The notes under the pieces are model-generated. The model saw nothing but the letters and a program-made list of their open reading frames with translations, was not told the origin of the DNA and ran no database searches. The translations under genes and the position numbers were made by a program. From NCBI RefSeq assembly GCF_002139935.1, contig NZ_CP015578.1, forward strand, positions 744,001 through 808,000: DNA of 64,000 bases. Reading direction: 5' to 3'. Below are positions 1 to 64,000 of the stretch, piece after piece. Source of the stretch: Campylobacter lanienae NCTC 13004. GTDB lineage: Bacteria > Campylobacterota > Campylobacteria > Campylobacterales > Campylobacteraceae. Within the stretch, counting starts at the first letter, position 1; each line of letters starts with the position of its first letter.

Positions 1-885
1 TTTGATTATATATTGATTATATATATGATCTCGCTTAATTACTGGAGTGGTGATATGTGGGCAATCTTTTAACTCTTCATTATACATAGCAGCTATGGCT
101 TTTCTACGCTCAATAAACATATCTAGCTTTTCAAATTGAGCTATACTATATGCAGCGCAAAGTGAGTTTAAATCATATTTTTGACCGATATCGATAACAT
201 CATACATATAGCCTAAATTTCCATCTTTATCAAAGCTATCGTTGATTATAGCGTGGTTGCGAATTAGTCTAGCACGACTAGCCATCTCATCATCATTTGT
301 AACTATAATACCAGTTGTTGCTACTGCGTGTTGGACTTGGGGATTGATCTGAAAACAAGACATATATGAGCTCATATTGCCTATTAATTTGCCTTTATAT
401 GTAGCGCCCATCGCTCTACTAGCATCATCAATAATCTTTATATCATACTCATTAGCAAGGGCGTATATAGCGTCCATATCAGCACTTTGACCAGCTACAT
501 GGGTTATAAATGCGGCTTTTAATTTTTTGTGTTTTTGAGTTTTTAGGATCTTTTCTAGCTCATTTGGGTCTATATTAAAATCATCTTCATTTATATCGAC
601 AAAGATCGGCTCAGCATCAAAATGCCTAATGACTTGAGCGATACTAGGAAAGGCATTAACAGAGCAGATGATCTTATCTCCACGCTTTAAATCCATCGCA
701 CATAAGCTTAGGTGTATAGCGGCGGTGCCGTTATTTGTGGTGATAGCGTGTTTGGCACCGAAGAAATTTTTTATCTTATTTTCTAAATTCTCAACCATAT
801 AGTTTGCATTTTTTTCTAAGGTCTCTTTGATAAGTTCATGCTCTCTATCGGTAATTAATGGGCGAAAAAATGGTATATCTCTCAT
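1..885 (-). CDS. DegT/DnrJ/EryC1/StrS-family sugar aminotransferase-like protein, C-terminus beyond window
   Basis: I translated this from the minus strand: ATG at 885 after a GGAG-type ribosome site, open for 295 codons to the window edge, so roughly 75-90 C-terminal residues are missing. The fold is clear from the order of motifs: NNGTAAIHLSL (PLP-binding loop), an IIDDASRAMGATY segment (the Asp that contacts the pyridine nitrogen), and KYDLNSLCAAYSIAQ where family members have NYRM-ELQAA. Known members transfer amino groups to nucleotide-linked keto sugars for glycans. The odd point is residues 176-196, where the catalytic lysine is normally found: the sequence is SCFQINPQVQHAVATTGIIV and has no lysine. 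It may therefore be a non-transaminating member or a dehydratase-like variant. The neighbouring nadE starts 8-9 bases upstream of its ribosome site on the same strand. Confidence 0.85.
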   Translation of the reverse strand, partial: MRDIPFFRPLITDREHELIKETLEKNANYMVENLENKIKNFFGAKHAITTNNGTAAIHLSLCAMDLKRGDKIICSVNAFPSIAQVIRHFDAEPIFVDINEDDFNIDPNELEKILKTQKHKKLKAAFITHVAGQSADMDAIYALANEYDIKIIDDASRAMGATYKGKLIGNMSSYMSCFQINPQVQHAVATTGIIVTNDDEMASRARLIRNHAIINDSFDKDGNLGYMYDVIDIGQKYDLNSLCAAYSIAQFEKLDMFIERRKAIAAMYNEELKDCPHITTPVIKRDHIYNQYIIK

Positions 886-893
886 CAAATCTC

Positions 894-1634
894 CTAATTT
901 ATTGGTATAGCTGGTGGTTTGAGTTTAAAGCTATTTTTAGATATTCTATTTATAATTTGGTTTTTAAATTCGCTATCAAATTTAGATAGATCTTCGTTAT
1001 TTTCTATCGCTTTTAATAGCTCATCAATCTCTTTATAACTATATCCTAGCTCACTCTCATCGCTTTGATTTTGCCATAGATCTGCGCTTGGGGCTTTGTT
1101 TATTATATTTGGATTTATGCTAAGATATGAAGCAAATTTAAAAAGATCGCTTTTATAGATATTGGCAATTGGATTTAAAGCACACGCCATATCGCCATAG
1201 ATTGTCCCATAGCCTAGGATTCTTTCGCTTTTATTGCTCGTGCCTACGACTAGGGAGTTTAGCTGACTAGAGTGATCATATAAGATAATCATACGAATTC
1301 TAGCTGTGATATTGCCAACTCTTAATCTATCAAATTTATCGCTAAAAGGCAAAAATGCGGCTAAAATATCGCTGATATCGATTATTTCATAGCTTATCTT
1401 TAAGCTTTTAGATAGCTCTATAGCATCGGCTAAATTTTGTTTATTTGAGTTAGAAGTTGGCATTATAAGAGCCTTTGTAGGTGCGACTTTAGCGCATAAA
1501 GTGGCTACAACAGCAGAATCTAATCCACCGCTTAATCCAACTACAAAGCCACTAGCTTTTGAGCTTTTGAGATAAGAATTAAGAAAATTTATAAGTTTAT
1601 TTTCTAATAATTTAAAATTTTCCACTAATATCAT
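894..1634 (-). CDS. nadE: NAD(+) synthetase
   Basis: Makes NAD from nicotinic acid adenine dinucleotide using ATP and ammonia or glutamine, in the cytoplasm. The N-terminal ATP-pyrophosphatase P-loop SGGLDSAVV and the following segments GTSNKSE, YGTIYGDMACALNPI and PSADLWQNQSDE are the standard NadE signature; at about 246 residues it is the short, ammonia-dependent type without a glutaminase domain. An upstream TTG at 1652 could extend it, but a TATAAT box on this strand at 1653-1658 would put the transcript start downstream of that codon, so I prefer ATG at 1634. No strong ribosome site is visible, so the exact start is uncertain. It lies immediately upstream of the DegT-like gene and is probably cotranscribed with it. 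Confidence 0.9.
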   Translation of the reverse strand: MILVENFKLLENKLINFLNSYLKSSKASGFVVGLSGGLDSAVVATLCAKVAPTKALIMPTSNSNKQNLADAIELSKSLKISYEIIDISDILAAFLPFSDKFDRLRVGNITARIRMIILYDHSSQLNSLVVGTSNKSERILGYGTIYGDMACALNPIANIYKSDLFKFASYLSINPNIINKAPSADLWQNQSDESELGYSYKEIDELLKAIENNEDLSKFDSEFKNQIINRISKNSFKLKPPAIPIN

Positions 1635-1652
1635 CCATAAAAAAATTGGCAA

Positions 1653-1688
1653 ATTATATCTATTTTAAGGTAAAATATATCTTATAAT
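1653..1688. promoter_or_regulatory. Divergent -10 boxes between nadE and the MBL-fold gene
   Basis: A TATAAT hexamer on the minus strand (1653-1658) faces nadE, and a TATAAT on the plus strand (1683-1688) faces the hydrolase gene at 1717. Neither has a convincing -35 box, which is usual for the Campylobacter housekeeping sigma factor. Confidence 0.5.
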
Positions 1689-1716
1689 ATTTGAATTTAA
1701 TTTAAAAAGGTGAAAA

Positions 1717-2307
1717 ATGCAGATTATTTCAAGAGCTTTTGGGATTTATGGGACGAATTGTTATGTGGTGATTTTAGATAGTGGTGAGGTGATAATAGAC
1801 CCAGGTGATGGGGCTTTGGAGTGGATTGAAAAGGTGTGTAAAAATCCTTTGGCTATCTTATGTACTCATGGGCATTTTGATCATATATATGATTGTGAGG
1901 AGATAAGGAGTAAATTTAATACCAAAATTTACATCCCCAAAGATGACGCTTTTATGTGCGAGAATGATCCATTTGGGCTTTTAAAGGCGAAATTCAAACC
2001 AGATATTATGGTAGATGATAAAGATGAGATTGAGCTTGGTGGGGTGAAATTTTGCTTTCATCACTTTGCTGGGCATACGCCAGGATGTAGCGTGATAACA
2101 GCTGAAAATGTGATGTTTAGCGGGGATTTTATATTTAAAAATTCAATTGGTAGATATGATTTTCCTTTTAGTGATGGGGCTCTTATGAAAGAGAGTTTAA
2201 ATAGAGTTTTGGGATTTAAAGATTATAGAATTTACCCAGGGCATGGAGAGCCAACAAGCCTAGATAGTGAGAGAAATTCTCTATCTAGATGGGCTCAGGC
2301 TATATAG
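1717..2307 (+). CDS. Metallo-beta-lactamase-fold hydrolase, glyoxalase II-like
   Basis: A 196-residue single-domain metallohydrolase. The metal site is visible as THGHFDH (HxHxDH, about residues 50-56), then GHTPGC (His about 120), the bridging Asp in FSGDFIF, and the last His in YPGHGEP. This is the set of ligands for a two-metal glyoxalase II / MBL-fold enzyme, probably a thioester or related hydrolase in the cytoplasm. There is no signal peptide. The length is shorter than true GloB because the C-terminal substrate-binding domain is absent, so the substrate is not determined. ATG follows an AAAAAGGTG ribosome site. It ends three bases before the stop of the convergent hotdog gene. Confidence 0.85.
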   Translation: MQIISRAFGIYGTNCYVVILDSGEVIIDPGDGALEWIEKVCKNPLAILCTHGHFDHIYDCEEIRSKFNTKIYIPKDDAFMCENDPFGLLKAKFKPDIMVDDKDEIELGGVKFCFHHFAGHTPGCSVITAENVMFSGDFIFKNSIGRYDFPFSDGALMKESLNRVLGFKDYRIYPGHGEPTSLDSERNSLSRWAQAI

Positions 2308-2310
2308 TGG

Positions 2311-2796
2311 CTATTGCTCCTCTTCGCCATTTACTTTTTTCTTTTGTTGAAGTTTAAATATATGCTCTTCTAAGACAACTACTTGATAGGTGCCCTCAAA
2401 GACTTTTATATCTTTTATGGTGCCTATAACCTTGATTTCACGCTTTTTAGACTCTTCGAAATATGCGTGAGCTTCGAATTCAACCAAATCCCCAACCTTA
2501 GCTGGAGCATATAAATTTACTTTAGCGCTTATAGTTACTGAGTATTGTGTATTTATAGCTACATGTGCCGCCCACTCAGCAGCCCCAAATATAAATCCAC
2601 CATGAATTAGCTTTTCATCATCAAATACCATCTCATTGCTAGTCATCAGGGCGGTTTTGGCATAGTTTGGTTTCATGTTAATTATCCCACCGCATAGGGT
2701 TGAGTTTATAGAAATTGGGATATTTAAAATTCCTTGGAAACGCTCTGAACTATCTATCAATCCGACATCTTGTAAGCTCTCATCATATTCGCTCAT
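2311..2796 (-). CDS. Hotdog-fold thioesterase (PaaI-like)
   Basis: A 161-residue protein with the hotdog-fold core HGGFIFGAAEWAAHVAI, where HGG followed by a long hydrophobic helix is the acyl-CoA thioesterase signature, then strands resembling ISAKVNLYAPAKVGDLVEFEA. Family members hydrolyse acyl-CoA or acyl-ACP. The substrate cannot be read from the sequence. The C-terminus is strongly charged (QQKKKVNGEEEQ). It lies 9 bases downstream of cmoB on the same strand and is likely in one transcript with cmoB and the small lipoprotein gene. Confidence 0.75.
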   Translation of the reverse strand: MSEYDESLQDVGLIDSSERFQGILNIPISINSTLCGGIINMKPNYAKTALMTSNEMVFDDEKLIHGGFIFGAAEWAAHVAINTQYSVTISAKVNLYAPAKVGDLVEFEAHAYFEESKKREIKVIGTIKDIKVFEGTYQVVVLEEHIFKLQQKKKVNGEEEQ

Positions 2797-2805
2797 AATC
2801 TACCT

Positions 2806-3648
2806 TTAAGTTAATCTTATATAAATTCTCTTTGGTGCTGGATAGCCTTCAATTGTTTTTGAGCTATCATTTGGGTCTAAAAAATCTTCTAAACTCTGGC
2901 TATCTATCCACTTAGTTTTGCGTTGTTCAAAGCTATCTGTATCTTTGGTAGCTAGAATCTCAAAACTCTTAAATTTAGCCCGTTTAGCCCAATTTCGCAA
3001 CGCCTTAATACTAGGGATAAAGCTGATATTTGGGATTTTAGAGTAGCTTGTATCTGGGCTTAATACCATCTCATCATCACGATCAATATACATAGTATCT
3101 ATAAATACTTCACCATTTGGATTTAGAGCGGATTTTAGCTCTTTTAAGCACTTTATAGGGTCACTTCTATGATATAAAACCCCAAGACAAAAAATCGTAT
3201 CAAATTTCACCCCATAACTAGGCAGACTCTCCACGCCTGCTATCTCAAATTTAATATCACTTTTAGCAAAGTGATTTATAAAGCTAAATTGTAAAAATGC
3301 TAACTCACTTGGGTCAAATCCTATTATACTTCTTGGCTCATACTCAAGCATCTTAAACATATAATAGCCGTTATTACATCCTACATCAGCTATTACTTTA
3401 TCTTTTAAGCTTAAATGCGGTTTTAAGATATTAAACTTAACAAAACTTCGCCACTCGCTATCTATAAAAAGCTCATTTAGACCAAATGGCCCCTTTCGCC
3501 ACGGCTTTAAGGCTAGGGCGATATCTTCAATCTCTTTGGTAAAATTTGAAATTTCTAGCCTTACGCTATCATCTAAGATTAATTTTGAGTTATTATTATC
3601 TAGCTTTTTAATCCTAGCTAAAAGCTCATTAAAAGCTCTATTATTCAT
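2806..3648 (-). CDS. cmoB: tRNA U34 carboxymethyltransferase
   Basis: Transfers the carboxymethyl group of carboxy-S-adenosylmethionine to 5-hydroxyuridine at tRNA wobble position 34, giving cmo5U. The family hallmark WRKGPFGLNELFIDSEWRS precedes a Rossmann methyltransferase core with motif I ADVGCNNGYYMFKML and the FCLGVLYHRSDP segment (motif IV region). At 280 residues it is shorter at the N-terminus than the E. coli enzyme, as is usual for epsilonproteobacteria. The start codon at 3648 lies inside the last codons of the upstream lipoprotein gene (8-base overlap), which implies coupled translation. Confidence 0.92.
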   Translation of the reverse strand: MNNRAFNELLARIKKLDNNNSKLILDDSVRLEISNFTKEIEDIALALKPWRKGPFGLNELFIDSEWRSFVKFNILKPHLSLKDKVIADVGCNNGYYMFKMLEYEPRSIIGFDPSELAFLQFSFINHFAKSDIKFEIAGVESLPSYGVKFDTIFCLGVLYHRSDPIKCLKELKSALNPNGEVFIDTMYIDRDDEMVLSPDTSYSKIPNISFIPSIKALRNWAKRAKFKSFEILATKDTDSFEQRKTKWIDSQSLEDFLDPNDSSKTIEGYPAPKRIYIRLT

Positions 3649-3820
3649 AGATATCTTTCCAATCTATTAGATTTTCATCGCACTTTTTGTGATAGACTCC
3701 AGATGCGTCATAATACTCTTTACAGCTATTGTAGTATTTATCTGAAATTCCACGCTTATTTACCCATAAGCAACCTTGTAAAAATAGCACCAAAAGAGCA
3801 AAAATGATTAAATTTTTCAT
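3641..3820 (-). CDS. Small lipoprotein, 59 residues
   Basis: Read directly from the minus strand: MKNLIIFALLVLFLQGCLWVNK, with a short basic start, a hydrophobic core and a lipobox (LFLQGC, Cys17) for signal peptidase II, then a mature part of about 42 residues rich in Tyr, Lys and Asp with two more cysteines (YYNSCKEYYDASGVYHKKCDENL) that could pair in the periplasm. It ends with TAA at 3641-3643 and overlaps the cmoB start by 8 bases in a different frame, a typical translational-coupling layout. No ribosome site of note. Function unknown; I do not recognise a family. Confidence 0.65.
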   Translation of the reverse strand: MKNLIIFALLVLFLQGCLWVNKRGISDKYYNSCKEYYDASGVYHKKCDENLIDWKDIYE

Positions 3821-3883
3821 AGCGATAATGTTACCATTATTTTGTTTAAATTAGATATAATTTAAGAAAATTTGGGAGAAAAT

Positions 3884-5155
3884 ATGAGGATATTAGATAA
3901 ATTTGAAAAAATTTGCGCAATTGAGCATTGTAGTTTTGATGCTTTGAAGCTTAGAGATTATTTGGTTGAGTTTGCAAAAAGCTATGGATATAGCGTTGAA
4001 ATTGATGAATTTGATAATGTCTATGCCTTTAAAGGCAAGCCACAAATTTGCCTTCAATCGCACTATGATATGGTATGCGTGGGTCAAGCACCTAAAATCG
4101 AGCTAATATATGATGGCGATATCTTGCGTGCGAAAAACTCTAGCTTGGGCGCTGATAATGGGATTGGTGTCGCAATTATGATGGAGATGATGAGTAAATT
4201 TAATAATCTTGAAGTGATATTTAGCGCTAATGAAGAAGTAGGCCTAATCGGTGCTAATGGCTTTAATAAAAAGATTATAAGTAATCAGCTTTTGAATTTA
4301 GATAGCGAAGATGAAGATGGAGTATTTATAGGTTGTGCTGCCGGTGAGTTAATCAAAGCTAAGATATCAAAAACCAAAAAATCAGTAAAATCAAATTTAT
4401 ATGAGCTTAATATCAGCGGTCTGCCTGGCGGACATAGTGGGATAGAGATTATCAAAGATCTTCCAAATTCCATAAAAATTATGGCTGAGTTTATAGCCAA
4501 AAATGGTGGTAAAATAGTCAATTTCAGCGGTGGCGAGAGAAACAACTCTATCCCTGTAAATGCCAAAGCGTTAATCACTTGTGATAATATAGTTTATAGT
4601 GATGAGAGAGTTAGCGTAAAATATCTTGGAAATTGCGATTGTGAGGTGATTAGTGAGAGTCAAAATATACTAGATTTTATAAATAGCTTTTCTCAAGGTG
4701 TTAGGAGCTATAATGAGAGCCTTAATATTGTAAATGATAGTATAAATTTATCCATAATAAACGATAATGAAGATAGCATTGAGATTGAGTTTTTCGCACG
4801 CTCAATGAGCCAACATGGGCTAGAGAGATTGAAATTTGAGACTTCAACATTAGCTAGGCTTGCTGGGTTTGGTGTGAGCTTTTTTGAAAGAAGTGATGCT
4901 TGGACGCCTGATATAGGTGAGTTTGCGAATTTGGTATTAAATTTTATGCAAAAATATAACCCAAAAGTTAAATTTCAAGCTGTTCATGCTGGGCTTGAGT
5001 GTGGAGTATTTGTAGCTAAGCAAAAGGGCTTACAAGCCGCATCGATTGGCCCAAATATCCACTCACCACACAGCATAAATGAGCATTTAGAGCTAAAATC
5101 CTTAGATAAAATAGCAAAAGCAATAAGCGATATAGTCGCTTATTATCAAGATTAA
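3884..5155 (+). CDS. pepD: M20-family aminoacyl-histidine dipeptidase
   Basis: A cytoplasmic zinc peptidase of the PepD (beta-alanyl-histidine dipeptidase) group. Metal ligands are seen in order: QSHYDMVCVG (His-x-Asp), the bridging Asp in SLGADNGIG, the catalytic Glu pair in SANEEVGLIGA, an Asp in LLNLDSED, and the last His in IGPNIHSPHS. The lid domain includes GGHSG. Length about 423 residues, slightly short of the 480-residue E. coli enzyme. The ATG at 3884 has GGGAG six bases upstream; a TTG 12 bases earlier is in frame but lies on the ribosome site itself, so I reject it. The IS607 element begins shortly after the stop codon. Confidence 0.88.
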   Translation: MRILDKFEKICAIEHCSFDALKLRDYLVEFAKSYGYSVEIDEFDNVYAFKGKPQICLQSHYDMVCVGQAPKIELIYDGDILRAKNSSLGADNGIGVAIMMEMMSKFNNLEVIFSANEEVGLIGANGFNKKIISNQLLNLDSEDEDGVFIGCAAGELIKAKISKTKKSVKSNLYELNISGLPGGHSGIEIIKDLPNSIKIMAEFIAKNGGKIVNFSGGERNNSIPVNAKALITCDNIVYSDERVSVKYLGNCDCEVISESQNILDFINSFSQGVRSYNESLNIVNDSINLSIINDNEDSIEIEFFARSMSQHGLERLKFETSTLARLAGFGVSFFERSDAWTPDIGEFANLVLNFMQKYNPKVKFQAVHAGLECGVFVAKQKGLQAASIGPNIHSPHSINEHLELKSLDKIAKAISDIVAYYQD

Positions 5156-5199
5156 GCAAGATTAATAATCAAGCTTTGACATAATGCCTTTTACACTAT

Positions 5200-5330
5200 A
5201 ATCACCGTTCTTACAAACCTATAAAATCCTATAAAAAGATATAAAACTCTATAAATAGGATTTTTGTTGTATTCCTGTTTCAACCTTGCTAGTTGCTATT
5301 TGATTTATTGCTAAATCATCTAGCAGAGCT
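5200..5330 (-). ncRNA. Possible TnpB guide RNA (omega/reRNA) region
   Basis: TnpB proteins are known to use an RNA from the 3' end of their own gene, with the guide taken from the flanking DNA. By position it would lie on the minus strand over the tnpB 3' end and the following bases. I did not fold it and see no decisive structure, so this is a placement by analogy only. Confidence 0.25.
5219..5258. repeat. Four tandem 10-bp A/T repeats at the tnpB end of the IS
   Basis: Four consecutive 10-mers, CTATAAAATC, CTATAAAAAG, ATATAAAACT and CTATAAATAG, run from 5219 to 5258 and overlap the tnpB stop codon. The 10-bp period places each copy on the same face of the helix. The core CTATAAAA recurs in the inverted repeat at the other end of the element. 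Confidence 0.7.
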
Positions 5331-6541
5331 GTCAAGTCCGCAGGCGTAAATTCGGCAAGAACTTTGCCTATTTTTTGCTTTAATTGTGAAAGCAAATTAA
5401 GACTAGCATTGTAGTCTCTATCAATGCTAATTCCACATTCATCGCAAATATAAACTCTATCTTTTAGAGCTAAATTTTCTTTTATAGTTCCACAATTAGA
5501 GCATAATTTAGAACTAGGATAAAATCTATCTACTTGATAGATTTCTTTATCGTTGTAGCTAGATTTATATTCTAGTTGCCTTTTAAACTCATAAAAACTT
5601 ACATCGCTTATAGATTTAGCAAGTCTATGATTACTCATCATCCCTTTTACATTTAAATCCTCTAAGCAAAAATATTTAGCATTTGCTACCAAGCTAGAAG
5701 TAAGCTTGTGTAAAAAATCACTTCTTATATTTGCTATTTTACGATGCAATTTATTTAGCTTAATACTTGCTTTTAGATAATTGCTAGATTTTTTAATGCC
5801 TTGTAATGCTTCTTGCTTGGTTTTTGCGTGTTGCTTTTTGCTTAGCTGTCTAGCTCTTTTTATCATTAAACGATTAAACTTAGCTAATGGTTTAGGTGCT
5901 TTTATCTCTAAGCCATTAGATAAACTTAAAAACGATTTTAAGCCTACATCTATGCTAAGTGCTAGATTATTATTTTTAGCTTTATTATGAGTTTTTAGAT
6001 ACTCATCTTTACTAATTTGCATACTAAAAGAAACAAAGAATTTATCAGCACTTTGAGAAATAGTAAAAGAATTGATTTTACCATTAAATCTCAATTTCTC
6101 TTTCATTTTTACAAGTCCTAAATTTGGCACTTTTAGATATTTTTCATCTTTGATTATTGCTTGGTCTCCACCTATGTAATAAGAGCCGAAATTATCTTTC
6201 TTTTTCTTAAATTTTGGATAGCTTACTTTACCTTGTTTTAAATCTCTAAAAAATTTTTGAAATGCTAGATTTAGATTTAAAAAAGGCTGTTGCGTAGCAT
6301 ATTTACTTACTTCATACACAAAGGGGAATTGTTCTTTTTTAATGGCATTAAATTCCTTTTTTAAATCTAAATGTGTTACTTTAATGCCTTGCTTGTAGTA
6401 TTCTTGCCATTTTGCAAGTCCCCAATTATAAGCAAGTCTAGCACAACCAAAGGCTTTTTTAAAATGAGTTTTAGCTTTATTATTTGGCTTTAACTCTATC
6501 TTATGAGAAATGCTAATAAGCTCATTATTATTTGCTGACAT
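5249..6541 (-). CDS. tnpB: TnpB RNA-guided nuclease of IS607 family
   Basis: A 430-residue OrfB/TnpB protein. The RuvC-like catalytic residues are in place: SIDVGLKSFLSL (Asp), YFCLEDLNVKGM (Glu) and SIDRDYNASLNL (Asp). The zinc ribbon is CSNC...CDEC between the second and third motifs. TnpB is known as an RNA-guided DNA endonuclease that helps retain the element; it is not the transposase. The N-terminal 240 residues contain the conserved RLAYNW segment and the Lys-rich wedge region. It overlaps tnpA by 14 bases. All motifs are intact, so I expect a working protein. Confidence 0.93.
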   Translation of the reverse strand: MSANNNELISISHKIELKPNNKAKTHFKKAFGCARLAYNWGLAKWQEYYKQGIKVTHLDLKKEFNAIKKEQFPFVYEVSKYATQQPFLNLNLAFQKFFRDLKQGKVSYPKFKKKKDNFGSYYIGGDQAIIKDEKYLKVPNLGLVKMKEKLRFNGKINSFTISQSADKFFVSFSMQISKDEYLKTHNKAKNNNLALSIDVGLKSFLSLSNGLEIKAPKPLAKFNRLMIKRARQLSKKQHAKTKQEALQGIKKSSNYLKASIKLNKLHRKIANIRSDFLHKLTSSLVANAKYFCLEDLNVKGMMSNHRLAKSISDVSFYEFKRQLEYKSSYNDKEIYQVDRFYPSSKLCSNCGTIKENLALKDRVYICDECGISIDRDYNASLNLLSQLKQKIGKVLAEFTPADLTALLDDLAINQIATSKVETGIQQKSYL

Positions 6542-7166
6542 TTTCTACCACCACTTCTTGCATTTCATCTAAAAGTTTTTTATTTTTCTTTGAGCGTGAG
6601 CCATAAAGTCTAGCTGAAAATACTGTGATTATTTCCAACACATCTTTGGCTAATTCTTCTTCAAATTTTACGCTTTCTTCGCCTTTATTTATTATTATTA
6701 CTTCTACTTCTTTGGCTTCACATATAGCAAATACTAGCTCAGCACCAAAGCGTAAAAGTCTGTCTTTGTGAGTTAAAACTAATCTTTTTACTTTGCCATC
6801 TAGAATTTGATTTAGCAATTTAGTTAAGCCTTTTTTATAATAATTCATACCAGAGCCTAAATCTTGTATAACTTCATAATTAAAGCCTTGTTTAGAACAA
6901 TATAGCTCTAAGACTTGAACTTGCCTTATTAAATCATCTTTTTGGTCGTGGCTAGAAACACGAGCATAAGCAATAGTTTTTAAGCTATCTTTATTAAAAA
7001 CTAGGTTTTTATTTATAGCTTTTAATGTTTCTAGCTTATACCTACGCTCTCCACCCTTAGTCATATCATCAGGTTTTAATAAGCCTTTTTTATCCCAATT
7101 TCTAAGAGTTTGGATAGTAACACCAAGAGCTTTACTAGCTTGACCGATTGATAATAATTTATTCAT
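6528..7166 (-). CDS. tnpA: IS607-family serine recombinase transposase
   Basis: A 212-residue transposase. Residues 1-50 form a MerR-type helix-turn-helix (SIGQASKALGVTIQTLRNWDKKGLL). The resolvase catalytic domain follows, with the nucleophile Ser in YARVSSHDQK, an Arg-containing segment KDRLLRFG, and a C-terminal helix rich in Ser, Arg and Lys. The order HTH then catalytic domain is reversed compared with classical resolvases and is diagnostic of IS607. It lacks the large C-terminal DNA-binding domain of other serine recombinases. ATG at 7166; the 14-bp inverted repeat at 7204-7240 lies directly upstream and may be its operator or the element end. Confidence 0.93.
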   Translation of the reverse strand: MNKLLSIGQASKALGVTIQTLRNWDKKGLLKPDDMTKGGERRYKLETLKAINKNLVFNKDSLKTIAYARVSSHDQKDDLIRQVQVLELYCSKQGFNYEVIQDLGSGMNYYKKGLTKLLNQILDGKVKRLVLTHKDRLLRFGAELVFAICEAKEVEVIIINKGEESVKFEEELAKDVLEIITVFSARLYGSRSKKNKKLLDEMQEVVVENVSK

Positions 7167-7203
7167 AGGACTATTTTAGCAAATTTTAAAAAATAAGTCA
7201 AGT

Positions 7204-7240
7204 AAAATCTATAAAATATTTATATAATTTTATAGATTTT
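7204..7240. repeat. 14-bp perfect inverted repeat at the tnpA end of the IS
   Basis: AAAATCTATAAAAT (7204-7217) and ATTTTATAGATTTT (7227-7240) are perfect reverse complements with a 9-base spacer. It lies between tnpA and the end of the pseA-like gene and shares CTATAAAA with the tandem repeats at 5219-5258. It could be a transposase site, or a terminator-like hairpin for the pseA-like gene (T-run follows on the plus strand only). Confidence 0.7.
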
Positions 7241-7259
7241 TTTATAATTTACTTAGCAG

Positions 7260-8396
7260 TTATAAGCCCTTTATAGGCTCTATCTCCCAGATAGGGTCTT
7301 TTAGCGTATAATCTCCATTTTCATCAAGCTCAAACATATCGCCCCTAAATTTATTAGCGTGAGCTAAAATCTCATCTTTGCTAAGGTCTAGATATGAGCT
7401 CATCTTATCCATATAAAAATCACCATATTTCCCATCTAATTCACGAAGTAAAAATTTAGCTTCATCTTTAGTGATATTGCCTTTTCTTAGATCATATCCT
7501 ACATGGTCAGCGCATTGACCAAAGCCAAATTTAACATATTTGAAATATTGATTTACAATAGTTGTATAAGCATCAAGTTGAGAGCATCTTCTATATGTGC
7601 CTAGATCATATGGATTTATATCTTTTGGATATATTCTAAGGCCTCTTGCCATTGAGAATTTAGCGTTGTGGCCGGTGCTCCATTTGTCTGTGTAGTAGTT
7701 TAGCCACACTGCGGTTATATCTTTTTGCATTAGCTCTTTTACTGGAACTTTGTATAAAAATAGATCTTTTAACTCTATCTCTTCATCCATATATATAGAT
7801 AGTGGGTCATCTTTTAAGGTGTTGGATTGGACGATATTTAAGGCATTTCCGCTATTATCTTGAAGGCCTTTATTGGCTCCTAAGGTTAAGGCGGCATTTT
7901 CGCCTTGTAAAATCATAGGGATATTAAACATATCAGCAATTATATAAGCTGATGCGTATAGGGTGTATTCAATCGGTTTTGTGGGATTTAGATACTCCCA
8001 AAAGGCCTTTTTCATCAATTTTTTGGCTATATGGCGATTTGGATTTATAGATATTGTCTCAAATCCATGATTTTTTAAATTTTCAAAATTAGCCCTACCA
8101 ATAGGCGTTATCTCCATTGGTTCGTGATTAACTAACAAAACACGAAGTCCAAGCACATCCCTAGCATAAAAAGCTTGAAATGTAGAGTCCTTGCCACCAC
8201 TTACACCAACTACGCAATCATAAGCGCCCTTGGCTTTGGATTTGGCATTTTGAGCTATATCCTTTAACTCATTTTCTCTTTGCTTCCAATCAATTATTTT
8301 AGACTCTTTGTCCCATCTGCAAGCACCACAAATTCCATCTATAAAAACTACCCCCGGACGAGTATCTGGCTGCAAACAATTTTTGCAATACTTCAT
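7260..8396 (-). CDS. pseA: N-acetyl sugar amidotransferase (PseA-like)
   Basis: A 378-residue enzyme of the family that turns an acetamido group of a nonulosonic acid or its precursor into an acetamidino group, as PseA does for flagellin pseudaminic acid in C. jejuni (known family role). Visible features are two N-terminal CxxC pairs (CKNCLQPDTRPG, CGACRWD; zinc site), the ATP-pyrophosphatase P-loop GVSGGKDSTFQA at about residue 64, and EGENAALTLG-type and YRRCSQLDAYT segments (the first reads LQGENAALTLG). Its length equals that of C. jejuni PseA as I recall it. A second paralogue sits at 19911. The G8 tract at 8431-8438 lies 35-42 bases upstream of its start. The substrate assignment is inferred. 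Confidence 0.75.
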   Translation of the reverse strand: MKYCKNCLQPDTRPGVVFIDGICGACRWDKESKIIDWKQRENELKDIAQNAKSKAKGAYDCVVGVSGGKDSTFQAFYARDVLGLRVLLVNHEPMEITPIGRANFENLKNHGFETISINPNRHIAKKLMKKAFWEYLNPTKPIEYTLYASAYIIADMFNIPMILQGENAALTLGANKGLQDNSGNALNIVQSNTLKDDPLSIYMDEEIELKDLFLYKVPVKELMQKDITAVWLNYYTDKWSTGHNAKFSMARGLRIYPKDINPYDLGTYRRCSQLDAYTTIVNQYFKYVKFGFGQCADHVGYDLRKGNITKDEAKFLLRELDGKYGDFYMDKMSSYLDLSKDEILAHANKFRGDMFELDENGDYTLKDPIWEIEPIKGL

Positions 8397-8430
8397 AAAT
8401 TTACCTTTATATTTAAATTTAGAATAAATT

Positions 8431-8448
8431 GGGGGGGGTATAACCCCC
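8431..8448. terminator. G8 tract and small GC hairpin between hpf and the pseA-like gene
   Basis: Eight consecutive G (8431-8438) followed by TATAACCCCC can form GGGGGT-ATA-ACCCCC. On the minus strand it lies downstream of hpf and upstream of the pseA-like gene, so it could end hpf transcription or modulate read-through. Runs of eight or more G are known slippage sites in Campylobacter; this one is non-coding. Confidence 0.5.
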
Positions 8449-8468
8449 TTTAAGAATATTTATAAGGA

Positions 8469-8996
8469 TTAATATAATCCAAATTTTCCATCATTTCTTT
8501 TATATATCACACGCATTTTAGCATCCATATCGTTAAATACATAAAATTGCGCTCCGCTATCTTTAAGCTTATTTAGAGCCTCTTCAACTTCCATAGGTTT
8601 ATATAGCTCAAGCTCAGTAGGGACGATCTCATCAGCTCCTTCTATGATCTCTTTATCTATTGTATTTATGCTATCTTTTATATCATCGCTATTTTTGTGT
8701 GTGACTAGCTTATCATGATGTCTGCGAAGAACTTTGCTAGCTCTATCAAGCGCTAGATCAATCGCAGCGTATAGATCTTTGTCTTTTTGGCGGATTACTA
8801 TTGTGTCTTTTTTGGCTAAATTTATAGCAAATTCCACATCAAAACCCTTTTTGCCATGCCTTTCATCTGCTGAAATTATAGCTTTAATAGATATGATATC
8901 TAAGCCATATTTGCTAAGTGCTTCAAAAGCGCTATCGCAATAGTTTTTGATAGATTCAGTTAGCTCAAATTGTCTGCCTACGATACTTGTATTCAT
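8469..8996 (-). CDS. hpf: Ribosome hibernation-promoting factor, long form
   Basis: A 175-residue protein with an N-terminal HPF/RaiA domain (residues 1-105: MNTSIVGRQFELTESIKNYC, then DKDLYAAIDLALDRASKVLRRHHDK, the basic helix that sits in the ribosomal decoding centre) and a C-terminal dimerisation domain (about 125-175: MEVEEALNKLKDSGAQFYVFND). This long form makes 100S ribosome dimers in stationary cells. The ATG is preceded by AAAGGAG. An extended -10 box, TGTTACAAT on the minus strand at 9025-9033, sits upstream. Confidence 0.92.
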   Translation of the reverse strand: MNTSIVGRQFELTESIKNYCDSAFEALSKYGLDIISIKAIISADERHGKKGFDVEFAINLAKKDTIVIRQKDKDLYAAIDLALDRASKVLRRHHDKLVTHKNSDDIKDSINTIDKEIIEGADEIVPTELELYKPMEVEEALNKLKDSGAQFYVFNDMDAKMRVIYKRNDGKFGLY

Positions 8997-9024
8997 CGCA
9001 TTCTCCTTTAAAAAATTGGCTTTT

Positions 9025-9033
9025 ATTGTAACA
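9025..9033 (-). promoter_or_regulatory. hpf promoter, extended -10
   Basis: TGTTACAAT on the minus strand, 29 bases upstream of the hpf start codon. It sits in the short gap after the last pseudopilin gene, so hpf likely has its own promoter. Confidence 0.5.
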
Positions 9034-9046
9034 TAAATATTCTTAT

Positions 9047-9487
9047 TTAAGGCTTTTGGGTGGTGATTTTGCTTATTTTGATTGGGGTTAGGCTTAGGAT
9101 TGGGTTGCTTTGGACTATTGTGTTAAATATAGCTGATTTTATATTTTTGGTGTTTGGATCGCTTGTTATCCAAATTTTAGAATCGCATGATTTAGGCATT
9201 TTACCGCCGATATATTGAATTTTAACTATAGATTTTAAAATATAATTATCTATATTTGGATAGTATAGCGTAAATTGGCTTGGACAGCTTTTATCAAAGT
9301 CATTTCGCTGGATTTGCGCAATGGCATTTTGAGTAGCTGAAATGGCTATTAGCTTTGCTTGTGAGTGAAGGTAGAGTTGATTTGTCATTGAGATAGAAGT
9401 GGAGCTTAGTGTGATGGTGCTTAATGCTATGCTAGAGATAGCGATTATAAAAATTATAGCAAATATTAGGCTAAATCCACTTTTCAT
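9047..9487 (-). CDS. Pseudopilin-like protein, 146 residues
   Basis: The N-terminus MKSGFSLIFAIIFIIAISSIALSTI resembles a prepilin signal: a basic pair, Gly, then Phe-Ser-Leu and a long hydrophobic helix. Unlike the two genes upstream it lacks the Glu at +5 of the mature protein (FSLIF instead of FSLIE), as occurs in pilus tip-type minor pseudopilins. The rest has two cysteines (DKSC, KSCDS) and short beta-rich segments. The last of three overlapping genes (4-base overlap); probably part of a type II/IV-like assembly complex such as the competence system. No specific family recognised. Confidence 0.65.
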   Translation of the reverse strand: MKSGFSLIFAIIFIIAISSIALSTITLSSTSISMTNQLYLHSQAKLIAISATQNAIAQIQRNDFDKSCPSQFTLYYPNIDNYILKSIVKIQYIGGKMPKSCDSKIWITSDPNTKNIKSAIFNTIVQSNPILSLTPIKISKITTQKP

Positions 9488-10266
9488 AGGCTACTACTTT
9501 TACAAAATGTGCTTATATCATCAAATATACATAGTCTAAATATGATATTTGATCCATTTTGTCTGATATTAAATGAGCTGACATTTTGAGCTAAGATATT
9601 GCTTCTGATGGGCGAATTTAGATTATTTGGGCTAAATTCATTTAATCTTAGGGTGTTATTTTCTAATTTTAGCGATATTAGATTGTGGCTTAGATAGTAA
9701 ATTTCGCTTATGAAAATTGGTTTATTCTCTCTTTTGATAACCAAATTTTCGCCATTGGAATTTGAAATTTGATATAAATTTTGGTATATACTATCATCTC
9801 CTTTAAATATAACTCTCATATCTTCATTGCTAAATTTAAGATTATTTAAAATAGCATCTTTTGATTTGGCGTTATAATTACTAAGTGGCGAGAGTAGGGT
9901 GATGGTATCTTGGCTGATATTTATGCTATTTATATCTACAAAGCCACTCCAATTAAATTTGCTATTGCTATTTTGGCGACTCTCTATACTTTGATTAAGC
10001 CATATAAACTCATTTTGGTTTAGGCTAGATTGGAGTGGTAGAATTTGGTTATTATCCCTTATAGATATTGACTCTTTGATGCTTTGGTGAAGGTAGTTTT
10101 CTATAATTAGCATTGTGTTTATAGAGATCGATTCTAATCTTGCTATGGATGAAGTTTTGAGATAGTTATTATGTAGGGCGCTATAAATCTGTATTATTAC
10201 GCTTATTATAATCGCTCCAACTATGATAGCGATTATCATCTCGATTAGGCTAAATGCTCTTTTCAT
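9484..10266 (-). CDS. Prepilin-type protein, 260 residues (PilW-like)
   Basis: Begins MKRAFSLIEMIIAIIVGAIIIS, a class III prepilin signal with short basic leader, cleavage before Phe, and Glu at +5, followed by the hydrophobic helix. The body is rich in Ser, Asn and Ile, typical of minor pseudopilins, and ends with a cysteine pair (FRLCIFDDISTFCKSS). The large size resembles PilW-type minor pilins. Overlaps both neighbours by 4 bases. In C. jejuni the region after fliW also encodes transformation (cts) genes, as I recall, so a role in DNA uptake is the best inference. Confidence 0.7.
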   Translation of the reverse strand: MKRAFSLIEMIIAIIVGAIIISVIIQIYSALHNNYLKTSSIARLESISINTMLIIENYLHQSIKESISIRDNNQILPLQSSLNQNEFIWLNQSIESRQNSNSKFNWSGFVDINSINISQDTITLLSPLSNYNAKSKDAILNNLKFSNEDMRVIFKGDDSIYQNLYQISNSNGENLVIKRENKPIFISEIYYLSHNLISLKLENNTLRLNEFSPNNLNSPIRSNILAQNVSSFNIRQNGSNIIFRLCIFDDISTFCKSSSL

Positions 10267-10820
10267 GGTTGTGGCGGTGGGATTACAAGGCTTTCAATTA
10301 GTGGTTCGCCGATATTGTAGCTATATGATTTTAGAATGATTGGCTGATTATTGGCTTTTGTGGTTATGGTGATTTGTATAGAGTCGCTTGGTCTAGTGGC
10401 TATGATATCATTTAGCTCAAAACCATCTATAAATTTAAGATCAATTTCGTAATTTAAATTTAGTAAATTCATTGCGTTTGCTATCAATTCTCCGCTATCA
10501 CCGCTAAAGCCGTTTATGCTACTTTTATCACTATTTATACTATTTGGCTTAATTTGTGATATATGCCTTTGTGTAAGTGAATTTAAGGGCAACTCATCAC
10601 TATGATATATTGGCTGTGCTAAGGCTGGATTTATAGCGTTATTCCATGGATGAGAGATGATATTTGATATCTTTGTATAGCTTGCGGTTATCGCTTCAGA
10701 TAGCAATATATTATTTATGCTCCTATATGAAATTTGAATTATCGATGGTATGGATGAGAGGGCGATTGATATGATAATTATCGATAAGATTAGCTCAATA
10801 GATGAAAAGGCGTAACGCAT
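10263..10820 (-). CDS. Prepilin-type protein, 185 residues (PilV-like)
   Basis: First gene of the pseudopilin trio. The start MRYAFSSIELILSIIIISIALSS is a prepilin peptidase site (A-F, Glu at +5) and membrane helix; the remainder is a small periplasmic domain ending in a proline run (VIPPPQP). It starts 34 bases downstream of fliW on the same strand. Known counterparts assemble into a short pseudopilus for competence or secretion; which of these applies here is not shown by the sequence. Confidence 0.7.
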   Translation of the reverse strand: MRYAFSSIELILSIIIISIALSSIPSIIQISYRSINNILLSEAITASYTKISNIISHPWNNAINPALAQPIYHSDELPLNSLTQRHISQIKPNSINSDKSSINGFSGDSGELIANAMNLLNLNYEIDLKFIDGFELNDIIATRPSDSIQITITTKANNQPIILKSYSYNIGEPLIESLVIPPPQP

Positions 10821-10854
10821 AGATATCGTGGCTCGTGTGAGCCACTACAAGGAT

Positions 10855-11244
10855 TTATTGTTTTTGGACATAAGCGCTGATTTTTTCTGCTTGACCGAAA
10901 TTTGGATAGTAGCGATTGTCTAAGACAATTTGCGCTAGCGTAGCAGCAGTTGTGTTGCAAAGTACTGGTGCTAAGAAATTCACAGTAGATTCTTCGATAG
11001 GACTGCTGATAGCGACAATCGCATAAAGCTCTAATTTAGAGTTATCATCTATTTGAAGTAGATTTTTGTATGGAGTTGGGATATCAAACTCATAATCAGG
11101 GCGAAGCGCATATGGATTAATCATAGTAAAAGATGTTTTACTATCTACATCTTGCATTTTAACAAAAAAATCATCAATTTTAGTTATCTCAACTTCTTTG
11201 ATATTTTCAAAACCAGGAATAGGATTTTTCACAGAATATTTCAC
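10855..11244 (-). CDS. fliW: Flagellar assembly factor FliW
   Basis: A 129-residue cytoplasmic protein that binds flagellin and, by binding CsrA, ties flagellin translation to export (known in Campylobacter and Bacillus). The family pattern is seen in NPIPGFENIKEVEI at the start, FTMINPYALRPDYEFDIP in the middle, and the segment STVNFLAPVLCNTTAATLAQIVLDN. Length is normal. An extended -10 box TGCTACAAT on the minus strand (11276-11284) lies 32 bases upstream of the start. It heads the unit that continues into the pseudopilin genes. Confidence 0.92.
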   Translation of the reverse strand: MKYSVKNPIPGFENIKEVEITKIDDFFVKMQDVDSKTSFTMINPYALRPDYEFDIPTPYKNLLQIDDNSKLELYAIVAISSPIEESTVNFLAPVLCNTTAATLAQIVLDNRYYPNFGQAEKISAYVQKQ

Positions 11245-11275
11245 TTTACTCTCCTTAAAATTTAGCTTTGCCGTT

Positions 11276-11371
11276 ATTGTAGCATTTTTTATTCCAAATT
11301 CATAGAGTTTAGGGTAAAAATATATAAATTTTGGCTATAAATATATAAATTTACCAAAATATTGCTATAAT
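11276..11371. promoter_or_regulatory. Divergent fliW / bamD promoters with a direct repeat
   Basis: The minus-strand TGCTACAAT (11276-11284) serves fliW and the plus-strand TGCTATAAT (11363-11371) serves bamD. Between them a 14-base sequence AAATATATAAATTT occurs twice (11318-11331 and 11339-11352), 21 bases apart, i.e. two helical turns. This could be a binding site or simply AT-rich promoter DNA. Confidence 0.5.
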
Positions 11372-11399
11372 CACTAAATTTTATATCAAGGGAAAAATT

Positions 11400-12047
11400 A
11401 TGAGGATAAATCTTAAATCTGCTATTTTTATTCTATCTTTGAGTATATTAGTAGGTTGTGGTGCTAAAAAAGATGATGAACTATATAATCTCACACCAGA
11501 TCAATGGTATCAACAAATTTTAAATGATATTAAAGATGCTGATTTAGAAACAGCGAATTCTCACTATATATCATTTGCTAGTGAGCATGTGGCTAGTCCA
11601 TATTTAGAACAAGTTTTGATAATCTTGGCTAATGCTCATGTAGATGAAGAGGAGTATAAAATGGCGAATTTTTATTTAGATGAATATATCAAAAAATATG
11701 GCACAAAAGAGAGTATAGAGTATATCCAATATCTTAAAATTAAAGCCAATTTCGACTCATTTTCTAAACCAAATCGCAATCAAAAATTGGTTAAAGATAG
11801 TATTTTACAGATAGATGAATTTTTAAAAAATTATCCAAATACGCAATATAGACCGCTTATAGAGACTATGTTAGTTAAATTTAAATTAGCCGAGTATTAT
11901 CTAGATAGTGATATTTATGAGCTTTATAATAAGCTTGATAGAACAGATTCAGCTGCGATATATCAAGATAAGATAGATAATTCGCCATTAAATGATATTA
12001 ACTCTACTAAGGCGAAATTGCCTTGGTATATGACTCCATTTGAGTAG
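11400..12047 (+). CDS. bamD: Outer-membrane assembly lipoprotein BamD
   Basis: A 215-residue lipoprotein with a signal peptide and lipobox (SILVGCG, Cys20) and a TPR-like helical body ([36 protein letters not shown]) as in BamD/ComL, an essential partner of BamA in inserting outer-membrane beta-barrels. ATG follows CAAGGG. The lon gene starts 8 bases after its stop, as in C. jejuni, so both are in one operon. Confidence 0.88.
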
Positions 12048-12055
12048 GAGAGAGT

Positions 12056-14425
12056 ATGAGTTTAGTAAATTTACCTATTATAGTTGAAGATGAGCTGTTT
12101 TTATACCCATTTATGATAACGCCGATATTTTTAAGCGATGAGCAAAATATCAAAGCACTTGATCTAGCTATAAAAAATTCAACCCCAGTAATGATAGTCT
12201 GCTCCAAACCATCAAGAGAGGGCGAGAGAGATTTTAACTCTATATATGAGTATGGAGTTATAGGTAATGTGATGAGAAGAGTGGCTATGCCAGATGGAAG
12301 AGTTAAGATACTATTTCAAGGCTTAGATAGAGGAAGATTGATAACGCCGATAGAAGCTGATCCATTGTTTGCTGAGGTAGAGAGTCTAAATTTAGATGAG
12401 TATGATCCAGATAGAATTAAGGCTAGTCTAAGTGTATTAAAAGAGAGCGTTAAAAATTTGAGCCTATTAAACCACTTTTTCCCGCCAGATCTACTTCGAA
12501 CTATTGATGATAGTAATGAAGCAAATAGAGTGTGCGATCTTGTTTGTAGTGCTTTGCATCTCAAAAAAGATGTTGCGTATAAGTTTTTTATAGAGACAAA
12601 TTTAGAAAAAAAGATTTTAGATATTATAGAGTATTTAAATAGACAGATAGAGACAAACAAACTTCAAAAAGAGATAAAAACCAAAGTAAGCTCTAAAATT
12701 GATAGAGCCAATAAAGAGTATTTTTTAAAAGAGCAATTAAAGGAGATCCAGCGTGAATTAGGCGTGGATTTAGATAAAGAAGCACAGATCACGCAGTATA
12801 GAGATAGACTTCAAAGCAAACGAAAATTTATGAGCGAAGATGCCTATAAAGAGATAGATAAAAATATATCTAAACTTAGCAAAATGCACACAGATAGCGC
12901 AGAGTCTAGTATGACTAGTAGCTATTTAGATTGGGCGCTTGATTTGCCATTTGGTAGTTTTAGTACGAAAAATTTAACAGTCAAAGATGTCCAAAAAGAG
13001 CTTGATAAAGATCACTTTGGATTAGAAAAGCCAAAGAGCAGAATAGTAGAGTATTTTGGGCTTAAAGAGCTTTTACACCATCGAGGTGTTGAGGATAATA
13101 GCGGTGCGATTTTGTGTTTTGTAGGGCCTCCAGGAATTGGCAAAACTAGCTTAGCAAACTCAATCTCTAATGCCTTAAAGCGTGAGCTTGTGCGTATAGC
13201 ACTTGGTGGATTAGAAGATGTGAATGAGCTAAGGGGGCATCGTCGTACATACATAGGAGCTATGCCAGGGCGGATTGTCCAAGGATTGATCGAGGCTAAG
13301 AGTATGAATCCGGTTGTGGTTTTAGATGAGATTGATAAGGTTGCTAGATCTTATAAAGGCGATCCGACTGCTGTATTATTAGAGATTTTAGATCCAGAGC
13401 AAAATAGCAAATTTCGTGATTACTATCTAAATTTTCATATAGATTTAAGTAAAATAATATTTATCGCTACGGCAAATGACGCTAGTATGATACCAGCACC
13501 ACTTCGTGATAGGATGGAATTTATTTGGTTAAATAGCTACACACCTCAAGAGAAATTCGAGATCGCAAAGCGATACCTATGGCCAAGTGAGCTTAAAAAA
13601 CATGGGCTTAAAAATAGCGAAATATCCATTAAAAAAGATGCTTTAAATTTGCTAATTAGCGACTATACTAGAGAGAGTGGTGTAAGAAATTTAAGGCATA
13701 AAATAGCTGATATAATGCGAAAATCTGCTTTAGAGATTTTAAATAACGACAGAGAAAAAATCTCAATAACAACAAAAAATCTAGAAAATTACCTAGATAA
13801 AAAGGTCTTTGAAATAGAGATTGTAAGCAATAAAAATGAGATTGGCATAGCAAATGGTCTAGCTTGGACTGCCGTAGGTGGCGATGTCTTAAAGATAGAA
13901 GCTATAAAGATTAAAGGCAAAGGCGTGATGCAAATCACCGGTCAATTAGGTGATGTGATGAAGGAGTCAGCGACAATTGCTTTTAGCTTGGTTAAGAGCT
14001 TGATTGATAGAGGCGAGATTAAAATTCCATCAAATTTGATCCAAAAAGATGATGAAGGCAAAGAAAAAGCCGTATATGATAGCTATGATTTACATATCCA
14101 TGTGCCAGAAGGCGCCACACCAAAAGATGGCCCAAGTGCGGGTATCACTATGACAACAGTAATTGCCTCTATATTAAGCGATACGCCGATATATAGCGAT
14201 GTAGCGATGACTGGTGAGATAACTCTAAGCGGAAAGGTTTTGCCAATAGGTGGATTAAAAGAGAAGCTAATCGCAGCCTATAAAGCCGGGGTTAAAAAGG
14301 CGATAATACCACGCAAAAACTATGATAGAGATCTAAAAGATATCCCAGAGCAAGTGGTAGAAAATATGGAGATTATACCAGTTGATACTATCTTGGATGT
14401 GCTAAAAATAGCTTTAGTAAAGTAA
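12056..14425 (+). CDS. lon: ATP-dependent protease Lon
   Basis: A 789-residue LonA protease. Order of domains: N-terminal LON substrate domain (1-200), coiled-coil helices (200-260), AAA+ module with Walker [10 protein letters not shown] near residue 357 and Walker B VVLDEIDK, sensor arginine region, and the C-terminal peptidase with catalytic Ser in KDGPSAGIT (about 690) and Lys in [12 protein letters not shown]. It degrades misfolded and regulatory proteins in the cytoplasm. Full length, no anomalies. Followed by a 12-bp inverted repeat that probably ends the transcript. Confidence 0.97.
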
Positions 14426-14432
14426 TGAAAAT

Positions 14433-14465
14433 TAAATTTATACCCAGCTTTGTGGTATAAATTTA
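14433..14465. terminator. 12-bp inverted repeat after lon
   Basis: TAAATTTATACC (14433-14444) pairs perfectly with GGTATAAATTTA (14454-14465) around a 9-base loop. It begins 8 bases after the lon stop and is followed by AATAATAATTTTT, so a terminator is the simplest reading. Confidence 0.65.
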
Positions 14466-14494
14466 AATAATAATTTTTCTTATTTAAAAAATAT

Positions 14495-14510
14495 TATTTA
14501 AATTTAAATA
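14495..14510. promoter_or_regulatory. 16-bp palindrome upstream of katA, possible PerR/Fur operator
   Basis: TATTTAAATTTAAATA is a perfect palindrome 41 bases upstream of the katA start. Campylobacter katA is known to be repressed by the Fur-family regulator PerR, which binds AT-rich dyads in the promoter; the match here is by position and symmetry only. Confidence 0.35.
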
Positions 14511-14551
14511 GAATTTCATTCGCAGATAAATTTTTTATTTAAGGAGATAAT

Positions 14552-15985
14552 ATGTCAAAAGAGTTAAATACAGCTAGTGGAAATCCGATTAGCTCAAATC
14601 AATTTAGCATAACAGCTGGTGCTAGGGGGCCTGTTTTACTTCAAGATTATCAATTGATTGAAAAACTTGCTTTTCAAAATAGAGAGAGAATCCCAGAAAG
14701 AACCGTCCATGCCAAAGGTAGTGGTGCTTATGGCGAATTAGAGATAACAGAAGATATCAGTAAATATACAAAGGCAAATGTCTTACAAAAAGGCAATAAA
14801 ACTAAGCTATTTATAAGATTTTCAACCGTTGCAGGTGAGGCCGGTGCTGCTGATGCTGAAAGAGATGTGCGTGGATTTGCTATCAAATTTTATACAAAAG
14901 AGGGCAACTGGGATCTAGTAGGAAACAACACACCGACATTTTTTATAAAAGATGGTATGAAATTTCCAGATTTTATCCACTCACAAAAAAGAGATCCAAA
15001 AACTCATCTAAGATCAAATAACGCAGCGTGGGATTTTTGGAGTTTAAATCCTGAGACAATGCATCAAGTAATGATCCTTATGAGTGATCGTGGAATTCCA
15101 GCTAGCTACCGCCATATGCATGGATTTGGCTCTCATACTTATAGTCTTATAAATGATAAAGGTGAGAGATTTTGGGTTAAATTTCACTTCAAAACTCGCC
15201 AAGGTATCAAAAATCTAACAAACAAAGAAGCTACTGAGCTTATCGGTAAATGCCGTGAGAGCCACCAAAGAGATCTATATGAAGCGATTGATAAAGGCGA
15301 TTTTCCTAAATGGGATTTTAAAATTCAAATTATGAGCGAAGAACAAGCAAATAATGCTAAATTCAACCCATTTGACCTAACCAAAATTTGGCCACACGCT
15401 GATTATCCGCTAATACCAGTTGGCGTGATGACCTTAAATAAAAATCCTGAAAATTACTTTAACGAAGTAGAGCAAGCAGCATTTAGCCCAAGCAATATAG
15501 TCCCAGGTATCGGATATAGTCCAGATAGAATGCTACAAGCTAGAATTTTTAGCTATCCAGATGCTCAAAGATATAGAATAGGTGTGCATTATCAACAATT
15601 AGCAGTCAATAAACCAATCGTAGAAGTCAATAACTACTATGTTGGTGGTGCTATGAATAATGGCAGCTACAAACAAGAGCCACACGCTTATTATGAGCCA
15701 AATAGCTTTGGTGGGCCAGTAGAGAGTGCTAAATTTGCTGAGCCAGATCTAGCTATTGGTGATATAGCGCAAAGATTTAGCCATAGAGAGTATTATGCTG
15801 ATTACTACACAGATGCAAGAGCCTTATACAAGATACTTCCGGCTGATGAAAAAGATAGATTATACTCTAATATCGCAGCGAGTATGGAAGGGGTCAAAGA
15901 TGAGATAATCCAAAGAGCGATTTCTCACTTCGAACAGATAGACCCAGAATACGCAAAAGGCGTTAAAGCAGCTTTGGCTAAATGA
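14552..15985 (+). CDS. katA: Monofunctional haem catalase
   Basis: Breaks hydrogen peroxide into water and oxygen. A clade-3 small-subunit catalase of 477 residues with distal His53 ([11 protein letters not shown]), Asn126 (VGNNTPTF) and the proximal haem-ligand Tyr in [14 protein letters not shown] has AAGGAG upstream. No signal peptide, so it is cytoplasmic. The ankyrin-repeat gene just downstream matches the C. jejuni arrangement, in which the ankyrin protein is reported to help supply haem to KatA. Confidence 0.97.
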
Positions 15986-15993
15986 TAAACCAT

Positions 15994-16016
15994 CCCCCAT
16001 ATTTTTTGGGGGGGGG
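15994..16016. repeat. G9 tract with C5 complement between katA and the ankyrin gene
   Basis: CCCCC at 15994-15998 is followed by ATATTTTTT and nine G (16008-16016). It can fold as a C5:G5 hairpin, acting as a terminator or attenuator after katA, and the G9 run itself is long enough to be slippage-prone. Confidence 0.6.
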
Positions 16017-16075
16017 AGATATTGTAAATTTAAGTATCATAAAAATGGAATTTAAATTTACAATAAGGATAGAAA

Positions 16076-16570
16076 ATGATAACCCCAGAAGAAGAAAAAC
16101 GCTATGAAGAGCTTTGCGGATATGCCTTTGATTTTGCTAGGCATAATGAGTGTAATGAGCTTGAAAAGATGATAAACGCAGGGCTTAATCCAAATTTAAA
16201 AAATCATAAGGGCGATAGCTTACTTATGTTAGCAGCTTATAATGGCTCATTTGAAACTACAAAAATGCTAATCCAAAAGGGCGCTAGAGTAGATGAGAGA
16301 AACGATAGAGGTCAAACTCCACTTGCTGGTGTGTGCTTTAAAGGCAATCTAGAAATTACAAAACTTTTAGTCGAAAATGGCGCCGATATAGACGCTAATA
16401 ATGGAATGGGGCTTACTCCATATAGTTTTGCTGTAATGTTTAATAGAGCCGATATCGCCAAATACCTACTAAGCAAGAGTAAAAAATGGGGATTTTTAAA
16501 GATTATTAGCCTAAAATTACTTGAGCTTATATCTAAATTTAAAGGCAAAAAAAGCCAAAAATCGGAATAA
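16076..16570 (+). CDS. Ankyrin-repeat protein, katA partner (Cj1386-like)
   Basis: A 164-residue cytoplasmic protein with about three ankyrin repeats: GLNPNLKNHKGDSLLMLAAYNGSFETTKMLIQKGA, VDERNDRGQTPLAGVCFKGNLEI and DIDANNGMGLTPYSFAVMFNRADIAKYLL show the TPLh..A...G repeat pattern (short pieces of longer repeats quoted). C-terminus basic. In C. jejuni the ankyrin gene next to katA has been linked to haem trafficking to catalase (known, from memory). It is 90 bases after katA with the G9 hairpin in between; ATG follows AAGGATAG. Confidence 0.8.
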   Translation: MITPEEEKRYEELCGYAFDFARHNECNELEKMINAGLNPNLKNHKGDSLLMLAAYNGSFETTKMLIQKGARVDERNDRGQTPLAGVCFKGNLEITKLLVENGADIDANNGMGLTPYSFAVMFNRADIAKYLLSKSKKWGFLKIISLKLLELISKFKGKKSQKSE

Positions 16571-16607
16571 AATTTGCTTTGTGTATCTAAATTTTAAGGA
16601 TTAAGAT

Positions 16608-17015
16608 ATGCAAGTTACAAATAATCTAAGTATTTATAATAGTGATTATAAGGCTACTATTTCTAAATCAAATGATGATTTTAGTGATATTTTAAATGAG
16701 ATGATCTCTACTGATACCAAAGATAGTGTAGATATCACTCAAAACTTCAAAGACAATATCATGCAATATGGCATTATGGCTACTGTGACAATGATGAATA
16801 ATGAGAAAATTCAAGAAGAGATAGAGCGCAAAAGAGCTGAGCTTTTAAAATCTCTTGATACACAAAATATGTCACCAGAAGATAAGGCCGCAGCCTTAGC
16901 AAGTATAGAAGAGACTCTAAATAGATACAAAAAAGAGCTACAAGAAAATAGCAATGAAGTTAATACAAAAAGCATAGAAGATAATATGCTTAAAAAGATT
17001 TTAACATTTGTATAG
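16608..17015 (+). CDS. Hypothetical protein, 135 residues, coiled-coil
   Basis: I do not recognise a family. The N-terminal 45 residues are polar and look disordered (NNLSIYNSDYKATISKSNDDFSD); a mid helix DNIMQYGIMATVTMMNN is followed by a charged heptad-like helix (EKIQEEIERKRAELLKSL), then a turn DTQNMSPEDKAAALASIEETLNRYKKEL typical of a helical hairpin. No signal peptide or membrane segment. The N-terminal style is like small flagellar or cytoplasmic accessory proteins, but that is impression only. ATG follows AAGGATTAAG. It ends at the bidirectional terminator shared with cysK. Confidence 0.7.
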   Translation: MQVTNNLSIYNSDYKATISKSNDDFSDILNEMISTDTKDSVDITQNFKDNIMQYGIMATVTMMNNEKIQEEIERKRAELLKSLDTQNMSPEDKAAALASIEETLNRYKKELQENSNEVNTKSIEDNMLKKILTFV

Positions 17016-17019
17016 TGAG

Positions 17020-17043
17020 TTTTGGAGTGAAATCACTCCAAAA
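17020..17043. terminator. Bidirectional terminator
   Basis: TTTTGGAGTG (17020-17029) and CACTCCAAAA (17034-17043) form a 10-bp stem with a 4-base loop, followed on the plus strand by ATTTTTA. It lies between two convergent genes and can serve both. Confidence 0.85.
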
Positions 17044-17047
17044 ATTT

Positions 17048-17956
17048 TTAATCATAAAGCACAGTTGATAGATATCTCTCGCCAGTATCGCATAAGATTG
17101 TTACGATTGTTTTGCCTGGATTTGCCTTTGCTACTTGGCTAGCAGCGTATATATTTGCTCCACTTGATATTCCGACTAATAATCCTTCTTTTTGAGCTAA
17201 TGCTTTAGCAGTTGCGATCGCATCTTCATTTGAGACAGTTAAAAACTCATCTACAACATCTCTATTTAAATTTTTTGGTATGAAGTTAGCACCTATACCT
17301 TGGATCATATGTGGGCCGGCTTCGCCTTTGCTTAGAAGTGGTGATTTAGCTGGTTCAACTGCGATTACTTTGATATTTGGATTTTTAGATTTTAGTATCT
17401 CACCAACACCGCTTACCGTCCCGCCAGTACCAAATCCAGCGACTAATATATCGACTTTACCATCTGTATCATTCCAAATTTCAAGTGCGGTTGTCTTTTT
17501 ATGCATTTCAGGGTTTGCAGGGTTATCAAATTGACTTGGGATAAAGCTATTTGGTATCTCTTTTGATAGCCTTAATGCTTCATCTACAGCGCCTTGCATA
17601 CCATATTTTGGATCTGTCAATACCAATTCAGCACCAAATGCTTTAAGTAATTTTTGGCGCTCAATACTCATTGAGCTTGGCATTGTTAAAATAATTTTAA
17701 GCCCACGCTCAGCTGCTATCATAGCTAGGCCTACACCTGTGTTGCCACTTGTTGGTTCTATGATTGTAGTGTTTTTATCAATTTTATTGGTTGCGATGGC
17801 ACTCTCAATCATATTTAAAGCGATTCTATCTTTAACCGAGTGGCTAGGATTTAGAAATTCGCATTTAGCTAAAATATTAGCTTCAACGCCGAATTTATTT
17901 ATTTTGATAAGCGGAGTGTTGCCGATTAATTCGCTTACGCTATTTGCAATTTTCAT
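17048..17956 (-). CDS. cysK: Cysteine synthase (O-acetylserine sulfhydrylase)
   Basis: Makes cysteine from O-acetylserine and sulfide with PLP. The PLP-lysine motif is PSHSVKDRIAL, the substrate loop is PTSGNTGVGLA, and the phosphate-binding loop is GFGTGGTVSGVGE. Length 302 residues, normal for the A-type. It is third in the order metY - rrf2 regulator - cysK on the minus strand, 9 bases after the regulator, so all three are probably one transcript from the promoter at 19680-19708. Confidence 0.95.
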   Translation of the reverse strand: MKIANSVSELIGNTPLIKINKFGVEANILAKCEFLNPSHSVKDRIALNMIESAIATNKIDKNTTIIEPTSGNTGVGLAMIAAERGLKIILTMPSSMSIERQKLLKAFGAELVLTDPKYGMQGAVDEALRLSKEIPNSFIPSQFDNPANPEMHKKTTALEIWNDTDGKVDILVAGFGTGGTVSGVGEILKSKNPNIKVIAVEPAKSPLLSKGEAGPHMIQGIGANFIPKNLNRDVVDEFLTVSNEDAIATAKALAQKEGLLVGISSGANIYAASQVAKANPGKTIVTILCDTGERYLSTVLYD

Positions 17957-17965
17957 CTTTATTCC

Positions 17966-18379
17966 TTAAATTATATAGTTCAGATATTTACCAGCTTGAG
18001 CTTGATCTATTTTAATACTGCTTAAAGGTTGCATAAAAAGCTCTTTTAACTTATCATTATACTCTTTGAAAAATAGGTTATATAGAGTATTTTCTAACTC
18101 TATATTTATTAGATTAAATTCATTTTCTAAGCTGCTAAATAGATCATAAAGGGTGATCTCATCTATAGGTTTGCTAAGATAATACCCACCCTTAATTCCT
18201 TTAATACTACCTACTATACCATCTTTGCGAAGACTATTTAGAAGTTGTTCTAAATAGTTTTTTGAAACATTTATAGCTAATGAGATATCTTTTAAGGAGA
18301 TAGGATTGCTTCTATCTCCTTTTGATATCTCAAGAATAGCCATCAAGCCATACACGCCTTTGGTTGTAAGTAGGCTCAT
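17966..18379 (-). CDS. Rrf2-family transcriptional regulator
   Basis: A 137-residue regulator: winged HTH at residues 1-80 (LTTKGVYGLMAILEISKG, then VSKNYLEQLLNSLRKDGIVGSIKGIKGGYYLSKP, the Rrf2 signature). It has no cysteine at all, so it cannot bind an iron-sulfur cluster as IscR and NsrR do; this fits the CymR-like branch, which senses cysteine status through CysK. Lying between metY (4-base overlap) and cysK, it most likely represses this sulfur operon. The effector is inferred from context. Confidence 0.82.
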   Translation of the reverse strand: MSLLTTKGVYGLMAILEISKGDRSNPISLKDISLAINVSKNYLEQLLNSLRKDGIVGSIKGIKGGYYLSKPIDEITLYDLFSSLENEFNLINIELENTLYNLFFKEYNDKLKELFMQPLSSIKIDQAQAGKYLNYII

Positions 18380-19647
18380 TTTAATGCTTCTTGAAGATCG
18401 CTTATTAAATCATCAGCGTTTTCTAGACCTATGCTTAAGCGTATTAAGCCTTGGCTAATGCCAGTAGCTGCTAATTCATCGACTGGAATTTGCTGATGAG
18501 TTGTGCTAGCTGGGTGAGTGATTATAGATTTGCTATCACCGATATTTACTACTACGCTAAATATTTTGACGCTATCTAGTACTTTTTTAGCTGTTTCATA
18601 ATCAGCTACTTCAAAGCTCAAAAGCCCACTAGCTAGGCCATCTGTGAAATTAGCTTTGACATAGGCGTTTAAATTTGAGCTTTTTAAGCCTGGGTAATTT
18701 ACATATTTGACTTTTGGATGAGACTCTAAGAACTCAGCTACTTTTAGCGCGTTTTTAGAGTGCTCTTTGACTCTGATGCTTAGAGTTTCTAAGCCTTGTA
18801 TTAATTGCCAAGCGTTAAATGCTGAAAGTGTAGCGCCAATATCTCTTAATAGACTTAGGCGAATTCTTAAAGTATAGATATCAAAAGCCCCCACCAAATC
18901 AGCATATACTAGGCCATGATAGCTATCTTCTGCTACATTGAAGTGATCATATCTTTTGTTTTTGAGTAATTTTTGATTTAGTTTTTCACTAGAAACTATA
19001 GCACCAGCTACGCTAATGCCTTGTCCGCTGATATATTTGCTAGCACTATGAACTACGACATCTACGCCTTTTTTGATTGGGTTAAATAAAATTGGAGTCG
19101 CAACTGTATTATCAGCTACTGTCACTACACCATATTTGTTGGCTATTTCAACGATTTTTTCTACATTTGCGATGGCTATTTGCGGATTTGATAGAGTTTC
19201 AAAGAATATAGCCTTGGTTTTATCATCTATCAAGCCTTCTAAATCATCAGCACTATCAGAATCAAAAATTTTAGCTTTTATACCAAATCTTTTAATAGTG
19301 TGAGTTAGAAGTGTAGTGGCACCACCATAAATTTTCTTAGCTACTATTATATTGTCGCCAGCTTCAGCTAAATTCGCAATTGCAAAGAATATCGCCGCTT
19401 GACCACTTGAAGTGCTAATAGCCGCTTTGCCACCTTCAAGGGCTGCAATGCGAGCTTCAAATATATCAAGAGTTGGGTTTGTAAGACGAGAATATATAGG
19501 CCCAAGCTCTTTTAGAGCAAATCTATTTGCCGCAGTCTCAGCTGTACCAAAATCATAAGCTGTGCTTTGATAGATAGGCACTGACATAGCACCTGTGCCA
19601 ACCTTTGTATCATAACCATAATGCGTTGCTAAAGTTTCCTTTTGCAT
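18376..19647 (-). CDS. metY: O-acetylhomoserine sulfhydrylase
   Basis: A 423-residue PLP enzyme of the Cys/Met metabolism family; makes homocysteine (and possibly cysteine) from O-acetyl-homoserine and sulfide. Visible are YSRLTNPTLDIFEARIAALEGG, the PLP-lysine in HSASKYISGQG, and the C-terminal ITHPASTTHQQIP. The length and the absence of a MetB-like insertion favour MetY over cystathionine gamma-synthase. AAGGAG precedes the ATG. Homocysteine from this step feeds MetE at 54409-56670. Confidence 0.88.
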   Translation of the reverse strand: MQKETLATHYGYDTKVGTGAMSVPIYQSTAYDFGTAETAANRFALKELGPIYSRLTNPTLDIFEARIAALEGGKAAISTSSGQAAIFFAIANLAEAGDNIIVAKKIYGGATTLLTHTIKRFGIKAKIFDSDSADDLEGLIDDKTKAIFFETLSNPQIAIANVEKIVEIANKYGVVTVADNTVATPILFNPIKKGVDVVVHSASKYISGQGISVAGAIVSSEKLNQKLLKNKRYDHFNVAEDSYHGLVYADLVGAFDIYTLRIRLSLLRDIGATLSAFNAWQLIQGLETLSIRVKEHSKNALKVAEFLESHPKVKYVNYPGLKSSNLNAYVKANFTDGLASGLLSFEVADYETAKKVLDSVKIFSVVVNIGDSKSIITHPASTTHQQIPVDELAATGISQGLIRLSIGLENADDLISDLQEALK

Positions 19648-19663
19648 TTTATCTCCTTTTTAC

Positions 19664-19714
19664 TCAAGTTAATAAGCAAATTGTAGCAAAAAAATTTAAT
19701 AATGTCAAGTAAAT
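19664..19714 (-). promoter_or_regulatory. metY-rrf2-cysK promoter with a flanking repeat
   Basis: On the minus strand TTGACA (19703-19708), a 17-base spacer and TACAAT (19680-19685) make an unusually complete sigma-70 promoter. On the plus strand TCAAGTTAAT (19664-19673) and TCAAGTAAAT (19705-19714) form a near-identical direct repeat 41 bp apart, one over the -35 and one just downstream of the start, a plausible pair of operators for the Rrf2 protein. Confidence 0.6.
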
Positions 19715-19843
19715 CAATAATATATCTATATTTTATTAAATTTATTTAATTTTTATCGGTAAAAAAGGATATTAAAATTATATACTATATTTATATTTAT
19801 TTTAAATATATCTATATGTATGATTATAAATTTTAATTTTTTA

Positions 19844-19881
19844 TTTTTTTTTTTTTTTTTTTTTTTCAATTAGGGTATAAT
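19844..19881 (+). promoter_or_regulatory. T23 tract and -10 box upstream of the second sugar amidotransferase gene
   Basis: Twenty-three consecutive T (19844-19866) end 9 bases before TATAAT (19876-19881). The tract therefore covers the -35 region and the spacer, where a change of one or two bases should alter promoter strength. The gene's ATG is at 19911. Confidence 0.7.
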
Positions 19882-19910
19882 TTGGAAAAATTTTAAATTT
19901 AGGAGTTTTG

Positions 19911-21047
19911 ATGAAATTCTGTAAAAAATGTGTCATGCCAGATACCAAGCCAAATTTAAATTTCGATGAAGATGGAATTTGCGATGCTTGTAGATCTCAA
20001 GAGACAAAAAATAGTAATATTGATTGGCAAAGTAGAAAGACTGAATTATTAGAGATTGTCAAAAAGTATAAAAAGCACCCAATTTATGATTGTGTGATTG
20101 GAGTAAGTGGTGGCAAGGATTCTACTTTTCAAGTTTTAACAATGCTAAATTTAGGTCTTAAACCACTTTGTGTATGCTTTGAGCCGACTATTCCAACAAA
20201 AGTAGGTCGCAAAAATTTAAATAATTTAAATAGCATAGGTGTAGATATCATCCATATAAAAAGAGATCCAAATGTCTATAAAAAACTTGCCAAAGCAGCT
20301 TTTAAAAAAACTGGAGATAATGAGTGGCAAAACCATCTTGGGATATTCTCTTGTGTGCCACGCATTGCTGTGAGTTTTGGAATTCCATTAATAATTTGGG
20401 GCGAAAGTCCGCAATTAGAGTATGGTGGCCCAGCTTCATCAAAGGATAATAATATCTTAGATAAGGCTTGGCTAGATAGATTTGGCGGGCTTTTAGGAAG
20501 TAGTATAGAAGATATGATAGGCGTAGATGGCCTTACGCAAAAAGATCTATATTTTTACACTTACCCAAGTGACGAAGAGTTAAAAAGGGTAAATGTAACT
20601 GGTGTATTCTTAGGATATTATGTAAAATGGAATTATAAAGAGAATTTAAGAATTGCCAAAGAGCATGGCTTTAGCTGTTCTGATCGCCCAGTAGAGACTA
20701 CATATGAAAATTTTGAGAATTTGGATTGCTATTCTAATCATCTACATGACTATTTAAAATATTGTAAATATGGCTTTGGTAGAGCTACTGATAATGCGTG
20801 TCTCGATATTAGATTAGGTTATATAGATAGAGAAGAGGGCGTAAGATTAGTAAATAAATATGATGGCAAACCACCTAAAAAGGCTATTAAAAAATATCTT
20901 GAGTATAGCGGATTTAGCGATGATGAGTTTTGGGAAATTGTAGATTCATTTACCAATAAAGATATATTTAAATGTGATGAAAATGGTAAATTTTTGCGTG
21001 ATATAGATGGCTCATTAATCCGTAAAGAGAATACAATACTCAAATAA
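19911..21047 (+). CDS. N-acetyl sugar amidotransferase, second paralogue (PtmG/PseA family)
   Basis: A 378-residue enzyme of the same family as the gene at 7260-8396 but clearly diverged. It keeps the CxxC zinc pairs (KFCKKCVMPDTKPN, ICDACRSQ), the pyrophosphatase loop GVSGGKDSTFQV, and ILWGESPQLEYGGP-type residues (IIWGESPQLEYGG here) at the ammonia/sugar site. Related enzymes make acetamidino forms of legionaminic or pseudaminic acid for flagellin. ATG at 19911 has AGGAG six bases upstream; an overlapping TTG just before it is not needed. A 12-bp hairpin follows the stop. The T23 tract in its promoter suggests on/off or graded expression. Confidence 0.8.
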   Translation: MKFCKKCVMPDTKPNLNFDEDGICDACRSQETKNSNIDWQSRKTELLEIVKKYKKHPIYDCVIGVSGGKDSTFQVLTMLNLGLKPLCVCFEPTIPTKVGRKNLNNLNSIGVDIIHIKRDPNVYKKLAKAAFKKTGDNEWQNHLGIFSCVPRIAVSFGIPLIIWGESPQLEYGGPASSKDNNILDKAWLDRFGGLLGSSIEDMIGVDGLTQKDLYFYTYPSDEELKRVNVTGVFLGYYVKWNYKENLRIAKEHGFSCSDRPVETTYENFENLDCYSNHLHDYLKYCKYGFGRATDNACLDIRLGYIDREEGVRLVNKYDGKPPKKAIKKYLEYSGFSDDEFWEIVDSFTNKDIFKCDENGKFLRDIDGSLIRKENTILK

Positions 21048-21052
21048 TTTTA

Positions 21053-21083
21053 TAAATTTGGAGCAACTCTAGCTCCAAATTTA
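21053..21083 (+). terminator. Terminator-like hairpin after the sugar amidotransferase
   Basis: TAAATTTGGAGC (21053-21064) pairs with GCTCCAAATTTA (21072-21083) around a 7-base loop, a perfect 12-bp stem 5 bases after the stop codon. Confidence 0.75.
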
Positions 21084-21188
21084 ACCAAGCTTCATAATAA
21101 CTTAAATTCAAAATAACCAAATCATATAAAATATCAAATTTTAAGCATATTTTGGCTACAATACCCCATTTTATTTAAGGGAGCAAAG

Positions 21189-22415
21189 ATGAAAGCAAAA
21201 GATGTCAAAAAGGTAGTTTTGGCCTATAGTGGCGGACTTGATACTAGTATAATTTTAAAGTGGCTACAAGATGAGTATAAATGCGAGGTTGTTACATTTA
21301 CAGCTGATATCGGTCAAGGCGAAGAGGTAGAACCAGCAAGAGCCAAAGCAATTAGCCTTGGTATAAAACCTGAAAATATATTTATTGAAGATCTTAAAGA
21401 AGAATTTGTGCGTGACTTTGTATTTCCTATGTTTAGGGCAAATGCTATATATGAAGGTGAGTATCTTTTAGGCACATCGATTGCTAGACCATTAATAGCT
21501 AAAAGACTTGTAGAGATAGCAGCACAAACCGGGGCTGATTGTATCAGCCATGGCGCTACGGGTAAGGGAAATGATCAAGTTAGATTTGAGATTGGTGCTT
21601 ATGCTTTAAATCCAAATATCAAAGTTATTGCCCCTTGGAGAGAGTGGGATCTAGATAGTCGTGAAAAGCTCTTAGCCTACGCTTCAAAACATGGAATAGA
21701 TATTAGCAAGAAAAAGGGTAAATCTCCATACTCAATGGATGCGAATTTGCTTCATATATCTTATGAAGGGTTGATTTTAGAAGATCCAAATAACGCACCT
21801 GAAGATGATATGTGGCGTTGGACTACAAGCCCAAAAGATGCTCCAAATGAGAGCGAAATCATAGAAATCACATATAAAAATGGCGATCCAGTAGCACTAA
21901 ATGGCAAAGAGTTAAATCCTAGCCAAATGCTTCAAGAGCTAAATAGACTTGGTGCTAAGCATGGTATCGGCAGACTTGATATAGTCGAAAATCGCTATGT
22001 AGGGATGAAAAGCCGTGGTTGCTATGAAACCCCAGGTGGGACTATAATGCTAAAAGCTCATAGGGCAATTGAGAGTATAACCTTAGATAGAGAAGCAGCT
22101 CATTTAAAAGATGAATTAATGCCAAGATATGCTAAATTAATCTACAATGGATATTGGTTTTCTCCGGAAAGAAAGATGCTTCAAGCCGCTATCGATGAGA
22201 GTCAAAAGCATGTAAATGGCGTAGTAAGAGTAGAATTATATAAAGGCAATGTTATAATAATCGGTAGAGATAGCAAGAGCGATAATCTATTTAACGAGGC
22301 TTATTGTACCTTTGAAGAAGATAGTGTATATGACCAAAAAGATGCAAATGGATTTATCAAACTAAATGCTCTTCGTTTTATCATCGCTGGTAAAAATGGT
22401 AGAAAAATTGATTAA
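21189..22415 (+). CDS. argG: Argininosuccinate synthase
   Basis: Joins citrulline and aspartate with ATP in arginine synthesis. The P-loop [14 protein letters not shown] is at the start, followed by [15 protein letters not shown] (aspartate/citrulline site) and [17 protein letters not shown]. Length 408 residues, normal. A TACAAT box (21157-21162) and AAGGGAG ribosome site precede the ATG. Confidence 0.97.
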
Positions 22416-22432
22416 TAGAATTTAACCAAGCT

Positions 22433-23494
22433 ATGAAGTATAAGTTAGATTGTAAAGATAATTTCAAAAGCTCTATGCTATTTTGGCTTGGTAGATTTGT
22501 GAAATATAAGCTAAATTCACTCTCAAATAAGGAGCTAAAAGATCCAAAAGCCCTAGCTAGTGTGAATTTCGCTTTGACAAAAGGTGTAAAAGATATTGAT
22601 GAGTTAGATGGCCTAGCTAAGGTCGCTAGAAATGCCGGTTTAACCGGTATAAATACATATTTTAATCCGCTTAAAAAGATCTATGAAACTCTAAGCTATT
22701 ATGATCTTGAGAGTTTAACGCAGATTGATGAAGATCTATTAAGCGAGGTTTTGGCTAGTGCCACTGGCTCATTAAGCGATGCGAGTAAGAAAAATTATAG
22801 GATAGCGGCTATAAATTTTTTTAGCTATTTAAGCAAGCAAAATGAAGAAAATGGCAAATCTCATATATTTGATATTGAGCTTAAAAATTGGGGTGGAATC
22901 AGCGGAAGGCGTGGCGCTAAGCTACCTGAATTTATGGGTGAGGATGAAGTAAAGAGATTTATAGCGGCTATTGATACGGCTGAATTTAAGAGCAATACGC
23001 ATAGAAATAGGCTAATTATAAAGATTATTATTTTTACTGGAATTCGTGTGAGCGAAGCTATAAATTTAAAACGAAAAGATATTAGCCAAGAGGGTGATTT
23101 ATATATCATTAGGATACGAGGCAAGGGCAATAAATATAGAGTTGTGATGGTCAAAAAGCATCTCATAGATACGCTTTTGGACTCTATAGCTATCAACTAT
23201 ATAAATCAAGATGGATATATATTTGTCAATCGCAATGGTGGGAAATTAACCCAAGCTTATGTGAGTAGAATAGTGGAGCAAATTTTGTTTCAAGCTGGTA
23301 TTAGAAAAGGCAAAAATGGCGCTCACATGCTTAGACACACATTTGCTACAATGCTATATAAAAAGCAAAAAGACCTAGTCTTAGTCCAAGAAGCGCTAGG
23401 TCACGCTAGTCTAGATACATCTAGAATTTACACACATTTTGATAGTGATAAGCTCAAATTAGCCGCCAAAGTAGCTGAAGAGTTAAATGATTAA
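22433..23494 (+). CDS. xerH: Tyrosine recombinase, XerH type
   Basis: A 353-residue integrase-family recombinase. N-terminal core-binding SAM-like region, then the catalytic residues in order: Arg in FTGIRVSEAI, Lys in RGKGNKYRVV, His-x-x-Arg in HMLRHTFATM, His in LGHASLDTS, and nucleophile Tyr in RIYTHF. Epsilonproteobacteria resolve chromosome dimers with this single XerH and a difH site, and the length fits. It starts 17 bases after argG with a poor ribosome site and no mobile-element context, so I read it as the housekeeping enzyme. Confidence 0.85.
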   Translation: MKYKLDCKDNFKSSMLFWLGRFVKYKLNSLSNKELKDPKALASVNFALTKGVKDIDELDGLAKVARNAGLTGINTYFNPLKKIYETLSYYDLESLTQIDEDLLSEVLASATGSLSDASKKNYRIAAINFFSYLSKQNEENGKSHIFDIELKNWGGISGRRGAKLPEFMGEDEVKRFIAAIDTAEFKSNTHRNRLIIKIIIFTGIRVSEAINLKRKDISQEGDLYIIRIRGKGNKYRVVMVKKHLIDTLLDSIAINYINQDGYIFVNRNGGKLTQAYVSRIVEQILFQAGIRKGKNGAHMLRHTFATMLYKKQKDLVLVQEALGHASLDTSRIYTHFDSDKLKLAAKVAEELND

Positions 23495-23506
23495 GGGTGA
23501 AGATTA

Positions 23507-24694
23507 ATGTATGGAGTTGATGCTAAGCTATTTTATAGTTGTACTATTTTGATTGCTATTGGTATGGTATTTTCACTCTCATTACCAGCTTTTACCGTGC
23601 TTTATTACGATTATTCTAGTTATCACTTTTTTATTAGGCAGTTTGTTGTTGGGGTGGTTGGAATTTTCATTATGTATCAGCTCTCGCAGATCGACCCTGA
23701 TAAGAGATGGATAGGCTCGCTTAGTGCTTTTGAAGTGATAGGATTTACTCTATTTTTTGGCTCTTTTTTGGCTATGGTTATTATGCAGTTTTTGCCATCT
23801 TCGCTTGTGCCTGTTACTGGTGGGGCTAAGAGATGGATAAGAGTTGGGCCTATATCTTTATCGCCTGTGGAGTTTTTTAAGATTGGCTTTGTCTTTTTCT
23901 TGGCGTGGAGTTTTTCAAGAAAGCTAGATCACAATAAAAAACGCTTAAAAGATGAATTTTTACTTCTTTTTCCATATTTTATTATTTTTGCTATTGCTGT
24001 TTTTTTGATCGCAATTTTACAAAAAGATCTAGGTCAAGTGGTGGTTTTGGCACTAACTTTGATAGTTTTGGCGACATTTGCTGGGACTAGTAAAAGATTT
24101 TTTGGTTTGTTTGGTCTGGCTGGGGTGATTTTGGTATTTTTCGCTATTATAACCCAAGAGCATAGGATTAGGAGATTTCAGTCTTGGTGGGTAACAAATC
24201 AAGATTTTGTATTGTCATTTTTACCTGCTAGTATGGCTGATATTTTAAGAGTTAGCGGAGCAGAAGAGCCATATCAAATAGGCCACTCGCTAAATGCAAT
24301 TTATCATGGCGGGTTTTTTGGTGTGGGGCTTGGTAATGGGACTTTTAAGCTTGGATTTTTAAGTGAAGTTCATACGGATTTTGTATTGGCTGGTATCGCT
24401 GAAGAGCTTGGATTTATAGGGATTTTTCTCATTACTTTGATAATGATTTTTGTGATTTATAGAATACTTAAAATTTCATCAAGAAACAAAAATAGAGTCT
24501 ATCATCTATTTAGCTTAGGCATTGGGACTATTATCACGATGGCGTTTTTAATCAACTCATACGGTATAACATCAATTACGCCGATTAAGGGGATTGCGGT
24601 TCCATTTTTGAGTTATGGAGGGAGTTCTATTTTGGCACTTTGTGTAGGAGTTGGGATGGTGCTTATGATTAGCAAAAAAGCAGATCTATCATGA
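23507..24694 (+). CDS. ftsW: Septal peptidoglycan polymerase FtsW
   Basis: A 395-residue SEDS-family membrane protein with about ten hydrophobic segments. Signature segments are GGAKRWIRVGPISLSPVEFFKIG and, near the C-terminus, GIAVPFLSYGGSSILA. SEDS proteins polymerise glycan strands from lipid II. The immediate link to murG (ATGA overlap of 4 bases) argues for FtsW rather than RodA. It starts 12 bases after xerH. Confidence 0.88.
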   Translation: MYGVDAKLFYSCTILIAIGMVFSLSLPAFTVLYYDYSSYHFFIRQFVVGVVGIFIMYQLSQIDPDKRWIGSLSAFEVIGFTLFFGSFLAMVIMQFLPSSLVPVTGGAKRWIRVGPISLSPVEFFKIGFVFFLAWSFSRKLDHNKKRLKDEFLLLFPYFIIFAIAVFLIAILQKDLGQVVVLALTLIVLATFAGTSKRFFGLFGLAGVILVFFAIITQEHRIRRFQSWWVTNQDFVLSFLPASMADILRVSGAEEPYQIGHSLNAIYHGGFFGVGLGNGTFKLGFLSEVHTDFVLAGIAEELGFIGIFLITLIMIFVIYRILKISSRNKNRVYHLFSLGIGTIITMAFLINSYGITSITPIKGIAVPFLSYGGSSILALCVGVGMVLMISKKADLS

Positions 24695-25701
24695 TAGCGA
24701 TAACTGGCGGTGGCACGGGCGGGCATTTGGCTATTGCCAAAGCGTTTGCTAATGAGTTAAATTCTCGTGGTATCAAAGCGATATTTATAGGCTCAAGTAG
24801 CGGACAAGATAAAATGTGGTTTGAAAATAGCGATATATTTGAAGCTACATATTTCTTAAATAGCAGCGGTGTGGTAAATAAACGAGGTTTTGGTAGGTTA
24901 AAATCTTTAATTAATATATTAAATTTAGCTTTTAAATGTAAGAAAATTTTTAAATTTCATAAAGTTAGTTCAGTTATTAGTGTAGGTGGATATAGTGCGG
25001 CTCCAGCGGCATTTGGTGCTATTATTTGGGGTAAAAAGCTATATATCCATGAGCAAAATGCTGTAATTGGTAGGTTGAATTTGATTTTAAAACCATTTGC
25101 TAGGGAGTTTTTTAGCTCATATTTTGAGCCGAAATTTGACTATCCTGTTGATGAAAAATTTTTTAAAATAAGCAGAATTCGCAAAAATTTAAATACAATA
25201 CTATTTCTTGGTGGTTCACAAGGGGCGAATTTTATCAATAATTTAGCTTTGAATTTGGCTAAAGATTTAGATAAAAATGGTATTAAAATCATCCATCAAT
25301 GCGGTCAAAAAGATTATGAAACCATCGTAGAAAAATATAAAGAGCTAAATATAAAAGCCGAAGTTTTCGCTTTTAGCAAAGATATTGATCTATTTATGAG
25401 TAGGGCGGATTTTTGTATTAGTAGGGCTGGGGCTAGCACTATTTGGGAGCTTTGTGCGGCTAGTTTGCCTACGCTTTTTATACCATTTCCATACGCTGCT
25501 AATAACCATCAATTCTACAATGCGAAGTTTTTAAACGATCAAAATGCGGCTATGGTATTAAAAGAAAATGAGATAGATAACAAAAATTTGCTTAATATAA
25601 TTTATAATCTAAATTTAGAAGATATCTCACAAAAATTGATAAATTTGCTAAATAAAAATGGCTCAAAAGTGATAATTGATAGGATTTTACAAGATTACTA
25701 G
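24691..25701 (+). CDS. murG: MurG, lipid II-forming GlcNAc transferase
   Basis: Adds GlcNAc to lipid I on the inner face of the membrane. Shows the N-terminal glycine loop TGGGTGGHLAIAKAF, the second loop FLGGSQGANFINN and the UDP-sugar site SRAGASTIWELCA, followed by PFPYAANNHQFYNA. Length 336 residues, somewhat short but normal for Campylobacter. Overlaps ftsW by 4 bases. Confidence 0.95.
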   Translation: MIAITGGGTGGHLAIAKAFANELNSRGIKAIFIGSSSGQDKMWFENSDIFEATYFLNSSGVVNKRGFGRLKSLINILNLAFKCKKIFKFHKVSSVISVGGYSAAPAAFGAIIWGKKLYIHEQNAVIGRLNLILKPFAREFFSSYFEPKFDYPVDEKFFKISRIRKNLNTILFLGGSQGANFINNLALNLAKDLDKNGIKIIHQCGQKDYETIVEKYKELNIKAEVFAFSKDIDLFMSRADFCISRAGASTIWELCAASLPTLFIPFPYAANNHQFYNAKFLNDQNAAMVLKENEIDNKNLLNIIYNLNLEDISQKLINLLNKNGSKVIIDRILQDY

Positions 25702-25832
25702 ATGATGGCGAATTTATGGTTATTTAGCTTAAAATTTATAATTTTGGTTAAAAAAGATATAAATTTGGTATAAAATAGCCTGTTTTTTGCGTAAAATAGG
25801 CCAAAACTCTTGAATTTGGTATTAAAATAGTG

Positions 25833-25849
25833 TAGAATTAGATTACAAT
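25833..25849 (+). promoter_or_regulatory. hup promoter region
   Basis: TAGAAT (25833-25838) and TACAAT (25844-25849) are both possible -10 boxes; TAGAAT has TTGAAT further upstream. AAGGAT lies just before the ATG at 25870. Confidence 0.4.
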
Positions 25850-25869
25850 TTTCCAAATAAGGATCGATT

Positions 25870-26166
25870 ATGACAAAAGCAGAATTTGTAAGCCTTGTAG
25901 CTAATAAAGCTGGTTTAACAAAAAAAGATGCAGAAGCTGCACTTGATGGTGTCCTTGAGACAATTAGCGAAGTTCTAACAAAAGGTGATAGCGTTACTTT
26001 CGTTGGTTTTGGTACTTTTAGCGTAACTGAAAGAGCAGCTAGAACAGCTAAAGTCCCAAGTACTGGTAAAGAGGTTAAAGTTCCAGCTAAAAAAGTTGTT
26101 AAATTTAAAGTTGGTAAAAATTTCAAAGATGCGGTTGCTAACTGCAAATCTTGTAAGAAAAAATAA
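25870..26166 (+). CDS. hup: HU-type DNA-binding protein
   Basis: A 98-residue histone-like protein: MTKAEFVSLVANKAGLTKKDAEAAL at the start, the GFGTFSVTERAARTAKVPSTGKEV arm region (quoted in part of the family pattern GFG-F....R..R..RNP..G), and a Lys/Cys-rich tail NCKSCKKK. The tail with two cysteines (CKSC) is unusual for HU and is a Campylobacter-type extension as far as I recall. It shapes the nucleoid. Followed by a small hairpin. Confidence 0.95.
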   Translation: MTKAEFVSLVANKAGLTKKDAEAALDGVLETISEVLTKGDSVTFVGFGTFSVTERAARTAKVPSTGKEVKVPAKKVVKFKVGKNFKDAVANCKSCKKK

Positions 26167-26174
26167 TCTTTTTT

Positions 26175-26194
26175 CCCTCTTTAAGTAAAGAGGG
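26175..26194 (+). terminator. Hairpin after hup
   Basis: CCCTCTTTA and TAAAGAGGG form a compact 7- to 9-bp stem 8 bases after the hup stop. The downstream T content is low (ATTATCTCATTT), so efficiency may be modest. Confidence 0.55.
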
Positions 26195-26266
26195 ATTATC
26201 TCATTTCTATTATAAAATCTACAAATTAAAATCAAAATTCAGCCAAATTTAGCTAAAATAACTCCT

Positions 26267-26512
26267 ATGAGAGTGGATAAATTTTTAAATATAGTCAATA
26301 TCACAAAACGGCGTGCTATTAGCGAAGATATGTGTAAAAGTGGCGTAGTAAGCATAAATGGAGTTGTGGCCAAGCCTAGCAAAGAGGTAAAAATAGGCGA
26401 TAAGATTACTATTAAATTTATAGTTAAAGAAGTGAGCTATGAAGTTTTAGCTATCCCAATGACTAAATCAATCCCAAAAAGTGAGCAAAGTAGCTATGTC
26501 AAAGAGATTTGA
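26267..26512 (+). CDS. S4-domain RNA-binding protein (HslR/RqcP-like)
   Basis: An 81-residue single S4 domain: MRVDKFLNIVNITKRRAISEDMCKSGVVSINGVVAKPSKEVKIGD shows the S4 fold pattern R-D-KFL-----KRR--A---C--G-V-NG---K-S--V. HslR (Hsp15) and RqcP of this size bind ribosomal RNA on stalled 50S subunits. Which role applies is not decided by sequence. First gene of a tight unit with tsaE, lptB and rpoN. Confidence 0.82.
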   Translation: MRVDKFLNIVNITKRRAISEDMCKSGVVSINGVVAKPSKEVKIGDKITIKFIVKEVSYEVLAIPMTKSIPKSEQSSYVKEI

Positions 26513-26882
26513 GCTAGGGTTAAATGAGCTTGATAAGTTGATAATAGAGTTACCAAATAGCGGTATTATCGCACTTAGAGGGAATTTAGCTAGTGGTAAG
26601 ACTACGCTTAGTCAAGCAATTATCAAGACTCAAGCTACATCGCCGACTTTTAGCATTATGCAAGAGTATGATGGAATTTATCATTATGATATCTATCAAG
26701 GCGGATTTAAGGCGATTAAACAAAATGGTTTATATGAGAATTTTTATGAAGATGGGCTTCATATAGTTGAGTGGGCAGATGATGAGTTGATTGAATTTGC
26801 TAAGAAAAATGGCCTTGATATATGTATTGTGGATATTGAAATTTGCGGTGATAAGAGAATTTATGAGGTGAGTTATGCATAG
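26496..26882 (+). CDS. tsaE: TsaE, tRNA t6A synthesis ATPase
   Basis: A P-loop protein needed for threonylcarbamoyl-adenosine at position 37 of ANN-decoding tRNAs. Walker A is LRGNLASGKTTLSQAI, followed by TSPTFSIMQEY (family signature), YHYDIYQ (Walker B-like) and HIVEWAD. ATG at 26496 gives 128 residues and overlaps the S4 gene by 17 bases; a GTG at 26481 would add five residues. Overlaps lptB by 8 bases. MtaB at 31479, which acts on the t6A base, lies in the same window. Confidence 0.9.
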   Translation: MSKRFELGLNELDKLIIELPNSGIIALRGNLASGKTTLSQAIIKTQATSPTFSIMQEYDGIYHYDIYQGGFKAIKQNGLYENFYEDGLHIVEWADDELIEFAKKNGLDICIVDIEICGDKRIYEVSYA

Positions 26883-27603
26883 CTTAGAGGTTAGAAATTT
26901 AAAAAAAAGCATTAAAAAAACTGATATTATAAAAGGAATTTCGCTTGAGATTAAAAGCGGTGAAGTGGTTGGGCTTTTAGGCCCAAATGGAGCTGGTAAG
27001 ACTACGACTTTTTATATGATTTGTGGGCTTATTTCGCCTAGTAGTGGCGAAATTTTGCTTGATGGCGAGAATATCACGGCTAATCCACTACACAAAAGAG
27101 CTAGGCAAGGGATCGGCTACCTGCCTCAAGAGAGTAGCATTTTTAAAGATCTATCAGTAGAAGAAAATCTTATTTTAGCCGCACAAATCATCTATAAAGA
27201 TAGCAAAACTATCGAGCAAAAAGTAGAAGAGATGCTAAATTTGTTAAATATCGAGCCTATTAGATCTAGAAAGGGGCTTAGTCTAAGCGGTGGCGAAAGA
27301 CGCAGATGTGAGATCGCTAGGAGTTTGATGATAATGCCAAAATTTTTACTACTTGATGAGCCTTTTGCTGGGGTTGATCCAATCGCTGTGGCTGATATAC
27401 AAAGCATTATAAATGATCTTAAAAAGTTAAATATCGGAATTCTAATCACAGATCACAATGTGCGTGAGACTCTAGCTATTTGCGATAGAGCCTATGTGAT
27501 TAAGGGCGGTGTCTTGCTAGCTAGTGGAAATGCAAATGAAGTAGCAAATAATAAACTTGTTAGAACTCACTATCTTGGTGAAGAGTTTAGATTGTTAGAC
27601 TAA
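26875..27603 (+). CDS. lptB: LPS export ABC transporter ATPase LptB
   Basis: The 242-residue ATPase that powers LPS extraction from the inner membrane with LptFG. Walker A GPNGAGKTTTFYMICG, Q-loop YLPQESSIF, signature LSLSGGERRRCEIAR, Walker B FLLLDEPFAGVDP and switch His in ITDHNVRETL are all intact. Followed directly by rpoN (the rpoN ATG overlaps the lptB stop), the same order as in C. jejuni and many Proteobacteria. Confidence 0.95.
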   Translation: MHSLEVRNLKKSIKKTDIIKGISLEIKSGEVVGLLGPNGAGKTTTFYMICGLISPSSGEILLDGENITANPLHKRARQGIGYLPQESSIFKDLSVEENLILAAQIIYKDSKTIEQKVEEMLNLLNIEPIRSRKGLSLSGGERRRCEIARSLMIMPKFLLLDEPFAGVDPIAVADIQSIINDLKKLNIGILITDHNVRETLAICDRAYVIKGGVLLASGNANEVANNKLVRTHYLGEEFRLLD

Positions 27604-28841
27604 TGAAACTATCTCAAAAACTCACTACTAAAGCTAAATTAAATCAAACTTTACGAAGTTGGTTGCCGATTTTACAGGCTTCTAGTGATGAGCTTAAAGA
27701 GACATTGGAGCCATTTTTAGAAAAAAACCCATTTGCTCAAATCGAGCCAAACCCAAAAAGCAGATCATTAAATTTCTATAACGACCTATACAAAACCAGC
27801 ATAAGCGATACTATAGAATCAAGCATTGTCTATAAAGAGAGTCTTTATGAGAAGTTATATAAGCAAATTGATGATAGATTATTTCCATCTAAAAGATCAA
27901 AAGAGATAGCAAATTTAATCATTGAGTCTATTAGCGATGAGGGGTATTTTGAGTGGGATGATGAGAAATTTGCGAATTTCGCTAAAGATGAAGTGGAGAG
28001 AATCCGAGCTAGATTTGCCTATTTAGAGCCTGTGGGTGTCGGAGCTGTGGATTATAAAGAGAGCTTTATATTTCAGCTTAATGATCTTTGTGATGATGAT
28101 GAGATATATAAACTTTGTGTTGAGATTATTGAAAATTTTGAAAATATTAGTAAATTCACAAAACGCAAAAACTACGATATCGCTATGAATATAATCAAAA
28201 AATTCAAAAACCCTCCAGCTATCGAGTATATGGATAATGAGATGTTGGTTGTCCCTGATATTTTTGTTTATGATAGTGATAATGGTATAGAAGTGGCGAT
28301 TAATGATGAGTTTTATCCGCATATCCATATAGATACAGAAGGGGTGGATGAAAAGAGCGAGTTTGTATCTAGCAAAATCAAAGAAGCGAAAGATCTAATT
28401 GATGCTTTAGAGATGCGTAAATCCACACTTCATAAAATTGGTTTAATGATAATAGAGTATCAATACGACTACTTTTTTGGTGGCGATATAAAGCCGATGA
28501 AATTAAAAGATATTGCTGAGGATTTAGGTAGAAATCCATCTACAATTAGCCGTGCTATCCAAAATAAATATCTAAGCTCAAAGCGTGGAATCGTCCCGCT
28601 TAAAAACTTCTTTGCAGCTGCAGCTTCTCAAGAGGTTTCAAATGCTGCTATTAAGGAATTTTTATTAAATTTAATTAAAAATGAAAATAGGGCTAAGCCA
28701 CTTAGTGATGAGGCGATTTTGGCTAAGATTGAAGATGAATTTAATATCAAGCTAGTTAGAAGAACAATAACCAAATATCGCAAAATGCTAAATATAGCTA
28801 GCTCAAGCGAACGCAAAAAATTATACGCAATTCAAGGATAA
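27603..28841 (+). CDS. rpoN: RNA polymerase sigma-54 factor
   Basis: In Campylobacter it directs transcription of middle flagellar genes with FlgR. A 412-residue protein with region I (KLSQKLTTKAKLNQTLRSWLPILQAS), an acidic middle, the core-binding and HTH regions (KDIAEDLGRNPSTISRAIQNKY) and the C-terminal RpoN box VRRTITKYRKML near residue 385. The box differs slightly from the canonical ARRTVAKYRE. Complete. Confidence 0.95.
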   Translation: MKLSQKLTTKAKLNQTLRSWLPILQASSDELKETLEPFLEKNPFAQIEPNPKSRSLNFYNDLYKTSISDTIESSIVYKESLYEKLYKQIDDRLFPSKRSKEIANLIIESISDEGYFEWDDEKFANFAKDEVERIRARFAYLEPVGVGAVDYKESFIFQLNDLCDDDEIYKLCVEIIENFENISKFTKRKNYDIAMNIIKKFKNPPAIEYMDNEMLVVPDIFVYDSDNGIEVAINDEFYPHIHIDTEGVDEKSEFVSSKIKEAKDLIDALEMRKSTLHKIGLMIIEYQYDYFFGGDIKPMKLKDIAEDLGRNPSTISRAIQNKYLSSKRGIVPLKNFFAAAASQEVSNAAIKEFLLNLIKNENRAKPLSDEAILAKIEDEFNIKLVRRTITKYRKMLNIASSSERKKLYAIQG

Positions 28842-28891
28842 TTAAAGAGTAATTAAAGGTGAGTTGGATAAAATCAAAAAAAGGATAAAAT

Positions 28892-29926
28892 ATGCAAATT
28901 GATATAAATTTAGACAAAAATAGCTACAAAGTATATATAGATGAGCTTTCTAAGCTTAAATTCAAAGGCAAAGTCGCAATCATCACAAATTCCAAAGTCG
29001 GTGGATTATACCTAAATGATATCTTATCAATAATTGAAGCTGATGAGAAGTATGTAATCACCATAGCAGATGGAGAAGAGTATAAAAATTTAGCTACAAT
29101 CGAAGATATTTTAGAACAGCTTTTTGTAAGTCGCCTGGATCGCTCTAGCACTATAATTGCTCTTGGCGGTGGGGTGATTAGCGATATGGGCGGATTTACG
29201 GCTAGTATTTATGAGCGTGGGATTGACTTTATTGCTATCCCTACTACTCTTTTGGCTCAAGTTGATGCTAGTGTGGGTGGCAAAACTGGGGTAAATAATA
29301 AATTTGGTAAAAATTTAATCGGTAGTTTTTATCAACCTAAGGCGGTATATTGCGAGAGTAGATTTTTAAAGAGTTTGCCTAAGCGTGAGTTTGCCGCTGG
29401 GATCGCTGAGGCGATTAAGATGGCTATTATGTTTGATAGGGAGTTTTTTGAATTTTTTGAGAGTTGTGATATAAATAATCAAGATGATTTAACCAAAATT
29501 ATCAAACGATGCGTTGAGTTAAAAGCTATGGTAGTTAGCCAAGATGAGCGTGAAAAGGGGCTTAGAGCGGTGTTAAATTATGGACATACCTTTGCTCATG
29601 TGATAGAAAATGAGCTAAATTACAAGGGGCTTTTACACGGCGAAGCGGTGGCTATAGGGATAAATATGGCAAATAGATTAGCGGTAAATTTAGGGCTTTT
29701 GAGTGTTAAGGAATTTGATAGGATAGAGAATTTATTAATCAAATTTGATCTACCAACAAAGTATAAAATCAAAGATGAAAACGCATTTTATAATGCATTT
29801 AGTCTAGATAAGAAGAGTGAAAATAGCGTGATTAAATTCATCCTACCTAATGGAATTGGCAAAAATCTTATAAAAAGTGATATTTCTAAAGAGCGAGTAT
29901 TAGAAGTTTTAGGGCTATTTAAATGA
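28892..29926 (+). CDS. aroB: 3-dehydroquinate synthase
   Basis: Second step of the shikimate pathway, NAD- and metal-dependent. NAD-binding [14 protein letters not shown], then [33 protein letters not shown], and metal-ligand His residues in [11 protein letters not shown] and LHGEAVAIG. Length 344 residues, normal. It opens a run of four overlapping genes (aroB, mscS, mtaB, FtsH-like); the same order is known to me from Helicobacter pylori. Confidence 0.96.
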
Positions 29927-31482
29927 GTAAAATTATAAAAATTTTGCTATTTTTAGCTCTCTCTTTAATGGCTGAGGAGAGTCAAATTTCGATACTAAAT
30001 GAGAATATAAATAGATTAGACGCAACTCTAAAAGGCAATATCTGGCTGATAAAATATGCCAATTACAACACATATCAAAATCTTCTTTTGGAGTTAGAAC
30101 AGGCTCAAAATCAGCTAAAAAATATGGATAAATCTACTCAAAATTATGAAGAAACTAGTAGTAGAGTAGCTAGTTTAAAAGAGCAAATAGAGCTATTAAA
30201 AGAGTATGAGAGATCCCCGTTTCAAAATATGCTAGCCGTGCCAGATGTAGAAGAGGAGTATAAGATCACAAATCCGATTGCTATAATCGGTGGATTTTCA
30301 TATATTAAGCGTTTAAAAGGTCAAAAAGCTGAGTATTATAGCCGTTTAGCGCAACTTGAGGTGGCGATAGATATCCTTAGTAAAAAGCAAAATTTACTTC
30401 AAGAGATCTATGATCTTAACAAAACAACGCCAAATTACGCAAATTTAGTTGAGATTAATAGAACTTTAAGTGAATTTAATATCGCCAAAGAGATTGCCAC
30501 TACTACATTTGGAGTATATCAAACTAGATTAGATGAGACAATTAGCCGTGCTACTGATAGCCTAACTTCACAGATCAAAGAGACTTTAACTATATTTTTA
30601 ACAATTCTTATTGTGATTTTGATCGGATTTTTGCTTAAATTTACAGCGAAAAAATATCTAAGTGATAATCAAAGATTTTACACCATAAATAAATTTATAA
30701 ATGTGATAAACTTTACTATCATAATATTTATTTTACTCTTTGCCTATATAGAAAATGTCAGCTATATAGTTACTATTTTAGGTTTTGCTTCGGCTGGTTT
30801 GGCTATTGCTATGAAAGATATGTTTATGAGTTTGCTTGGGTGGAGTGTGATTATCTTTGGTGGGACATTTCATGTGGGCGATAGAATTCGTGTAAGATAC
30901 CAAAATAGCGATTATGTGGGAGATATTATAGATATTAGTTTGCTTAGGATGACGATATATGAAGATATCACCCTTACAACTTATAAGATAAATCGCAGAA
31001 GTGGTAGGATTATATTTATACCAAATAACTATATATTTACAGAACTCATTGCCAACTACACTCACAGCGGTATGAAAACCGTATGGGATGGGATTGATAT
31101 AATGCTAAGTTATGATAGCAATCACAAAAAAGCGATGCATATAATCAAAAATATAGCAAGAAAGTATTCAAAAGGCTACACAGATATAGCCAAACAACAG
31201 ATGAATAAGCTTAGAGATCAATACAATATCAAAAATACAAATGTAGAGCCTAGAATATTTAGCTTTTTTGAGCCTTATGGGATTAATATTAGTGTTTGGT
31301 ATATGAATAACTCATATGGCACACTAGCTCTTAGAAGCACGATTAGCGCCGAGATAATAGAGGCTTTAAATGCTGAAAATGATATCAAAATCGCATATCC
31401 TACTCAAACTCTATTTATGGGAAGGCACTTTGGTAAAATCGAAAATAGACAATTAGAATTTAATAAGGAAAATTTAGATTGA
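29923..31482 (+). CDS. MscS-family mechanosensitive channel with long periplasmic N-terminus
   Basis: A 519-residue protein: signal peptide ([15 protein letters not shown]), about 200 residues of periplasmic coiled coil, three membrane segments ([56 protein letters not shown], the pore helix), then the cytoplasmic beta domain ([29 protein letters not shown]). The pore helix Gly/Ala pattern is that of MscS. Probably releases solutes on osmotic down-shock; larger than E. coli MscS because of the periplasmic part. Overlaps aroB and mtaB by 4 bases each. Confidence 0.88.
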
Positions 31483-32723
31483 GAGTATATTTTAAAACAT
31501 TTGGATGTCGCACAAATATCTATGATACCGAGCTTTTAAAAAGCTATATTAAAAATTATGAGATTATAAATGATGAGAGCTTAGCTGATATAATTGTGGT
31601 TAATTCATGTACAGTTACCAATGGCGCTGATAGCGGAGTAAGAAACTATATAAATAGTATGCGAAATAGTGGTAAAAAGGTTGTTTTGACAGGTTGTGGG
31701 GCAGTTAGCAAGGGTTTGGAGTTATATAAAAATTCAGCTATTTTTGGTGTTTTGGGGGCGAGTAATAAAGATAAAATTGATGAGATGTTAAGTAAAAATG
31801 AGCCATTTTATGAGCTTGGTGATCTAAATTTCATTGACAAAAATATAGTAAGCAACTATGAAAATCACACTAAAGCCTTTATCAAAATTCAAGAGGGCTG
31901 TGATTTCTCTTGTAGTTATTGTATTATCCCAAGTGTGCGTGGTCTTAGCAGAAGTATCGATGAGAGCGTGATATTAAATGAGGCTAGAATTTTAGCAAAT
32001 AATGGATATAGCGAAATTGTCTTAACTGGGACAAATATCGGTAGCTATGGCAAAGGTAGCTCTACTACTCTTGGCAAGTTATTATCAAATCTTGGTAAAA
32101 TCAATGGAATTAAGCGAATTCGCCTTGGTAGCATTGAGCCTAGTCAGATTGATGAGAGCTTTAAAGAGATATTGCGTGAGCCGTGGTTAGAGCGGCATTT
32201 GCATATTGCGCTTCAACATACTAGCCAAGATATGCTAACTATAATGAATAGGCGAAATAGGGCGCTTAGAGATCTGGATCTATTTTGCGAGCTTAGCTCA
32301 ATGGGCTTTGCGCTTGGGACTGATTTTATCGTTGGACATCCTGGTGAAACGCCAAAAATATGGGATGAAGCCTTAGAAAATTTCATCAAATTCCCACTTA
32401 CTCATATCCACGCTTTTATATTTAGTCCAAGAAGCGGGACAAAATCAGCCACAATGGCTATAGATGTAGATCCTAAAACCGCTAAAGAGAGATTAAAAAC
32501 CCTCCAAAATATAGTAGCTAAAAATAATCTTAAATTTAGGCTAGAAAATTGCGATAAGCCTTTAGAGGTGCTAGTAGAAAAAAGCTGTGATGAGAATCTA
32601 TATGAGGGCTGGGATCAATACTATAATAAGATAAAAATCAAAAGTGATAAAAATATATCAAAAGAGTGGATAAATATCAAAAATTATGAGATTACACAGG
32701 ATTTTAACTATGCTCAAATTTAA
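31479..32723 (+). CDS. mtaB: tRNA t6A37 methylthiotransferase MtaB
   Basis: A radical SAM enzyme converting t6A37 to ms2t6A37. N-terminal UPF0004 domain with three cysteines (FKTFGCRTN, VVNSCTVT, LTGCGAV), radical SAM motif CDFSCSYC, then TGTNIGSYG, RIRLGSIEPSQI and LHIALQHTSQDML. The C-terminal TRAM domain is short. The sequence GCRTN in place of GCQMN separates MtaB from MiaB. 414 residues. Confidence 0.9.
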   Translation: MRVYFKTFGCRTNIYDTELLKSYIKNYEIINDESLADIIVVNSCTVTNGADSGVRNYINSMRNSGKKVVLTGCGAVSKGLELYKNSAIFGVLGASNKDKIDEMLSKNEPFYELGDLNFIDKNIVSNYENHTKAFIKIQEGCDFSCSYCIIPSVRGLSRSIDESVILNEARILANNGYSEIVLTGTNIGSYGKGSSTTLGKLLSNLGKINGIKRIRLGSIEPSQIDESFKEILREPWLERHLHIALQHTSQDMLTIMNRRNRALRDLDLFCELSSMGFALGTDFIVGHPGETPKIWDEALENFIKFPLTHIHAFIFSPRSGTKSATMAIDVDPKTAKERLKTLQNIVAKNNLKFRLENCDKPLEVLVEKSCDENLYEGWDQYYNKIKIKSDKNISKEWINIKNYEITQDFNYAQI

Positions 32724-34374
32724 TCAAATTAAACTATCTAAAATCAATAAAAAATCAGCCATAGTCATTGCTAGCGTGATTTTAATATTGCTATTTGTAA
32801 TTGCGATATTTCGCTCAATGCCTAGCCAAATCACGCTATTAGAGTATGATAATTATCTTCAAGCTGGTGCTATAAAAAGCGCTATAATTGATAGCAATGA
32901 AGTGATAATAAAAACAGAAAATAAGAGCTTTATCATCCCAAAAGAGATGATAAACCTAAATGAATTAGGCCAAAAAGTAGTTGTAGAGATGAGTGGTAAT
33001 AGCTCATTTTTGTGGGTTATTTTGATTTTAATTATATTTGGCGTGATGGTATTTGCGGTGTTTAAGTTTATACCAAAAATAGCCAAACTAGAATCTAAAA
33101 ATACAAACACTCAATTAGCCCAAGATATCGCAAATCAAATCACGCCTGTGGTATCAAATATCTCATTTAATGATGTTGCTGGCATAAAGGATGTTAAGAG
33201 TGAGTTGATTGAGATAGTTGATTTTTTAAAAAATCCAACCAAATATACAAATTTAGGCATCAAAATGCCAAAAGGGCTTTTGATGATAGGGCCACCTGGC
33301 GTTGGTAAGACCTTGATAGCTAAGGCTGTAGCTGGTGAGGCTAATGTGCCGTTTTTTTACCAAAGTGGTGCTAATTTTGTCCAAATTTATGCTGGGATGG
33401 GGGCAAAGCGTGTGCGTGAATTATTTAGCATGGCTAAAACCTACGCTCCAAGCATAATATTTATAGATGAGATTGATGCTGTAGGCAAGGCAAGGGGTGG
33501 CAATAGAAGCGATGAGAGAGAGGCGACGCTAAATCAATTGCTTACAGAGATGGATGGATTTTTAAGTAGTAGTGGCGTGGTGGTGATTGCTGCTACAAAT
33601 AAGATTGAGATGATGGATGAAGCGTTATTAAGAAGTGGTAGATTTGATAGAAGAGTATTTGTAGGTCTGCCTGATATATCAGATAGAAAAGATATACTTA
33701 AAATATATTTAAATGACAAAAAGCATAATATCGATATAGATCTCATAGCTAGAAATACAACAGGGTTTAGCGGTGCGGCGCTTGCGACTTTGGTTAATGA
33801 AGCGGCTATAAATGCTCTAAGAAATAGTAGGGATATTATAAGCAATGAAGATTTTAAAGCTGTAGAAAATAGGGTAATAGATGGCAAAAAGCATCTCCAT
33901 AGCTTAACTAAAAGCGAAAAACAAATTCAAGCTATCTATCAATCAGCAAAAGCTCTTATGGCTGAATTTTATGGGATTAATTATAATCAAATTTCGCTAC
34001 TTAGTGATAAATTTGGTTTAAGTGATTCATATTTAAGCTCTAAAAGCGATCTTTTGGGATTGATAAGAGTTCATTTAGCTGGTATTTCGGCACTAAATTT
34101 AATAAAAGGTGAGCTATATACAAACTCCAAAGATGATTTAAAAATCGCTAAAAATATCGCTAAAGAGATGCTAGATGAGTATTTCATGGGTGAAAAGATT
34201 ATACCAAGTGATGATGAGCTTGGCAAACTTTTAGATCAAATTTATATTGAAGTTGATGATTTGGTGGCTAAAATGCGAAGCGAGATAGAGCTTTTGGCTC
34301 AATTTTTGATAGATAATGAATCAGCTAGTAAAGCCGATGTGATGATGATAATACAAAGGATAAATGGTGATTAA
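32710..34374 (+). CDS. FtsH-like membrane AAA ATPase lacking the zinc protease motif
   Basis: About 554 residues. Two membrane helices ([19 protein letters not shown] and [19 protein letters not shown]) flank a short periplasmic part, followed by an FtsH-type AAA module: Walker A GPPGVGKT near residue 195, pore loop, Walker B IIFIDEID, second region of homology RSGRFDRR. The C-terminal helical domain aligns with the FtsH peptidase, but the zinc motif HEAGH is replaced by QSAKA (bases 33940-33954), so proteolysis by that site is impossible. H. pylori has a similar gene in the same place (memory). I choose ATG 32710; ATG 32686 would overlap mtaB by 38 bases. Likely an unfoldase or chaperone. 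Confidence 0.85.
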
Positions 34375-34891
34375 AATAGGCGTATTAACCCTAAGTGATA
34401 GAGCGAGTGCTGGAGTGTATGCTGATGAGAGTGGCATAGCTATACAAAATATATTAAAAGAGTGGATAATAGGAGAGATAAATTTTACTTATAGAGTGAT
34501 ACCAGATGAGTATGATCTAATCACTGCTAATTTAATTCAGATGTGTGAAATAGGGTGCGATATTATCTTTACTACCGGTGGGACGGGGCCAGCTTTAAGA
34601 GATGTTACGCCTGAAGCGACTGAAAAAGTATGCCAAAAGATGCTCCCAGGATTTGGTGAATTGATGCGTAGTGTGAGTTTAAAATATGTCCCAACAGCGA
34701 TTTTATCACGCCAAAGTGCCGGTATAAGAGATAAGAGTTTAATAGTAAATTTACCCGGCCAACCAAAAGCTATAAAAGAGTGTTTGGAGCCTATTTTTCC
34801 AGCGATTCCATACTGCTTGGATCTAATTGGCGCTTCATATATTGAGTGCGATGAGAGCAAAATAAAGGTATTTAGACCTAAAAAGAAGTAG
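34364..34891 (+). CDS. mogA: Molybdopterin adenylyltransferase
   Basis: A 175-residue MogA/MoaB-fold protein that adenylates molybdopterin before molybdenum insertion. GVLTLSDRASAGVYADESG, then TTGGTGPALRDVTPEAT and AGIRDKSLIVNLPGQPKAI are the family motifs. Overlaps the FtsH-like gene by 11 bases and ends 16 bases before the convergent tgt stop. Confidence 0.9.
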   Translation: MVIKIGVLTLSDRASAGVYADESGIAIQNILKEWIIGEINFTYRVIPDEYDLITANLIQMCEIGCDIIFTTGGTGPALRDVTPEATEKVCQKMLPGFGELMRSVSLKYVPTAILSRQSAGIRDKSLIVNLPGQPKAIKECLEPIFPAIPYCLDLIGASYIECDESKIKVFRPKKK

Positions 34892-34907
34892 AAATTTGCC
34901 TAAGAGC

Positions 34908-36026
34908 CTAAGCTCTTTTGGCGTAAAATTTAGCCCTAAACTCAGCAAATTTATCAGCCATTATCGCCTCTCTTATTTGCTTCATTAAATTTAGATAGTA
35001 GTGTAGATTATGCAAACTTGCTAGTCTAAAAAATGTAAGCTCTCTAGCCTTATATAGATGATTTAGATAGCCCCTAGAGTATCTTTTACAAGTATAGCAC
35101 TGGCACTCATTATCGATTGGCTCATGGTCATTTATAAAAGCAGCCGCTTTGATATTGAGCTTACCAAAACTAGTAAATAAAGTCCCATTTCTAGCATTTC
35201 TTGTAGGCATCACGCAATCAAACATATCCACCCCACGACTTACATTTTCTACTAGATCCTCTGGGGTACCAACGCCCATTAGATACCTAGGGCGATTAGG
35301 GTCGATATATGGCATAACGCCTTGAACTGTATCATACATCTGCTCATTTGACTCACCCACACTTAATCCACCTATGGCTAATCCATCAAAATCCATATCA
35401 CATAGCGCCGTAGCGCACTCTTTTCTAGCTTTATAATCAGTCCCGCCTTGTATGATACCAAAGAGATTTTGATGAGCGCCAACTCCATTTGCTTTTTGAG
35501 CTTTGTGATACATTTCAGCCTCTTTAGCCCATTTTATCGTGCGTTTTAGGCTTAGTTCTATGCGTTCTTTTGTCGCTGGAAGAGCCACTAAATCATCTAA
35601 AATCATCATAATATCACTGCCTAAATCATACTGCGTATCTAGCACACTTTTTGGTGTAAAATAGTGCAAACTACCATCTATATGACTTTTAAATTTAATC
35701 CCATTTTCATCAGCCTTAGAGCGATGAGAGAGAGAAAAAGCTTGAAATCCACCGCTATCAGTTAGAAAATTTCTATCAAATCCACTAAATCCATGAAGTC
35801 CGCCAAATCCCTTAACAACCTTGCTAGTAGGGCGTAAATAGAGATGATATGTATTGGCTAAAATTATCTTAGCGTCTAAAATTTCGCTCATATCTACCGC
35901 ATCAAGACTCTTAATCGCTCCAAGTGTGCCAACTGGCATAAACACTGGAGTTTGGATTATGCCGTGAGCCATTTTGATGGTGCAAGCTCTTGCGTTTTGG
36001 CTTATTTTATCTATCTTAAATTCCAT
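34908..36026 (-). CDS. tgt: Queuine tRNA-ribosyltransferase
   Basis: Exchanges guanine for preQ1 at the wobble base of GUN tRNAs. Active-site Asp in [12 protein letters not shown], second Asp nucleophile in [15 protein letters not shown], and zinc ligands [17 protein letters not shown]. 372 residues, complete. It marks the conserved left edge of the defence island; the next gene upstream on this strand is foreign. Confidence 0.96.
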
Positions 36027-36322
36027 ATAAATCCTTATTAAATCGACGTAATTTTATCAAAATCTTGCTTAGAATTTAGAATAATTAAATTGATTTAAAA
36101 AGCAAAACACAAGGTATTAATATATATAATATCAAATTGCTTTATTAATATAATAAATTTAGAATATGTAAAATTTTTACAGTTCATTGCTTCAACAAGC
36201 TTTCGTAAATTTTGATTTAAGCAATTTTAAATTCCAAGCTGTCTTTATAGCTATGGTAAAAAACTTTTATAAGTTTTGGCTAAAATTATAATATTCAAAA
36301 AAATCTTTTATACTTAATTATA
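36027..36322. other. AT-rich gap between tgt and the defence island
   Basis: 296 bases without a gene. It must hold the tgt promoter (a TAAAAT hexamer lies on the minus strand close to the tgt start) and the left junction of the island. I see no tRNA, integrase, or duplicated end sequence here. Confidence 0.6.
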
Positions 36323-36930
36323 TTAAATTACTTTGTACAGTTGAGAAATAGTTATATTTTTTTCTTCTTCTAAAAATTTTAATTCTAAATAAAGAATTAA
36401 GGCTTCATTACTTATTTGAAATTTATATATGGCTTTTTTTGGTTTGGGTAATAAATACTTTTGAATAGTTATTGCAACAAGCAACTCCTGTTCTTGTTTA
36501 AAATAATCTTTTTTAATGTAGCACAAAAATTGTCTGTGATATTTTTATTATAAAATTATATGTTAAATCCTTGATTATTGATTTCTTTTGTATAGTAATT
36601 CCACATTGGTAGAGAATCATTATCAAGCGAAAAACAACATACGAACACATTTTCTTGGCTATCTGATAAAATAGAACGTAATTCCGATTGTTGTTTTTCA
36701 AACACATCACTATCTTTACTAAAACTTTCCAACCCTGCAATAATTTCGTCTTTATCATTCATGTAATTAATGTTTGTAAAATGAAGGCTCTTTTTACTCA
36801 GAATACCTTGTAGTCCATAAATAGAAGTGTAATGGAAAATAGATTTTTCTCTTGAACCTCTTCTAAAAGTAAGTTTTGATTTTTTTAAAAGAGAATAATT
36901 TATTCTTGTTTCAATAAGATGAAATTCCAT
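36323..36930 (-). pseudogene. DUF2971-like gene, apparently broken
   Basis: From ATG 36930 a 124-residue frame shows the DUF2971 start pattern: IFHYTSIYGLQGILSKKSLHF then NYMNDKDEI and CCFSLDNDSLPMWNYYT, where intact members continue with a GFCIEF-type strand. Here the frame reads NNQGFNI and stops (TAA, 36556-36558). Reading past the stop gives FYNKNITDNFCATLK in the same frame, and another frame then encodes DYFKQEQELLVAI and about 45 further residues ending at 36323. The parts fit one gene damaged by a stop and a frameshift, though a short genuine protein is possible. It is the last gene of the defence island, 25 bases after the TrlF-type gene. DUF2971 genes are common in defence islands; function unknown. 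Confidence 0.55.
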
Positions 36931-36955
36931 TTTATGTTATATTCCTACATTTTTA

Positions 36956-39697
36956 TTACTTATATCCATATTTTTTTTCACGGATTTCAAAGGCTATATT
37001 TCCACCTTCTAAAATTTCACAAATATGTTCCCTTATTCCTTTTGATAATAAAGTGGTAGTACATGATTCATCTACAAAGGAATCTTCTATAGCATTTGCA
37101 TAGTATTCAAATTTGACACCAGCCTGATTTGGAGAACTATCACCATTTTGATTTGCAACAATTACAAGTTCTGCGTCAGCTCCAACAACTACATTTGGGT
37201 TATGTGTTGCAAGAATAATTTGTCTATGCTTTTTTTGTTTACGCAAATATGTTACTAACTGATCATAAATAGCACGATTATCTAAATCATCTTCAGGTTG
37301 ATCTATAATAATTGGACAAAGACTATCATCAAAATCTAAAAGAAGTCGTAAAGCAATAAATGCTTTTTTTCCTTCTGACATTTTACTAAATTTATCACCA
37401 TCATAATTTACATCATATGATATTTTGTAATAATTATTTGAGAATAAATCAATTAATGCTTGCTGGAAATTTGTTTTTACTAAAGCATATTTATCAGAAA
37501 TAATTCCATCAAAGAAGTCTTTCATAGCTTTTTCTAAATCAGAAGTATTAAAATCATCATAGTTATCGTATTTTTTTATCTCAGGATTCCTTCTATTAAG
37601 TAAACTCAATGCTTTATCAAAGAAATCTTTAAATATGTATGTAGATATAGCTTGAATCTTAACTTCGTCTCGTTCCGTTAAAAGTTTTTTAGATAATTCA
37701 TCAGATTTTTGTTTGAATTTTAGAAATTTACTCCAAATATCTTTAGAACATTCATCTTTAGCGGTTATTAATTTTTTTCTTTCTTCTTCTAATTTAACAA
37801 TATTATTCTTTTTTATATTTTCTTCTTGTAATTTCAGAGTTTTGCTTTTTATTATTGTGTTATCTTCCTGAAGTCTTTCTCCTCGTACAAAAATTTCAGT
37901 ATCAGTAATATATTTTATTGATGCATTTTCAGCTTCTATGCAATTTTCACGTTCCTGTATTTCACTAGTAATAAATTGATCCCATTGTTTATTTGCATCA
38001 TTTTGTAATTTCAAATAAAACTCTTGAATTTTTTTATATGAATCATTTGAAAATTTTGAAAGTGCAGAATCTATAGGAGCAAATAGAGGAAAGTCTTTTA
38101 ATAGTTTCAATTGAGTACTATCGGAAATAAAGATTTCTTTATTTACACTATGTTTTTCAAGTTGATCTTTATATTCACAATAAATTTCATCTTCTTCTGG
38201 TGTTAAATACACTGATAAACTTTTCTTTATTATTTCTATTTCTTTCTGAATTTTTAGAATTTCTGCCTCAATTCCTGTTTTATTTCCAATACTATCAATT
38301 TGACTGTTAATTTCTTCTATCTGACTTTTATACTGACAAAATTCGTTTATTTTAGTATTAATTTCAGATTTGTTTACAGTTACAAAATTATCATAGTTCT
38401 TTAATAATTCAAATTTATCAGGTTCTTTTTTTACAATTTCTTCAACAAGCTCACTTATACCAGAAATACCATATTCGTCTTCACGTACTTTTTCACTTAT
38501 TGCTGATTGTGAATAATAAATAATCTTTCTATATTCATCCGTATTATCACGCCATTTAATTGATACACCTTCATTTAATTCTTTAATATGTTTATTATAT
38601 TTCTTGAATTCTTCGTTATCTTTTGGTTCAATTTTGGGATCAATAGTTGAAGCTAAACAACCAAGTAAAATCGATTTACCTGAAGATCTACCACCTATTA
38701 TAGTATTCAAGTTCTGATTAAACATAATTTCTTGATGATTCATTTCTGAATTATTAAAAATTATAGAATCAATAATTTGATAATCGGATTTGTCTTCTGG
38801 TTTTTCTTCACTTATATAAACTCTATCTTCTGGTTCATATAAGATTTGCTTTAATCCATTAAATGTAGGTAATGCTTTAATCCAAGTATAGCGTTTATCT
38901 TCAAAACAAAACATTTTATTTAGTTCATGTGCATCACAACCTCGTATACATGGTTTTATAGAACCATAATCCTTTATTAAATCATCTTTAGATAAAACTC
39001 CATTCCCTAAAAAGAATTTTATATCTTTAGTATTTGCCGAAAAAATAAAATCTGATAAACGATAAATTTCTTTTCTTGTAGCACTTAATGAACTATCTTG
39101 TATACCACTATTACCATCATCACTACTATTTGCAACGCCAACTATATAATGTCCTTCTAAAGATTTTGCTTTTAAGACACTTCTTAAATCAGAAAATGTA
39201 ATATTAAATTGATTAAGTCCAGTTTTGTAAGCTTCTTCATCTGAGACAGAATTAGTATTTATTGCTTTTCCTAATTGGATTAATGAATCTCTATTACACT
39301 GATATTTCGAACCTGAAAATTCAAATTCAAGTTGATTAAAAAAATCTCGTCGGATTATATCTGTGCTTAAATTTGGATCGAATAAAACATGTATATTTAT
39401 AGGTGTTTCAGTTCTAGTAACAGGCAAAATTCTTAATTCAACATTAGGAATTAAGTAAACATTGGGTATTCTTCCATTCTTTTGCTGTTCAACCATATAT
39501 AAATAATTCTCAATAGAGAAGTAATCAGTAATTCCTAAAACAACTGTATCAGTATTTTTTTCAATTTTGTTTAAATATTTTTCCCATTTTTCTTCCTTAT
39601 TCGCACCTTCAAACTGATCATTTTTACCTGTAAAAGGTGTATGAATATGTAAATCCCATTTATGCCATTCAGAACCACGAGTATTTTTATTTATCAT
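36956..39697 (-). CDS. PHP-domain / SMC-like ATPase (TrlF-type), putative defence protein
   Basis: A 913-residue protein. The N-terminus has a PHP-type metal motif (WDLHIHTPFTG, about residues 13-23) and later GITDYFSIE and IPNVELRI, consistent with a metal-dependent phosphoesterase. Walker A GGRSSGKSILLGC lies near residue 335; a long region of coiled coil (about 430-690) separates it from the signature MSEGKKAFIALRLLL and Walker B CPIIIDQPEDDLDN near 790, then the switch His in LATHNPNVV. This is an SMC/Rad50-like head split by a coiled coil with a PHP domain in front. Protein databases name such proteins TrlF-family AAA-like ATPases (memory). The start overlaps hsdS by 11 bases. Lying directly after hsdS, it is likely an added effector of the restriction system or an independent anti-phage protein. 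Confidence 0.8.
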   Translation of the reverse strand: MINKNTRGSEWHKWDLHIHTPFTGKNDQFEGANKEEKWEKYLNKIEKNTDTVVLGITDYFSIENYLYMVEQQKNGRIPNVYLIPNVELRILPVTRTETPINIHVLFDPNLSTDIIRRDFFNQLEFEFSGSKYQCNRDSLIQLGKAINTNSVSDEEAYKTGLNQFNITFSDLRSVLKAKSLEGHYIVGVANSSDDGNSGIQDSSLSATRKEIYRLSDFIFSANTKDIKFFLGNGVLSKDDLIKDYGSIKPCIRGCDAHELNKMFCFEDKRYTWIKALPTFNGLKQILYEPEDRVYISEEKPEDKSDYQIIDSIIFNNSEMNHQEIMFNQNLNTIIGGRSSGKSILLGCLASTIDPKIEPKDNEEFKKYNKHIKELNEGVSIKWRDNTDEYRKIIYYSQSAISEKVREDEYGISGISELVEEIVKKEPDKFELLKNYDNFVTVNKSEINTKINEFCQYKSQIEEINSQIDSIGNKTGIEAEILKIQKEIEIIKKSLSVYLTPEEDEIYCEYKDQLEKHSVNKEIFISDSTQLKLLKDFPLFAPIDSALSKFSNDSYKKIQEFYLKLQNDANKQWDQFITSEIQERENCIEAENASIKYITDTEIFVRGERLQEDNTIIKSKTLKLQEENIKKNNIVKLEEERKKLITAKDECSKDIWSKFLKFKQKSDELSKKLLTERDEVKIQAISTYIFKDFFDKALSLLNRRNPEIKKYDNYDDFNTSDLEKAMKDFFDGIISDKYALVKTNFQQALIDLFSNNYYKISYDVNYDGDKFSKMSEGKKAFIALRLLLDFDDSLCPIIIDQPEDDLDNRAIYDQLVTYLRKQKKHRQIILATHNPNVVVGADAELVIVANQNGDSSPNQAGVKFEYYANAIEDSFVDESCTTTLLSKGIREHICEILEGGNIAFEIREKKYGYK

Positions 39698-41228
39698 TTG
39701 TATTCTCCTTTATTTCCAACTTTTCACACAAAGGCAACATCTGTTCAATTATTTCTACAATCTTTTCTTGTTCAGCAAGCGGAGGGAGTGGAAGGAGTAA
39801 TCCAAAGAAAATATCCTTGTTCAAATGCGGAATAGCTGCTCCTTTTTTAGAATTTCGCAATAAATCCTTATTCAGTGCTATAAATTGCAATACATAAGGT
39901 AAATACAATTCATTAACAATATTTAATTTTTTAAAAGTACTACCCATTATACCTTCTTCTTTATTAATGAATACTTCTCCTGAATTTTCTCCATCAACAA
40001 GAATTAATAAATCGTTAGGTTTTGCTAATTTTCCTGAAGATAGGTACTCGGCTTCTTTTTTCCCACGAAGATATTTTGCGTCAAGTAAAGGTAATTTTAT
40101 ATCTTGAATTTTTTCGCCATCAGTTAATTTACAAATCTCCCCCAATCTACACCAACACCAGCTTTTAGGAATTTCAAAGGGGATTTCATCTTCTGTAATC
40201 TCACTTGCGGCAATTGGAGCGGGCTTTTTGGCTTTTGGGTTTTTCTTTTTTGTTTCTTCCCATTGGGCTAGAAGTTTTGCGTTGCGTTCTTCTATAATTT
40301 TGTCTAAAAGCTGTTTGCCACTTTCTTCTATTGTGGCAGTTTTTCGCCAAGATTTTGTGAGTTTGCCTTGTATTGCCTCTTGTAAAATGGCTTTTTTTAC
40401 TTTGTCTGGAAGAGCGGTTTTTAATTCCTCTTTTTGGAGAACCGCATTTTCGTAAGCATCAACCAAAGGCAGCACTTCTTCAAGTTTTACAACAATTGCA
40501 TTTTGCACGGCAAGTGGTGGGAGTGGAAACGGATATGCTTTTAAAATTTCAAAAGGAGGAATGTTCTTTATAGCTGTTCCAGAACTTTGTTTTGATGCTT
40601 CTTTTTTAAGAACATAATCAAAATATAACATCCAAAAAGCAGATAATTCATCATTATATAGTTTTACTCTCATTAATGCTTGGTTGATAATTCCAATTGG
40701 AGCATTTTGGGGTAATTTATAAACTTCCCCAATTGTTCCTGCACAACTTATAATTATATCTTCAGGTTCAACAATAAAACTCTGCATTGAATCAAATTTT
40801 TCTTTTGGAATGTAATAATCGCCAAGTGTAAAGTCTTTTTGTATTGCATTTTTTTGTTCATAAACTTTTACTGAAAATTCACTTCTTGGAACAAACATAG
40901 ATTTTGTTAAACTACTTCCGAAAGGACCTTTCCTATAAAGACCAAGTTCCCCCAATCTACACCAGCACCAGTTCTCCGGAATCTCAAACGGGATTTCATC
41001 TTTTGTAATTTCACTTGGGACAATTGGAGCGGGCTTTTTGGCTTTTGGGTTTTTCTTTTTTGCTTCTTCCCATTGGGCTAGAAGTTTTGCGTTGCGTTCT
41101 TCTATAATTTTGTCTAAAAGCTCTTTGCCGGTTTTAGTTTCCCCTTCTACATTACTAATCAACTGGCCTGTTATGGCCGCTTGGAGAATTGCTTTTCTTA
41201 AATTTGTATCTTTTTTTATCTTTGCCAA
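39687..41228 (-). CDS. hsdS: Type I restriction-modification specificity subunit HsdS
   Basis: Sets the DNA target of the HsdRMS complex. Two target-recognition domains: the first from WCWCRLGELGLYRKGPFG to about PFPLPPLAVQNAIV, the second from WCWCRLGEICKL to LLLPLPPLAEQEKIVEII; each is followed by a conserved helix. A nearly identical block (DEIPFEIP..WCWCRLGE preceded by LLDKIIEERNAKLLAQWEE) occurs before each domain. I choose TTG 41228 (AAAAAAGGAAAC upstream, giving LAKIKKDTNLRKAIL), because in-frame ATGs at 41282 and 41330 would translate the repeat array; 41282 remains possible. About 513 residues. Overlaps the next gene by 11 bases. Confidence 0.9.
   Translation of the reverse strand: MAKIKKDTNLRKAILQAAITGQLISNVEGETKTGKELLDKIIEERNAKLLAQWEEAKKKNPKAKKPAPIVPSEITKDEIPFEIPENWCWCRLGELGLYRKGPFGSSLTKSMFVPRSEFSVKVYEQKNAIQKDFTLGDYYIPKEKFDSMQSFIVEPEDIIISCAGTIGEVYKLPQNAPIGIINQALMRVKLYNDELSAFWMLYFDYVLKKEASKQSSGTAIKNIPPFEILKAYPFPLPPLAVQNAIVVKLEEVLPLVDAYENAVLQKEELKTALPDKVKKAILQEAIQGKLTKSWRKTATIEESGKQLLDKIIEERNAKLLAQWEETKKKNPKAKKPAPIAASEITEDEIPFEIPKSWCWCRLGEICKLTDGEKIQDIKLPLLDAKYLRGKKEAEYLSSGKLAKPNDLLILVDGENSGEVFINKEEGIMGSTFKKLNIVNELYLPYVLQFIALNKDLLRNSKKGAAIPHLNKDIFFGLLLPLPPLAEQEKIVEIIEQMLPLCEKLEIKENTNDK
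40139..40319 (-). repeat. Direct repeat within hsdS, copy 2
   Basis: 181-bp segment repeated at 40949-41129, offset exactly 810 bases (270 codons), so the reading frame is conserved. The central 110 bases are almost identical at the DNA level. It precedes the second recognition domain. Confidence 0.85.
40949..41129 (-). repeat. Direct repeat within hsdS, copy 1
   Basis: Partner of 40139-40319, preceding the first recognition domain. Recombination between copies would delete exactly one recognition domain in frame. Confidence 0.85.
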
Positions 41229-41264
41229 TTTAGTTTCCTTTTTTATGTTGTCAAATTCATCAAA

Positions 41265-41361
41265 TTGGGTACATAATGTCATCAATATGTACCCAAAAAC
41301 AATATTTTGGGTACATATACGAATGAGCATGTACCCAAAATCGTTAAATTGGGTACATATT
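41265..41361. repeat. Five alternating TGGGTACAT boxes between fic and hsdS
   Basis: The core GGGTACAT or its complement ATGTACCC occurs at five places with the palindromic centre GTAC at 41269, 41289, 41311, 41331 and 41353, i.e. spaced 20, 22, 20 and 22 bp, with orientation alternating forward, reverse, forward, reverse, forward. Adjacent boxes pair: 41285-41298 with 41305-41318 is a perfect 14-bp stem with a 6-base loop, and 41329-41338 with 41349-41358 a 10-bp stem. The last box abuts the fic stop codon. It may be a multi-site operator or an RNA structure that sets the hsdM-fic to hsdS ratio. Confidence 0.9.
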
Positions 41362-42490
41362 ACGATTTTACAGATTCAATAGTTTCAACTTCTGATACAA
41401 CTTTTCCTTGATTTAGAAATAATTCAAATAAAGCATTATTAATATAATAATTAGATGATCCTTTTTTCATTTTTGTCAAAAGTTTTAAATCTACAATCAT
41501 ATCAAGATATTTTGCTGCCGTTTTGCGTTGAACATTCATATCCCGTTCAATAAATTCAATCTTTGTATACGGATGGAAAAATAAATTATTCAAAAGTTCA
41601 TGTTTATATGTTTTTCCAAATACGGGTTTTAAGATTGCTTTATATTGTGCCATTAATTGCGCAATACCATTTATTAAAATAATTGTTTCTTTAGATGTAA
41701 CTTCTATTCCTTTAAGAATAAACATAACCCAATTCTGCCAATCCTTTATATTTCCATCATTATCACGGACAGCTTGAATCAATTTGTAATAATCGGCTTT
41801 ATTACGAGTGATATAACGACTCAAATATAAAATTGGTAAATCCAAAAGTCTATTTTGTACTAAATATAAAACAGAAATAATACGCCCAGTTCTTCCGTTA
41901 CCATCATAAAAAGGATGTATACTTTCAAATTGGTGATGTATTATTGCTAGTTTAATCAATGGATCTAAATCAGATAATTCAGAATTGTTAATAAAGTGTT
42001 CAAGATTTGACATATAATGTTCAACTTCATCTCCTGTTTTTGGAGGAGCATAAACAATTTCTTGCTTAGAATTTTGTAATGTTACAGCACTTGTTCTAAA
42101 CCCAGCTTTATTTTTTTCAAGCTTTTCTTGAATATTTTTAATAATGTTATTTGTAAGAAGCATATTTTCTTTTACTCTTGAAAAGCCTTCAAGCATAGCT
42201 TCTCTATAATTCATAACCTCTTTTGCTGCACTGCTAACTGCATAATTACTTACAGAAAGATCTGCTTGAAAAATCTCATCATGGGTTGTTACTATATTTT
42301 CTACTTCGGAACTTTCCTTTGCTTCTTGTATAACAAGAGAATTAATCAAAACACCTTCATTTGGAATTGTATGAGCAACTCCTTTTAATTCTGCCAACGC
42401 TTTGTTTGCAAGATTAACTTGTTTGAGTATTTCTTTTGTTTCAAGGTCAATTCCAAGTGGTAATTTAGGAATAGTATAAGTCTTTGCCAA
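41360..42490 (-). CDS. Fic-family protein with C-terminal winged helix
   Basis: A 376-residue Fic protein. The catalytic motif HPFYDGNGRTGR (about residues 190-201) is intact, so it should transfer AMP or a related group. An inhibitory-helix motif is visible near the N-terminus (SSEVEN, matching S/TxxxE-G/N), which would block ATP until released. After the Fic core a winged helix (IEFIERDMNVQRKTAAKYLDMI, about 305-330) suggests DNA binding. It lies between hsdM (8-base gap) and hsdS, unusual for a core type I operon but seen in accessory-rich ones. The box array begins at its stop codon. The target is unknown. Confidence 0.88.
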   Translation of the reverse strand: MAKTYTIPKLPLGIDLETKEILKQVNLANKALAELKGVAHTIPNEGVLINSLVIQEAKESSEVENIVTTHDEIFQADLSVSNYAVSSAAKEVMNYREAMLEGFSRVKENMLLTNNIIKNIQEKLEKNKAGFRTSAVTLQNSKQEIVYAPPKTGDEVEHYMSNLEHFINNSELSDLDPLIKLAIIHHQFESIHPFYDGNGRTGRIISVLYLVQNRLLDLPILYLSRYITRNKADYYKLIQAVRDNDGNIKDWQNWVMFILKGIEVTSKETIILINGIAQLMAQYKAILKPVFGKTYKHELLNNLFFHPYTKIEFIERDMNVQRKTAAKYLDMIVDLKLLTKMKKGSSNYYINNALFELFLNQGKVVSEVETIESVKS

Positions 42491-42498
42491 TTTTTCTC

Positions 42499-43989
42499 CT
42501 ATAATTCAATTCCAAGAATTTCAGTAATTTTTGCTAGTGTTACATTGATTTTTTCTTCTGCAGCTTCACTATGCTTTTTATAATTTATGATTGTCTCTTT
42601 TATGCTTAAGATTTCCTCTTCTTCGTGAGGATAACCGCAAAGGTCAAGGTTATAGCCACCTTCTATAAGCTCGTAAGAAGTAAAGCATTTTGCCTTTGGA
42701 TTTCCTTCTTCATCGGCTATTTCTTTACGATTATTCCACCATGCAACACAATCATCAAAATCAGAAAATTTCATCGGTTTAGTTTTAGAAAAGTGTTTAA
42801 TTTCATCTGGTATATCTACACGATAAAACCATGTTTTACCGGTTGGTTCTTCATTATTGAAAAAGAGAATATTTGTTGTAATGCTTGTATAAGGAGAAAA
42901 GACACTTTGTGGCAACCGCACCACGGTATGTAGATTATATTCTGTCAGTAGCTTTTTCTTGAGATTTACCTTTGCGTTATCATTGCCGAACAAAAATCCA
43001 TCAGGAATAATTACAGCGGCACGACCGTTTTTCTTTAGACGATACAAAATAACAGCTATAAAAAGATCTGCTGTTTCGCTTGATTTTAAATCAGCTGGAA
43101 AGTTTTGCTTGATGTCTTCTTTTTCGCTTCCGCCATAAGGTGGATTCATAAGAATTACATCAAATGCATCTTTTTTTGTGTAGTCCAAAAGTTTTTTTGT
43201 AAGTGAGTTATCGTGAAATACTTTTGGATTGTCAATTCCGTGAAGCAACATATTTGTTACACAGAGCATATAAGGGAATTGTTTTTTTTCGATTGCGTAA
43301 ATTGAATTGTAAAGTTTTTCAGAATCTTCATTGCTGATTGATCCTTTTGCGTCTTTGATTGCTTCAAGTTCTTTTATCCAACTTGAAAGAAATCCTCCTG
43401 TTCCACAGGCAAAATCAGCCATTGTTTCGCCAATTTGTGGTTTAATCATTTTTGCCATAAACTCTGTTACGGCACGCGGAGTGTAAAACTCACCCGCAGA
43501 ACCTGCACTTTGAAGTTCTTTCAAAATAGTTTCATATATTTCGCCAAAGGCATGGGTTTCTTCATAGCTTCCAAAATCAAGCTCATCAATAATATTGATA
43601 ATCTGACGGAGAAGCACTCCATCTTTCATATAATTGTTTGCATCTTCAAAAGTTGTGCGCACAATACTTTGGCGAATTGGGGTATCTGAATTTATTTCAA
43701 GTTTTCTTAATGTTGGGAAAAGTTCATTGTTTACAAAATTCAAAAGCTGGTCTCCGGTAAGTCCATCATTTTGATTTTCTACATGAGCCCAATTTCTCCA
43801 GCGTAATTTTGGGGGAATTATAGATTCAAATTGTTCATCATCAAATTCCCAGTCTTCTTCTTTTGCGTCATAAACTTTTAAGAAAAGCATCCAGGTTATC
43901 TGTTCAATTCTCTGGGCATCACCATTTATACCGGCATCGTTCCGCATTACATCACGGACTCTTTTTACAAAACCACTTAAGTTGCTCAT
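42499..43989 (-). CDS. hsdM: Type I restriction-modification methyltransferase HsdM
   Basis: The adenine-N6 methyltransferase subunit, 496 residues. N-terminal helical HsdM_N domain (DVMRNDAGINGDAQRIEQITWMLFLK), GEFYTPRAVTEFM, SAM motif I ADFACGTGGFL and catalytic motif IV LMNPPYGG. Complete. Its start is 88 bases downstream of hsdR; the gap holds a 12-bp inverted repeat. Confidence 0.95.
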   Translation of the reverse strand: MSNLSGFVKRVRDVMRNDAGINGDAQRIEQITWMLFLKVYDAKEEDWEFDDEQFESIIPPKLRWRNWAHVENQNDGLTGDQLLNFVNNELFPTLRKLEINSDTPIRQSIVRTTFEDANNYMKDGVLLRQIINIIDELDFGSYEETHAFGEIYETILKELQSAGSAGEFYTPRAVTEFMAKMIKPQIGETMADFACGTGGFLSSWIKELEAIKDAKGSISNEDSEKLYNSIYAIEKKQFPYMLCVTNMLLHGIDNPKVFHDNSLTKKLLDYTKKDAFDVILMNPPYGGSEKEDIKQNFPADLKSSETADLFIAVILYRLKKNGRAAVIIPDGFLFGNDNAKVNLKKKLLTEYNLHTVVRLPQSVFSPYTSITTNILFFNNEEPTGKTWFYRVDIPDEIKHFSKTKPMKFSDFDDCVAWWNNRKEIADEEGNPKAKCFTSYELIEGGYNLDLCGYPHEEEEILSIKETIINYKKHSEAAEEKINVTLAKITEILGIEL

Positions 43990-44009
43990 TTATTTATCCC
44001 TTTTATTTT

Positions 44010-44072
44010 GTCACACGGATTTTTGATTTTCTTTTTTCAGATTTTGTGTTAGCAAAATCCAATCCGTGTGAC
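44010..44072. repeat. 12-bp inverted repeat between hsdR and hsdM
   Basis: GTCACACGGATT (44010-44021) and AATCCGTGTGAC (44061-44072) are perfect reverse complements 39 bases apart, and the spacer contains a further GATTTT / AAAATC pair that can extend the stem. It fills most of the hsdR-hsdM gap and could act as terminator, attenuator or processing site. Confidence 0.75.
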
Positions 44073-44077
44073 ACACC

Positions 44078-46564
44078 TTACGCTATTTTATATAATTCAT
44101 TTTCCAATTCACGAAGAGCTGTTCTATACTTATCATTTCCCCCAAACAAGGCTGCAATCCGAGAAGGTTTCCCAAACTTTGTAAATGGACTCTGCTTGAG
44201 AATTTCGGTTGACTCAATGTCGTAAATGCCAAGTTGGGCATATTTATCCAGCAGCGCATTGATCACCTCTTTTGCAGCTTCTCCATATTTACCAAAAAGA
44301 TCTCGTTTCTTTACTTTTTCTGCACGCTCACGACGAGTCAAGGGCTTTTGGTCAAATGCGATATGGCAGATAAAATCAAAGTCATCCACATCCATCATAT
44401 TTTGATCTTTTTTAATGAGTTCTAAATCTATACCACGCTCTTTAAGCATATTGCGTATGACTTCTTTCTTCTGCTCTTCATTCCAGGTCTGGATAAAATT
44501 TTCAAGGGTTTGATATGTTCCAAGAATACTTTCTTTTGTGTAATCTTCGATGCTTTCTTGCTTCAGAAGTTTGCCATTTGTATCGTAGATAGAAACTAGT
44601 CTTTGTAGAACCTGTACAGTAACGCTGCCTTTTCCAACAAACTGAATTTCTTTCCTACCATTTTGGCTCCCATTATCATCACTGCCATTTTCAAAATCAC
44701 CCTCATATTCGCCTTCTGGCTGTGGATTTGGATTATAATCGTCATCTTGTTCAATCTCTCCATCCCATTCTGGGTCGGCAAACAAACGGCTTACACGGCG
44801 AAAATCCATTATTGTAAAATGAGTTTTTCCCTCATCATATCTCAGACGAGTTCCACGGCCAATTATCTGCTTAAACTCTGTCATTGAATTGATTAGCTCA
44901 TCTAAAACAATGAGTTTTACCATCTTGCAGTCGCTTCCAGTAGAAAGAAGCTTTGATGTAGTTGCAATAACGGGATAGGGCTGCGAAACTGAAATGAAAT
45001 AATCCAGCTTTTCTTTTCCATATTTATCACTTCCAGTGATACGGACAACATACTGCTCTTTTACATTGCCTTGATTATCTTTCAGAATCATATCAGTATT
45101 CAAATTGTTCAGTGCAACTCGCATACGTTCTGCGGCATCTTCTGTGGGACAAAATACAATTGTCTTGGACATACGGTCTGTTTCTTTTAAGAATTTTGTA
45201 ATTTCCTGGGCAACTTCATCAATTCTATCTTGGATGACAATATTATAGTCATAATCTGAAAGATTATATTCTTGGTCTTCGATTTCAATTCCGTTAATAT
45301 CCTTTTGACCTAGTTTTGGTCTCCAGCCCTCATCAATACTAGTCCGAACATGTATTACCTTGAATGGAGCAAGAAATCCATCTTCAATTCCTTGTTTAAG
45401 ACTGTAGCTGTAAACAGGTTCTCCAAAATAATCGATATTAGAAACATATTTTGTTTCCTTTGGTGTAGCTGTCATACCAATCTGTGTAGCACTGCTAAAA
45501 TAATCAAGAATCTTTCGCCAGCGAGAATCAGCCTTTGCAGACCCACGATGACACTCATCAACAATAATAAGATCAAAGAAATCTGGTTTGAAGAACTCTT
45601 TATATTTGGCAATTTCTGCTTCTATTTCAACTTCTGTTTCTTCAACTTCCTCTCCCTGATGCCTTGCGGAATCCAACTGTTGATAAAGGGCAAAATAGAC
45701 CTGATATGCTGAAATTTTTGATTTATCTTCTTTTTGGAAATTGATTTTGTGGATTACTTTTTCTAAAGGCTTAAAGTCACCGTTAATAGTCTGATCTACG
45801 AGATTATTTCTATCAGCAAGATAGAGCACTTTCTTCTTTACTCCAGACTCAAGGAGTCTCCATACAATCTGAAAAGCCGTATAGGTTTTTCCTGTTCCAG
45901 TTGCCATTACAATCAGAATTCGGGTTTGTTGTTGTGAAATTGCCGCAAGGGTTCTATTTACCGCATTTCGCTGATAGTATCTAGGGGGATAACAATTTGA
46001 ACCAGAATAGAAAGGTGTATTCAAAAGATTTTCTTCAAAGCAAAGTGGAACATCATATACTTTTGATTCTCCATCCATCGCATATCGTTCTCGGTTTTCA
46101 ACTTCTAGAATTTTTGTTGCATCAACACCTTTCCACCGGGCATAAAGTTCATCTGCAGTGGGAAACTCCGAAAGGGGAAATTCTTTTTCAAGCCCAGTTG
46201 TAAAATCGTGTTCAAAAAAGCTATCTCCGTTTGATGTATAGACAAAAGGAACATTCATCATAATTCCATAGGAAATGGCTTGTTGCATACCAAATGATGT
46301 TGAATGATTATTATCTTTAGCTTCTACAATCGCAAGTGGAGTCCCTTTATTATACCAAAGAACATAGTCACATCTTTTCCCTTTATCACGACTTGGAACA
46401 TTTCCTTTAATGAGAACCTTCCCATCCGTGAAATTATTTACAGGAGCTGTCTCCATGGTTATTTTTTTAATATCCCATTTTGTCAACAATGCTGGAGTAA
46501 TATATTGAAGTTTAATATCTTCTTCTGTCATTTCCGATTTTGTTAATATATAGGGAGTTGCCAT
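44078..46564 (-). CDS. hsdR: Type I restriction endonuclease subunit HsdR
   Basis: The motor/nuclease subunit, 828 residues. N-terminal PD-(D/E)xK nuclease with DYVLWYNKGTPLAIVEAKDNN (about 86-106), then SF2 helicase: Walker A VMATGTGKTYTAFQ (about 220), DECHRGS (about 333) in place of the usual DEAH-like box, motif III GMTATPKET and motif VI QIIGRGTRLR. A Glu/Asp/Gly-rich linker (DDDYNPNPQPEGEYEGDFENG) follows, then a C-terminal helical domain for binding the methylase. Full length. A TATAAT on the minus strand (46601-46606) is 37 bases upstream of the ATG. Confidence 0.95.
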   Translation of the reverse strand: MATPYILTKSEMTEEDIKLQYITPALLTKWDIKKITMETAPVNNFTDGKVLIKGNVPSRDKGKRCDYVLWYNKGTPLAIVEAKDNNHSTSFGMQQAISYGIMMNVPFVYTSNGDSFFEHDFTTGLEKEFPLSEFPTADELYARWKGVDATKILEVENRERYAMDGESKVYDVPLCFEENLLNTPFYSGSNCYPPRYYQRNAVNRTLAAISQQQTRILIVMATGTGKTYTAFQIVWRLLESGVKKKVLYLADRNNLVDQTINGDFKPLEKVIHKINFQKEDKSKISAYQVYFALYQQLDSARHQGEEVEETEVEIEAEIAKYKEFFKPDFFDLIIVDECHRGSAKADSRWRKILDYFSSATQIGMTATPKETKYVSNIDYFGEPVYSYSLKQGIEDGFLAPFKVIHVRTSIDEGWRPKLGQKDINGIEIEDQEYNLSDYDYNIVIQDRIDEVAQEITKFLKETDRMSKTIVFCPTEDAAERMRVALNNLNTDMILKDNQGNVKEQYVVRITGSDKYGKEKLDYFISVSQPYPVIATTSKLLSTGSDCKMVKLIVLDELINSMTEFKQIIGRGTRLRYDEGKTHFTIMDFRRVSRLFADPEWDGEIEQDDDYNPNPQPEGEYEGDFENGSDDNGSQNGRKEIQFVGKGSVTVQVLQRLVSIYDTNGKLLKQESIEDYTKESILGTYQTLENFIQTWNEEQKKEVIRNMLKERGIDLELIKKDQNMMDVDDFDFICHIAFDQKPLTRRERAEKVKKRDLFGKYGEAAKEVINALLDKYAQLGIYDIESTEILKQSPFTKFGKPSRIAALFGGNDKYRTALRELENELYKIA

Positions 46565-46876
46565 ACAATTATTCTTTCAATAATAAAAAATTATAAAAAC
46601 ATTATAACACATTTATAAGAATTTTACTAACTACAAAAAATCATAATATCTCAACTATTTATTATTAATATATTTTATACGATAATGGCAAAAACAATAA
46701 TATCTCTGTTTAAGAGTTTAATATTTCATACTTTTAAGTTATTATCGTATTTTTAATTTTATTTGACTTTGTTTAGCTTTATAATAATGAGTTAGGTACA
46801 GATATTTAAAATCCACATTTTATCTATTTTAAATTTCAATTATGATAATATAAGGCCATATTTTTATGGAGAATTG
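46565..46876. other. Right edge of the defence island, AT-rich
   Basis: 312 bases without a gene. It holds the hsdR promoter (TATAAT, minus strand, 46601-46606) and an inverted repeat ATACGATAA (46677-46685) / TTATCGTAT (46742-46750). No tRNA or integrase is seen. The plus-strand gene's ribosome site TGGAG is at its right end. Confidence 0.6.
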
Positions 46877-48298
46877 ATGAAAAATATCTTGATTATTGCT
46901 GATGGGATTTTGGCTAAAAATTTCTTAGAAAGATTATTTAATAGCAAAAATAACGCCTTACACAACTACACAGTAATCACCTATAATGAAGAGACGATCC
47001 CTAGCTGGGATGTGAATTTTGAGAATTTTGTATTTTATAACTTTGACCCAACTAGCCTTGGCAAGCTTAAACTACATTTAAAAACCGAATTTGAACAAGC
47101 TATGGTGATAATGCAAAATGAATTTGACATAATATGCGTTTGTGAAAATCTGCGTCAAATTTATCCAAATTTAGAGATGGATGTGCTGGATTTATGGGGT
47201 ATGAGAAGGCATTTTAAGGGCGATAATCTAATATCTATAATTGATGCTAGAAAGATTCTAAGCTCTAGATTTATGGATTTTATACCTGATGTGCCTGTAA
47301 TTGCCGATAATATCGGTATGGGAGTAGGCGAGATTATGGAGGTTCAAGTCCCACATGGTAGTAGCTACGCATATAGACATGTAGGAAATATCCGTAAAAA
47401 GCGATGGAAAATAGCTATGATATATAGAAATGGTAGTTACACGATCGCTACGGCCGATGCCTTGATAATGCCTAATGATACCTTGCTTATCGTAGGTGAG
47501 CCTAGAATTTTAGAAAATGTATTTCGTGCTATCAAAAAAGAGCCAGGCCAATTCCCAAATCCATTTGGAAATAATATATATTTAGAGCTAGATATGAAGC
47601 TTATGAGCGGTGATGAGATAGATTTGCTGATTAATGATACCTTAGAACTTCATCAAAAAATCAATAGCAAAAAGCTATTTATAAAGTTGATTAATCCTAC
47701 TCTATGCCAAAATTTTAGCCGTATAAAGGGGCTTAGATCCAATAAAATATTAGTTGATATCGACTATTTTAGCACTAAAATTTCAATCAAAAAATCCAAA
47801 ATGAATGAGCTAGATATTGGATTGGTAATTACTAATAATAAAATATTTAATCTCTATAAAAGGAATTTAGAAGAGCTTAAAGTGCCTGTTTTAAAGATAG
47901 GTAAAAATGGATTTAAAATGTTAAAAAAAGGTGTAATTTTAGGCAGTAAAACGGACGCTGAGAGTAACTCTAGTGTTATAATGGATTGTTGTAAGCAGCT
48001 TGATTTTAGTATTGATTTTTATCATTTTGATTCTAAATTTGATAATTCTAGCAAGGAGTTGATCGAGCATTTTGAGAGCTTATCTAAGATATTTAATAAA
48101 AAGGTAAATATCATAAATGACTCTATAAACCCACTTCTAAAACTACGAAATACAGATGATATCTTACAATTTTTAAGCTTTAATAATAAAATTTTAGATA
48201 GTAAATTTGGGGCTATTTTTTCAAAGGATATAAATCGCTTACATTATATATTAGATGATAATTATCAGCTTTTTATACCACAACACGATAAACTTTAA
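46877..48298 (+). CDS. TrkA-C domain protein (COG3400-type), possible ion-channel regulator
   Basis: A 473-residue cytoplasmic protein. The first 130 residues look like a degenerate nucleotide-binding fold (ILIIADGILAKNFLERLF), and residues about 150-220 form a TrkA-C-like domain (VGEIMEVQVPHGSSYAYRHV then NDTLLIVGEPRILE). The rest (220-473) is a second Rossmann-like region I cannot name. Such proteins regulate potassium uptake or related transport in epsilonproteobacteria by analogy; direct evidence is lacking. ATG 46877 with TGGAG upstream; a TTG just before it is unlikely. It borders the defence island on the conserved side. Confidence 0.65.
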   Translation: MKNILIIADGILAKNFLERLFNSKNNALHNYTVITYNEETIPSWDVNFENFVFYNFDPTSLGKLKLHLKTEFEQAMVIMQNEFDIICVCENLRQIYPNLEMDVLDLWGMRRHFKGDNLISIIDARKILSSRFMDFIPDVPVIADNIGMGVGEIMEVQVPHGSSYAYRHVGNIRKKRWKIAMIYRNGSYTIATADALIMPNDTLLIVGEPRILENVFRAIKKEPGQFPNPFGNNIYLELDMKLMSGDEIDLLINDTLELHQKINSKKLFIKLINPTLCQNFSRIKGLRSNKILVDIDYFSTKISIKKSKMNELDIGLVITNNKIFNLYKRNLEELKVPVLKIGKNGFKMLKKGVILGSKTDAESNSSVIMDCCKQLDFSIDFYHFDSKFDNSSKELIEHFESLSKIFNKKVNIINDSINPLLKLRNTDDILQFLSFNNKILDSKFGAIFSKDINRLHYILDDNYQLFIPQHDKL

Positions 48299-48308
48299 AG
48301 GATTATAT

Positions 48309-49055
48309 ATGAAAAATACAGCATTTATCACAGGTGCTACATCTGGTTTTGGGGAGGCGATGGCTAGGGCTTTATCTAAAGATGGATATAAATTAATTTT
48401 GCTTGGTCGTCGCAAAGATAGATTGGAGAATTTAGCTAATGAACTTTTGAATTCTCACATAATCGCTTGTGATATTAGGGACAAAAACGCTCTATTTAAA
48501 GCAGTTGATGAGCTACCAAATGAGTATAGAGATATTGAAATTTTAATCAATAACGCAGGGCTTGCCCTTGGGCTTGAGAGAGTTAATGAGGCGAGCTTGG
48601 ATGATTTTGAGACTATGATTGATACTAATATCAAAGGGCTTTTATACGCTACTAAAGCTATTTTACCGATTATGACAAAGCGAAAAAGCGGATATATCTT
48701 TAATCTTGGCTCCGTGGCTGGTCAGTGGCCATATCCTGGCGGAAATGTCTATGGTGCTACTAAGGCCTTTGTAAAGCAGTTTAGCTTTAATCTTAGAAAT
48801 GACTTAAAAGGCGATAATATACGAGTTACAGAGATCGCACCTGGTATTGCTAAGACCGAATTTAGCCTAGTAAGATATAAAGGCGATGAGCAAAAGAGCG
48901 ATGCGGTATATGATGGAACTGAGTATTTAAAGGCAGATGATATCGCTCAAATCGTGCTTGATTGTATAAATTTACCAAAACATGTCAATATAAATAGCCT
49001 TGAAGTTATGCCGACAACGCAGAGTTGGGCTGGATTTTTCTTTGAAAAAGAGTAG
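48309..49055 (+). CDS. Short-chain dehydrogenase (YdfG-like)
   Basis: A 248-residue SDR: nucleotide loop TGATSGFGEAMA, NNAG at about 80, Ser in LGSVAG and the catalytic YGATKAFVKQ (YxxxK). The acidic/basic pattern GRRKDR after strand 2 favours NADP. Relatives act on 3-hydroxy acids such as serine or 3-hydroxypropionate; the substrate is not fixed by sequence. ATG 48309 has AAAGGATT upstream; an ORF extension to 48255 overlaps the previous gene and has no ribosome site. Confidence 0.85.
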   Translation: MKNTAFITGATSGFGEAMARALSKDGYKLILLGRRKDRLENLANELLNSHIIACDIRDKNALFKAVDELPNEYRDIEILINNAGLALGLERVNEASLDDFETMIDTNIKGLLYATKAILPIMTKRKSGYIFNLGSVAGQWPYPGGNVYGATKAFVKQFSFNLRNDLKGDNIRVTEIAPGIAKTEFSLVRYKGDEQKSDAVYDGTEYLKADDIAQIVLDCINLPKHVNINSLEVMPTTQSWAGFFFEKE

Positions 49056-49058
49056 GGT

Positions 49059-50159
49059 GTGGATTGTAAATATTTAAATAGCTGTGGTAGCTGTGTTTTA
49101 GAGCTTAGTTATAATGAACAAAAAGAGCTAAAAATAGCTAAGATTAAAGAGCTTTTTGCTAGGTTTTATAGCGGTGAGATTGAGTTTTTTGAGTCTAGTG
49201 AGGTTGGATTTAGGAGTAGGGCGGAGTTTGGAATTTGGCACGAAAATGGCGATATTAGCTACTCTATGCGTGGGAGAAACTCTAAAAAAATAGAGATTGA
49301 TGGTTGTCAAATTGTGGATTTGAAAATTTCAAATTTAATGCCAAGATTGCTAAATGCTATAAAAGATGATGAAGCTTTAGTTAATAGGCTCTTTGGCATA
49401 GAGTTTATCAGCTCAGCCAAGAGCCTTGTGGCGACACTTTTATACCATAAAGATGTAAATCAAATTAGTGCTAATCTATCAAAACTACAATCAAATTTAA
49501 AAATCGGCCTAATTGCTAGAAGTAGGGGAGTTAAGTTGGAATTTGGTAGGGTGAATATAGATGAAATATTGCGTATTAATGGGCGTGATTTTTACTACAC
49601 TATGAGCGATACGGCCTTCATCCAACCAAATAAAAATATAAATGAAAAGATGATTTCATGGGCTATAAATGGGATTGATGATGGCGGTGATTTGATAGAG
49701 TTGTATTGTGGTCATGGTAACTTCACAATACCAATTAGCTTGAAATTTAACCGAATTCTAGCCACTGAAATCTCCAAAAGCTCCATTGATATGGCGCTTA
49801 AAAATTGTAAGCTAAATAGCGTTGATAATATCAAATTTGTCCGCCTTAGCGCTGGTGAATTAATGGATGCTATGGCTAAAAAGAGGGAATTTAATAGGCT
49901 AAGGGGCGTGGATTTAGATGGTTTTGATTTTACTCATATTTTGGTCGATCCGCCTCGTGCTGGGTGCGAGATAGGAGTGCTTGAGTTTATGAGTAAAATA
50001 AAAAATATAATCTACATCTCATGTAATCCATTGACACTTAGAGATAACTTAGAGATTTTATCCAAAACTCATAGGGTAAGTAAATTTGCGATTTTTGATC
50101 AATTTGTTCATACCAATCACATTGAGTGTGGGGTAATCTTGACAAAGATAGATAGCTAA
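49059..50159 (+). CDS. trmA: tRNA (uracil-5-)-methyltransferase
   Basis: Methylates U54 of tRNA. SAM site IELYCGHGNFTIPIS, DPPRAGCE (motif IV), nucleophile Cys in IIYISCNPLTLRDNL and the C-terminal base Glu in FVHTNHIECGVIL. The first residues carry a CKYLNSCGSC cluster, more like RlmD than E. coli TrmA, but the length (366) and lack of a TRAM domain fit the Campylobacter TrmA. It starts with GTG 4 bases after the SDR gene stop codon. Confidence 0.88.
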   Translation: MDCKYLNSCGSCVLELSYNEQKELKIAKIKELFARFYSGEIEFFESSEVGFRSRAEFGIWHENGDISYSMRGRNSKKIEIDGCQIVDLKISNLMPRLLNAIKDDEALVNRLFGIEFISSAKSLVATLLYHKDVNQISANLSKLQSNLKIGLIARSRGVKLEFGRVNIDEILRINGRDFYYTMSDTAFIQPNKNINEKMISWAINGIDDGGDLIELYCGHGNFTIPISLKFNRILATEISKSSIDMALKNCKLNSVDNIKFVRLSAGELMDAMAKKREFNRLRGVDLDGFDFTHILVDPPRAGCEIGVLEFMSKIKNIIYISCNPLTLRDNLEILSKTHRVSKFAIFDQFVHTNHIECGVILTKIDS

Positions 50160-51120
50160 CTTTCAAAAGCAAATTCACCAAATACTTTTTAAATTATCAA
50201 TATTTTCAATCTATTATTGTTAAGCTTTTATTGCCGAGCCTTAGCTCAATTATTTATATATTTATTTATATTTAAGTAAAATTTAAATTCAATCATCCAA
50301 AGTTTAGTTAATTTCAATCAAATTATATCATATAATTTTAAGTATAATAATACGCATAATTATACATATTGAAAAGTTAAATATTTTGCTATAAATTTTA
50401 TGGATAAATTATTATCACACATAAGGTAAAGTCAATTAAAATATGGTAAAATCGATATATAAAATAAAATAAAATAGGTGAAAATAGTCAAATTTATTTT
50501 AGTTTGAAAATTATAGTTTTCAATACTAAATATATAAAATAGTTTGAATTTTACCTTTTTTAATCAAATTTGCCTAGATCTATATCTAGCTTGATATCTA
50601 TGATATTTATACAAAATCAATCAATTTTAATAGATATTTATCAATATAAAGATATATATTTCAAAACTAAAATTATTAATCAATATTGTGGCTAAATTCA
50701 TATTAATTTATCATACTTTATCTATGTTTTTAACCAATCTCAATCTTTGGTAACTTAAATTTAACTAAATTTATCTATCTTTAATTTACAAAATACTCTA
50801 TCTTGGCAAATAGTTTTCAATATAAAATATATAAATATGATGATAATTATTTGACAATTTATGTATTAAGATATTAAAATATTTGATTCAATACCTTTGA
50901 TTTTTATTTGTAAATACGAATTTAAAACCATAATCTATCTATTTATTTATAGAGCCTAAATTTAACTTTGATTAGGCTAAATTTTAAAGCTAAATTTCTA
51001 TCTTAGCACAACTTAAATTTGATAAATTTTAGTATATATTTGATATGAATTTAAAGAATAGATCAAAAGATTATCATCAGAAATGCGATAAATAGGGGAT
51101 TGACGCACTCCCCTACTCTA
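50160..51120. other. 961-bp AT-rich region without a gene
   Basis: No reading frame, RNA gene or repeat family is supported. It is markedly AT-rich even for this genome, with scattered ATAAATTTAA-like words and a short dyad AGCCTAA...TTAGGCT near 50956-50981. Candidate roles are a decayed gene or a promoter-rich spacer; I see no proof for either. Confidence 0.5.
51094..51114 (-). terminator. Terminator-like hairpin after actP
   Basis: On the minus strand AGGGGA and TCCCCT form a 6-bp GC-rich stem with a 9-base loop, then ATTTAT; it begins 7 bases after the actP stop. Confidence 0.6.
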
Positions 51121-52764
51121 TTAATGTGATATAGCTTGACTAGCTCCAATGCCAGTTTGAGCTCTGAAATCTTGCGCATCAAAACCAGATCTATCTATTT
51201 TGGCTCTTTTGGAGTTGTCAAATTTAGATATGATATAGATCGCTATAAATGTGATAGGCATACTAAATATCGCAGGATAACTATAAGGGAAAATAGCACT
51301 CTCAAATCCCAAGATATCGACCCATATACTAGGGCTTAATATCACCAATCCAAGCACGCCAAATAGCCCAATCAATCCGCCATAAAATACACCCCTTGTG
51401 CTAAGACCACGCCAGTATATACAAAGCAAAATTATAGGAAAATTCACACTAGCTGCTATGCTAAATGCGAGTCCAACCATGAAAGCGACATTTTGCCCTT
51501 CAAAAATTATACCAAGCAAAATTGCTAGCAATCCCAAGGCTATTGTGGCTCTTTTTGTAACTTTCATCTCTGTATCTGCGTCGCATTTTCCATTTTTACA
51601 CACATTTACATATAGATCATGGCTTATAGCTCCAGCTCCAGATATAGCAAGTCCAGCCACCACAGCTAAAATAGTAGCAAAGCTTACAGCAGATATAAAT
51701 CCATAAAATATATCCCCACCTAAGACTTTAGATAGCTCTATGGCCTCCATATTTGCTATGCCATTAAATTTGCCATCACTACCTATAAATTCAGGATTTC
51801 CTAGCAAAAATGCTATCGCTCCAAAGCCTATAATAAATGTTAAAATATAAAAATACCCTATAAATCCTGTAGCGTAAAATACAGATTTTCTAGCCTCTTT
51901 GGCATCTTTTACTGTAAAAAATCTCATTAAAATATGAGGCAATCCAGCAGTACCAAACATCAAAGCAAGCCCCAAAGATATAGCAGATATAGGATCAGCG
52001 AGCAAGCCACCAGGCTTCATGATATCTTCGCCATTAGGATGATTAGAAATAGCTAAATCAAAATATACACTTAGATTAAACCCAGAGTGATAAAGTATCA
52101 TAATCGCCATAAATGTAGCCCCACCAAGAAGCAGTCCAGCCTTAATAATCTGAACCCAAGTAGTAGCATGCATTCCACCAAAGGTTACATATAGTATCAT
52201 CATAACTCCAACGATAATCACCGCTGCTTCATAAGGCAACCCAAAAAGAACTTGTATCAAGCTCCCAGCACCAACCATCTGCGCTATAAGATAGAATAAT
52301 ATAACACTAAGACCGCTAACGGCTGAGATTATCCTTATTGGTTTATCTTCTAATCTATAGGCGATAATATCTGAAAATGTGAATTTACCAAGATTTCTAA
52401 ATTTCTCAGCAATCAAAAATAGCATAATAGGCCAACCGACAAGGAATCCTATCGAATATACAAGCCCATCAAAACCACTATGAAAAACAAGCCCCACAAT
52501 CCCCAAAAAGCTAGCCGCACTCATATAATCCCCAGCCGTAGCCATACCATTTTGAAACCCGGTGATATTGCCACCAGCGGTGTAAAATCCAGATGCGGAG
52601 TTTGAGAGTTTATTGGAGTAATATGTGATACCAAGCGTAGCTAAGACAAAGATAGCAAACATCACAATCGCTAAAATATTTAACTCACTTTTAGCCCCAC
52701 CAAAATCCAAACTCGCCCCATTTAAGAGGGCAAAAAACGATAACAAAGCTATAAATATTCTCAT
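51121..52764 (-). CDS. actP: Cation/acetate symporter
   Basis: A 547-residue sodium:solute symporter with a signal-like first helix and about 13 further membrane segments. Family motifs: [28 protein letters not shown] and [19 protein letters not shown]; an [16 protein letters not shown] segment near the C-terminus matches ActP. Imports acetate and similar short acids. The partner DUF485 gene is directly upstream (4-base overlap), a pairing known for ActP. Confidence 0.9.
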
Positions 52765-53102
52765 TCTAACCCCTTTATACCATATTTTTGAGCCTCATCT
52801 AATTTGTTATTTCTTTCTAATATCTCGATGATCTCAGACTGCTCTTTGTCAAAATATTTATTTGCAAAAAGCGTATAAATACCAGTGGATAATATCGCAA
52901 TCGCAATGATAAAAATCCCGCAAATTATCCCAAGAGTAATAGAGCTAGGCCCTATTTTGTATCCTAAAATATCGGGATAAAAGCCAATAGCTAGTATAAA
53001 AGCGAAAAATATAGCTAAAATTCCGCAACTCATCACAATACAAAATATATTTCTAAAAGCGATAAATTTAGCATATCTCTTTAAAATATCGTGATTTTTC
53101 AT
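52761..53102 (-). CDS. DUF485-family small membrane protein, ActP partner
   Basis: A 113-residue protein with two membrane helices ([20 protein letters not shown] and [17 protein letters not shown]) and a charged C-terminus. This is the YjcH-like DUF485 protein that precedes acetate permeases. ATG has AAGGAGAG upstream. Probably needed for ActP stability or activity (inference). Confidence 0.82.
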
Positions 53103-53405
53103 CTTCTCTCCTTATTAAATTTGACTCTAATTCTATCTCAATTATAAGGATTAATCAATAATTTTATCTTATTAAAATATTAATTTAAATTTATATTAAT
53201 AGTATTAAGGATATATAAATTTATTCTATATTTCTGTTTATTATTTTTATTTTTTATAAATATTATATTGTTATATTATAAAAAATGTGTATAGAAGCGA
53301 TCAATTATATTTGATTTAATTATATAATGAATTTAAATATATAAGATAATTTAATCTAATAATAGCTAAAATTTAAATTTGAATTTTAAAATAGATTTTT
53401 AAGCA
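53103..53405. other. AT-rich spacer between the actP operon and metF
   Basis: 303 bases without a gene. On the minus strand it must contain the promoter of the DUF485-actP unit and the end of the metE-metF transcript. No clear terminator hairpin found. Confidence 0.5.
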
Positions 53406-54356
53406 CTACTCATCAAATCTAGAAGCGCTTTGAATTTTGCTTTTGGTATTTTCTAATGAGTCATTTTCTACAATTGAGATAATCCCTTTTAAAAGTTTGA
53501 TGGACGCTTCTATCTCTACTTTTCTAGTGGATATGCTCTCTACATTTGCCCCTACGCTAACGCCCTTTGTCTGGCCATATTTGTATAAAAACTCAAACAT
53601 ATCAAGGCTTAATTTCACAGAGTTTTCTAATGGATCATTACTATCAAAGATTCTACGCTTAGATAATTCGCTTATAGATATTCCTAGCCACTGCATAAAT
53701 TCAAAAGTCTTTTCATTACCACATGGTGTAAATGTAAAAATTATCGGAGTATTCTTAATCCCTAAAACAGCAAAATCATCTAAAAATTTCTTAGCAGTCT
53801 CAATATCATAAACCGCTTGAGTGATGAAAAACTCACACCCCTTCACTCTCTTAGAGGCCACTCGTAGATCTTCATTATTTTTTTTCATATGGCGCTCTGG
53901 AATGCAGATGCCACCAAGCGTTAGTGTATTTGCGATCTCTTTTTTCATCTTATAGGCTTCATTTAGAGCAAGTCTAGGAGTATCACTAGCTGAGCTAGCC
54001 CCTACAAATACGCTTATAGCATTACTATGAGATAGCAAAAAATCTCTAAATTCGCTCTTATCATAGTTGCCAACAGCCTTATATATCACAGATTCATAGC
54101 GATTTTGTAAATAATCCTTAGCATAAATTTCAGGATTTATCGTTCGGACAAATTCAAATGTCCTATTATCTGAGTTACGACTACTCTCATCTTGTAAATC
54201 ATAGATTACTAAGCCATCTATCTTTATCCCTTCAAGCCTTTGAAGTTGCTTTAAGGCTATCTCTTTAGCTTTATCTTCGCTTAGACTAATTTTGGGCGGA
54301 GTAAGACCATATAAAATAATTCCCGATCTACCTTGTTTTATCTTATCTTTTAGCAT
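53406..54356 (-). CDS. metF: Methylenetetrahydrofolate reductase (MetF-like)
   Basis: A TIM-barrel flavoprotein that makes 5-methyl-THF for methionine synthesis. The segment LGGICIPERHMKKN then GCEFFITQAVYDIETAKKF matches MetF. At 316 residues it is longer than typical bacterial MetF, and the N-terminus (SGIILYGLTPPK) is not the usual FEFFPPK, so it belongs to a divergent branch. Placed 52 bases after metE on the same strand, it supplies the methyl donor for that enzyme, which supports the call. Confidence 0.75.
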   Translation of the reverse strand: MLKDKIKQGRSGIILYGLTPPKISLSEDKAKEIALKQLQRLEGIKIDGLVIYDLQDESSRNSDNRTFEFVRTINPEIYAKDYLQNRYESVIYKAVGNYDKSEFRDFLLSHSNAISVFVGASSASDTPRLALNEAYKMKKEIANTLTLGGICIPERHMKKNNEDLRVASKRVKGCEFFITQAVYDIETAKKFLDDFAVLGIKNTPIIFTFTPCGNEKTFEFMQWLGISISELSKRRIFDSNDPLENSVKLSLDMFEFLYKYGQTKGVSVGANVESISTRKVEIEASIKLLKGIISIVENDSLENTKSKIQSASRFDE

Positions 54357-54408
54357 ATATCTCCAAATTTACTTAGTAGAGCTAACCGAAGTTAGCTCTG
54401 TAAATAAA

Positions 54409-56670
54409 TTAACTCATACGGACTATTTTAACCGCTTTTACCATATTTTCTAGGCTTGGCTTTACCTCTTGCCATTTGCGTGTTTTTAATCCGCAATCTG
54501 GATTTATCCATAGTTGAGACTTAGGTAGAACTTCTAAAAGCGCATTTATCTGAGTTGCTATCTCTTCGACCGTAGGAATTCTAGGACTATGAATATCATA
54601 TACGCCTGGACCAACTTCTTGCTTATAGCCAACTGATTTAAATATTTTTAATAGCTCATTTCCACTTCTAGCAGTCTCTATGCTGATTACATCAGCGTCC
54701 ATTGCTTCAATGGTTTTGATAATATCGTTAAATTCAGAATAGCACATATGTGTGTGAATCTGTGTAGATGCTTTTGCTACGCTAACGCTTAATTTAAAGC
54801 AATCAACGGCGAATTTTTCATATGCTGCGATATTCTCTTTGCGAAGTGGATATCCCTCTTTAAATGCTGCTTCATCAACTTGAATGATCTTAATACCAGC
54901 TTTTTGTAAATCGTCAATCTCATCATAGATACAAAGCGCAAGCTCTTTAGCTATCTCGCTTCTTGGCTTATCATCTCTAACAAAGCTCCAATTTAGGATA
55001 GTTACAGGGCCTGTTAGCATACCTTTCATAATCTTTGAAGTTTTGCTTTGAGCGTATTTGATCCAATCCACAGTCATAGGTGCTGGGCGACTCACATCAC
55101 CAAAAAGAAGTGGTGGCTTAACACATCTACTACCATAGCTTTGAACCCAACCATTAGCACTGAATGCGTAGCCTTTTAGCTGTTCGCCAAAATACTCAAC
55201 CATATCATTTCTCTCAGGCTCACCATGGACTAATACATCCAATCCGCACTCTTCTTGGAATTTGATACAGTCATCAATATATTTTTTAATCTCACTCTCA
55301 TATGACTCTTTTGTGATTAGAGATTTTTTATATGCGTTACGGACTTGTCTAAGCTCTGGAGTTTGTGGGAAGCTACCTATTGTAGTAGTAGGAAGTTCAG
55401 GTAGATTAAAGGCGGCTTTTTGGATTTTAATACGCTCTTCATAGGCTGTATCTCTATCAAATTTATTTAATGATTTTACCCTATTTTGGACATTTATATC
55501 ATTGATTAATTCTGAAGTTTTTCTTGAAGCAACTGCTGAGCGATTAGCCTCAATCAACGAGCTACCAATCTCACAAAAATCACCACCATTTACCAATTTT
55601 TTTAGAAGTCTAAGCTCGGTAAGCTTCTCAACACCAAAGGCTAGCCACTCTTTTATAGCTAAATTCTCTTCATACTTTAAAGTATATGGAACATGTAAAA
55701 GCGAACACGAAGTGCCAATATATAGGCGATCATCTGGGATAAATTCTTTTATGTTATTTACGATTTGAGCCTTAGCATCAAGGTTGCTAACCCATACATT
55801 TCTACCATCTATCAAGCCAGCAAAAAGCACTTTATCACTCTTAGATAGTATTTTAAGAGCTTTATCTTGTGAAGAGGCATGGACAAAATCCAAACCAATA
55901 GCCCAAATTTTGCTTTTAACTACCTCTTCAACCGCTTCATTAGCATGCTCAAAATAGGTCATAAATATGATTTTAACATTATTTGCAGCAGCGGCTAAAG
56001 CGTCATAAATTGGGACTATTTTGCTAGCTAACTCACTAGCTTTATCAGTTACAAATATCGGCTCATCAATTTGGATTATAACTTCATTATCAAGTTTTGA
56101 AAGCTCATTAATTAGTTTGATATACTCAGCTTTCAAGCTCTCAAGATGATCAAATGCGTTACTCCCATCTGTTGTTTTACTAAGTGCTAAAAATGTAATA
56201 GGGCCGATTAAATTTATCTTAGCGTTATCTACGCCAGCTTCTTTGGCCTCTTTGTATTCTGCGACAATCTTACTACTATCTAATTTAAATTTGGTATCAC
56301 GGCTAAGCTCAGGGACGATATAATGGTAGTTTGTATTAAACCATTTTGTCATCTCCATAGCTACGCTATTAGCATTTCCTCTAGCCATTGAGAAGTATAG
56401 ATCATAGCCATTTAATCCATTAAAGCGTGGCGGAATAGCGCCAAAAGTTATGATATTATCAAGCATTAAATCATAATATGAGAAGTCATTAACACTGATT
56501 AAATCAACTTTAGCCTCTAGCTGATACCCCCAGTGGCGTTTTTTAAGCTCGCTAGCTACCTTTTGGACTTCACCAAAGCTACTTTTACCAGCCCAGAAAT
56601 TCTCAAGGGCGAATTTTAACTCTCTTTGTTCTCCGATTCTAGGAAATCCTGTTACAAAACTTTTTGACAT
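54409..56670 (-). CDS. metE: Cobalamin-independent methionine synthase
   Basis: Transfers methyl from methyl-THF-polyglutamate to homocysteine. A 753-residue double-barrel enzyme; zinc ligands seen in THMCYSEF (His, Cys) and WINPDCGLKTRKW (Cys), homocysteine-binding region VHGEPERNDMVEYFGEQL and MLTGPVTILNW. Complete. A ribosome site AAGGAT precedes the ATG. The 430-base upstream region contains a candidate leader peptide and promoter (below). Confidence 0.95.
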   Translation of the reverse strand: MSKSFVTGFPRIGEQRELKFALENFWAGKSSFGEVQKVASELKKRHWGYQLEAKVDLISVNDFSYYDLMLDNIITFGAIPPRFNGLNGYDLYFSMARGNANSVAMEMTKWFNTNYHYIVPELSRDTKFKLDSSKIVAEYKEAKEAGVDNAKINLIGPITFLALSKTTDGSNAFDHLESLKAEYIKLINELSKLDNEVIIQIDEPIFVTDKASELASKIVPIYDALAAAANNVKIIFMTYFEHANEAVEEVVKSKIWAIGLDFVHASSQDKALKILSKSDKVLFAGLIDGRNVWVSNLDAKAQIVNNIKEFIPDDRLYIGTSCSLLHVPYTLKYEENLAIKEWLAFGVEKLTELRLLKKLVNGGDFCEIGSSLIEANRSAVASRKTSELINDINVQNRVKSLNKFDRDTAYEERIKIQKAAFNLPELPTTTIGSFPQTPELRQVRNAYKKSLITKESYESEIKKYIDDCIKFQEECGLDVLVHGEPERNDMVEYFGEQLKGYAFSANGWVQSYGSRCVKPPLLFGDVSRPAPMTVDWIKYAQSKTSKIMKGMLTGPVTILNWSFVRDDKPRSEIAKELALCIYDEIDDLQKAGIKIIQVDEAAFKEGYPLRKENIAAYEKFAVDCFKLSVSVAKASTQIHTHMCYSEFNDIIKTIEAMDADVISIETARSGNELLKIFKSVGYKQEVGPGVYDIHSPRIPTVEEIATQINALLEVLPKSQLWINPDCGLKTRKWQEVKPSLENMVKAVKIVRMS

Positions 56671-57099
56671 ATTATTATCCTTAATATAATTATTTTAAAA
56701 AATTAAATTTAAATTCTACCATTAATAAAATCACGCATTTCGAAAAAAACAAGCGGAGGCCGCAATCCATGAAATCTATAAAATTGACTAAAATCACTAA
56801 AATAAAATTTTTTTAATTTCAGTAGCGCTATACGAGTTTTACGCCTAAATATACAGTTACAATGTGTAGGGAAAGCAACCATAAAGACCAAATATGATAT
56901 AGCATTTATAAATGAGAGCTGCAAACTAACCAAAAATATAAATTTATCTTTATATAAAGCTTTAGAAATAGTATTATAAGCAAGCACACATGGGACAGCT
57001 CATAGCCTTTATATCCTTAAAAAATTTAAAATTTGGCGGGAATTTTAGCAAAAATCTCATAAATACTAGCTGAAATAGCCTTGCTTTAAGCAAGGACTA
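56671..57099 (-). promoter_or_regulatory. Long leader region of metE
   Basis: 429 bases between ppk and metE. An extended -10 box (TGCTAAAAT, minus strand, 57042-57050) lies upstream of a short frame (56974-57003), and about 300 bases of leader follow. Near 56740-56760 (minus strand) the sequence GCGGCCTCCGC is followed by TTGTTTTTTT, a weak terminator-like element about 80 bases before metE. A 92-codon frame over this region (56709-56987) has no ribosome site and no recognisable features. Confidence 0.5.
56974..57003 (-). CDS. Candidate leader peptide MSCPMCACL upstream of metE
   Basis: ATG AGC TGT CCC ATG TGT GCT TGC TTA TAA: nine codons with three Cys and two Met. AAGGATATAAAGG upstream provides a ribosome site, and a TGCTAAAAT promoter lies about 40 bases further up. 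Its first bases GAGCTG can pair with CAGCTC about 75 bases downstream. Such composition fits ribosome-stalling control by charged tRNA-Cys or tRNA-Met, though this is inferred. Confidence 0.45.
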   Translation of the reverse strand: MSCPMCACL

Positions 57100-59190
57100 T
57101 TAGCTCTCTTTAAAGAGTTTTGAAGCTAAGATTTGAACCTTATCTTGATCGCTTGATTTTTTCATTGTTTTAAAGATTTTATTTAGATAGCCTTCAAAAA
57201 ATTCATGATTGTTTATTGATTTTTCGTTTGGAGATTTTACCACAGCACTATACTCTCCATCGCTACCTAACTCAAATGCCAACTCATTATCTTGAAGTTG
57301 TAAGCGTAAAATTTCGCCCAATTTGCCTTGAGATACAGAGTCTGTAATAGGCGTCATAAGCTCCAATCTTCTTTCTAAATTTCTAGGCATCCAATCAGCG
57401 CTACTTATATAAAATTTAGGATTAGCGTGTTTAAAATAGAATATTCTAGCGTGTTCAAGATATTTACCGATTATCGATCTAACCTTGATATTTTCGCTCA
57501 TTCCTAGCACGCCTGGGCGAAGGCAGCATATACCTCTGATTATTAAATTTATCTGTACTCCAGCATTGCTAGCTTCATATAAAGCCTTGATAACATCGCT
57601 ATCTACTAGAGCATTCATCTTAGCTATGATTCTACCCTCGCTACCCATTTTGGCTTCGTTTTTAATCATTGCTATTACACGCTCTTTAATCTGCATCGGT
57701 GACATAGATAGCTCATTTAATCTACGATTTTTGCTAAATCCAGATAGAATATGGAAAAATGTAGTTGTATCCTTAGCTAGATCATCTCTTGAAGTAAAAT
57801 AGCTAATATCTGTGTAAATTTTTGCGCTACTTCCATTGTAATTACCAGTGCCTAGATGGATATAGAAATTCAGTTTATCCCCAACTTGGCGTATAACTTG
57901 GCTAACCTTAGCATGGACTTTAAACCCAGTGATTCCATAAATCACATGAGCGCCGGCATTTTCAAGTGCTTTTGCCCAATGAAGGTTATTTTCTTCATCA
58001 AATCTAGCTTTTAACTCCACCATTACAGTAACTTGCTTGCCTTCATTTGCTGCATCTATTAATGCTTGAATTATAGCTGAGTTTTTCTCAACTCTATAAA
58101 GGGTCATTCTAATAGATATAACTTTTGGATCTTTGGCTGCTTCTTTGATAAATTGAGTCACCGGATCAAAGCTCTCATATGGGTGAAACAACAACACATC
58201 TTCTTTATCAATAGCATCAAACATAGAGACATTCTGACCAAATGGCGGTAGAGTTTTAGGCGTATATGGTGGTAATAAAAGATGTGAAAATTCCTTATCA
58301 GATATAATTTGCCAAAGCGACCCAAGAGTCAAAGGAATACTATACTCATATATATCTTTATAGAAAATTTTCATATGTAAATTTAGAAAATCCAAAATTT
58401 CAGGATCACAACCAGAGGCTATCTGTAATCTTACAAAGGCACCCTTACGGCGGAGCTTCAAGCCCTGTTCTAAAATAAGCATAAAATCATCAGCCTCTTC
58501 TTCTTCTATAACCATATCAGCATTTCTAGTAACCCTAAACGCACAGCTACTAAGCAATCTATAACCCGGAAATATCTCTTCAGCGTGCCTATGGACTATA
58601 CTCTCAATAGGCACATAAATCCCATCACCAGCATAGTAAAATCTAGGCAATACCCTACTAATCCTAATCATCCCAAATTTAACAATCTCAGGATGCGCAT
58701 CATCACAAAGCTTCACAGCCAGAGCAAAACTAAGATTATTAAGATGCGGAAATGGATGAGTAGGATCTACAGCGATAGGGACTATCACAGGTAAGATATT
58801 TGAGAAGAAATACTCATCTGCCCTAGCCTTAACTTCATCATTTAACTCTTCATAATTTTGGATATGTAGCCCTTGTTCAGCAAGCTTGCTTACTGTATCT
58901 TTGTAGTATGCTTCTAAGATCTCTTGTTCATCTTTTAGATATTTTCTAATCTCTCTTAACTGATCCAAAGGCGTCATCTCATCACTACCACTCACTACTA
59001 TACCAGCAGCAAATAACTGCTTAAGCCCAGCTATCCTAATCATATAAAATTCATCTAAATTTGTACAATATATCGCTATAAATTTCAGCTTTTCTAATAG
59101 CGGAAGATCTTTGTTACATTGTGCTAAAACTCTAGAATTAAATCTAAGCCAAGATAGCTCACGATTGATAAACATATCTTTATTTTCCAT
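57100..59190 (-). CDS. ppk: Polyphosphate kinase 1
   Basis: Reversibly makes polyphosphate from ATP, supporting stress survival. A 696-residue PPK1: N-terminal helical domain ([16 protein letters not shown]), head domain, and two phospholipase-D-like catalytic domains with [10 protein letters not shown] (candidate phospho-His) and [11 protein letters not shown], then [14 protein letters not shown]. Complete. It ends the lpxD-ppk pair (no gap to lpxD). Confidence 0.95.
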
Positions 59191-60156
59191 CTATTGATCC
59201 TTCTTACTATTTTTATTACCAAATTCACGCAAAAATCTAGCTTGAGTTTTAAACCACTCTTTAAGCTCCATAAGTGGATATCCGCCATACTCTTTAGAGC
59301 CTTCAATGCTCTTTGATACAGCACCACGCCCAGCAATCTTAGCAAAATCACCTATGCTTAGATGCCCTGCGGTTCCGCTTTGACCGCCCATTATTACATT
59401 GCGACCAAGCTTTGTGCTACCTGCTAAACCAACTTGAGAGACCAAGATACTGCCATAGCCGATTTCACAATTGTGGCCTATTTGGACTAGGTTATCAATT
59501 TTTGAGTATTTACGCACAATTGTCGGCTCAAAAACTCCTCTATCTATCGTGGTACAAGCGCCAATTTCTACGCAATCTTCTAAGATCACCCATCCATTGT
59601 GATATATCTTAATGTGTTCGCCAGTTTTGGTATGTGCGTAGCCAAAACCATCGCTACCGATGACTGAATTTGCGTTAATTATACACTCATTGCCTATTAC
59701 GCTATCAGCGTAGATTGTAACATTTGGGTGGATTATACAATCACTGCCGATTGTTACATTATCACCTATATATGCTCCGGGCATTATTAGGCTATTTTTG
59801 CCTATAGTTACGCCACTTCCTATATAGGCATTTGGCATTATAGTTACGCTCTCATCTATATTTGATGGTTTAAATTCTCTAATCAATGGCTTTGAGAAGT
59901 ATTTTGATAAGATAGCAAAGGCAAGATGGGGATTTTCTACCACAACCGCCCTACTCTTTACCATATCAACCATATCTTTACTCACTAGCACGGCACCAGC
60001 CTTACAATCAGCTAGATATTTTGTATTTTTAGGTGAATCACAATAGCTCATTTGAGCCCTTTGAGCTAACGCCAAGGAGCTAAGAGAGACAATCTCGATA
60101 TCATCACCGCTAAATTCTAATCCTAAAATAGAGTAAATTTGACTTAATTTCATCAT
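59191..60156 (-). CDS. lpxD: UDP-3-O-acylglucosamine N-acyltransferase
   Basis: Third step of lipid A synthesis. 321 residues: an N-terminal uridine-binding domain (1-100) and about ten left-handed beta-helix hexapeptide repeats (YIGSGVTIGKNSLIMPG...), with catalytic His in GSDGFGYAH and LVQIGHNCEIG. The start overlaps ilvH by 4 bases, the ilvI-ilvH-lpxD order recalled from C. jejuni. Confidence 0.95.
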   Translation of the reverse strand: MMKLSQIYSILGLEFSGDDIEIVSLSSLALAQRAQMSYCDSPKNTKYLADCKAGAVLVSKDMVDMVKSRAVVVENPHLAFAILSKYFSKPLIREFKPSNIDESVTIMPNAYIGSGVTIGKNSLIMPGAYIGDNVTIGSDCIIHPNVTIYADSVIGNECIINANSVIGSDGFGYAHTKTGEHIKIYHNGWVILEDCVEIGACTTIDRGVFEPTIVRKYSKIDNLVQIGHNCEIGYGSILVSQVGLAGSTKLGRNVIMGGQSGTAGHLSIGDFAKIAGRGAVSKSIEGSKEYGGYPLMELKEWFKTQARFLREFGNKNSKKDQ

Positions 60157-60623
60157 ACTTCCATCATTACTGAGCCACTTCGGACTATTTGTATTGGGTT
60201 ATATTTTTTCATAACTTTAATAAAACAATCAATTCTAGCAGAGTTATCACAACCCATTATTATTATGTATTGTTCATTTGCGTTAGCTACTATAGCGTTA
60301 TATGATTTTAATATCGCATCAAGTCCGCTAAAATCCTCATTTAGCGAAATTTTGATAAGCGCCATCTCTTTTTCTACATATTCGCCACTATCATCTATAA
60401 CTTTATAAGTTGGTATGAGTTTGTGAAGTTGCTTAACGATCTGCTCAAATACTCTAGCATCGCCACTTGTGGTGATCGTAACCCTAGAAAATTCACTCTC
60501 TGGCACAGGAGCTACAGTCAAAGAGTCTATATTGTACCCACGCCCTGAAAATAGCCCAACTATACGGCTTAAAACCCCGTGTTCATTTAATACAATTGCA
60601 GAAATAACCCTTCTCATTCTCAC
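60153..60623 (-). CDS. ilvH: Acetolactate synthase small subunit
   Basis: The regulatory ACT-domain subunit, 156 residues: VLNEHGVLSRIVGLFSGRGYNIDSL (valine-binding ACT) and the C-terminal half that activates IlvI. Overlaps ilvI and lpxD by 4 bases each. Confidence 0.95.
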   Translation of the reverse strand: MRMRRVISAIVLNEHGVLSRIVGLFSGRGYNIDSLTVAPVPESEFSRVTITTSGDARVFEQIVKQLHKLIPTYKVIDDSGEYVEKEMALIKISLNEDFSGLDAILKSYNAIVANANEQYIIIMGCDNSARIDCFIKVMKKYNPIQIVRSGSVMMEV

Positions 60624-62296
60624 TCCAATATCATATTATAAATAGCCGCACCGGCTGGCACCATAGGCAAGACATTTTCAAATCTATCTATTTTAACCTC
60701 AATCACACTCACGCACTCACACTCTAAAGCGGCATTTAAAGCAGATTCAAATTCGCTCTTTGTAGTAGCTACAAATCCCTTACCGCCAAAGCCTTCGCAA
60801 ATTTTGACAAAATCAGGCTGAATGCTAAGATCGGTATTAGAGTATCTCTCATCGTAAAAAAATGTTTGCCACTGACGCACCATACCTAAGAAATTATTAT
60901 TTAAGATGATATTTATCACTCGTTTTTTATTCGCTACTAAGGTCATTAGCTCTTGGATATTCATCAAAAATCCACCATCACCGCTAACAGCAATAACAGG
61001 CGCATCACTAGCCCAAGCAGCCCCCATCGCAGCTGGAAGTCCATACCCCATAGTACCTAAACCACCACTTGTAAGTAGCTGTCTAGGGCGATTAAATGGG
61101 AAAAATTGCGCAACCCACATTTGGTGTTGGCCGACATCTGTGGTGATTATGCTCTCTTTTGGCAAAATTTCTCCCATTTTTTCTATTACCCATTGAGGCT
61201 TTAAGACTTCATCACTATCTTTATAATTAAGCGGGTGAAGCTTTTTGTAAATTTCAATCTGATCTCTCCAAGCGCTAAATTCATCGCCATTTAAATTTAT
61301 CTTCTCATTTAATTCTATCATTACATTTTTCAAATCGCCAACAATAGGATAATCTACTTTAACAATTTTACCAATGCTACTTGGGTCTATATCTATATGT
61401 ATGATTTTGGCATTTTTGGCAAATTCGCTTAGTTTGCCTGTAACTCTATCATCAAATCTAGCCCCAAGACAGATGATCAGATCAGCCTCGCTTAATGCCA
61501 TATTTGCAGCATAACTACCATGCATACCAACCATAGCTAAATTTAAAGGATTAACAGGGGTTAAAACTCCAAGCGCCATTAGAGTCTCTACTGCTGGAAT
61601 TTGAGTCTTTTGGATAAATTCTCTAATCTCATCACTAGCCCCGCTACTTACAGCGCCACCGCCTATATAGGCTATTGGTTTTTTGGATGCCATGATGGCT
61701 TCACAGGCCTTTTTAATCTGATTTGGATGGCCTTTTGTGGTTGGCTTATATGTTTTCATCTTTATCTCGCTAGGATACTCAAAATCGCCAATAGCAGCCG
61801 TTACATCCTTAGGTATATCTACATGGACTGGGCCTGGGCGGCCACTTCTTGCGATATAGAAAGCTTGTTTTAAGATAAGTGGCAACTCTTCGATGCTTTT
61901 GACTAAAAAATTATGCTTCACACAAGGCCTTGATATACCTACGGCGTCAATCTCTTGAAATGCGTCTGTGCCGATTAATGGTAGGCCAACTTGACCGCTA
62001 ATTAAAACTAATGGGATGGAATCAGCATACGCCGTAGCTAGACCGGTTATAGCGTTTGTAAATCCTGGGCCACTAGTTACAAATGCCACGCCAACTTCGC
62101 CACTAACTCTTGCGTAACCATCGGCTGCATGTAGGGCTGCTTGTTCGTGGCGAGTTAAAATATGTGTGAAATACTCTTGTTTATATGTCTCATCATAGAT
62201 ATTTAATGCTGCGCCACCAGGATAACCAAAAACAACGCTAACACCTTCGTGTTTTAGCGCTTCGCTTATCATTTGCGAGCCATTTAGCTTTTTCAT
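60620..62296 (-). CDS. ilvI: Acetolactate synthase large subunit
   Basis: The ThDP/FAD catalytic subunit for valine, leucine and isoleucine synthesis, 558 residues. Catalytic Glu in RHEQAALHAADGYAR, and the ThDP motif GDGGFLMNIQELMT followed by ILNNNFLGMVRQW. Complete. An extended -10 box TGCTATAAT (minus strand, 62336-62344) sits 40 bases upstream. I see no leader peptide here, unlike metE. Confidence 0.96.
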   Translation of the reverse strand: MKKLNGSQMISEALKHEGVSVVFGYPGGAALNIYDETYKQEYFTHILTRHEQAALHAADGYARVSGEVGVAFVTSGPGFTNAITGLATAYADSIPLVLISGQVGLPLIGTDAFQEIDAVGISRPCVKHNFLVKSIEELPLILKQAFYIARSGRPGPVHVDIPKDVTAAIGDFEYPSEIKMKTYKPTTKGHPNQIKKACEAIMASKKPIAYIGGGAVSSGASDEIREFIQKTQIPAVETLMALGVLTPVNPLNLAMVGMHGSYAANMALSEADLIICLGARFDDRVTGKLSEFAKNAKIIHIDIDPSSIGKIVKVDYPIVGDLKNVMIELNEKINLNGDEFSAWRDQIEIYKKLHPLNYKDSDEVLKPQWVIEKMGEILPKESIITTDVGQHQMWVAQFFPFNRPRQLLTSGGLGTMGYGLPAAMGAAWASDAPVIAVSGDGGFLMNIQELMTLVANKKRVINIILNNNFLGMVRQWQTFFYDERYSNTDLSIQPDFVKICEGFGGKGFVATTKSEFESALNAALECECVSVIEVKIDRFENVLPMVPAGAAIYNMILE

Positions 62297-62335
62297 ATTT
62301 TTACCTTTAATTAACTTTGATTTTCAAATTCTTTG

Positions 62336-62344
62336 ATTATAGCA
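62336..62344 (-). promoter_or_regulatory. ilvI promoter, extended -10
   Basis: TGCTATAAT on the minus strand in the 91-base gap upstream of ilvI. Confidence 0.55.
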
Positions 62345-62387
62345 TTAATTTTATTCAAAAAGTTTAAAAATATGAAATTAAATCAAA

Positions 62388-63032
62388 TTAAATTATAAAT
62401 GTATCAAATTTACACATTGAATTTATATTTTCTATCACCTCTTGGGCGTTTTGGCAATTTATGCTATTTGGAATTTGAGTTTTTCTCCCCCAATTGACAT
62501 TAATATATGGTATATTGGCATTTTGTGCTGCTAAAAAATCTTTATAGCTATCACCTACAAATATAGCCTCTTTTTTGAGTTTGTCTTTTATAAAATTTAG
62601 CATATCTGGGGCTGGTTTAGGCGGCATTGTATCACTAGCACCCACAACTATCTCAAATTTGTCTAATATTTTAAGATTTGATAGTATTAGCTCTAGGCTA
62701 GAATTTGGAGCATTAGAAGCAACGGCGATTTTATAGCCTATTTGCTCTAAATACTCTATTAAATTCAAAGCATCTTGATAGATTGTAGCATGAATAAAAT
62801 AGTTTTTTTGATACTCTTCTTCAAAGATTTTAGCTAGATTTTTGCTAATCTTCTCAACACCATAAAATTCAATCATAAAGTTTTTATCTGGATTATTGAT
62901 AACTTCTATGATATCTTCATCAAGTAGCTTAGGCATATTTAGCCCTTCTCGCATATAATTTATGGTGTTACAAATAGCTTTTGCGCTATCAATGAGCGTC
63001 CCATCCATATCAAAGATGATAACTCTATTCAT
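62388..63032 (-). CDS. HAD-family phosphatase (Gph-like)
   Basis: A 214-residue HAD hydrolase with motif I FDMDGTLIDSA, motif II ASNAP, Lys in PPKPAPD and motif IV VGDSYKDFLAAQNA. Phosphoglycolate or nucleotide phosphatase activity is likely; the substrate is unproven. I choose ATG 63032; an upstream in-frame codon at 63089 would read through the neighbour's tail. Overlaps the hypothetical gene upstream by 8 bases. Confidence 0.85.
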   Translation of the reverse strand: MNRVIIFDMDGTLIDSAKAICNTINYMREGLNMPKLLDEDIIEVINNPDKNFMIEFYGVEKISKNLAKIFEEEYQKNYFIHATIYQDALNLIEYLEQIGYKIAVASNAPNSSLELILSNLKILDKFEIVVGASDTMPPKPAPDMLNFIKDKLKKEAIFVGDSYKDFLAAQNANIPYINVNWGRKTQIPNSINCQNAQEVIENINSMCKFDTFII

Positions 63033-63342
63033 AAATTTGGCCTTTGTGTTTGTCTTTTTTATAAGTTTTGGAATTTTTAAGCTTCTCAAGTGAATTTGCA
63101 GCTTTTAAAAGCGTTGTTTTATCATCACTATTAATTACTAAATTGACGAATTCGCAAAGCGATTTTGAGTATGGTTGGTCTAGATAAACAGGCTCAATTT
63201 TGGATAAAATTTGAGCATTTTTATCTATAAGAGATCTGAATTTAATAGGATCATAATCATCTCTTTTTAAGCTTTTTATAGCTAATATAGCAAATTTCTC
63301 AAGCCCACGCAGATATTTGACTCGTTTTGCTTTATCGTTCAT
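63025..63342 (-). CDS. Hypothetical protein, 105 residues
   Basis: Helical, basic protein (MNDKAKRVKYLRGLEKFAIL, ending YKKDKHKGQIYE) without signal, membrane segment or cysteine-rich site. I do not recognise it. It is coupled by 4 bases to the rhodanese gene upstream and 8 bases to the HAD gene downstream, so it is most likely real and cotranscribed. Confidence 0.65.
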   Translation of the reverse strand: MNDKAKRVKYLRGLEKFAILAIKSLKRDDYDPIKFRSLIDKNAQILSKIEPVYLDQPYSKSLCEFVNLVINSDDKTTLLKAANSLEKLKNSKTYKKDKHKGQIYE

Positions 63343-63725
63343 GGTTTTACTATATCTAGCCCTTTTTGTGTAGCTAAAAGCATACCACCGGATAAATTTA
63401 TCACATCTTTATATCCGTGTTGGATTAAAATTTCAGAACCCCTTTGACTTCTATGCCCACTTCTACAAATTAGAGCGATCTTTTTGTTTGGGTCAATTTT
63501 GTTTTTAATTTCATCTATGAAATTTTCATTATAATTGCCGTTATTATCAGTTAAATTTACCAATATCGCACCCTTTAAAACGCCATATTCCCACTCGACT
63601 GGAGAGCGAATATCTATAATTTGTATATTATCATCATTTACTACATTTTCATCAATTTCTATTGTAATATACTTGGCCATAGCCATTATAGCGCTACAAA
63701 ATATCATCATTAACACCTTTAACAT
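63339..63725 (-). CDS. Periplasmic rhodanese-like protein
   Basis: A 128-residue protein with a signal peptide (MLKVLMMIFCSAIMAMA) and a single rhodanese domain: IIDIRSPVEWEYGVLKGAI and the active-site loop CRSGHRSQRG with catalytic Cys. Periplasmic single-domain rhodaneses handle sulfane sulfur or redox partners. It follows the thioredoxin-domain gene at the window edge, which suggests shared thiol chemistry. Confidence 0.85.
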   Translation of the reverse strand: MLKVLMMIFCSAIMAMAKYITIEIDENVVNDDNIQIIDIRSPVEWEYGVLKGAILVNLTDNNGNYNENFIDEIKNKIDPNKKIALICRSGHRSQRGSEILIQHGYKDVINLSGGMLLATQKGLDIVKP

Positions 63726-63735
63726 TTTATATCCT

Positions 63736-64000
63736 TTAAATTTGATTTAGCGATTTTAATAGCTCATCAGAGCTTACTAAGCCAGTTATTTGAGATTTTA
63801 ACTCACCTTTATTATAGATTAGCAAAACCGGTGGGCCAAAAATTTGATACTCTCTCATCAGCTCTTGATTTTCTATACTATTTTTGCTTAAATCAATTTT
63901 AATAAGCCTAAAATTATTTAATTTTTCCATTATTTCTTTTTTGGTAAAGACCTCATTTTCAAGCTCTTTACAATTCACGCACCAACTAGCCCAAAAATCT
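63736..64000 (-). CDS. DsbD-type thiol reductase, C-terminal thioredoxin domain, 5' end outside window
   Basis: The minus strand is open to the window edge and reads DFWASWCVNCKELENEVF at the start of the visible part: a thioredoxin CxxC site (CVNC) as in the C-terminal domain of DsbD. It continues with YQIFGPPVLLIYNKG (cis-Pro) to a stop at 63736. The membrane part would lie beyond position 64000. DsbD carries electrons across the inner membrane to periplasmic thiols. The gap to the rhodanese gene is 10 bases. Confidence 0.8.
   Translation of the reverse strand, partial: DFWASWCVNCKELENEVFTKKEIMEKLNNFRLIKIDLSKNSIENQELMREYQIFGPPVLLIYNKGELKSQITGLVSSDELLKSLNQI

Follow-up and report, generated by a model that had tools for sequence, protein, structure and literature searches.

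A type I restriction-modification (R-M) locus of Campylobacter lanienae NCTC 13004 carries a fic gene between hsdM and hsdS, and nearly all of the DNA between fic and hsdS is taken up by regularly repeated, strand-alternating boxes. This arrangement raises the question of which protein reads the boxes and to what effect. We analyzed the surrounding window, a stretch of 64,000 nucleotides (contig NZ_CP015578.1, positions 744,001 to 808,000; coordinates below are those of the window), together with related fic loci from other bacteria.

The fic-hsdS junction

The genes of the locus lie on the minus strand in the order hsdR, hsdM, fic, array, hsdS. An EcoEI-type hsdR (44078-46564) comes first, hsdM (42499-43989) ends 8 bp upstream of fic (41360-42490), and hsdS, which encodes the specificity subunit (39687-41228), is the first gene past the array. 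The longest hsdS open reading frame would start within the array; judged from the sequence, the TTG at 41228, with AAGGA 7 bp ahead of it (41240-41236), is likely a better start. The fic product is a class II Fic adenylyltransferase whose translation contains an intact HPFYDGNGRTGR Fic motif, an N-terminal inhibitory helix of the SxxxEN type (SSEVEN) and a C-terminal winged helix-turn-helix (wHTH). Pfam assigned Fic_N, Fic and SoFic-like_C (residues 279-354) above cut-off, the PADLOC SoFic profile matched residues 6-358 with an E-value of 2.1e-112, and the fold resembled that of SoFic 3zcn (TM 0.87). By profile and fold, the protein is a member of the SoFic family. In its AlphaFold model (mean pLDDT 87.6), the wHTH spans residues 297-350 (41441-41602, minus strand), and the recognition helix (VQRKTAAKYL) spans residues 322-334 (41489-41527, minus strand).

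Direct reading of the sequence gave five perfect copies of the 9-mer TGGGTACAT on alternating strands, at 41266(+), 41287(-), 41308(+), 41329(-) and 41350(+). The first-pass annotation had correctly placed the GTAC centres at 41269, 41289, 41311, 41331 and 41353. The 20/22-bp alternation that it described holds for these GTAC positions but not as the spacing of the boxes, since GTAC sits off-centre in the box and the box starts advance by a uniform 21 bp. A sixth, decayed half-site (ATGTTGTCA, 41245-41253) keeps this register. Read in the sense of the genes, the array consists of three 30-bp palindromes on the minus strand with 12 bp between units. Unit 1 (41329-41358), directly 3' of the fic stop codon, is formed by perfect ATGTACCCA half-sites at 41350-41358 and 41329-41337; unit 2 (41287-41316) by perfect half-sites at 41308-41316 and 41287-41295, with perfect 14-bp arms; and unit 3 (41245-41274) by a perfect half-site at 41266-41274 and the decayed one. 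With hsdS starting at TTG 41228, the gap between the genes (41229-41359) contains the array, which occupies 114 of its 131 bp, and a ribosome-binding site.

Among 5,000 Markov sequences generated from the window composition, four copies of the 9-mer within 131 bp occurred in three and five copies in none, which rules out chance repeats as the origin of the boxes. The 1.59-Mb genome contains seven exact boxes, five of them in this array, and a search across it for a second paired array found none. The two other boxes are single, and a host-wide regulon was rejected on this ground. In the sibling genome G001 the array differs by one base, located inside the decayed half-site (ATGTTGCCA instead of ATGTTGTCA). 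Within the window array, a promoter search returned weak and unconvincing matches, of which the best on the minus strand overlaps the likely hsdS start.

Arrays beside fic genes across phyla

We collected 190 fic loci from a scan of GTDB genomes and from searches in three further groups; after removal of duplicates, 181 SoFic-family loci spanning many phyla remained. Fic homologues from other Campylobacterota (46-53% identity) have alternating boxes directly 3' of fic, often starting within its 3' end, and the boxes differ in sequence (ATGTTAAAA, ATGTCGAAA, ATGGGTAAA and others). An unbiased spacing scan for NTG-arm palindromes near fic gave peaks at 29 bp (87 palindromes, 1.6 expected) and 30 bp (56, 0.9 expected), or 143 in total where flanking DNA predicts about 2.4; the following unit lies at 69-70 bp. 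Across loci, the step from one half-site to the next is 20 or 21 bp, whichever way the two are oriented relative to each other. The geometry of the arrays is thus common to the loci, whereas the box sequence differs from one locus to another.

Strict unit detection placed the array downstream of fic in 60 of the 181 loci, upstream in 48 and on both sides in 3; the 70 loci without a detected array include some that carry other box types. Bacteroidota Fic homologues of about 37-40% identity (L246, L247 and L254-L263) have alternating ACGAGAGTAAA / ACAAGGGTAAA boxes upstream of fic, a style missed by the NTG-rule detector. In L036 (2532-2660), a Fic relative (35% identity) is followed by direct repeats (TTTTACTAAGAGAATTTTATAG) in place of palindromes.

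The side on which the array lies goes with the position of fic in its operon. A codirectional gene precedes fic with a gap of at most 60 bp in 22 of 40 loci with downstream arrays and in 1 of 32 with upstream arrays (p = 1.6e-6). The next gene is codirectional in 47 of 58 loci with downstream arrays versus 33 of 62 where no array was detected (p = 0.0018). About 20 of the 46 genes found downstream of an array belong to type I R-M systems (9 HsdS, about 7 HsdR types and 4 HsdM), and N6 methylases make up 10 of 39 upstream neighbours. The first-pass annotation had proposed looking for boxes at other hsdM-fic-hsdS loci. Two such loci with the layout hsdM..fic-[array]-hsdS of the window (L222 and L223) have an array at this position too; the sequences are different ones and fit the recognition helices of the respective loci. 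Other loci are arranged as hsdR..fic-[array]-hsdM-hsdS (L215-L217) or hsdR..hsdS-[array]-fic-hsdM (L226, L227 and L233), so that the array touches fic while the point at which it divides the operon varies. Arrays also lie upstream of fic genes that stand alone; among these genes is the E. coli fic of the SoFic family, whose ATGTCGA/TCGACAT array reaches the start codon (L274 1183-1402, L275 1183-1402 and L276 1202-1421). In E. coli S10, a frameshifted SoFic-type fic is followed by a second gene of the Fic family (L277 1386-3686).

Because arrays of the same geometry accompany fic whatever the neighbouring gene, the array, as far as these comparisons reach, belongs to fic and not to hsdS. The proposal that it forms a switch dedicated to a type I system does not hold: the module also stands beside hsdM, hsdR and genes unrelated to these, and in front of fic genes that stand alone, such as that of E. 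coli with its TCGA-box array.

Covariation of the recognition helix with the box

We scanned 327 Fic columns for excess mutual information with the box core. The top three were K323, Q321 and A326, which the AlphaFold model places at the N-terminal end of the recognition helix. Helix and box remained correlated when Fic-domain identity was controlled for (partial Mantel r = 0.46, reached in 0 of 2000 permutations). Helices of the form [QR]RKTA[AT]KYL go with TACCC boxes in all four loci that have them, namely the window, Muribaculaceae L039, Oligosphaera L048 and L132. The remaining pairs are xR[ILVM]TAT with TATAG, HRNTA with CACA, TRKTAS with nGTAA, [ST]RQTA with TTAA, and both [HKN]RQTA and HR[DE]TA with TCGAA.

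A helix-to-box code, whose agreement with the training data was 50 of 54, was written down before new loci were fetched. In the new loci it was correct for 11 of 13 downstream arrays (7 of 20,000 permutations were as good) and for 21 of 28 arrays when both sides of fic were counted (0 of 20,000 permutations). The seven mismatches in this first held-out set were mostly [HK]RQ helices with TCGAA boxes, and four of the seven fit a single coherent refinement in which [HK]RQTA goes with TCGAA. Distant homologues made up a second held-out set, in which few boxes are detectable by the NTG rule; of the five loci that allowed a comparison, one was a strict match and two others had TCGA in common with the prediction. 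The E. coli boxes are of the class that the KRQTAS helix there predicts.

One pair of loci, L014 and L015, is 94% identical over Fic residues 5-270. Beginning at the recognition helix, the two sequences differ up to the end of fic and into the first array units, and beyond these they are near-identical again. L014 combines an HRDTASKYL helix with proximal TCGAA boxes and L015 a TRKTASKYL helix with GAGTAA/GGGTAA boxes; both loci have the same distal boxes. The simplest reading of this pair is that the specificity end of fic was exchanged together with the proximal boxes. Downstream of fic in L014, L056, L057 and L107, the array is mixed and contains at least two box types; in L014, L056 and L107 the resident helix fits the fic-proximal boxes and not the distal ones. 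In such arrays the distal boxes look as if they were fossils of earlier specificities.

Because the box core covaries with the recognition helix and the code predicted most boxes of the first held-out set, the window array is very probably the binding array of the adjacent Fic. The earlier suggestion that the neighbouring Fic reads the boxes through its winged helix, cooperatively and from one face of the DNA helix, is strongly supported on computational grounds by this covariation and by the conserved 20/21-bp lattice.

Two other accounts of the boxes bear on the same data. They might be operators of another host regulator, or recombination or phase-variation sites linked to hsdS. Recombination nearby is indeed indicated by hsdS itself: between the window (39687-41228) and the sibling L214 (8281-9975), the target-recognition domains differ at 80-109 positions per 150 aligned columns, beside an almost identical fic and array. 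By sequence comparison this is an exchange of HsdS specificity domains adjoining a constant array. The near-identity of the array next to a changed hsdS led us to reject hsdS-linked recombination sites. Since arrays also accompany fic irrespective of its neighbour, and the box tracks the Fic helix even where the rest of the protein is 94% identical, we give this account as a whole hardly any probability. Alternatively, the array might act as RNA, its hairpins attenuating or stabilizing the hsdM-fic-hsdS message or serving as a type III-like RNA antitoxin. The 14-bp and 10-bp stems between neighbouring boxes that the first-pass annotation had listed do exist, and, compared with shuffled sequence, the array RNA folds much better (z = -7), as is expected of any palindrome array; since the stems result from the DNA palindromes, they add nothing in favour of an RNA reading. 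RNA pairing would leave unexplained why the box tracks three residues of a recognition helix, why the 20/21-bp lattice is equal in both orientations and why arrays also lie ahead of fic, and a search of the window array for a terminator found none. A type III toxin-antitoxin system, in which tandem repeats ahead of the toxin gene serve as antitoxin RNA, was rejected, as the array here lies downstream of fic and its sequence tracks a DNA-reading helix. We regard action through RNA as very unlikely.

Predicted control by Fic and its precedents

The closest precedent is CccR, an experimentally established case of autorepression by a Fic-HTH protein. A dimer of this protein of Yersinia pseudotuberculosis, in which 70.2 A separate the reading helices, binds to an inverted repeat within its own promoter, and CccR represses its own expression (PMC9755527). 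Like the window Fic, CccR is a class II Fic with a C-terminal HTH; in common with the model proposed here, it has a dimer with reading helices about 70 A apart and an inverted repeat adjoining its own gene, and it is both an autorepressor and an AMPylating toxin. An HTH matched to a specific inverted repeat beside its gene is what we found computationally, through helix-box covariation and held-out prediction. CccR differs in that its promoter holds a single inverted repeat, AGATAATCAT-N26-ATGATAATCT, whereas the window has a multi-unit array behind fic and before hsdS; at other loci the array is upstream. CccR is also a T6SS effector and not encoded in a restriction operon, whereas the arrays studied here frequently lie 3' of a fic gene within R-M operons, and their specificity varies among homologues. 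According to these reports, both SoFic and CccR form dimers (PMC12249575, PMC9755527).

In the model that we favour, the two half-sites of a pair, separated by two helical turns (21 bp, about 71 A), would each receive one winged helix of a Fic dimer, and the fic-hsdS junction would be covered by three such dimers or by a short filament. Bound Fic would act on transcription entering hsdS, most likely as a repressor covering a promoter within the array or as a roadblock to read-through from hsdR-hsdM-fic, and the level of Fic would set the supply of HsdS. At several loci about 10-35 bp separate the end of the last half-site from the next start codon, which leaves space for a ribosome-binding site only and implies a dedicated promoter in or ahead of the array. 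A position right at the 3' end of fic may allow wHTH and operator to be exchanged as one, which would explain why the array lies there, as we infer from the single pair described above. Where a transcription unit begins with fic, the same array precedes the gene, and autorepression of the CccR kind would be expected. Control of hsdS transcription by Fic is in our judgment fairly probable, and the full model, in which the cognate array of the upstream SoFic-type Fic is covered by dimers that control hsdS, seems quite likely. Together these comparisons suggest that the SoFic family of anti-phage toxins doubles as a set of sequence-specific regulators of genes, lodged within restriction operons.

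A different role would be that of a leash, with the array holding Fic dimers inactive, or de-AMPylating, beside their own gene, and with regulation of hsdS secondary; loss, cutting or invasion of the locus would then free active toxin. Uncontrolled SoFic is toxic and its C-terminal domain and dimerization govern toxicity, as the SoFic report describes (PMC12249575), and CbFic2 shifts between AMPylation and de-AMPylation upon DNA binding by its wHTH (PMC10628234). That the window array is the sole one in its genome, and that genes unrelated to R-M follow the array at several loci, would also suit a leash. Against it, the toxicity and DNA binding of CccR are independent (PMC9755527), upstream arrays extend into the fic start as operators do, and codirectional next genes are commoner after downstream arrays than in loci without a detected array. 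On balance a leash seems unlikely. We hold the related idea of a DNA antitoxin, or tripwire, to be similarly improbable; here Fic dimers, forming a filament on their cognate boxes, would silence the toxin while the R-M locus is intact, and its release would activate AMPylation. If it were true, interchangeable wHTH and box specificities would create mutually exclusive compatibility groups of defence loci.

Returning to Fic as a regulator of the junction, three further systems are comparable. The anti-phage SoFic system (Shewanella SO_4266; E. coli EcSofic, PMC12249575) is of the same family as the window Fic by PADLOC, Pfam and fold. In the portion of that report drawn on here, the C-terminal domain of EcSofic is treated as an activity regulator, an antitoxin, AS1, is encoded downstream, and no operator is described (PMC12249575), whereas we predict that the C-terminal domain of the window Fic reads a specific array. 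CbFic2 of Coxiella burnetii is likewise a class II Fic with a wHTH whose activity is altered by DNA binding, but it was assayed with random DNA only, has no known specific site and targets host histone (PMC10628234). Functionally, the controller (C) proteins of type II R-M systems may offer an analogy, as small regulators within R-M loci with operators adjoining their own genes. C proteins belong to the XRE-type HTH proteins and have no enzyme domain. The putative regulator of the window differs from them as an AMP-transferase with Fic and wHTH domains in a type I locus.

How the widespread anti-phage toxin SoFic is controlled is poorly understood, and so far its C-terminal domain has been viewed as a structural regulator. 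If our reading is correct, this domain reads DNA by a code in which three residues specify about four bases, so that its target can be predicted from sequence; type I restriction operons would contain a built-in regulator coupled to a toxin, and the fic genes between hsdM and hsdS would be accounted for. Autoregulation by a Fic-HTH protein is already known from CccR. Openly licensed papers yielded no report of SoFic operators, downstream arrays, a helix-box code or Fic in type I R-M operons, and relative to this literature the multi-unit array, its site 3' of fic in type I operons, its occurrence across SoFic-family loci and the exchangeable helix-to-box code appear to be new. Part of this may be known to the authors of the recent SoFic PDB entries 9tc4, 9tch, 9tcl and 9tb0. 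The exchange of specificity also poses the question of what selects for differing operator specificities in a defence gene.

Other features of the window were noted in passing. A large ATPase gene (36956-39697; PADLOC Ppl-like, E-value 4.8e-20) lies directly 3' of hsdS and was not seen at the same place in the sibling L214. A short open reading frame at 36556-36930 has weak similarity to the candidate defence family PDC-S31 (E-value 8.6e-6) and is perhaps a remnant. A long poly-A/T tract at 19731-19860, with fifteen overlapping A9 words in 131 bp, is possibly hypermutable.

What the first reader, a model, noticed from the sequence alone, without database searches (positions are those of the whole stretch)
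56974..57003. Cys/Met-rich leader peptide MSCPMCACL in the metE 5' region
Three Cys and two Met codons in nine, with a ribosome site and promoter upstream, in the leader of a methionine-synthesis gene. The first bases can pair with CAGCTC about 75 bases downstream, and a GC-rich element followed by T7 occurs before metE. This fits ribosome-mediated attenuation that senses cysteine (the source of homocysteine sulfur) rather than, or as well as, methionine. Classical leader peptides sense the end product, so cysteine control of metE would be unusual.
Basis: partly seen in the sequence, partly recalled or inferred. Interest (0 to 1): 0.7.

Follow-up and report, generated by a model that had tools for sequence, protein, structure and literature searches.

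The report
Frameshift-dependent leader gene before metE
The suspected nine-residue leader peptide is really the first few codons of a conserved roughly 95-residue gene that ribosomes can make only by slipping forward one base, and this gene sits just in front of the methionine-synthesis gene metE in many Campylobacter species, which may let the cell tie metE to its methionine supply.

Summary
MSCPMCACL* is present at 57003-56974 (-), with ribosome site and promoter-like element. As a peptide it is not conserved: in 49 relatives the frame-0 peptide has 6-18 residues and only 15 have a Cys after codon 4. What is conserved is a gene read in two frames: ATG NNN TGY CCC | A | TGY, then over 80 codons in the +1 frame. 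All 49 members, in three genus groups, keep CCC-A. The +1 frame is under purifying selection, lacks a conserved start and begins with an invariant Cys. Only one tRNA-Pro (UGG) was found in three genomes; in published assays this tRNA slips +1 best on CCC-A. metE follows directly in 45 of 46 members with enough sequence. In-frame relatives precede metE in 97 of 99 other genomes and a TonB receptor, mostly B12/heme-like, in 12 of 12 further copies read. Best reading: a programmed +1 frameshift gates a metE leader protein. Frameshifting is strongly supported by comparison (0.92); cis control of metE (0.6), Met/SAM as signal (0.35) and a B12 link (about 0.4) are inference. Cysteine attenuation is not supported. 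No expression data were available.

The parts
57042..57047 (-). -10-like element TAAAAT; a hexamer of this type lies 30-38 nt before the ATG in 16 of the 18 leaders listed (44 nt in G111, 57 nt in G115)
   Evidence: consensus match only
57014..57018 (-). Shine-Dalgarno-like AAGGA, 10 nt before the frame-0 ATG; 49 of 49 relatives have an SD-like match 6-11 nt upstream
56974..57003 (-). zero-frame product MSCPMCACL* (unshifted); first four codons shared with the full gene
56991..56994 (-). shift site CCC-A: P-site proline codon 4 plus the skipped A; invariant in 49 of 49
   Evidence: UGG is the only tRNA-Pro among 40 of 40 tRNAs of the genome
56989..56991 (-). zero-frame A-site codon AUG (Met) at the shift; forced by CCC-A plus Cys TGY
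   Evidence: inference on function
56709..56990 (-). +1 frame, CVLAY...HCNC...HGLRPPLVFFEMRDFINGRI and stop; with codons 1-4 gives a 97-aa product MSCP-CVLAY...
54409..56670 (-). metE, starts 38 nt after the +1-frame stop
53406..54356 (-). metF-like gene following metE
   Evidence: name given by eye from the sequence, no family search run on it

Best explanation
The metE mRNA starts with a small gene that needs a programmed +1 ribosomal frameshift at its fourth codon. Ribosomes start at the ATG and read Met-x-Cys-Pro. At CCC, the only proline tRNA (anticodon UGG) pairs poorly. It can slip one base forward onto CCA, so the next codon is UGY (Cys) instead of AUG (Met). Unshifted ribosomes stop after 6-18 codons. 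Shifted ribosomes make a protein of 86 to about 100 residues in most members (124 in one) with MxCPC at the start, a HCNC cluster and a Pro-Pro near the end, terminating shortly before metE. I propose that translation of this leader controls metE in cis. The slip should rise when methionine is short, because the P-site tRNA then waits beside an empty AUG codon, and because m1G37 on tRNA-Pro (made with SAM, the main brake on slipping) should fall. Shown here by comparison: the site, the two-frame gene, its selection, its place before metE and the tRNA set. Inferred: that the shift happens in cells, that it regulates metE, and what it senses. Estimates: frameshift 0.92; cis control of metE 0.6; Met/SAM signal 0.35.
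For: 49 of 49 members found keep ATG-NNN-TGY-CCC-A-TGY, across seven codon-2 variants and synonymous changes in codon 3 (TGT 44, TGC 5) and in the Cys after the shift (TGC 38, TGT 11). The +1 frame has pN/pS 0.03-0.35 in 12 of 12 pairs; frame 0 gave 0.90-3.76 in 10 pairs and was undefined (pS 0) in 2. The +1 frame has no conserved start: 8 of 49 have none before HCN, and GTG at codon 6 occurs in 4 of 49. SD-like match before the frame-0 ATG in 49 of 49. metE directly downstream in 45 of 46 with enough sequence. Single tRNA-Pro (UGG): 40 of 40 tRNAs in own genome, 46 of 47 seen in G074, 37 of 37 in G030. Literature: native UGG tRNA-Pro shifts +1 fastest and furthest on CCC-A (PMC4519876, abstract and passages); the +1 shift occurs in translocation or in the P site next to an empty A site (PMC8384417, passages); m1G37 is the dominant brake for the UGG isoacceptor and is made with AdoMet (PMC6335274, passages).
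Against: No expression, ribosome-profiling or mass-spectrometry data. G115 keeps the frameshift gene although no metE was found in that genome, which argues for a function beyond cis control of metE or for a recent loss. The Met codon at the A site is forced by CCC-A plus a Cys codon, so its conservation is not independent support for methionine sensing. AUG is a common codon (360 of 18037) and no internal SD-type or structural stimulator was identified. No conserved terminator was found and the own leader has no C-over-G excess (C/G 0.8), so a Rho or terminator step has no positive support. Some relatives have metE without the gene (G011, G015, G018, G035).
Confidence: 0.6

Rival explanations
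1. Programmed frameshift gene whose protein works in trans (for example a metal-, heme- or cobalamin-binding small protein serving methionine synthesis), with the frameshift running at a fixed rate and no sensing.
For: Invariant C3, C5, H47, C48 in 16 of 16 aligned products; purifying selection on the protein; G115 keeps the gene without metE.
Against: Position directly before metE in 45 of 46 and before metE or a TonB receptor in the wider family suggests a cis role; no Pfam or NCBIfam match.
Confidence: 0.25
2. Cobalamin-linked leader: the whole family is a cis-acting sensor for metE and B12 uptake, in which the nascent Cys cluster binds a ligand near the ribosome exit and the Pro-Pro near the C-terminus stalls the ribosome; the Campylobacter frameshift is an added control. 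Compatible with the best explanation.
For: 97 of 99 non-f1 genomes with both listed have it upstream of metE. 12 of 12 other copies whose downstream gene was read precede a TonB receptor; the B12-receptor model TIGR01779 is the best NCBIfam match in 6 and among the top three in 11; a BtuF-like gene follows in 6. No cobalamin riboswitch or other Rfam match in the leaders scanned. The Cys cluster lies 31-39 residues before PP in 48 of 49 f1 members and 16 of 16 others.
Against: TonB and BtuF scores are below NCBIfam's curated cut-offs, and several receptors score equally or better for heme or siderophore models. No stall or ligand shown. Structure model uninformative (pLDDT 49.5). G115 has the gene before a prs-like gene, not a B12 gene.
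Confidence: 0.4
3. Cysteine-sensing ribosome attenuation by MSCPMCACL.
For: Three Cys codons in nine; upstream of metE.
Against: Cys 6 and 8 not conserved (15 of 49 have any Cys after codon 4); no terminator; the region is coding in the +1 frame.
Confidence: 0.04
4. The +1 ORF starts on its own at a non-standard codon and frame 0 is an unrelated uORF.
For: GTG at codon 6 in G000, G008, G002, G013.
Against: That codon is GTA, ATA, CTG or another elsewhere; conservation of the protein begins exactly after CCC-A with an invariant Cys; a stop closes the +1 frame within 35 nt upstream in the 30 loci; the SD precedes the frame-0 ATG.
Confidence: 0.05

Closest known systems
prfB (release factor 2) +1 programmed frameshift
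   Same: Short zero-frame start, obligatory +1 shift to reach the main frame, decoding speed of the A-site codon as the control (PMC5009743, passages).
   Different: Shift codon CCC before a sense codon, not CUU before UGA; at codon 4; unrelated protein; no internal SD-like stimulator identified.
ErmCL leader: ketolide-induced frameshift lets ribosomes read into the spacer and unfold ermC
   Same: Frameshift in a leader ORF controlling the next gene (PMC5009743, section 28 read).
   Different: Drug-induced and largely sequence-independent; here a conserved shift site and a conserved trans-frame protein.
pheL CCC_UGA and Listeria phage tsh CCC_UGA shifts
   Same: +1 slip on CCC; pheL is an amino-acid leader (PMC5009743, passages).
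   Different: Followed by a stop codon; the review calls the pheL shift incidental to attenuation.
mgtL proline codons and TrmD (Salmonella)
   Same: A leader ORF whose Pro codons report tRNA m1G37 status (PMC6335274, passages).
   Different: The passages describe codon-specific translation in the leader under low Mg2+, not a programmed frameshift for a methionine gene.
C. jejuni MetL leader peptide
   Same: Methionine-gene leader peptide in Campylobacter (PMC3847290, passages; start-site signal in PMC11955535, passages).
   Different: 20 aa, 3 Met codons, precedes metBA, short terminated RNA; orthologs reported only in C. jejuni, C. coli and C. doylei.
M. tuberculosis metE B12 riboswitch with uORF
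   Same: uORF translation in a metE leader affects MetE (PMC11260477, abstract).
   Different: Has an RNA aptamer; none found here by Rfam.

Membership tests
Programmed +1 frameshift gene | Zero-frame ORF with own start and ribosome site | tested here: met
   ATG in 49 of 49, SD-like match in 49 of 49
Programmed +1 frameshift gene | Downstream frame under purifying selection without its own start | tested here: met
   pN/pS 0.03-0.35 in 12 pairs; no conserved start
Programmed +1 frameshift gene | Conserved slip-prone P-site codon able to re-pair | tested here: met
   CCC-A 49 of 49; only UGG tRNA-Pro found
Programmed +1 frameshift gene | Slow A-site codon or stimulator | tested here: inconclusive
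   AUG is not a rare codon (360 of 18037); slow only if Met-tRNA is short; no conserved stimulator seen
Programmed +1 frameshift gene | Trans-frame product detected | not testable with these tools
   needs mass spectrometry or profiling
Amino-acid attenuator leader peptide (trp/his/leu type) | Conserved regulatory codons of one amino acid | tested here: not met
   Cys beyond codon 4 in 15 of 49; one internal Met (codon 5), none after it
Amino-acid attenuator leader peptide (trp/his/leu type) | Terminator/antiterminator in the leader | tested here: not met
   none in the window leader; one weak match in one g4 leader, none on the gene strand of a g5 leader; fold z +1.53
Cobalamin or SAM riboswitch | Rfam match in the leader | tested here: not met
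   no such match at gathering score
Known protein family | Pfam or NCBIfam match of the shifted product | tested here: not met
   0 families at E up to 5 in both
Ribosome arrest peptide | Stalling at a C-terminal motif | not testable with these tools
   PP near C-terminus in 48 of 49 is only suggestive

The most novel reading that the evidence does not exclude
An amino-acid biosynthetic gene controlled by a hungry-codon programmed frameshift: shortage of Met-tRNA, and of SAM through under-methylated tRNA-Pro(UGG), raises +1 slipping at CCC-A so that a conserved trans-frame leader protein is made only in methionine shortage. In the wider order the same leader family, read in frame, acts as a peptide-based cobalamin sensor for metE and B12 uptake, in place of the riboswitch. 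A 2016 review said of trans-frame proteins made specifically in starvation that no examples are known (PMC5009743, passage).
Probability: 0.3. Interest if true: 0.95.

Novelty: new variant of a known kind. Interest (0 to 1): 0.85.

Why it matters
Programmed +1 frameshifting in bacterial chromosomes is known to me mainly from prfB (recalled). Here is a gene family with no Pfam or NCBIfam match and a sense-codon +1 site whose biochemistry was measured in vitro for this tRNA type and tetranucleotide (PMC4519876), in front of the methionine synthase gene. It makes two questions testable: whether bacteria use hungry-codon or tRNA-methylation-dependent frameshifting as a nutrient sensor, and how Campylobacterota control metE and B12 uptake where no cobalamin riboswitch was found in the leaders scanned. 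Gene callers are likely to miss or truncate this gene (inference).

Tried and rejected
Known RNA elements: no Rfam hit in the window; no riboswitch in 30 other loci (the only hits were a tRNA and HPnc0260 far from the leader in L252). Rho-rut composition: not seen in own leader. Pattern scan TGYCCCATGY-N(90,120)-CAYTGYAAYTRY: 13 of 398 genomes; it under-counts because the spacer limit excludes the window's own genus. Protein structure: an in-frame relative gave pLDDT 49.5, uninformative. Literature searches, none of which listed a paper on this frameshift or gene as far as titles and abstract starts show: (all 10 searches; one search was a format error).

Caveats on counts. The 49 members are the strong hits (E at most 2.4e-18) among 153 family genomes; many g4 members are near-identical (20 distinct frame-0 peptides). 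One search used 127 listed A1 hits outside f1; 23 had no listed metE, 104 had, of which 97 were adjacent and 7 not (97 of 99 genomes); both source lists were truncated by the tool. TonB count: 12 non-metE copies whose downstream gene I could read (L355-L360, L365, L366, L369-L372); a thirteenth (L361) ended at its contig. In L365 the small ORF itself was not flagged by my script; it rests on the HMM hit. In 3 of 49 the contig ends before metE could be seen. One of 47 tRNAs of G074 was not typed.

Full report
OBSERVATION. On the minus strand, 57003-56974 reads ATG AGC TGT CCC ATG TGT GCT TGC TTA TAA, MSCPMCACL*. It is preceded by AAGGA and a TAAAAT element and followed by metE at 56670-54409. 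The leader has no Rfam match, no terminator and no unusual fold (z +1.53).

WHAT IT IS. Relatives showed that the RNA after the peptide is protein-coding in another frame. A DNA search of 60 genomes found the leader in close relatives. Upstream regions of metE in the genus showed a shared ATG-AGY-TGT-CCC-ATG start, while conservation after it followed the +1 frame. The +1 product of the window is MSCP-CVLAYNTISKAL...FPTHCNCIFRRKTRIALLKLKKFYFSDFSQFYRFHGLRPPLVFFEMRDFINGRI, 97 residues. It matches no Pfam or NCBIfam family.

A search of 153 genomes of the family with the +1 part and with a profile of 16 shifted products gave 49 strong members: 11 in the window's genus group (g1), 33 in g4 and 5 in g5. 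All 49 were read. Every one has ATG-NNN-TGY-CCC-A-TGY with an SD-like match before that ATG. Codon 2 varies (CCT 31, AGC 7, AGT 4, ACA 2, GCT 2, TCA 2, TCG 1). Codon 3 varies synonymously (TGT 44, TGC 5), as does the Cys after the shift (TGC 38, TGT 11). CCC and the A never vary. CCC is a rare codon: 25 of 580 Pro codons in 46 window ORFs, never followed by ATG there.

The +1 frame is under purifying selection: pN/pS 0.03-0.35 in all 12 pairs tested. Frame 0 gave 0.90-3.76 in 10 pairs and was undefined in 2. Variable columns by +1-frame codon position 1/2/3 are 16/5/32 in 26 g4 members and 19/11/48 in six g1 members. There is no conserved start in the +1 frame: a GTG at codon 6 occurs in 4 of 49, and 8 of 49 have no ATG, GTG or TTG before HCN. 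The frame-0 product is 6-18 residues long and variable. Frame-0 initiation followed by a +1 shift at codon 4 is therefore the simplest account.

WHY IT SHOULD SLIP. Among 40 of 40 tRNA genes of the window's genome there is one tRNA-Pro, anticodon UGG. The same was found in G030 (37 of 37) and G074 (46 of 47 typed). Gamper and colleagues report that native UGG tRNA-Pro pairs weakly with CCC and that its +1 shift on CCC-N is fastest and most complete with CCC-A (PMC4519876, abstract and passages). Related papers state that the shift occurs during translocation or in the P site next to an empty A site (PMC8384417, passages), that m1G37 is the dominant brake for the UGG isoacceptor, and that TrmD uses AdoMet to make it (PMC6335274, passages). 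The measurements are on E. coli tRNA. That Campylobacter tRNA-Pro behaves alike is inference.

CONTEXT. metE starts 20-394 nt after the shifted ORF's stop in 45 of 46 members with enough sequence. Three more end at a contig end. The exception, G115, has no metE match at all and has the gene beside an mnmA-like gene and a prs-like gene, names given by eye. Some relatives have metE without the gene (G011, G015, G018, G035).

WIDER FAMILY. The 16-product profile matched 160 of 398 genomes of the order. Outside the Campylobacter family the homologs are read in frame, lack the MxCPC start, and mostly end in ...FRRTGVHPP or similar. Of 99 such genomes with both a listed hit and a listed metE, 97 have the gene directly upstream of metE on the same strand. 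A profile of in-frame members matched 253 of 398 genomes, 52 of 87 genera. Twelve further copies whose downstream gene I could read all precede a TonB-dependent receptor. In six of them a BtuF-like gene follows: L355, L358, L366, L370, L371, L372. The B12-receptor model TIGR01779 is the best match in 6 of 12 and among the top three in 11 of 12; two receptors (L355, L370) resemble it most clearly (318 and 297 bits, cut-off 599.7), the others score similarly for heme or siderophore types. Curated cut-offs are not reached, so B12 uptake is a likely but unproven label. No riboswitch of any kind was found in these loci. metE and B12 uptake are the classical targets of cobalamin riboswitches (recalled), hence the suggestion that this leader family does that job by translation. 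C70, C72, P109 and P110 are invariant in 16 aligned in-frame members. The Cys cluster stands 31-39 residues before Pro-Pro, about the length of the ribosome tunnel (recalled).

MECHANISM. Shown by comparison: the gene, its two frames, the shift site, selection, position and tRNA set. [quoted passage not shown] Both push towards +1, so the leader protein is made when metE is needed. How leader translation raises metE (coupling, RNA unfolding, protection from Rho, or stalling at Pro-Pro) is open; I found no positive evidence for Rho or a terminator. The Met codon at the site is forced by CCC-A plus Cys, so its conservation alone does not prove methionine sensing. Cysteine could matter because the +1 A-site codon is Cys.

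COMPARISON. prfB is the nearest in logic, ErmCL the nearest in being a frameshift in a leader, pheL and Listeria phage tsh the nearest in slip codon (PMC5009743, passages and section 28). The same review says that no examples are known of starvation-specific proteins made by hungry-codon frameshifting. C. jejuni MetL is a different, classical-looking leader before metBA (PMC3847290, passages).

VERDICT. The peptide is real as an ORF, but it is the by-product or off-state of a frameshift gene.

Noticed in passing
L355-L360, L365, L366, L369-L372: In-frame paralogs of the leader gene sit directly before TonB receptors, mostly B12/heme-like, in six cases followed by a BtuF-like gene, suggesting a shared regulon with metE.
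   Followed up: partly
L254 (G115) from 5987 on the + strand: A genome with no metE match keeps the frameshift gene with its CCC-A site, between mnmA-like and prs-like genes.
   Followed up: partly
L041, L042, L272, L273: metE genes of G015, G011, G018 and G035 lack this leader gene, so these species control metE otherwise or not at all.
   Followed up: no
window 56709-56987 (-): A mechanical ORF caller gives a 92-aa ORF from GTG at 56987, missing the true first residues; in most relatives even that GTG is absent, so the gene may be unannotated.
   Followed up: yes
L366 (G337:C112:35553-35873): The genome search reported a 774-codon open frame at this copy of the small gene, which may mean the leader ORF runs in frame into the TonB receptor there.
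   Followed up: no
L345 (G074:C1:1766467-1766560): A selenocysteine tRNA gene is present in this g4 genome; none was among the 40 tRNAs of the window's genome.
   Followed up: no
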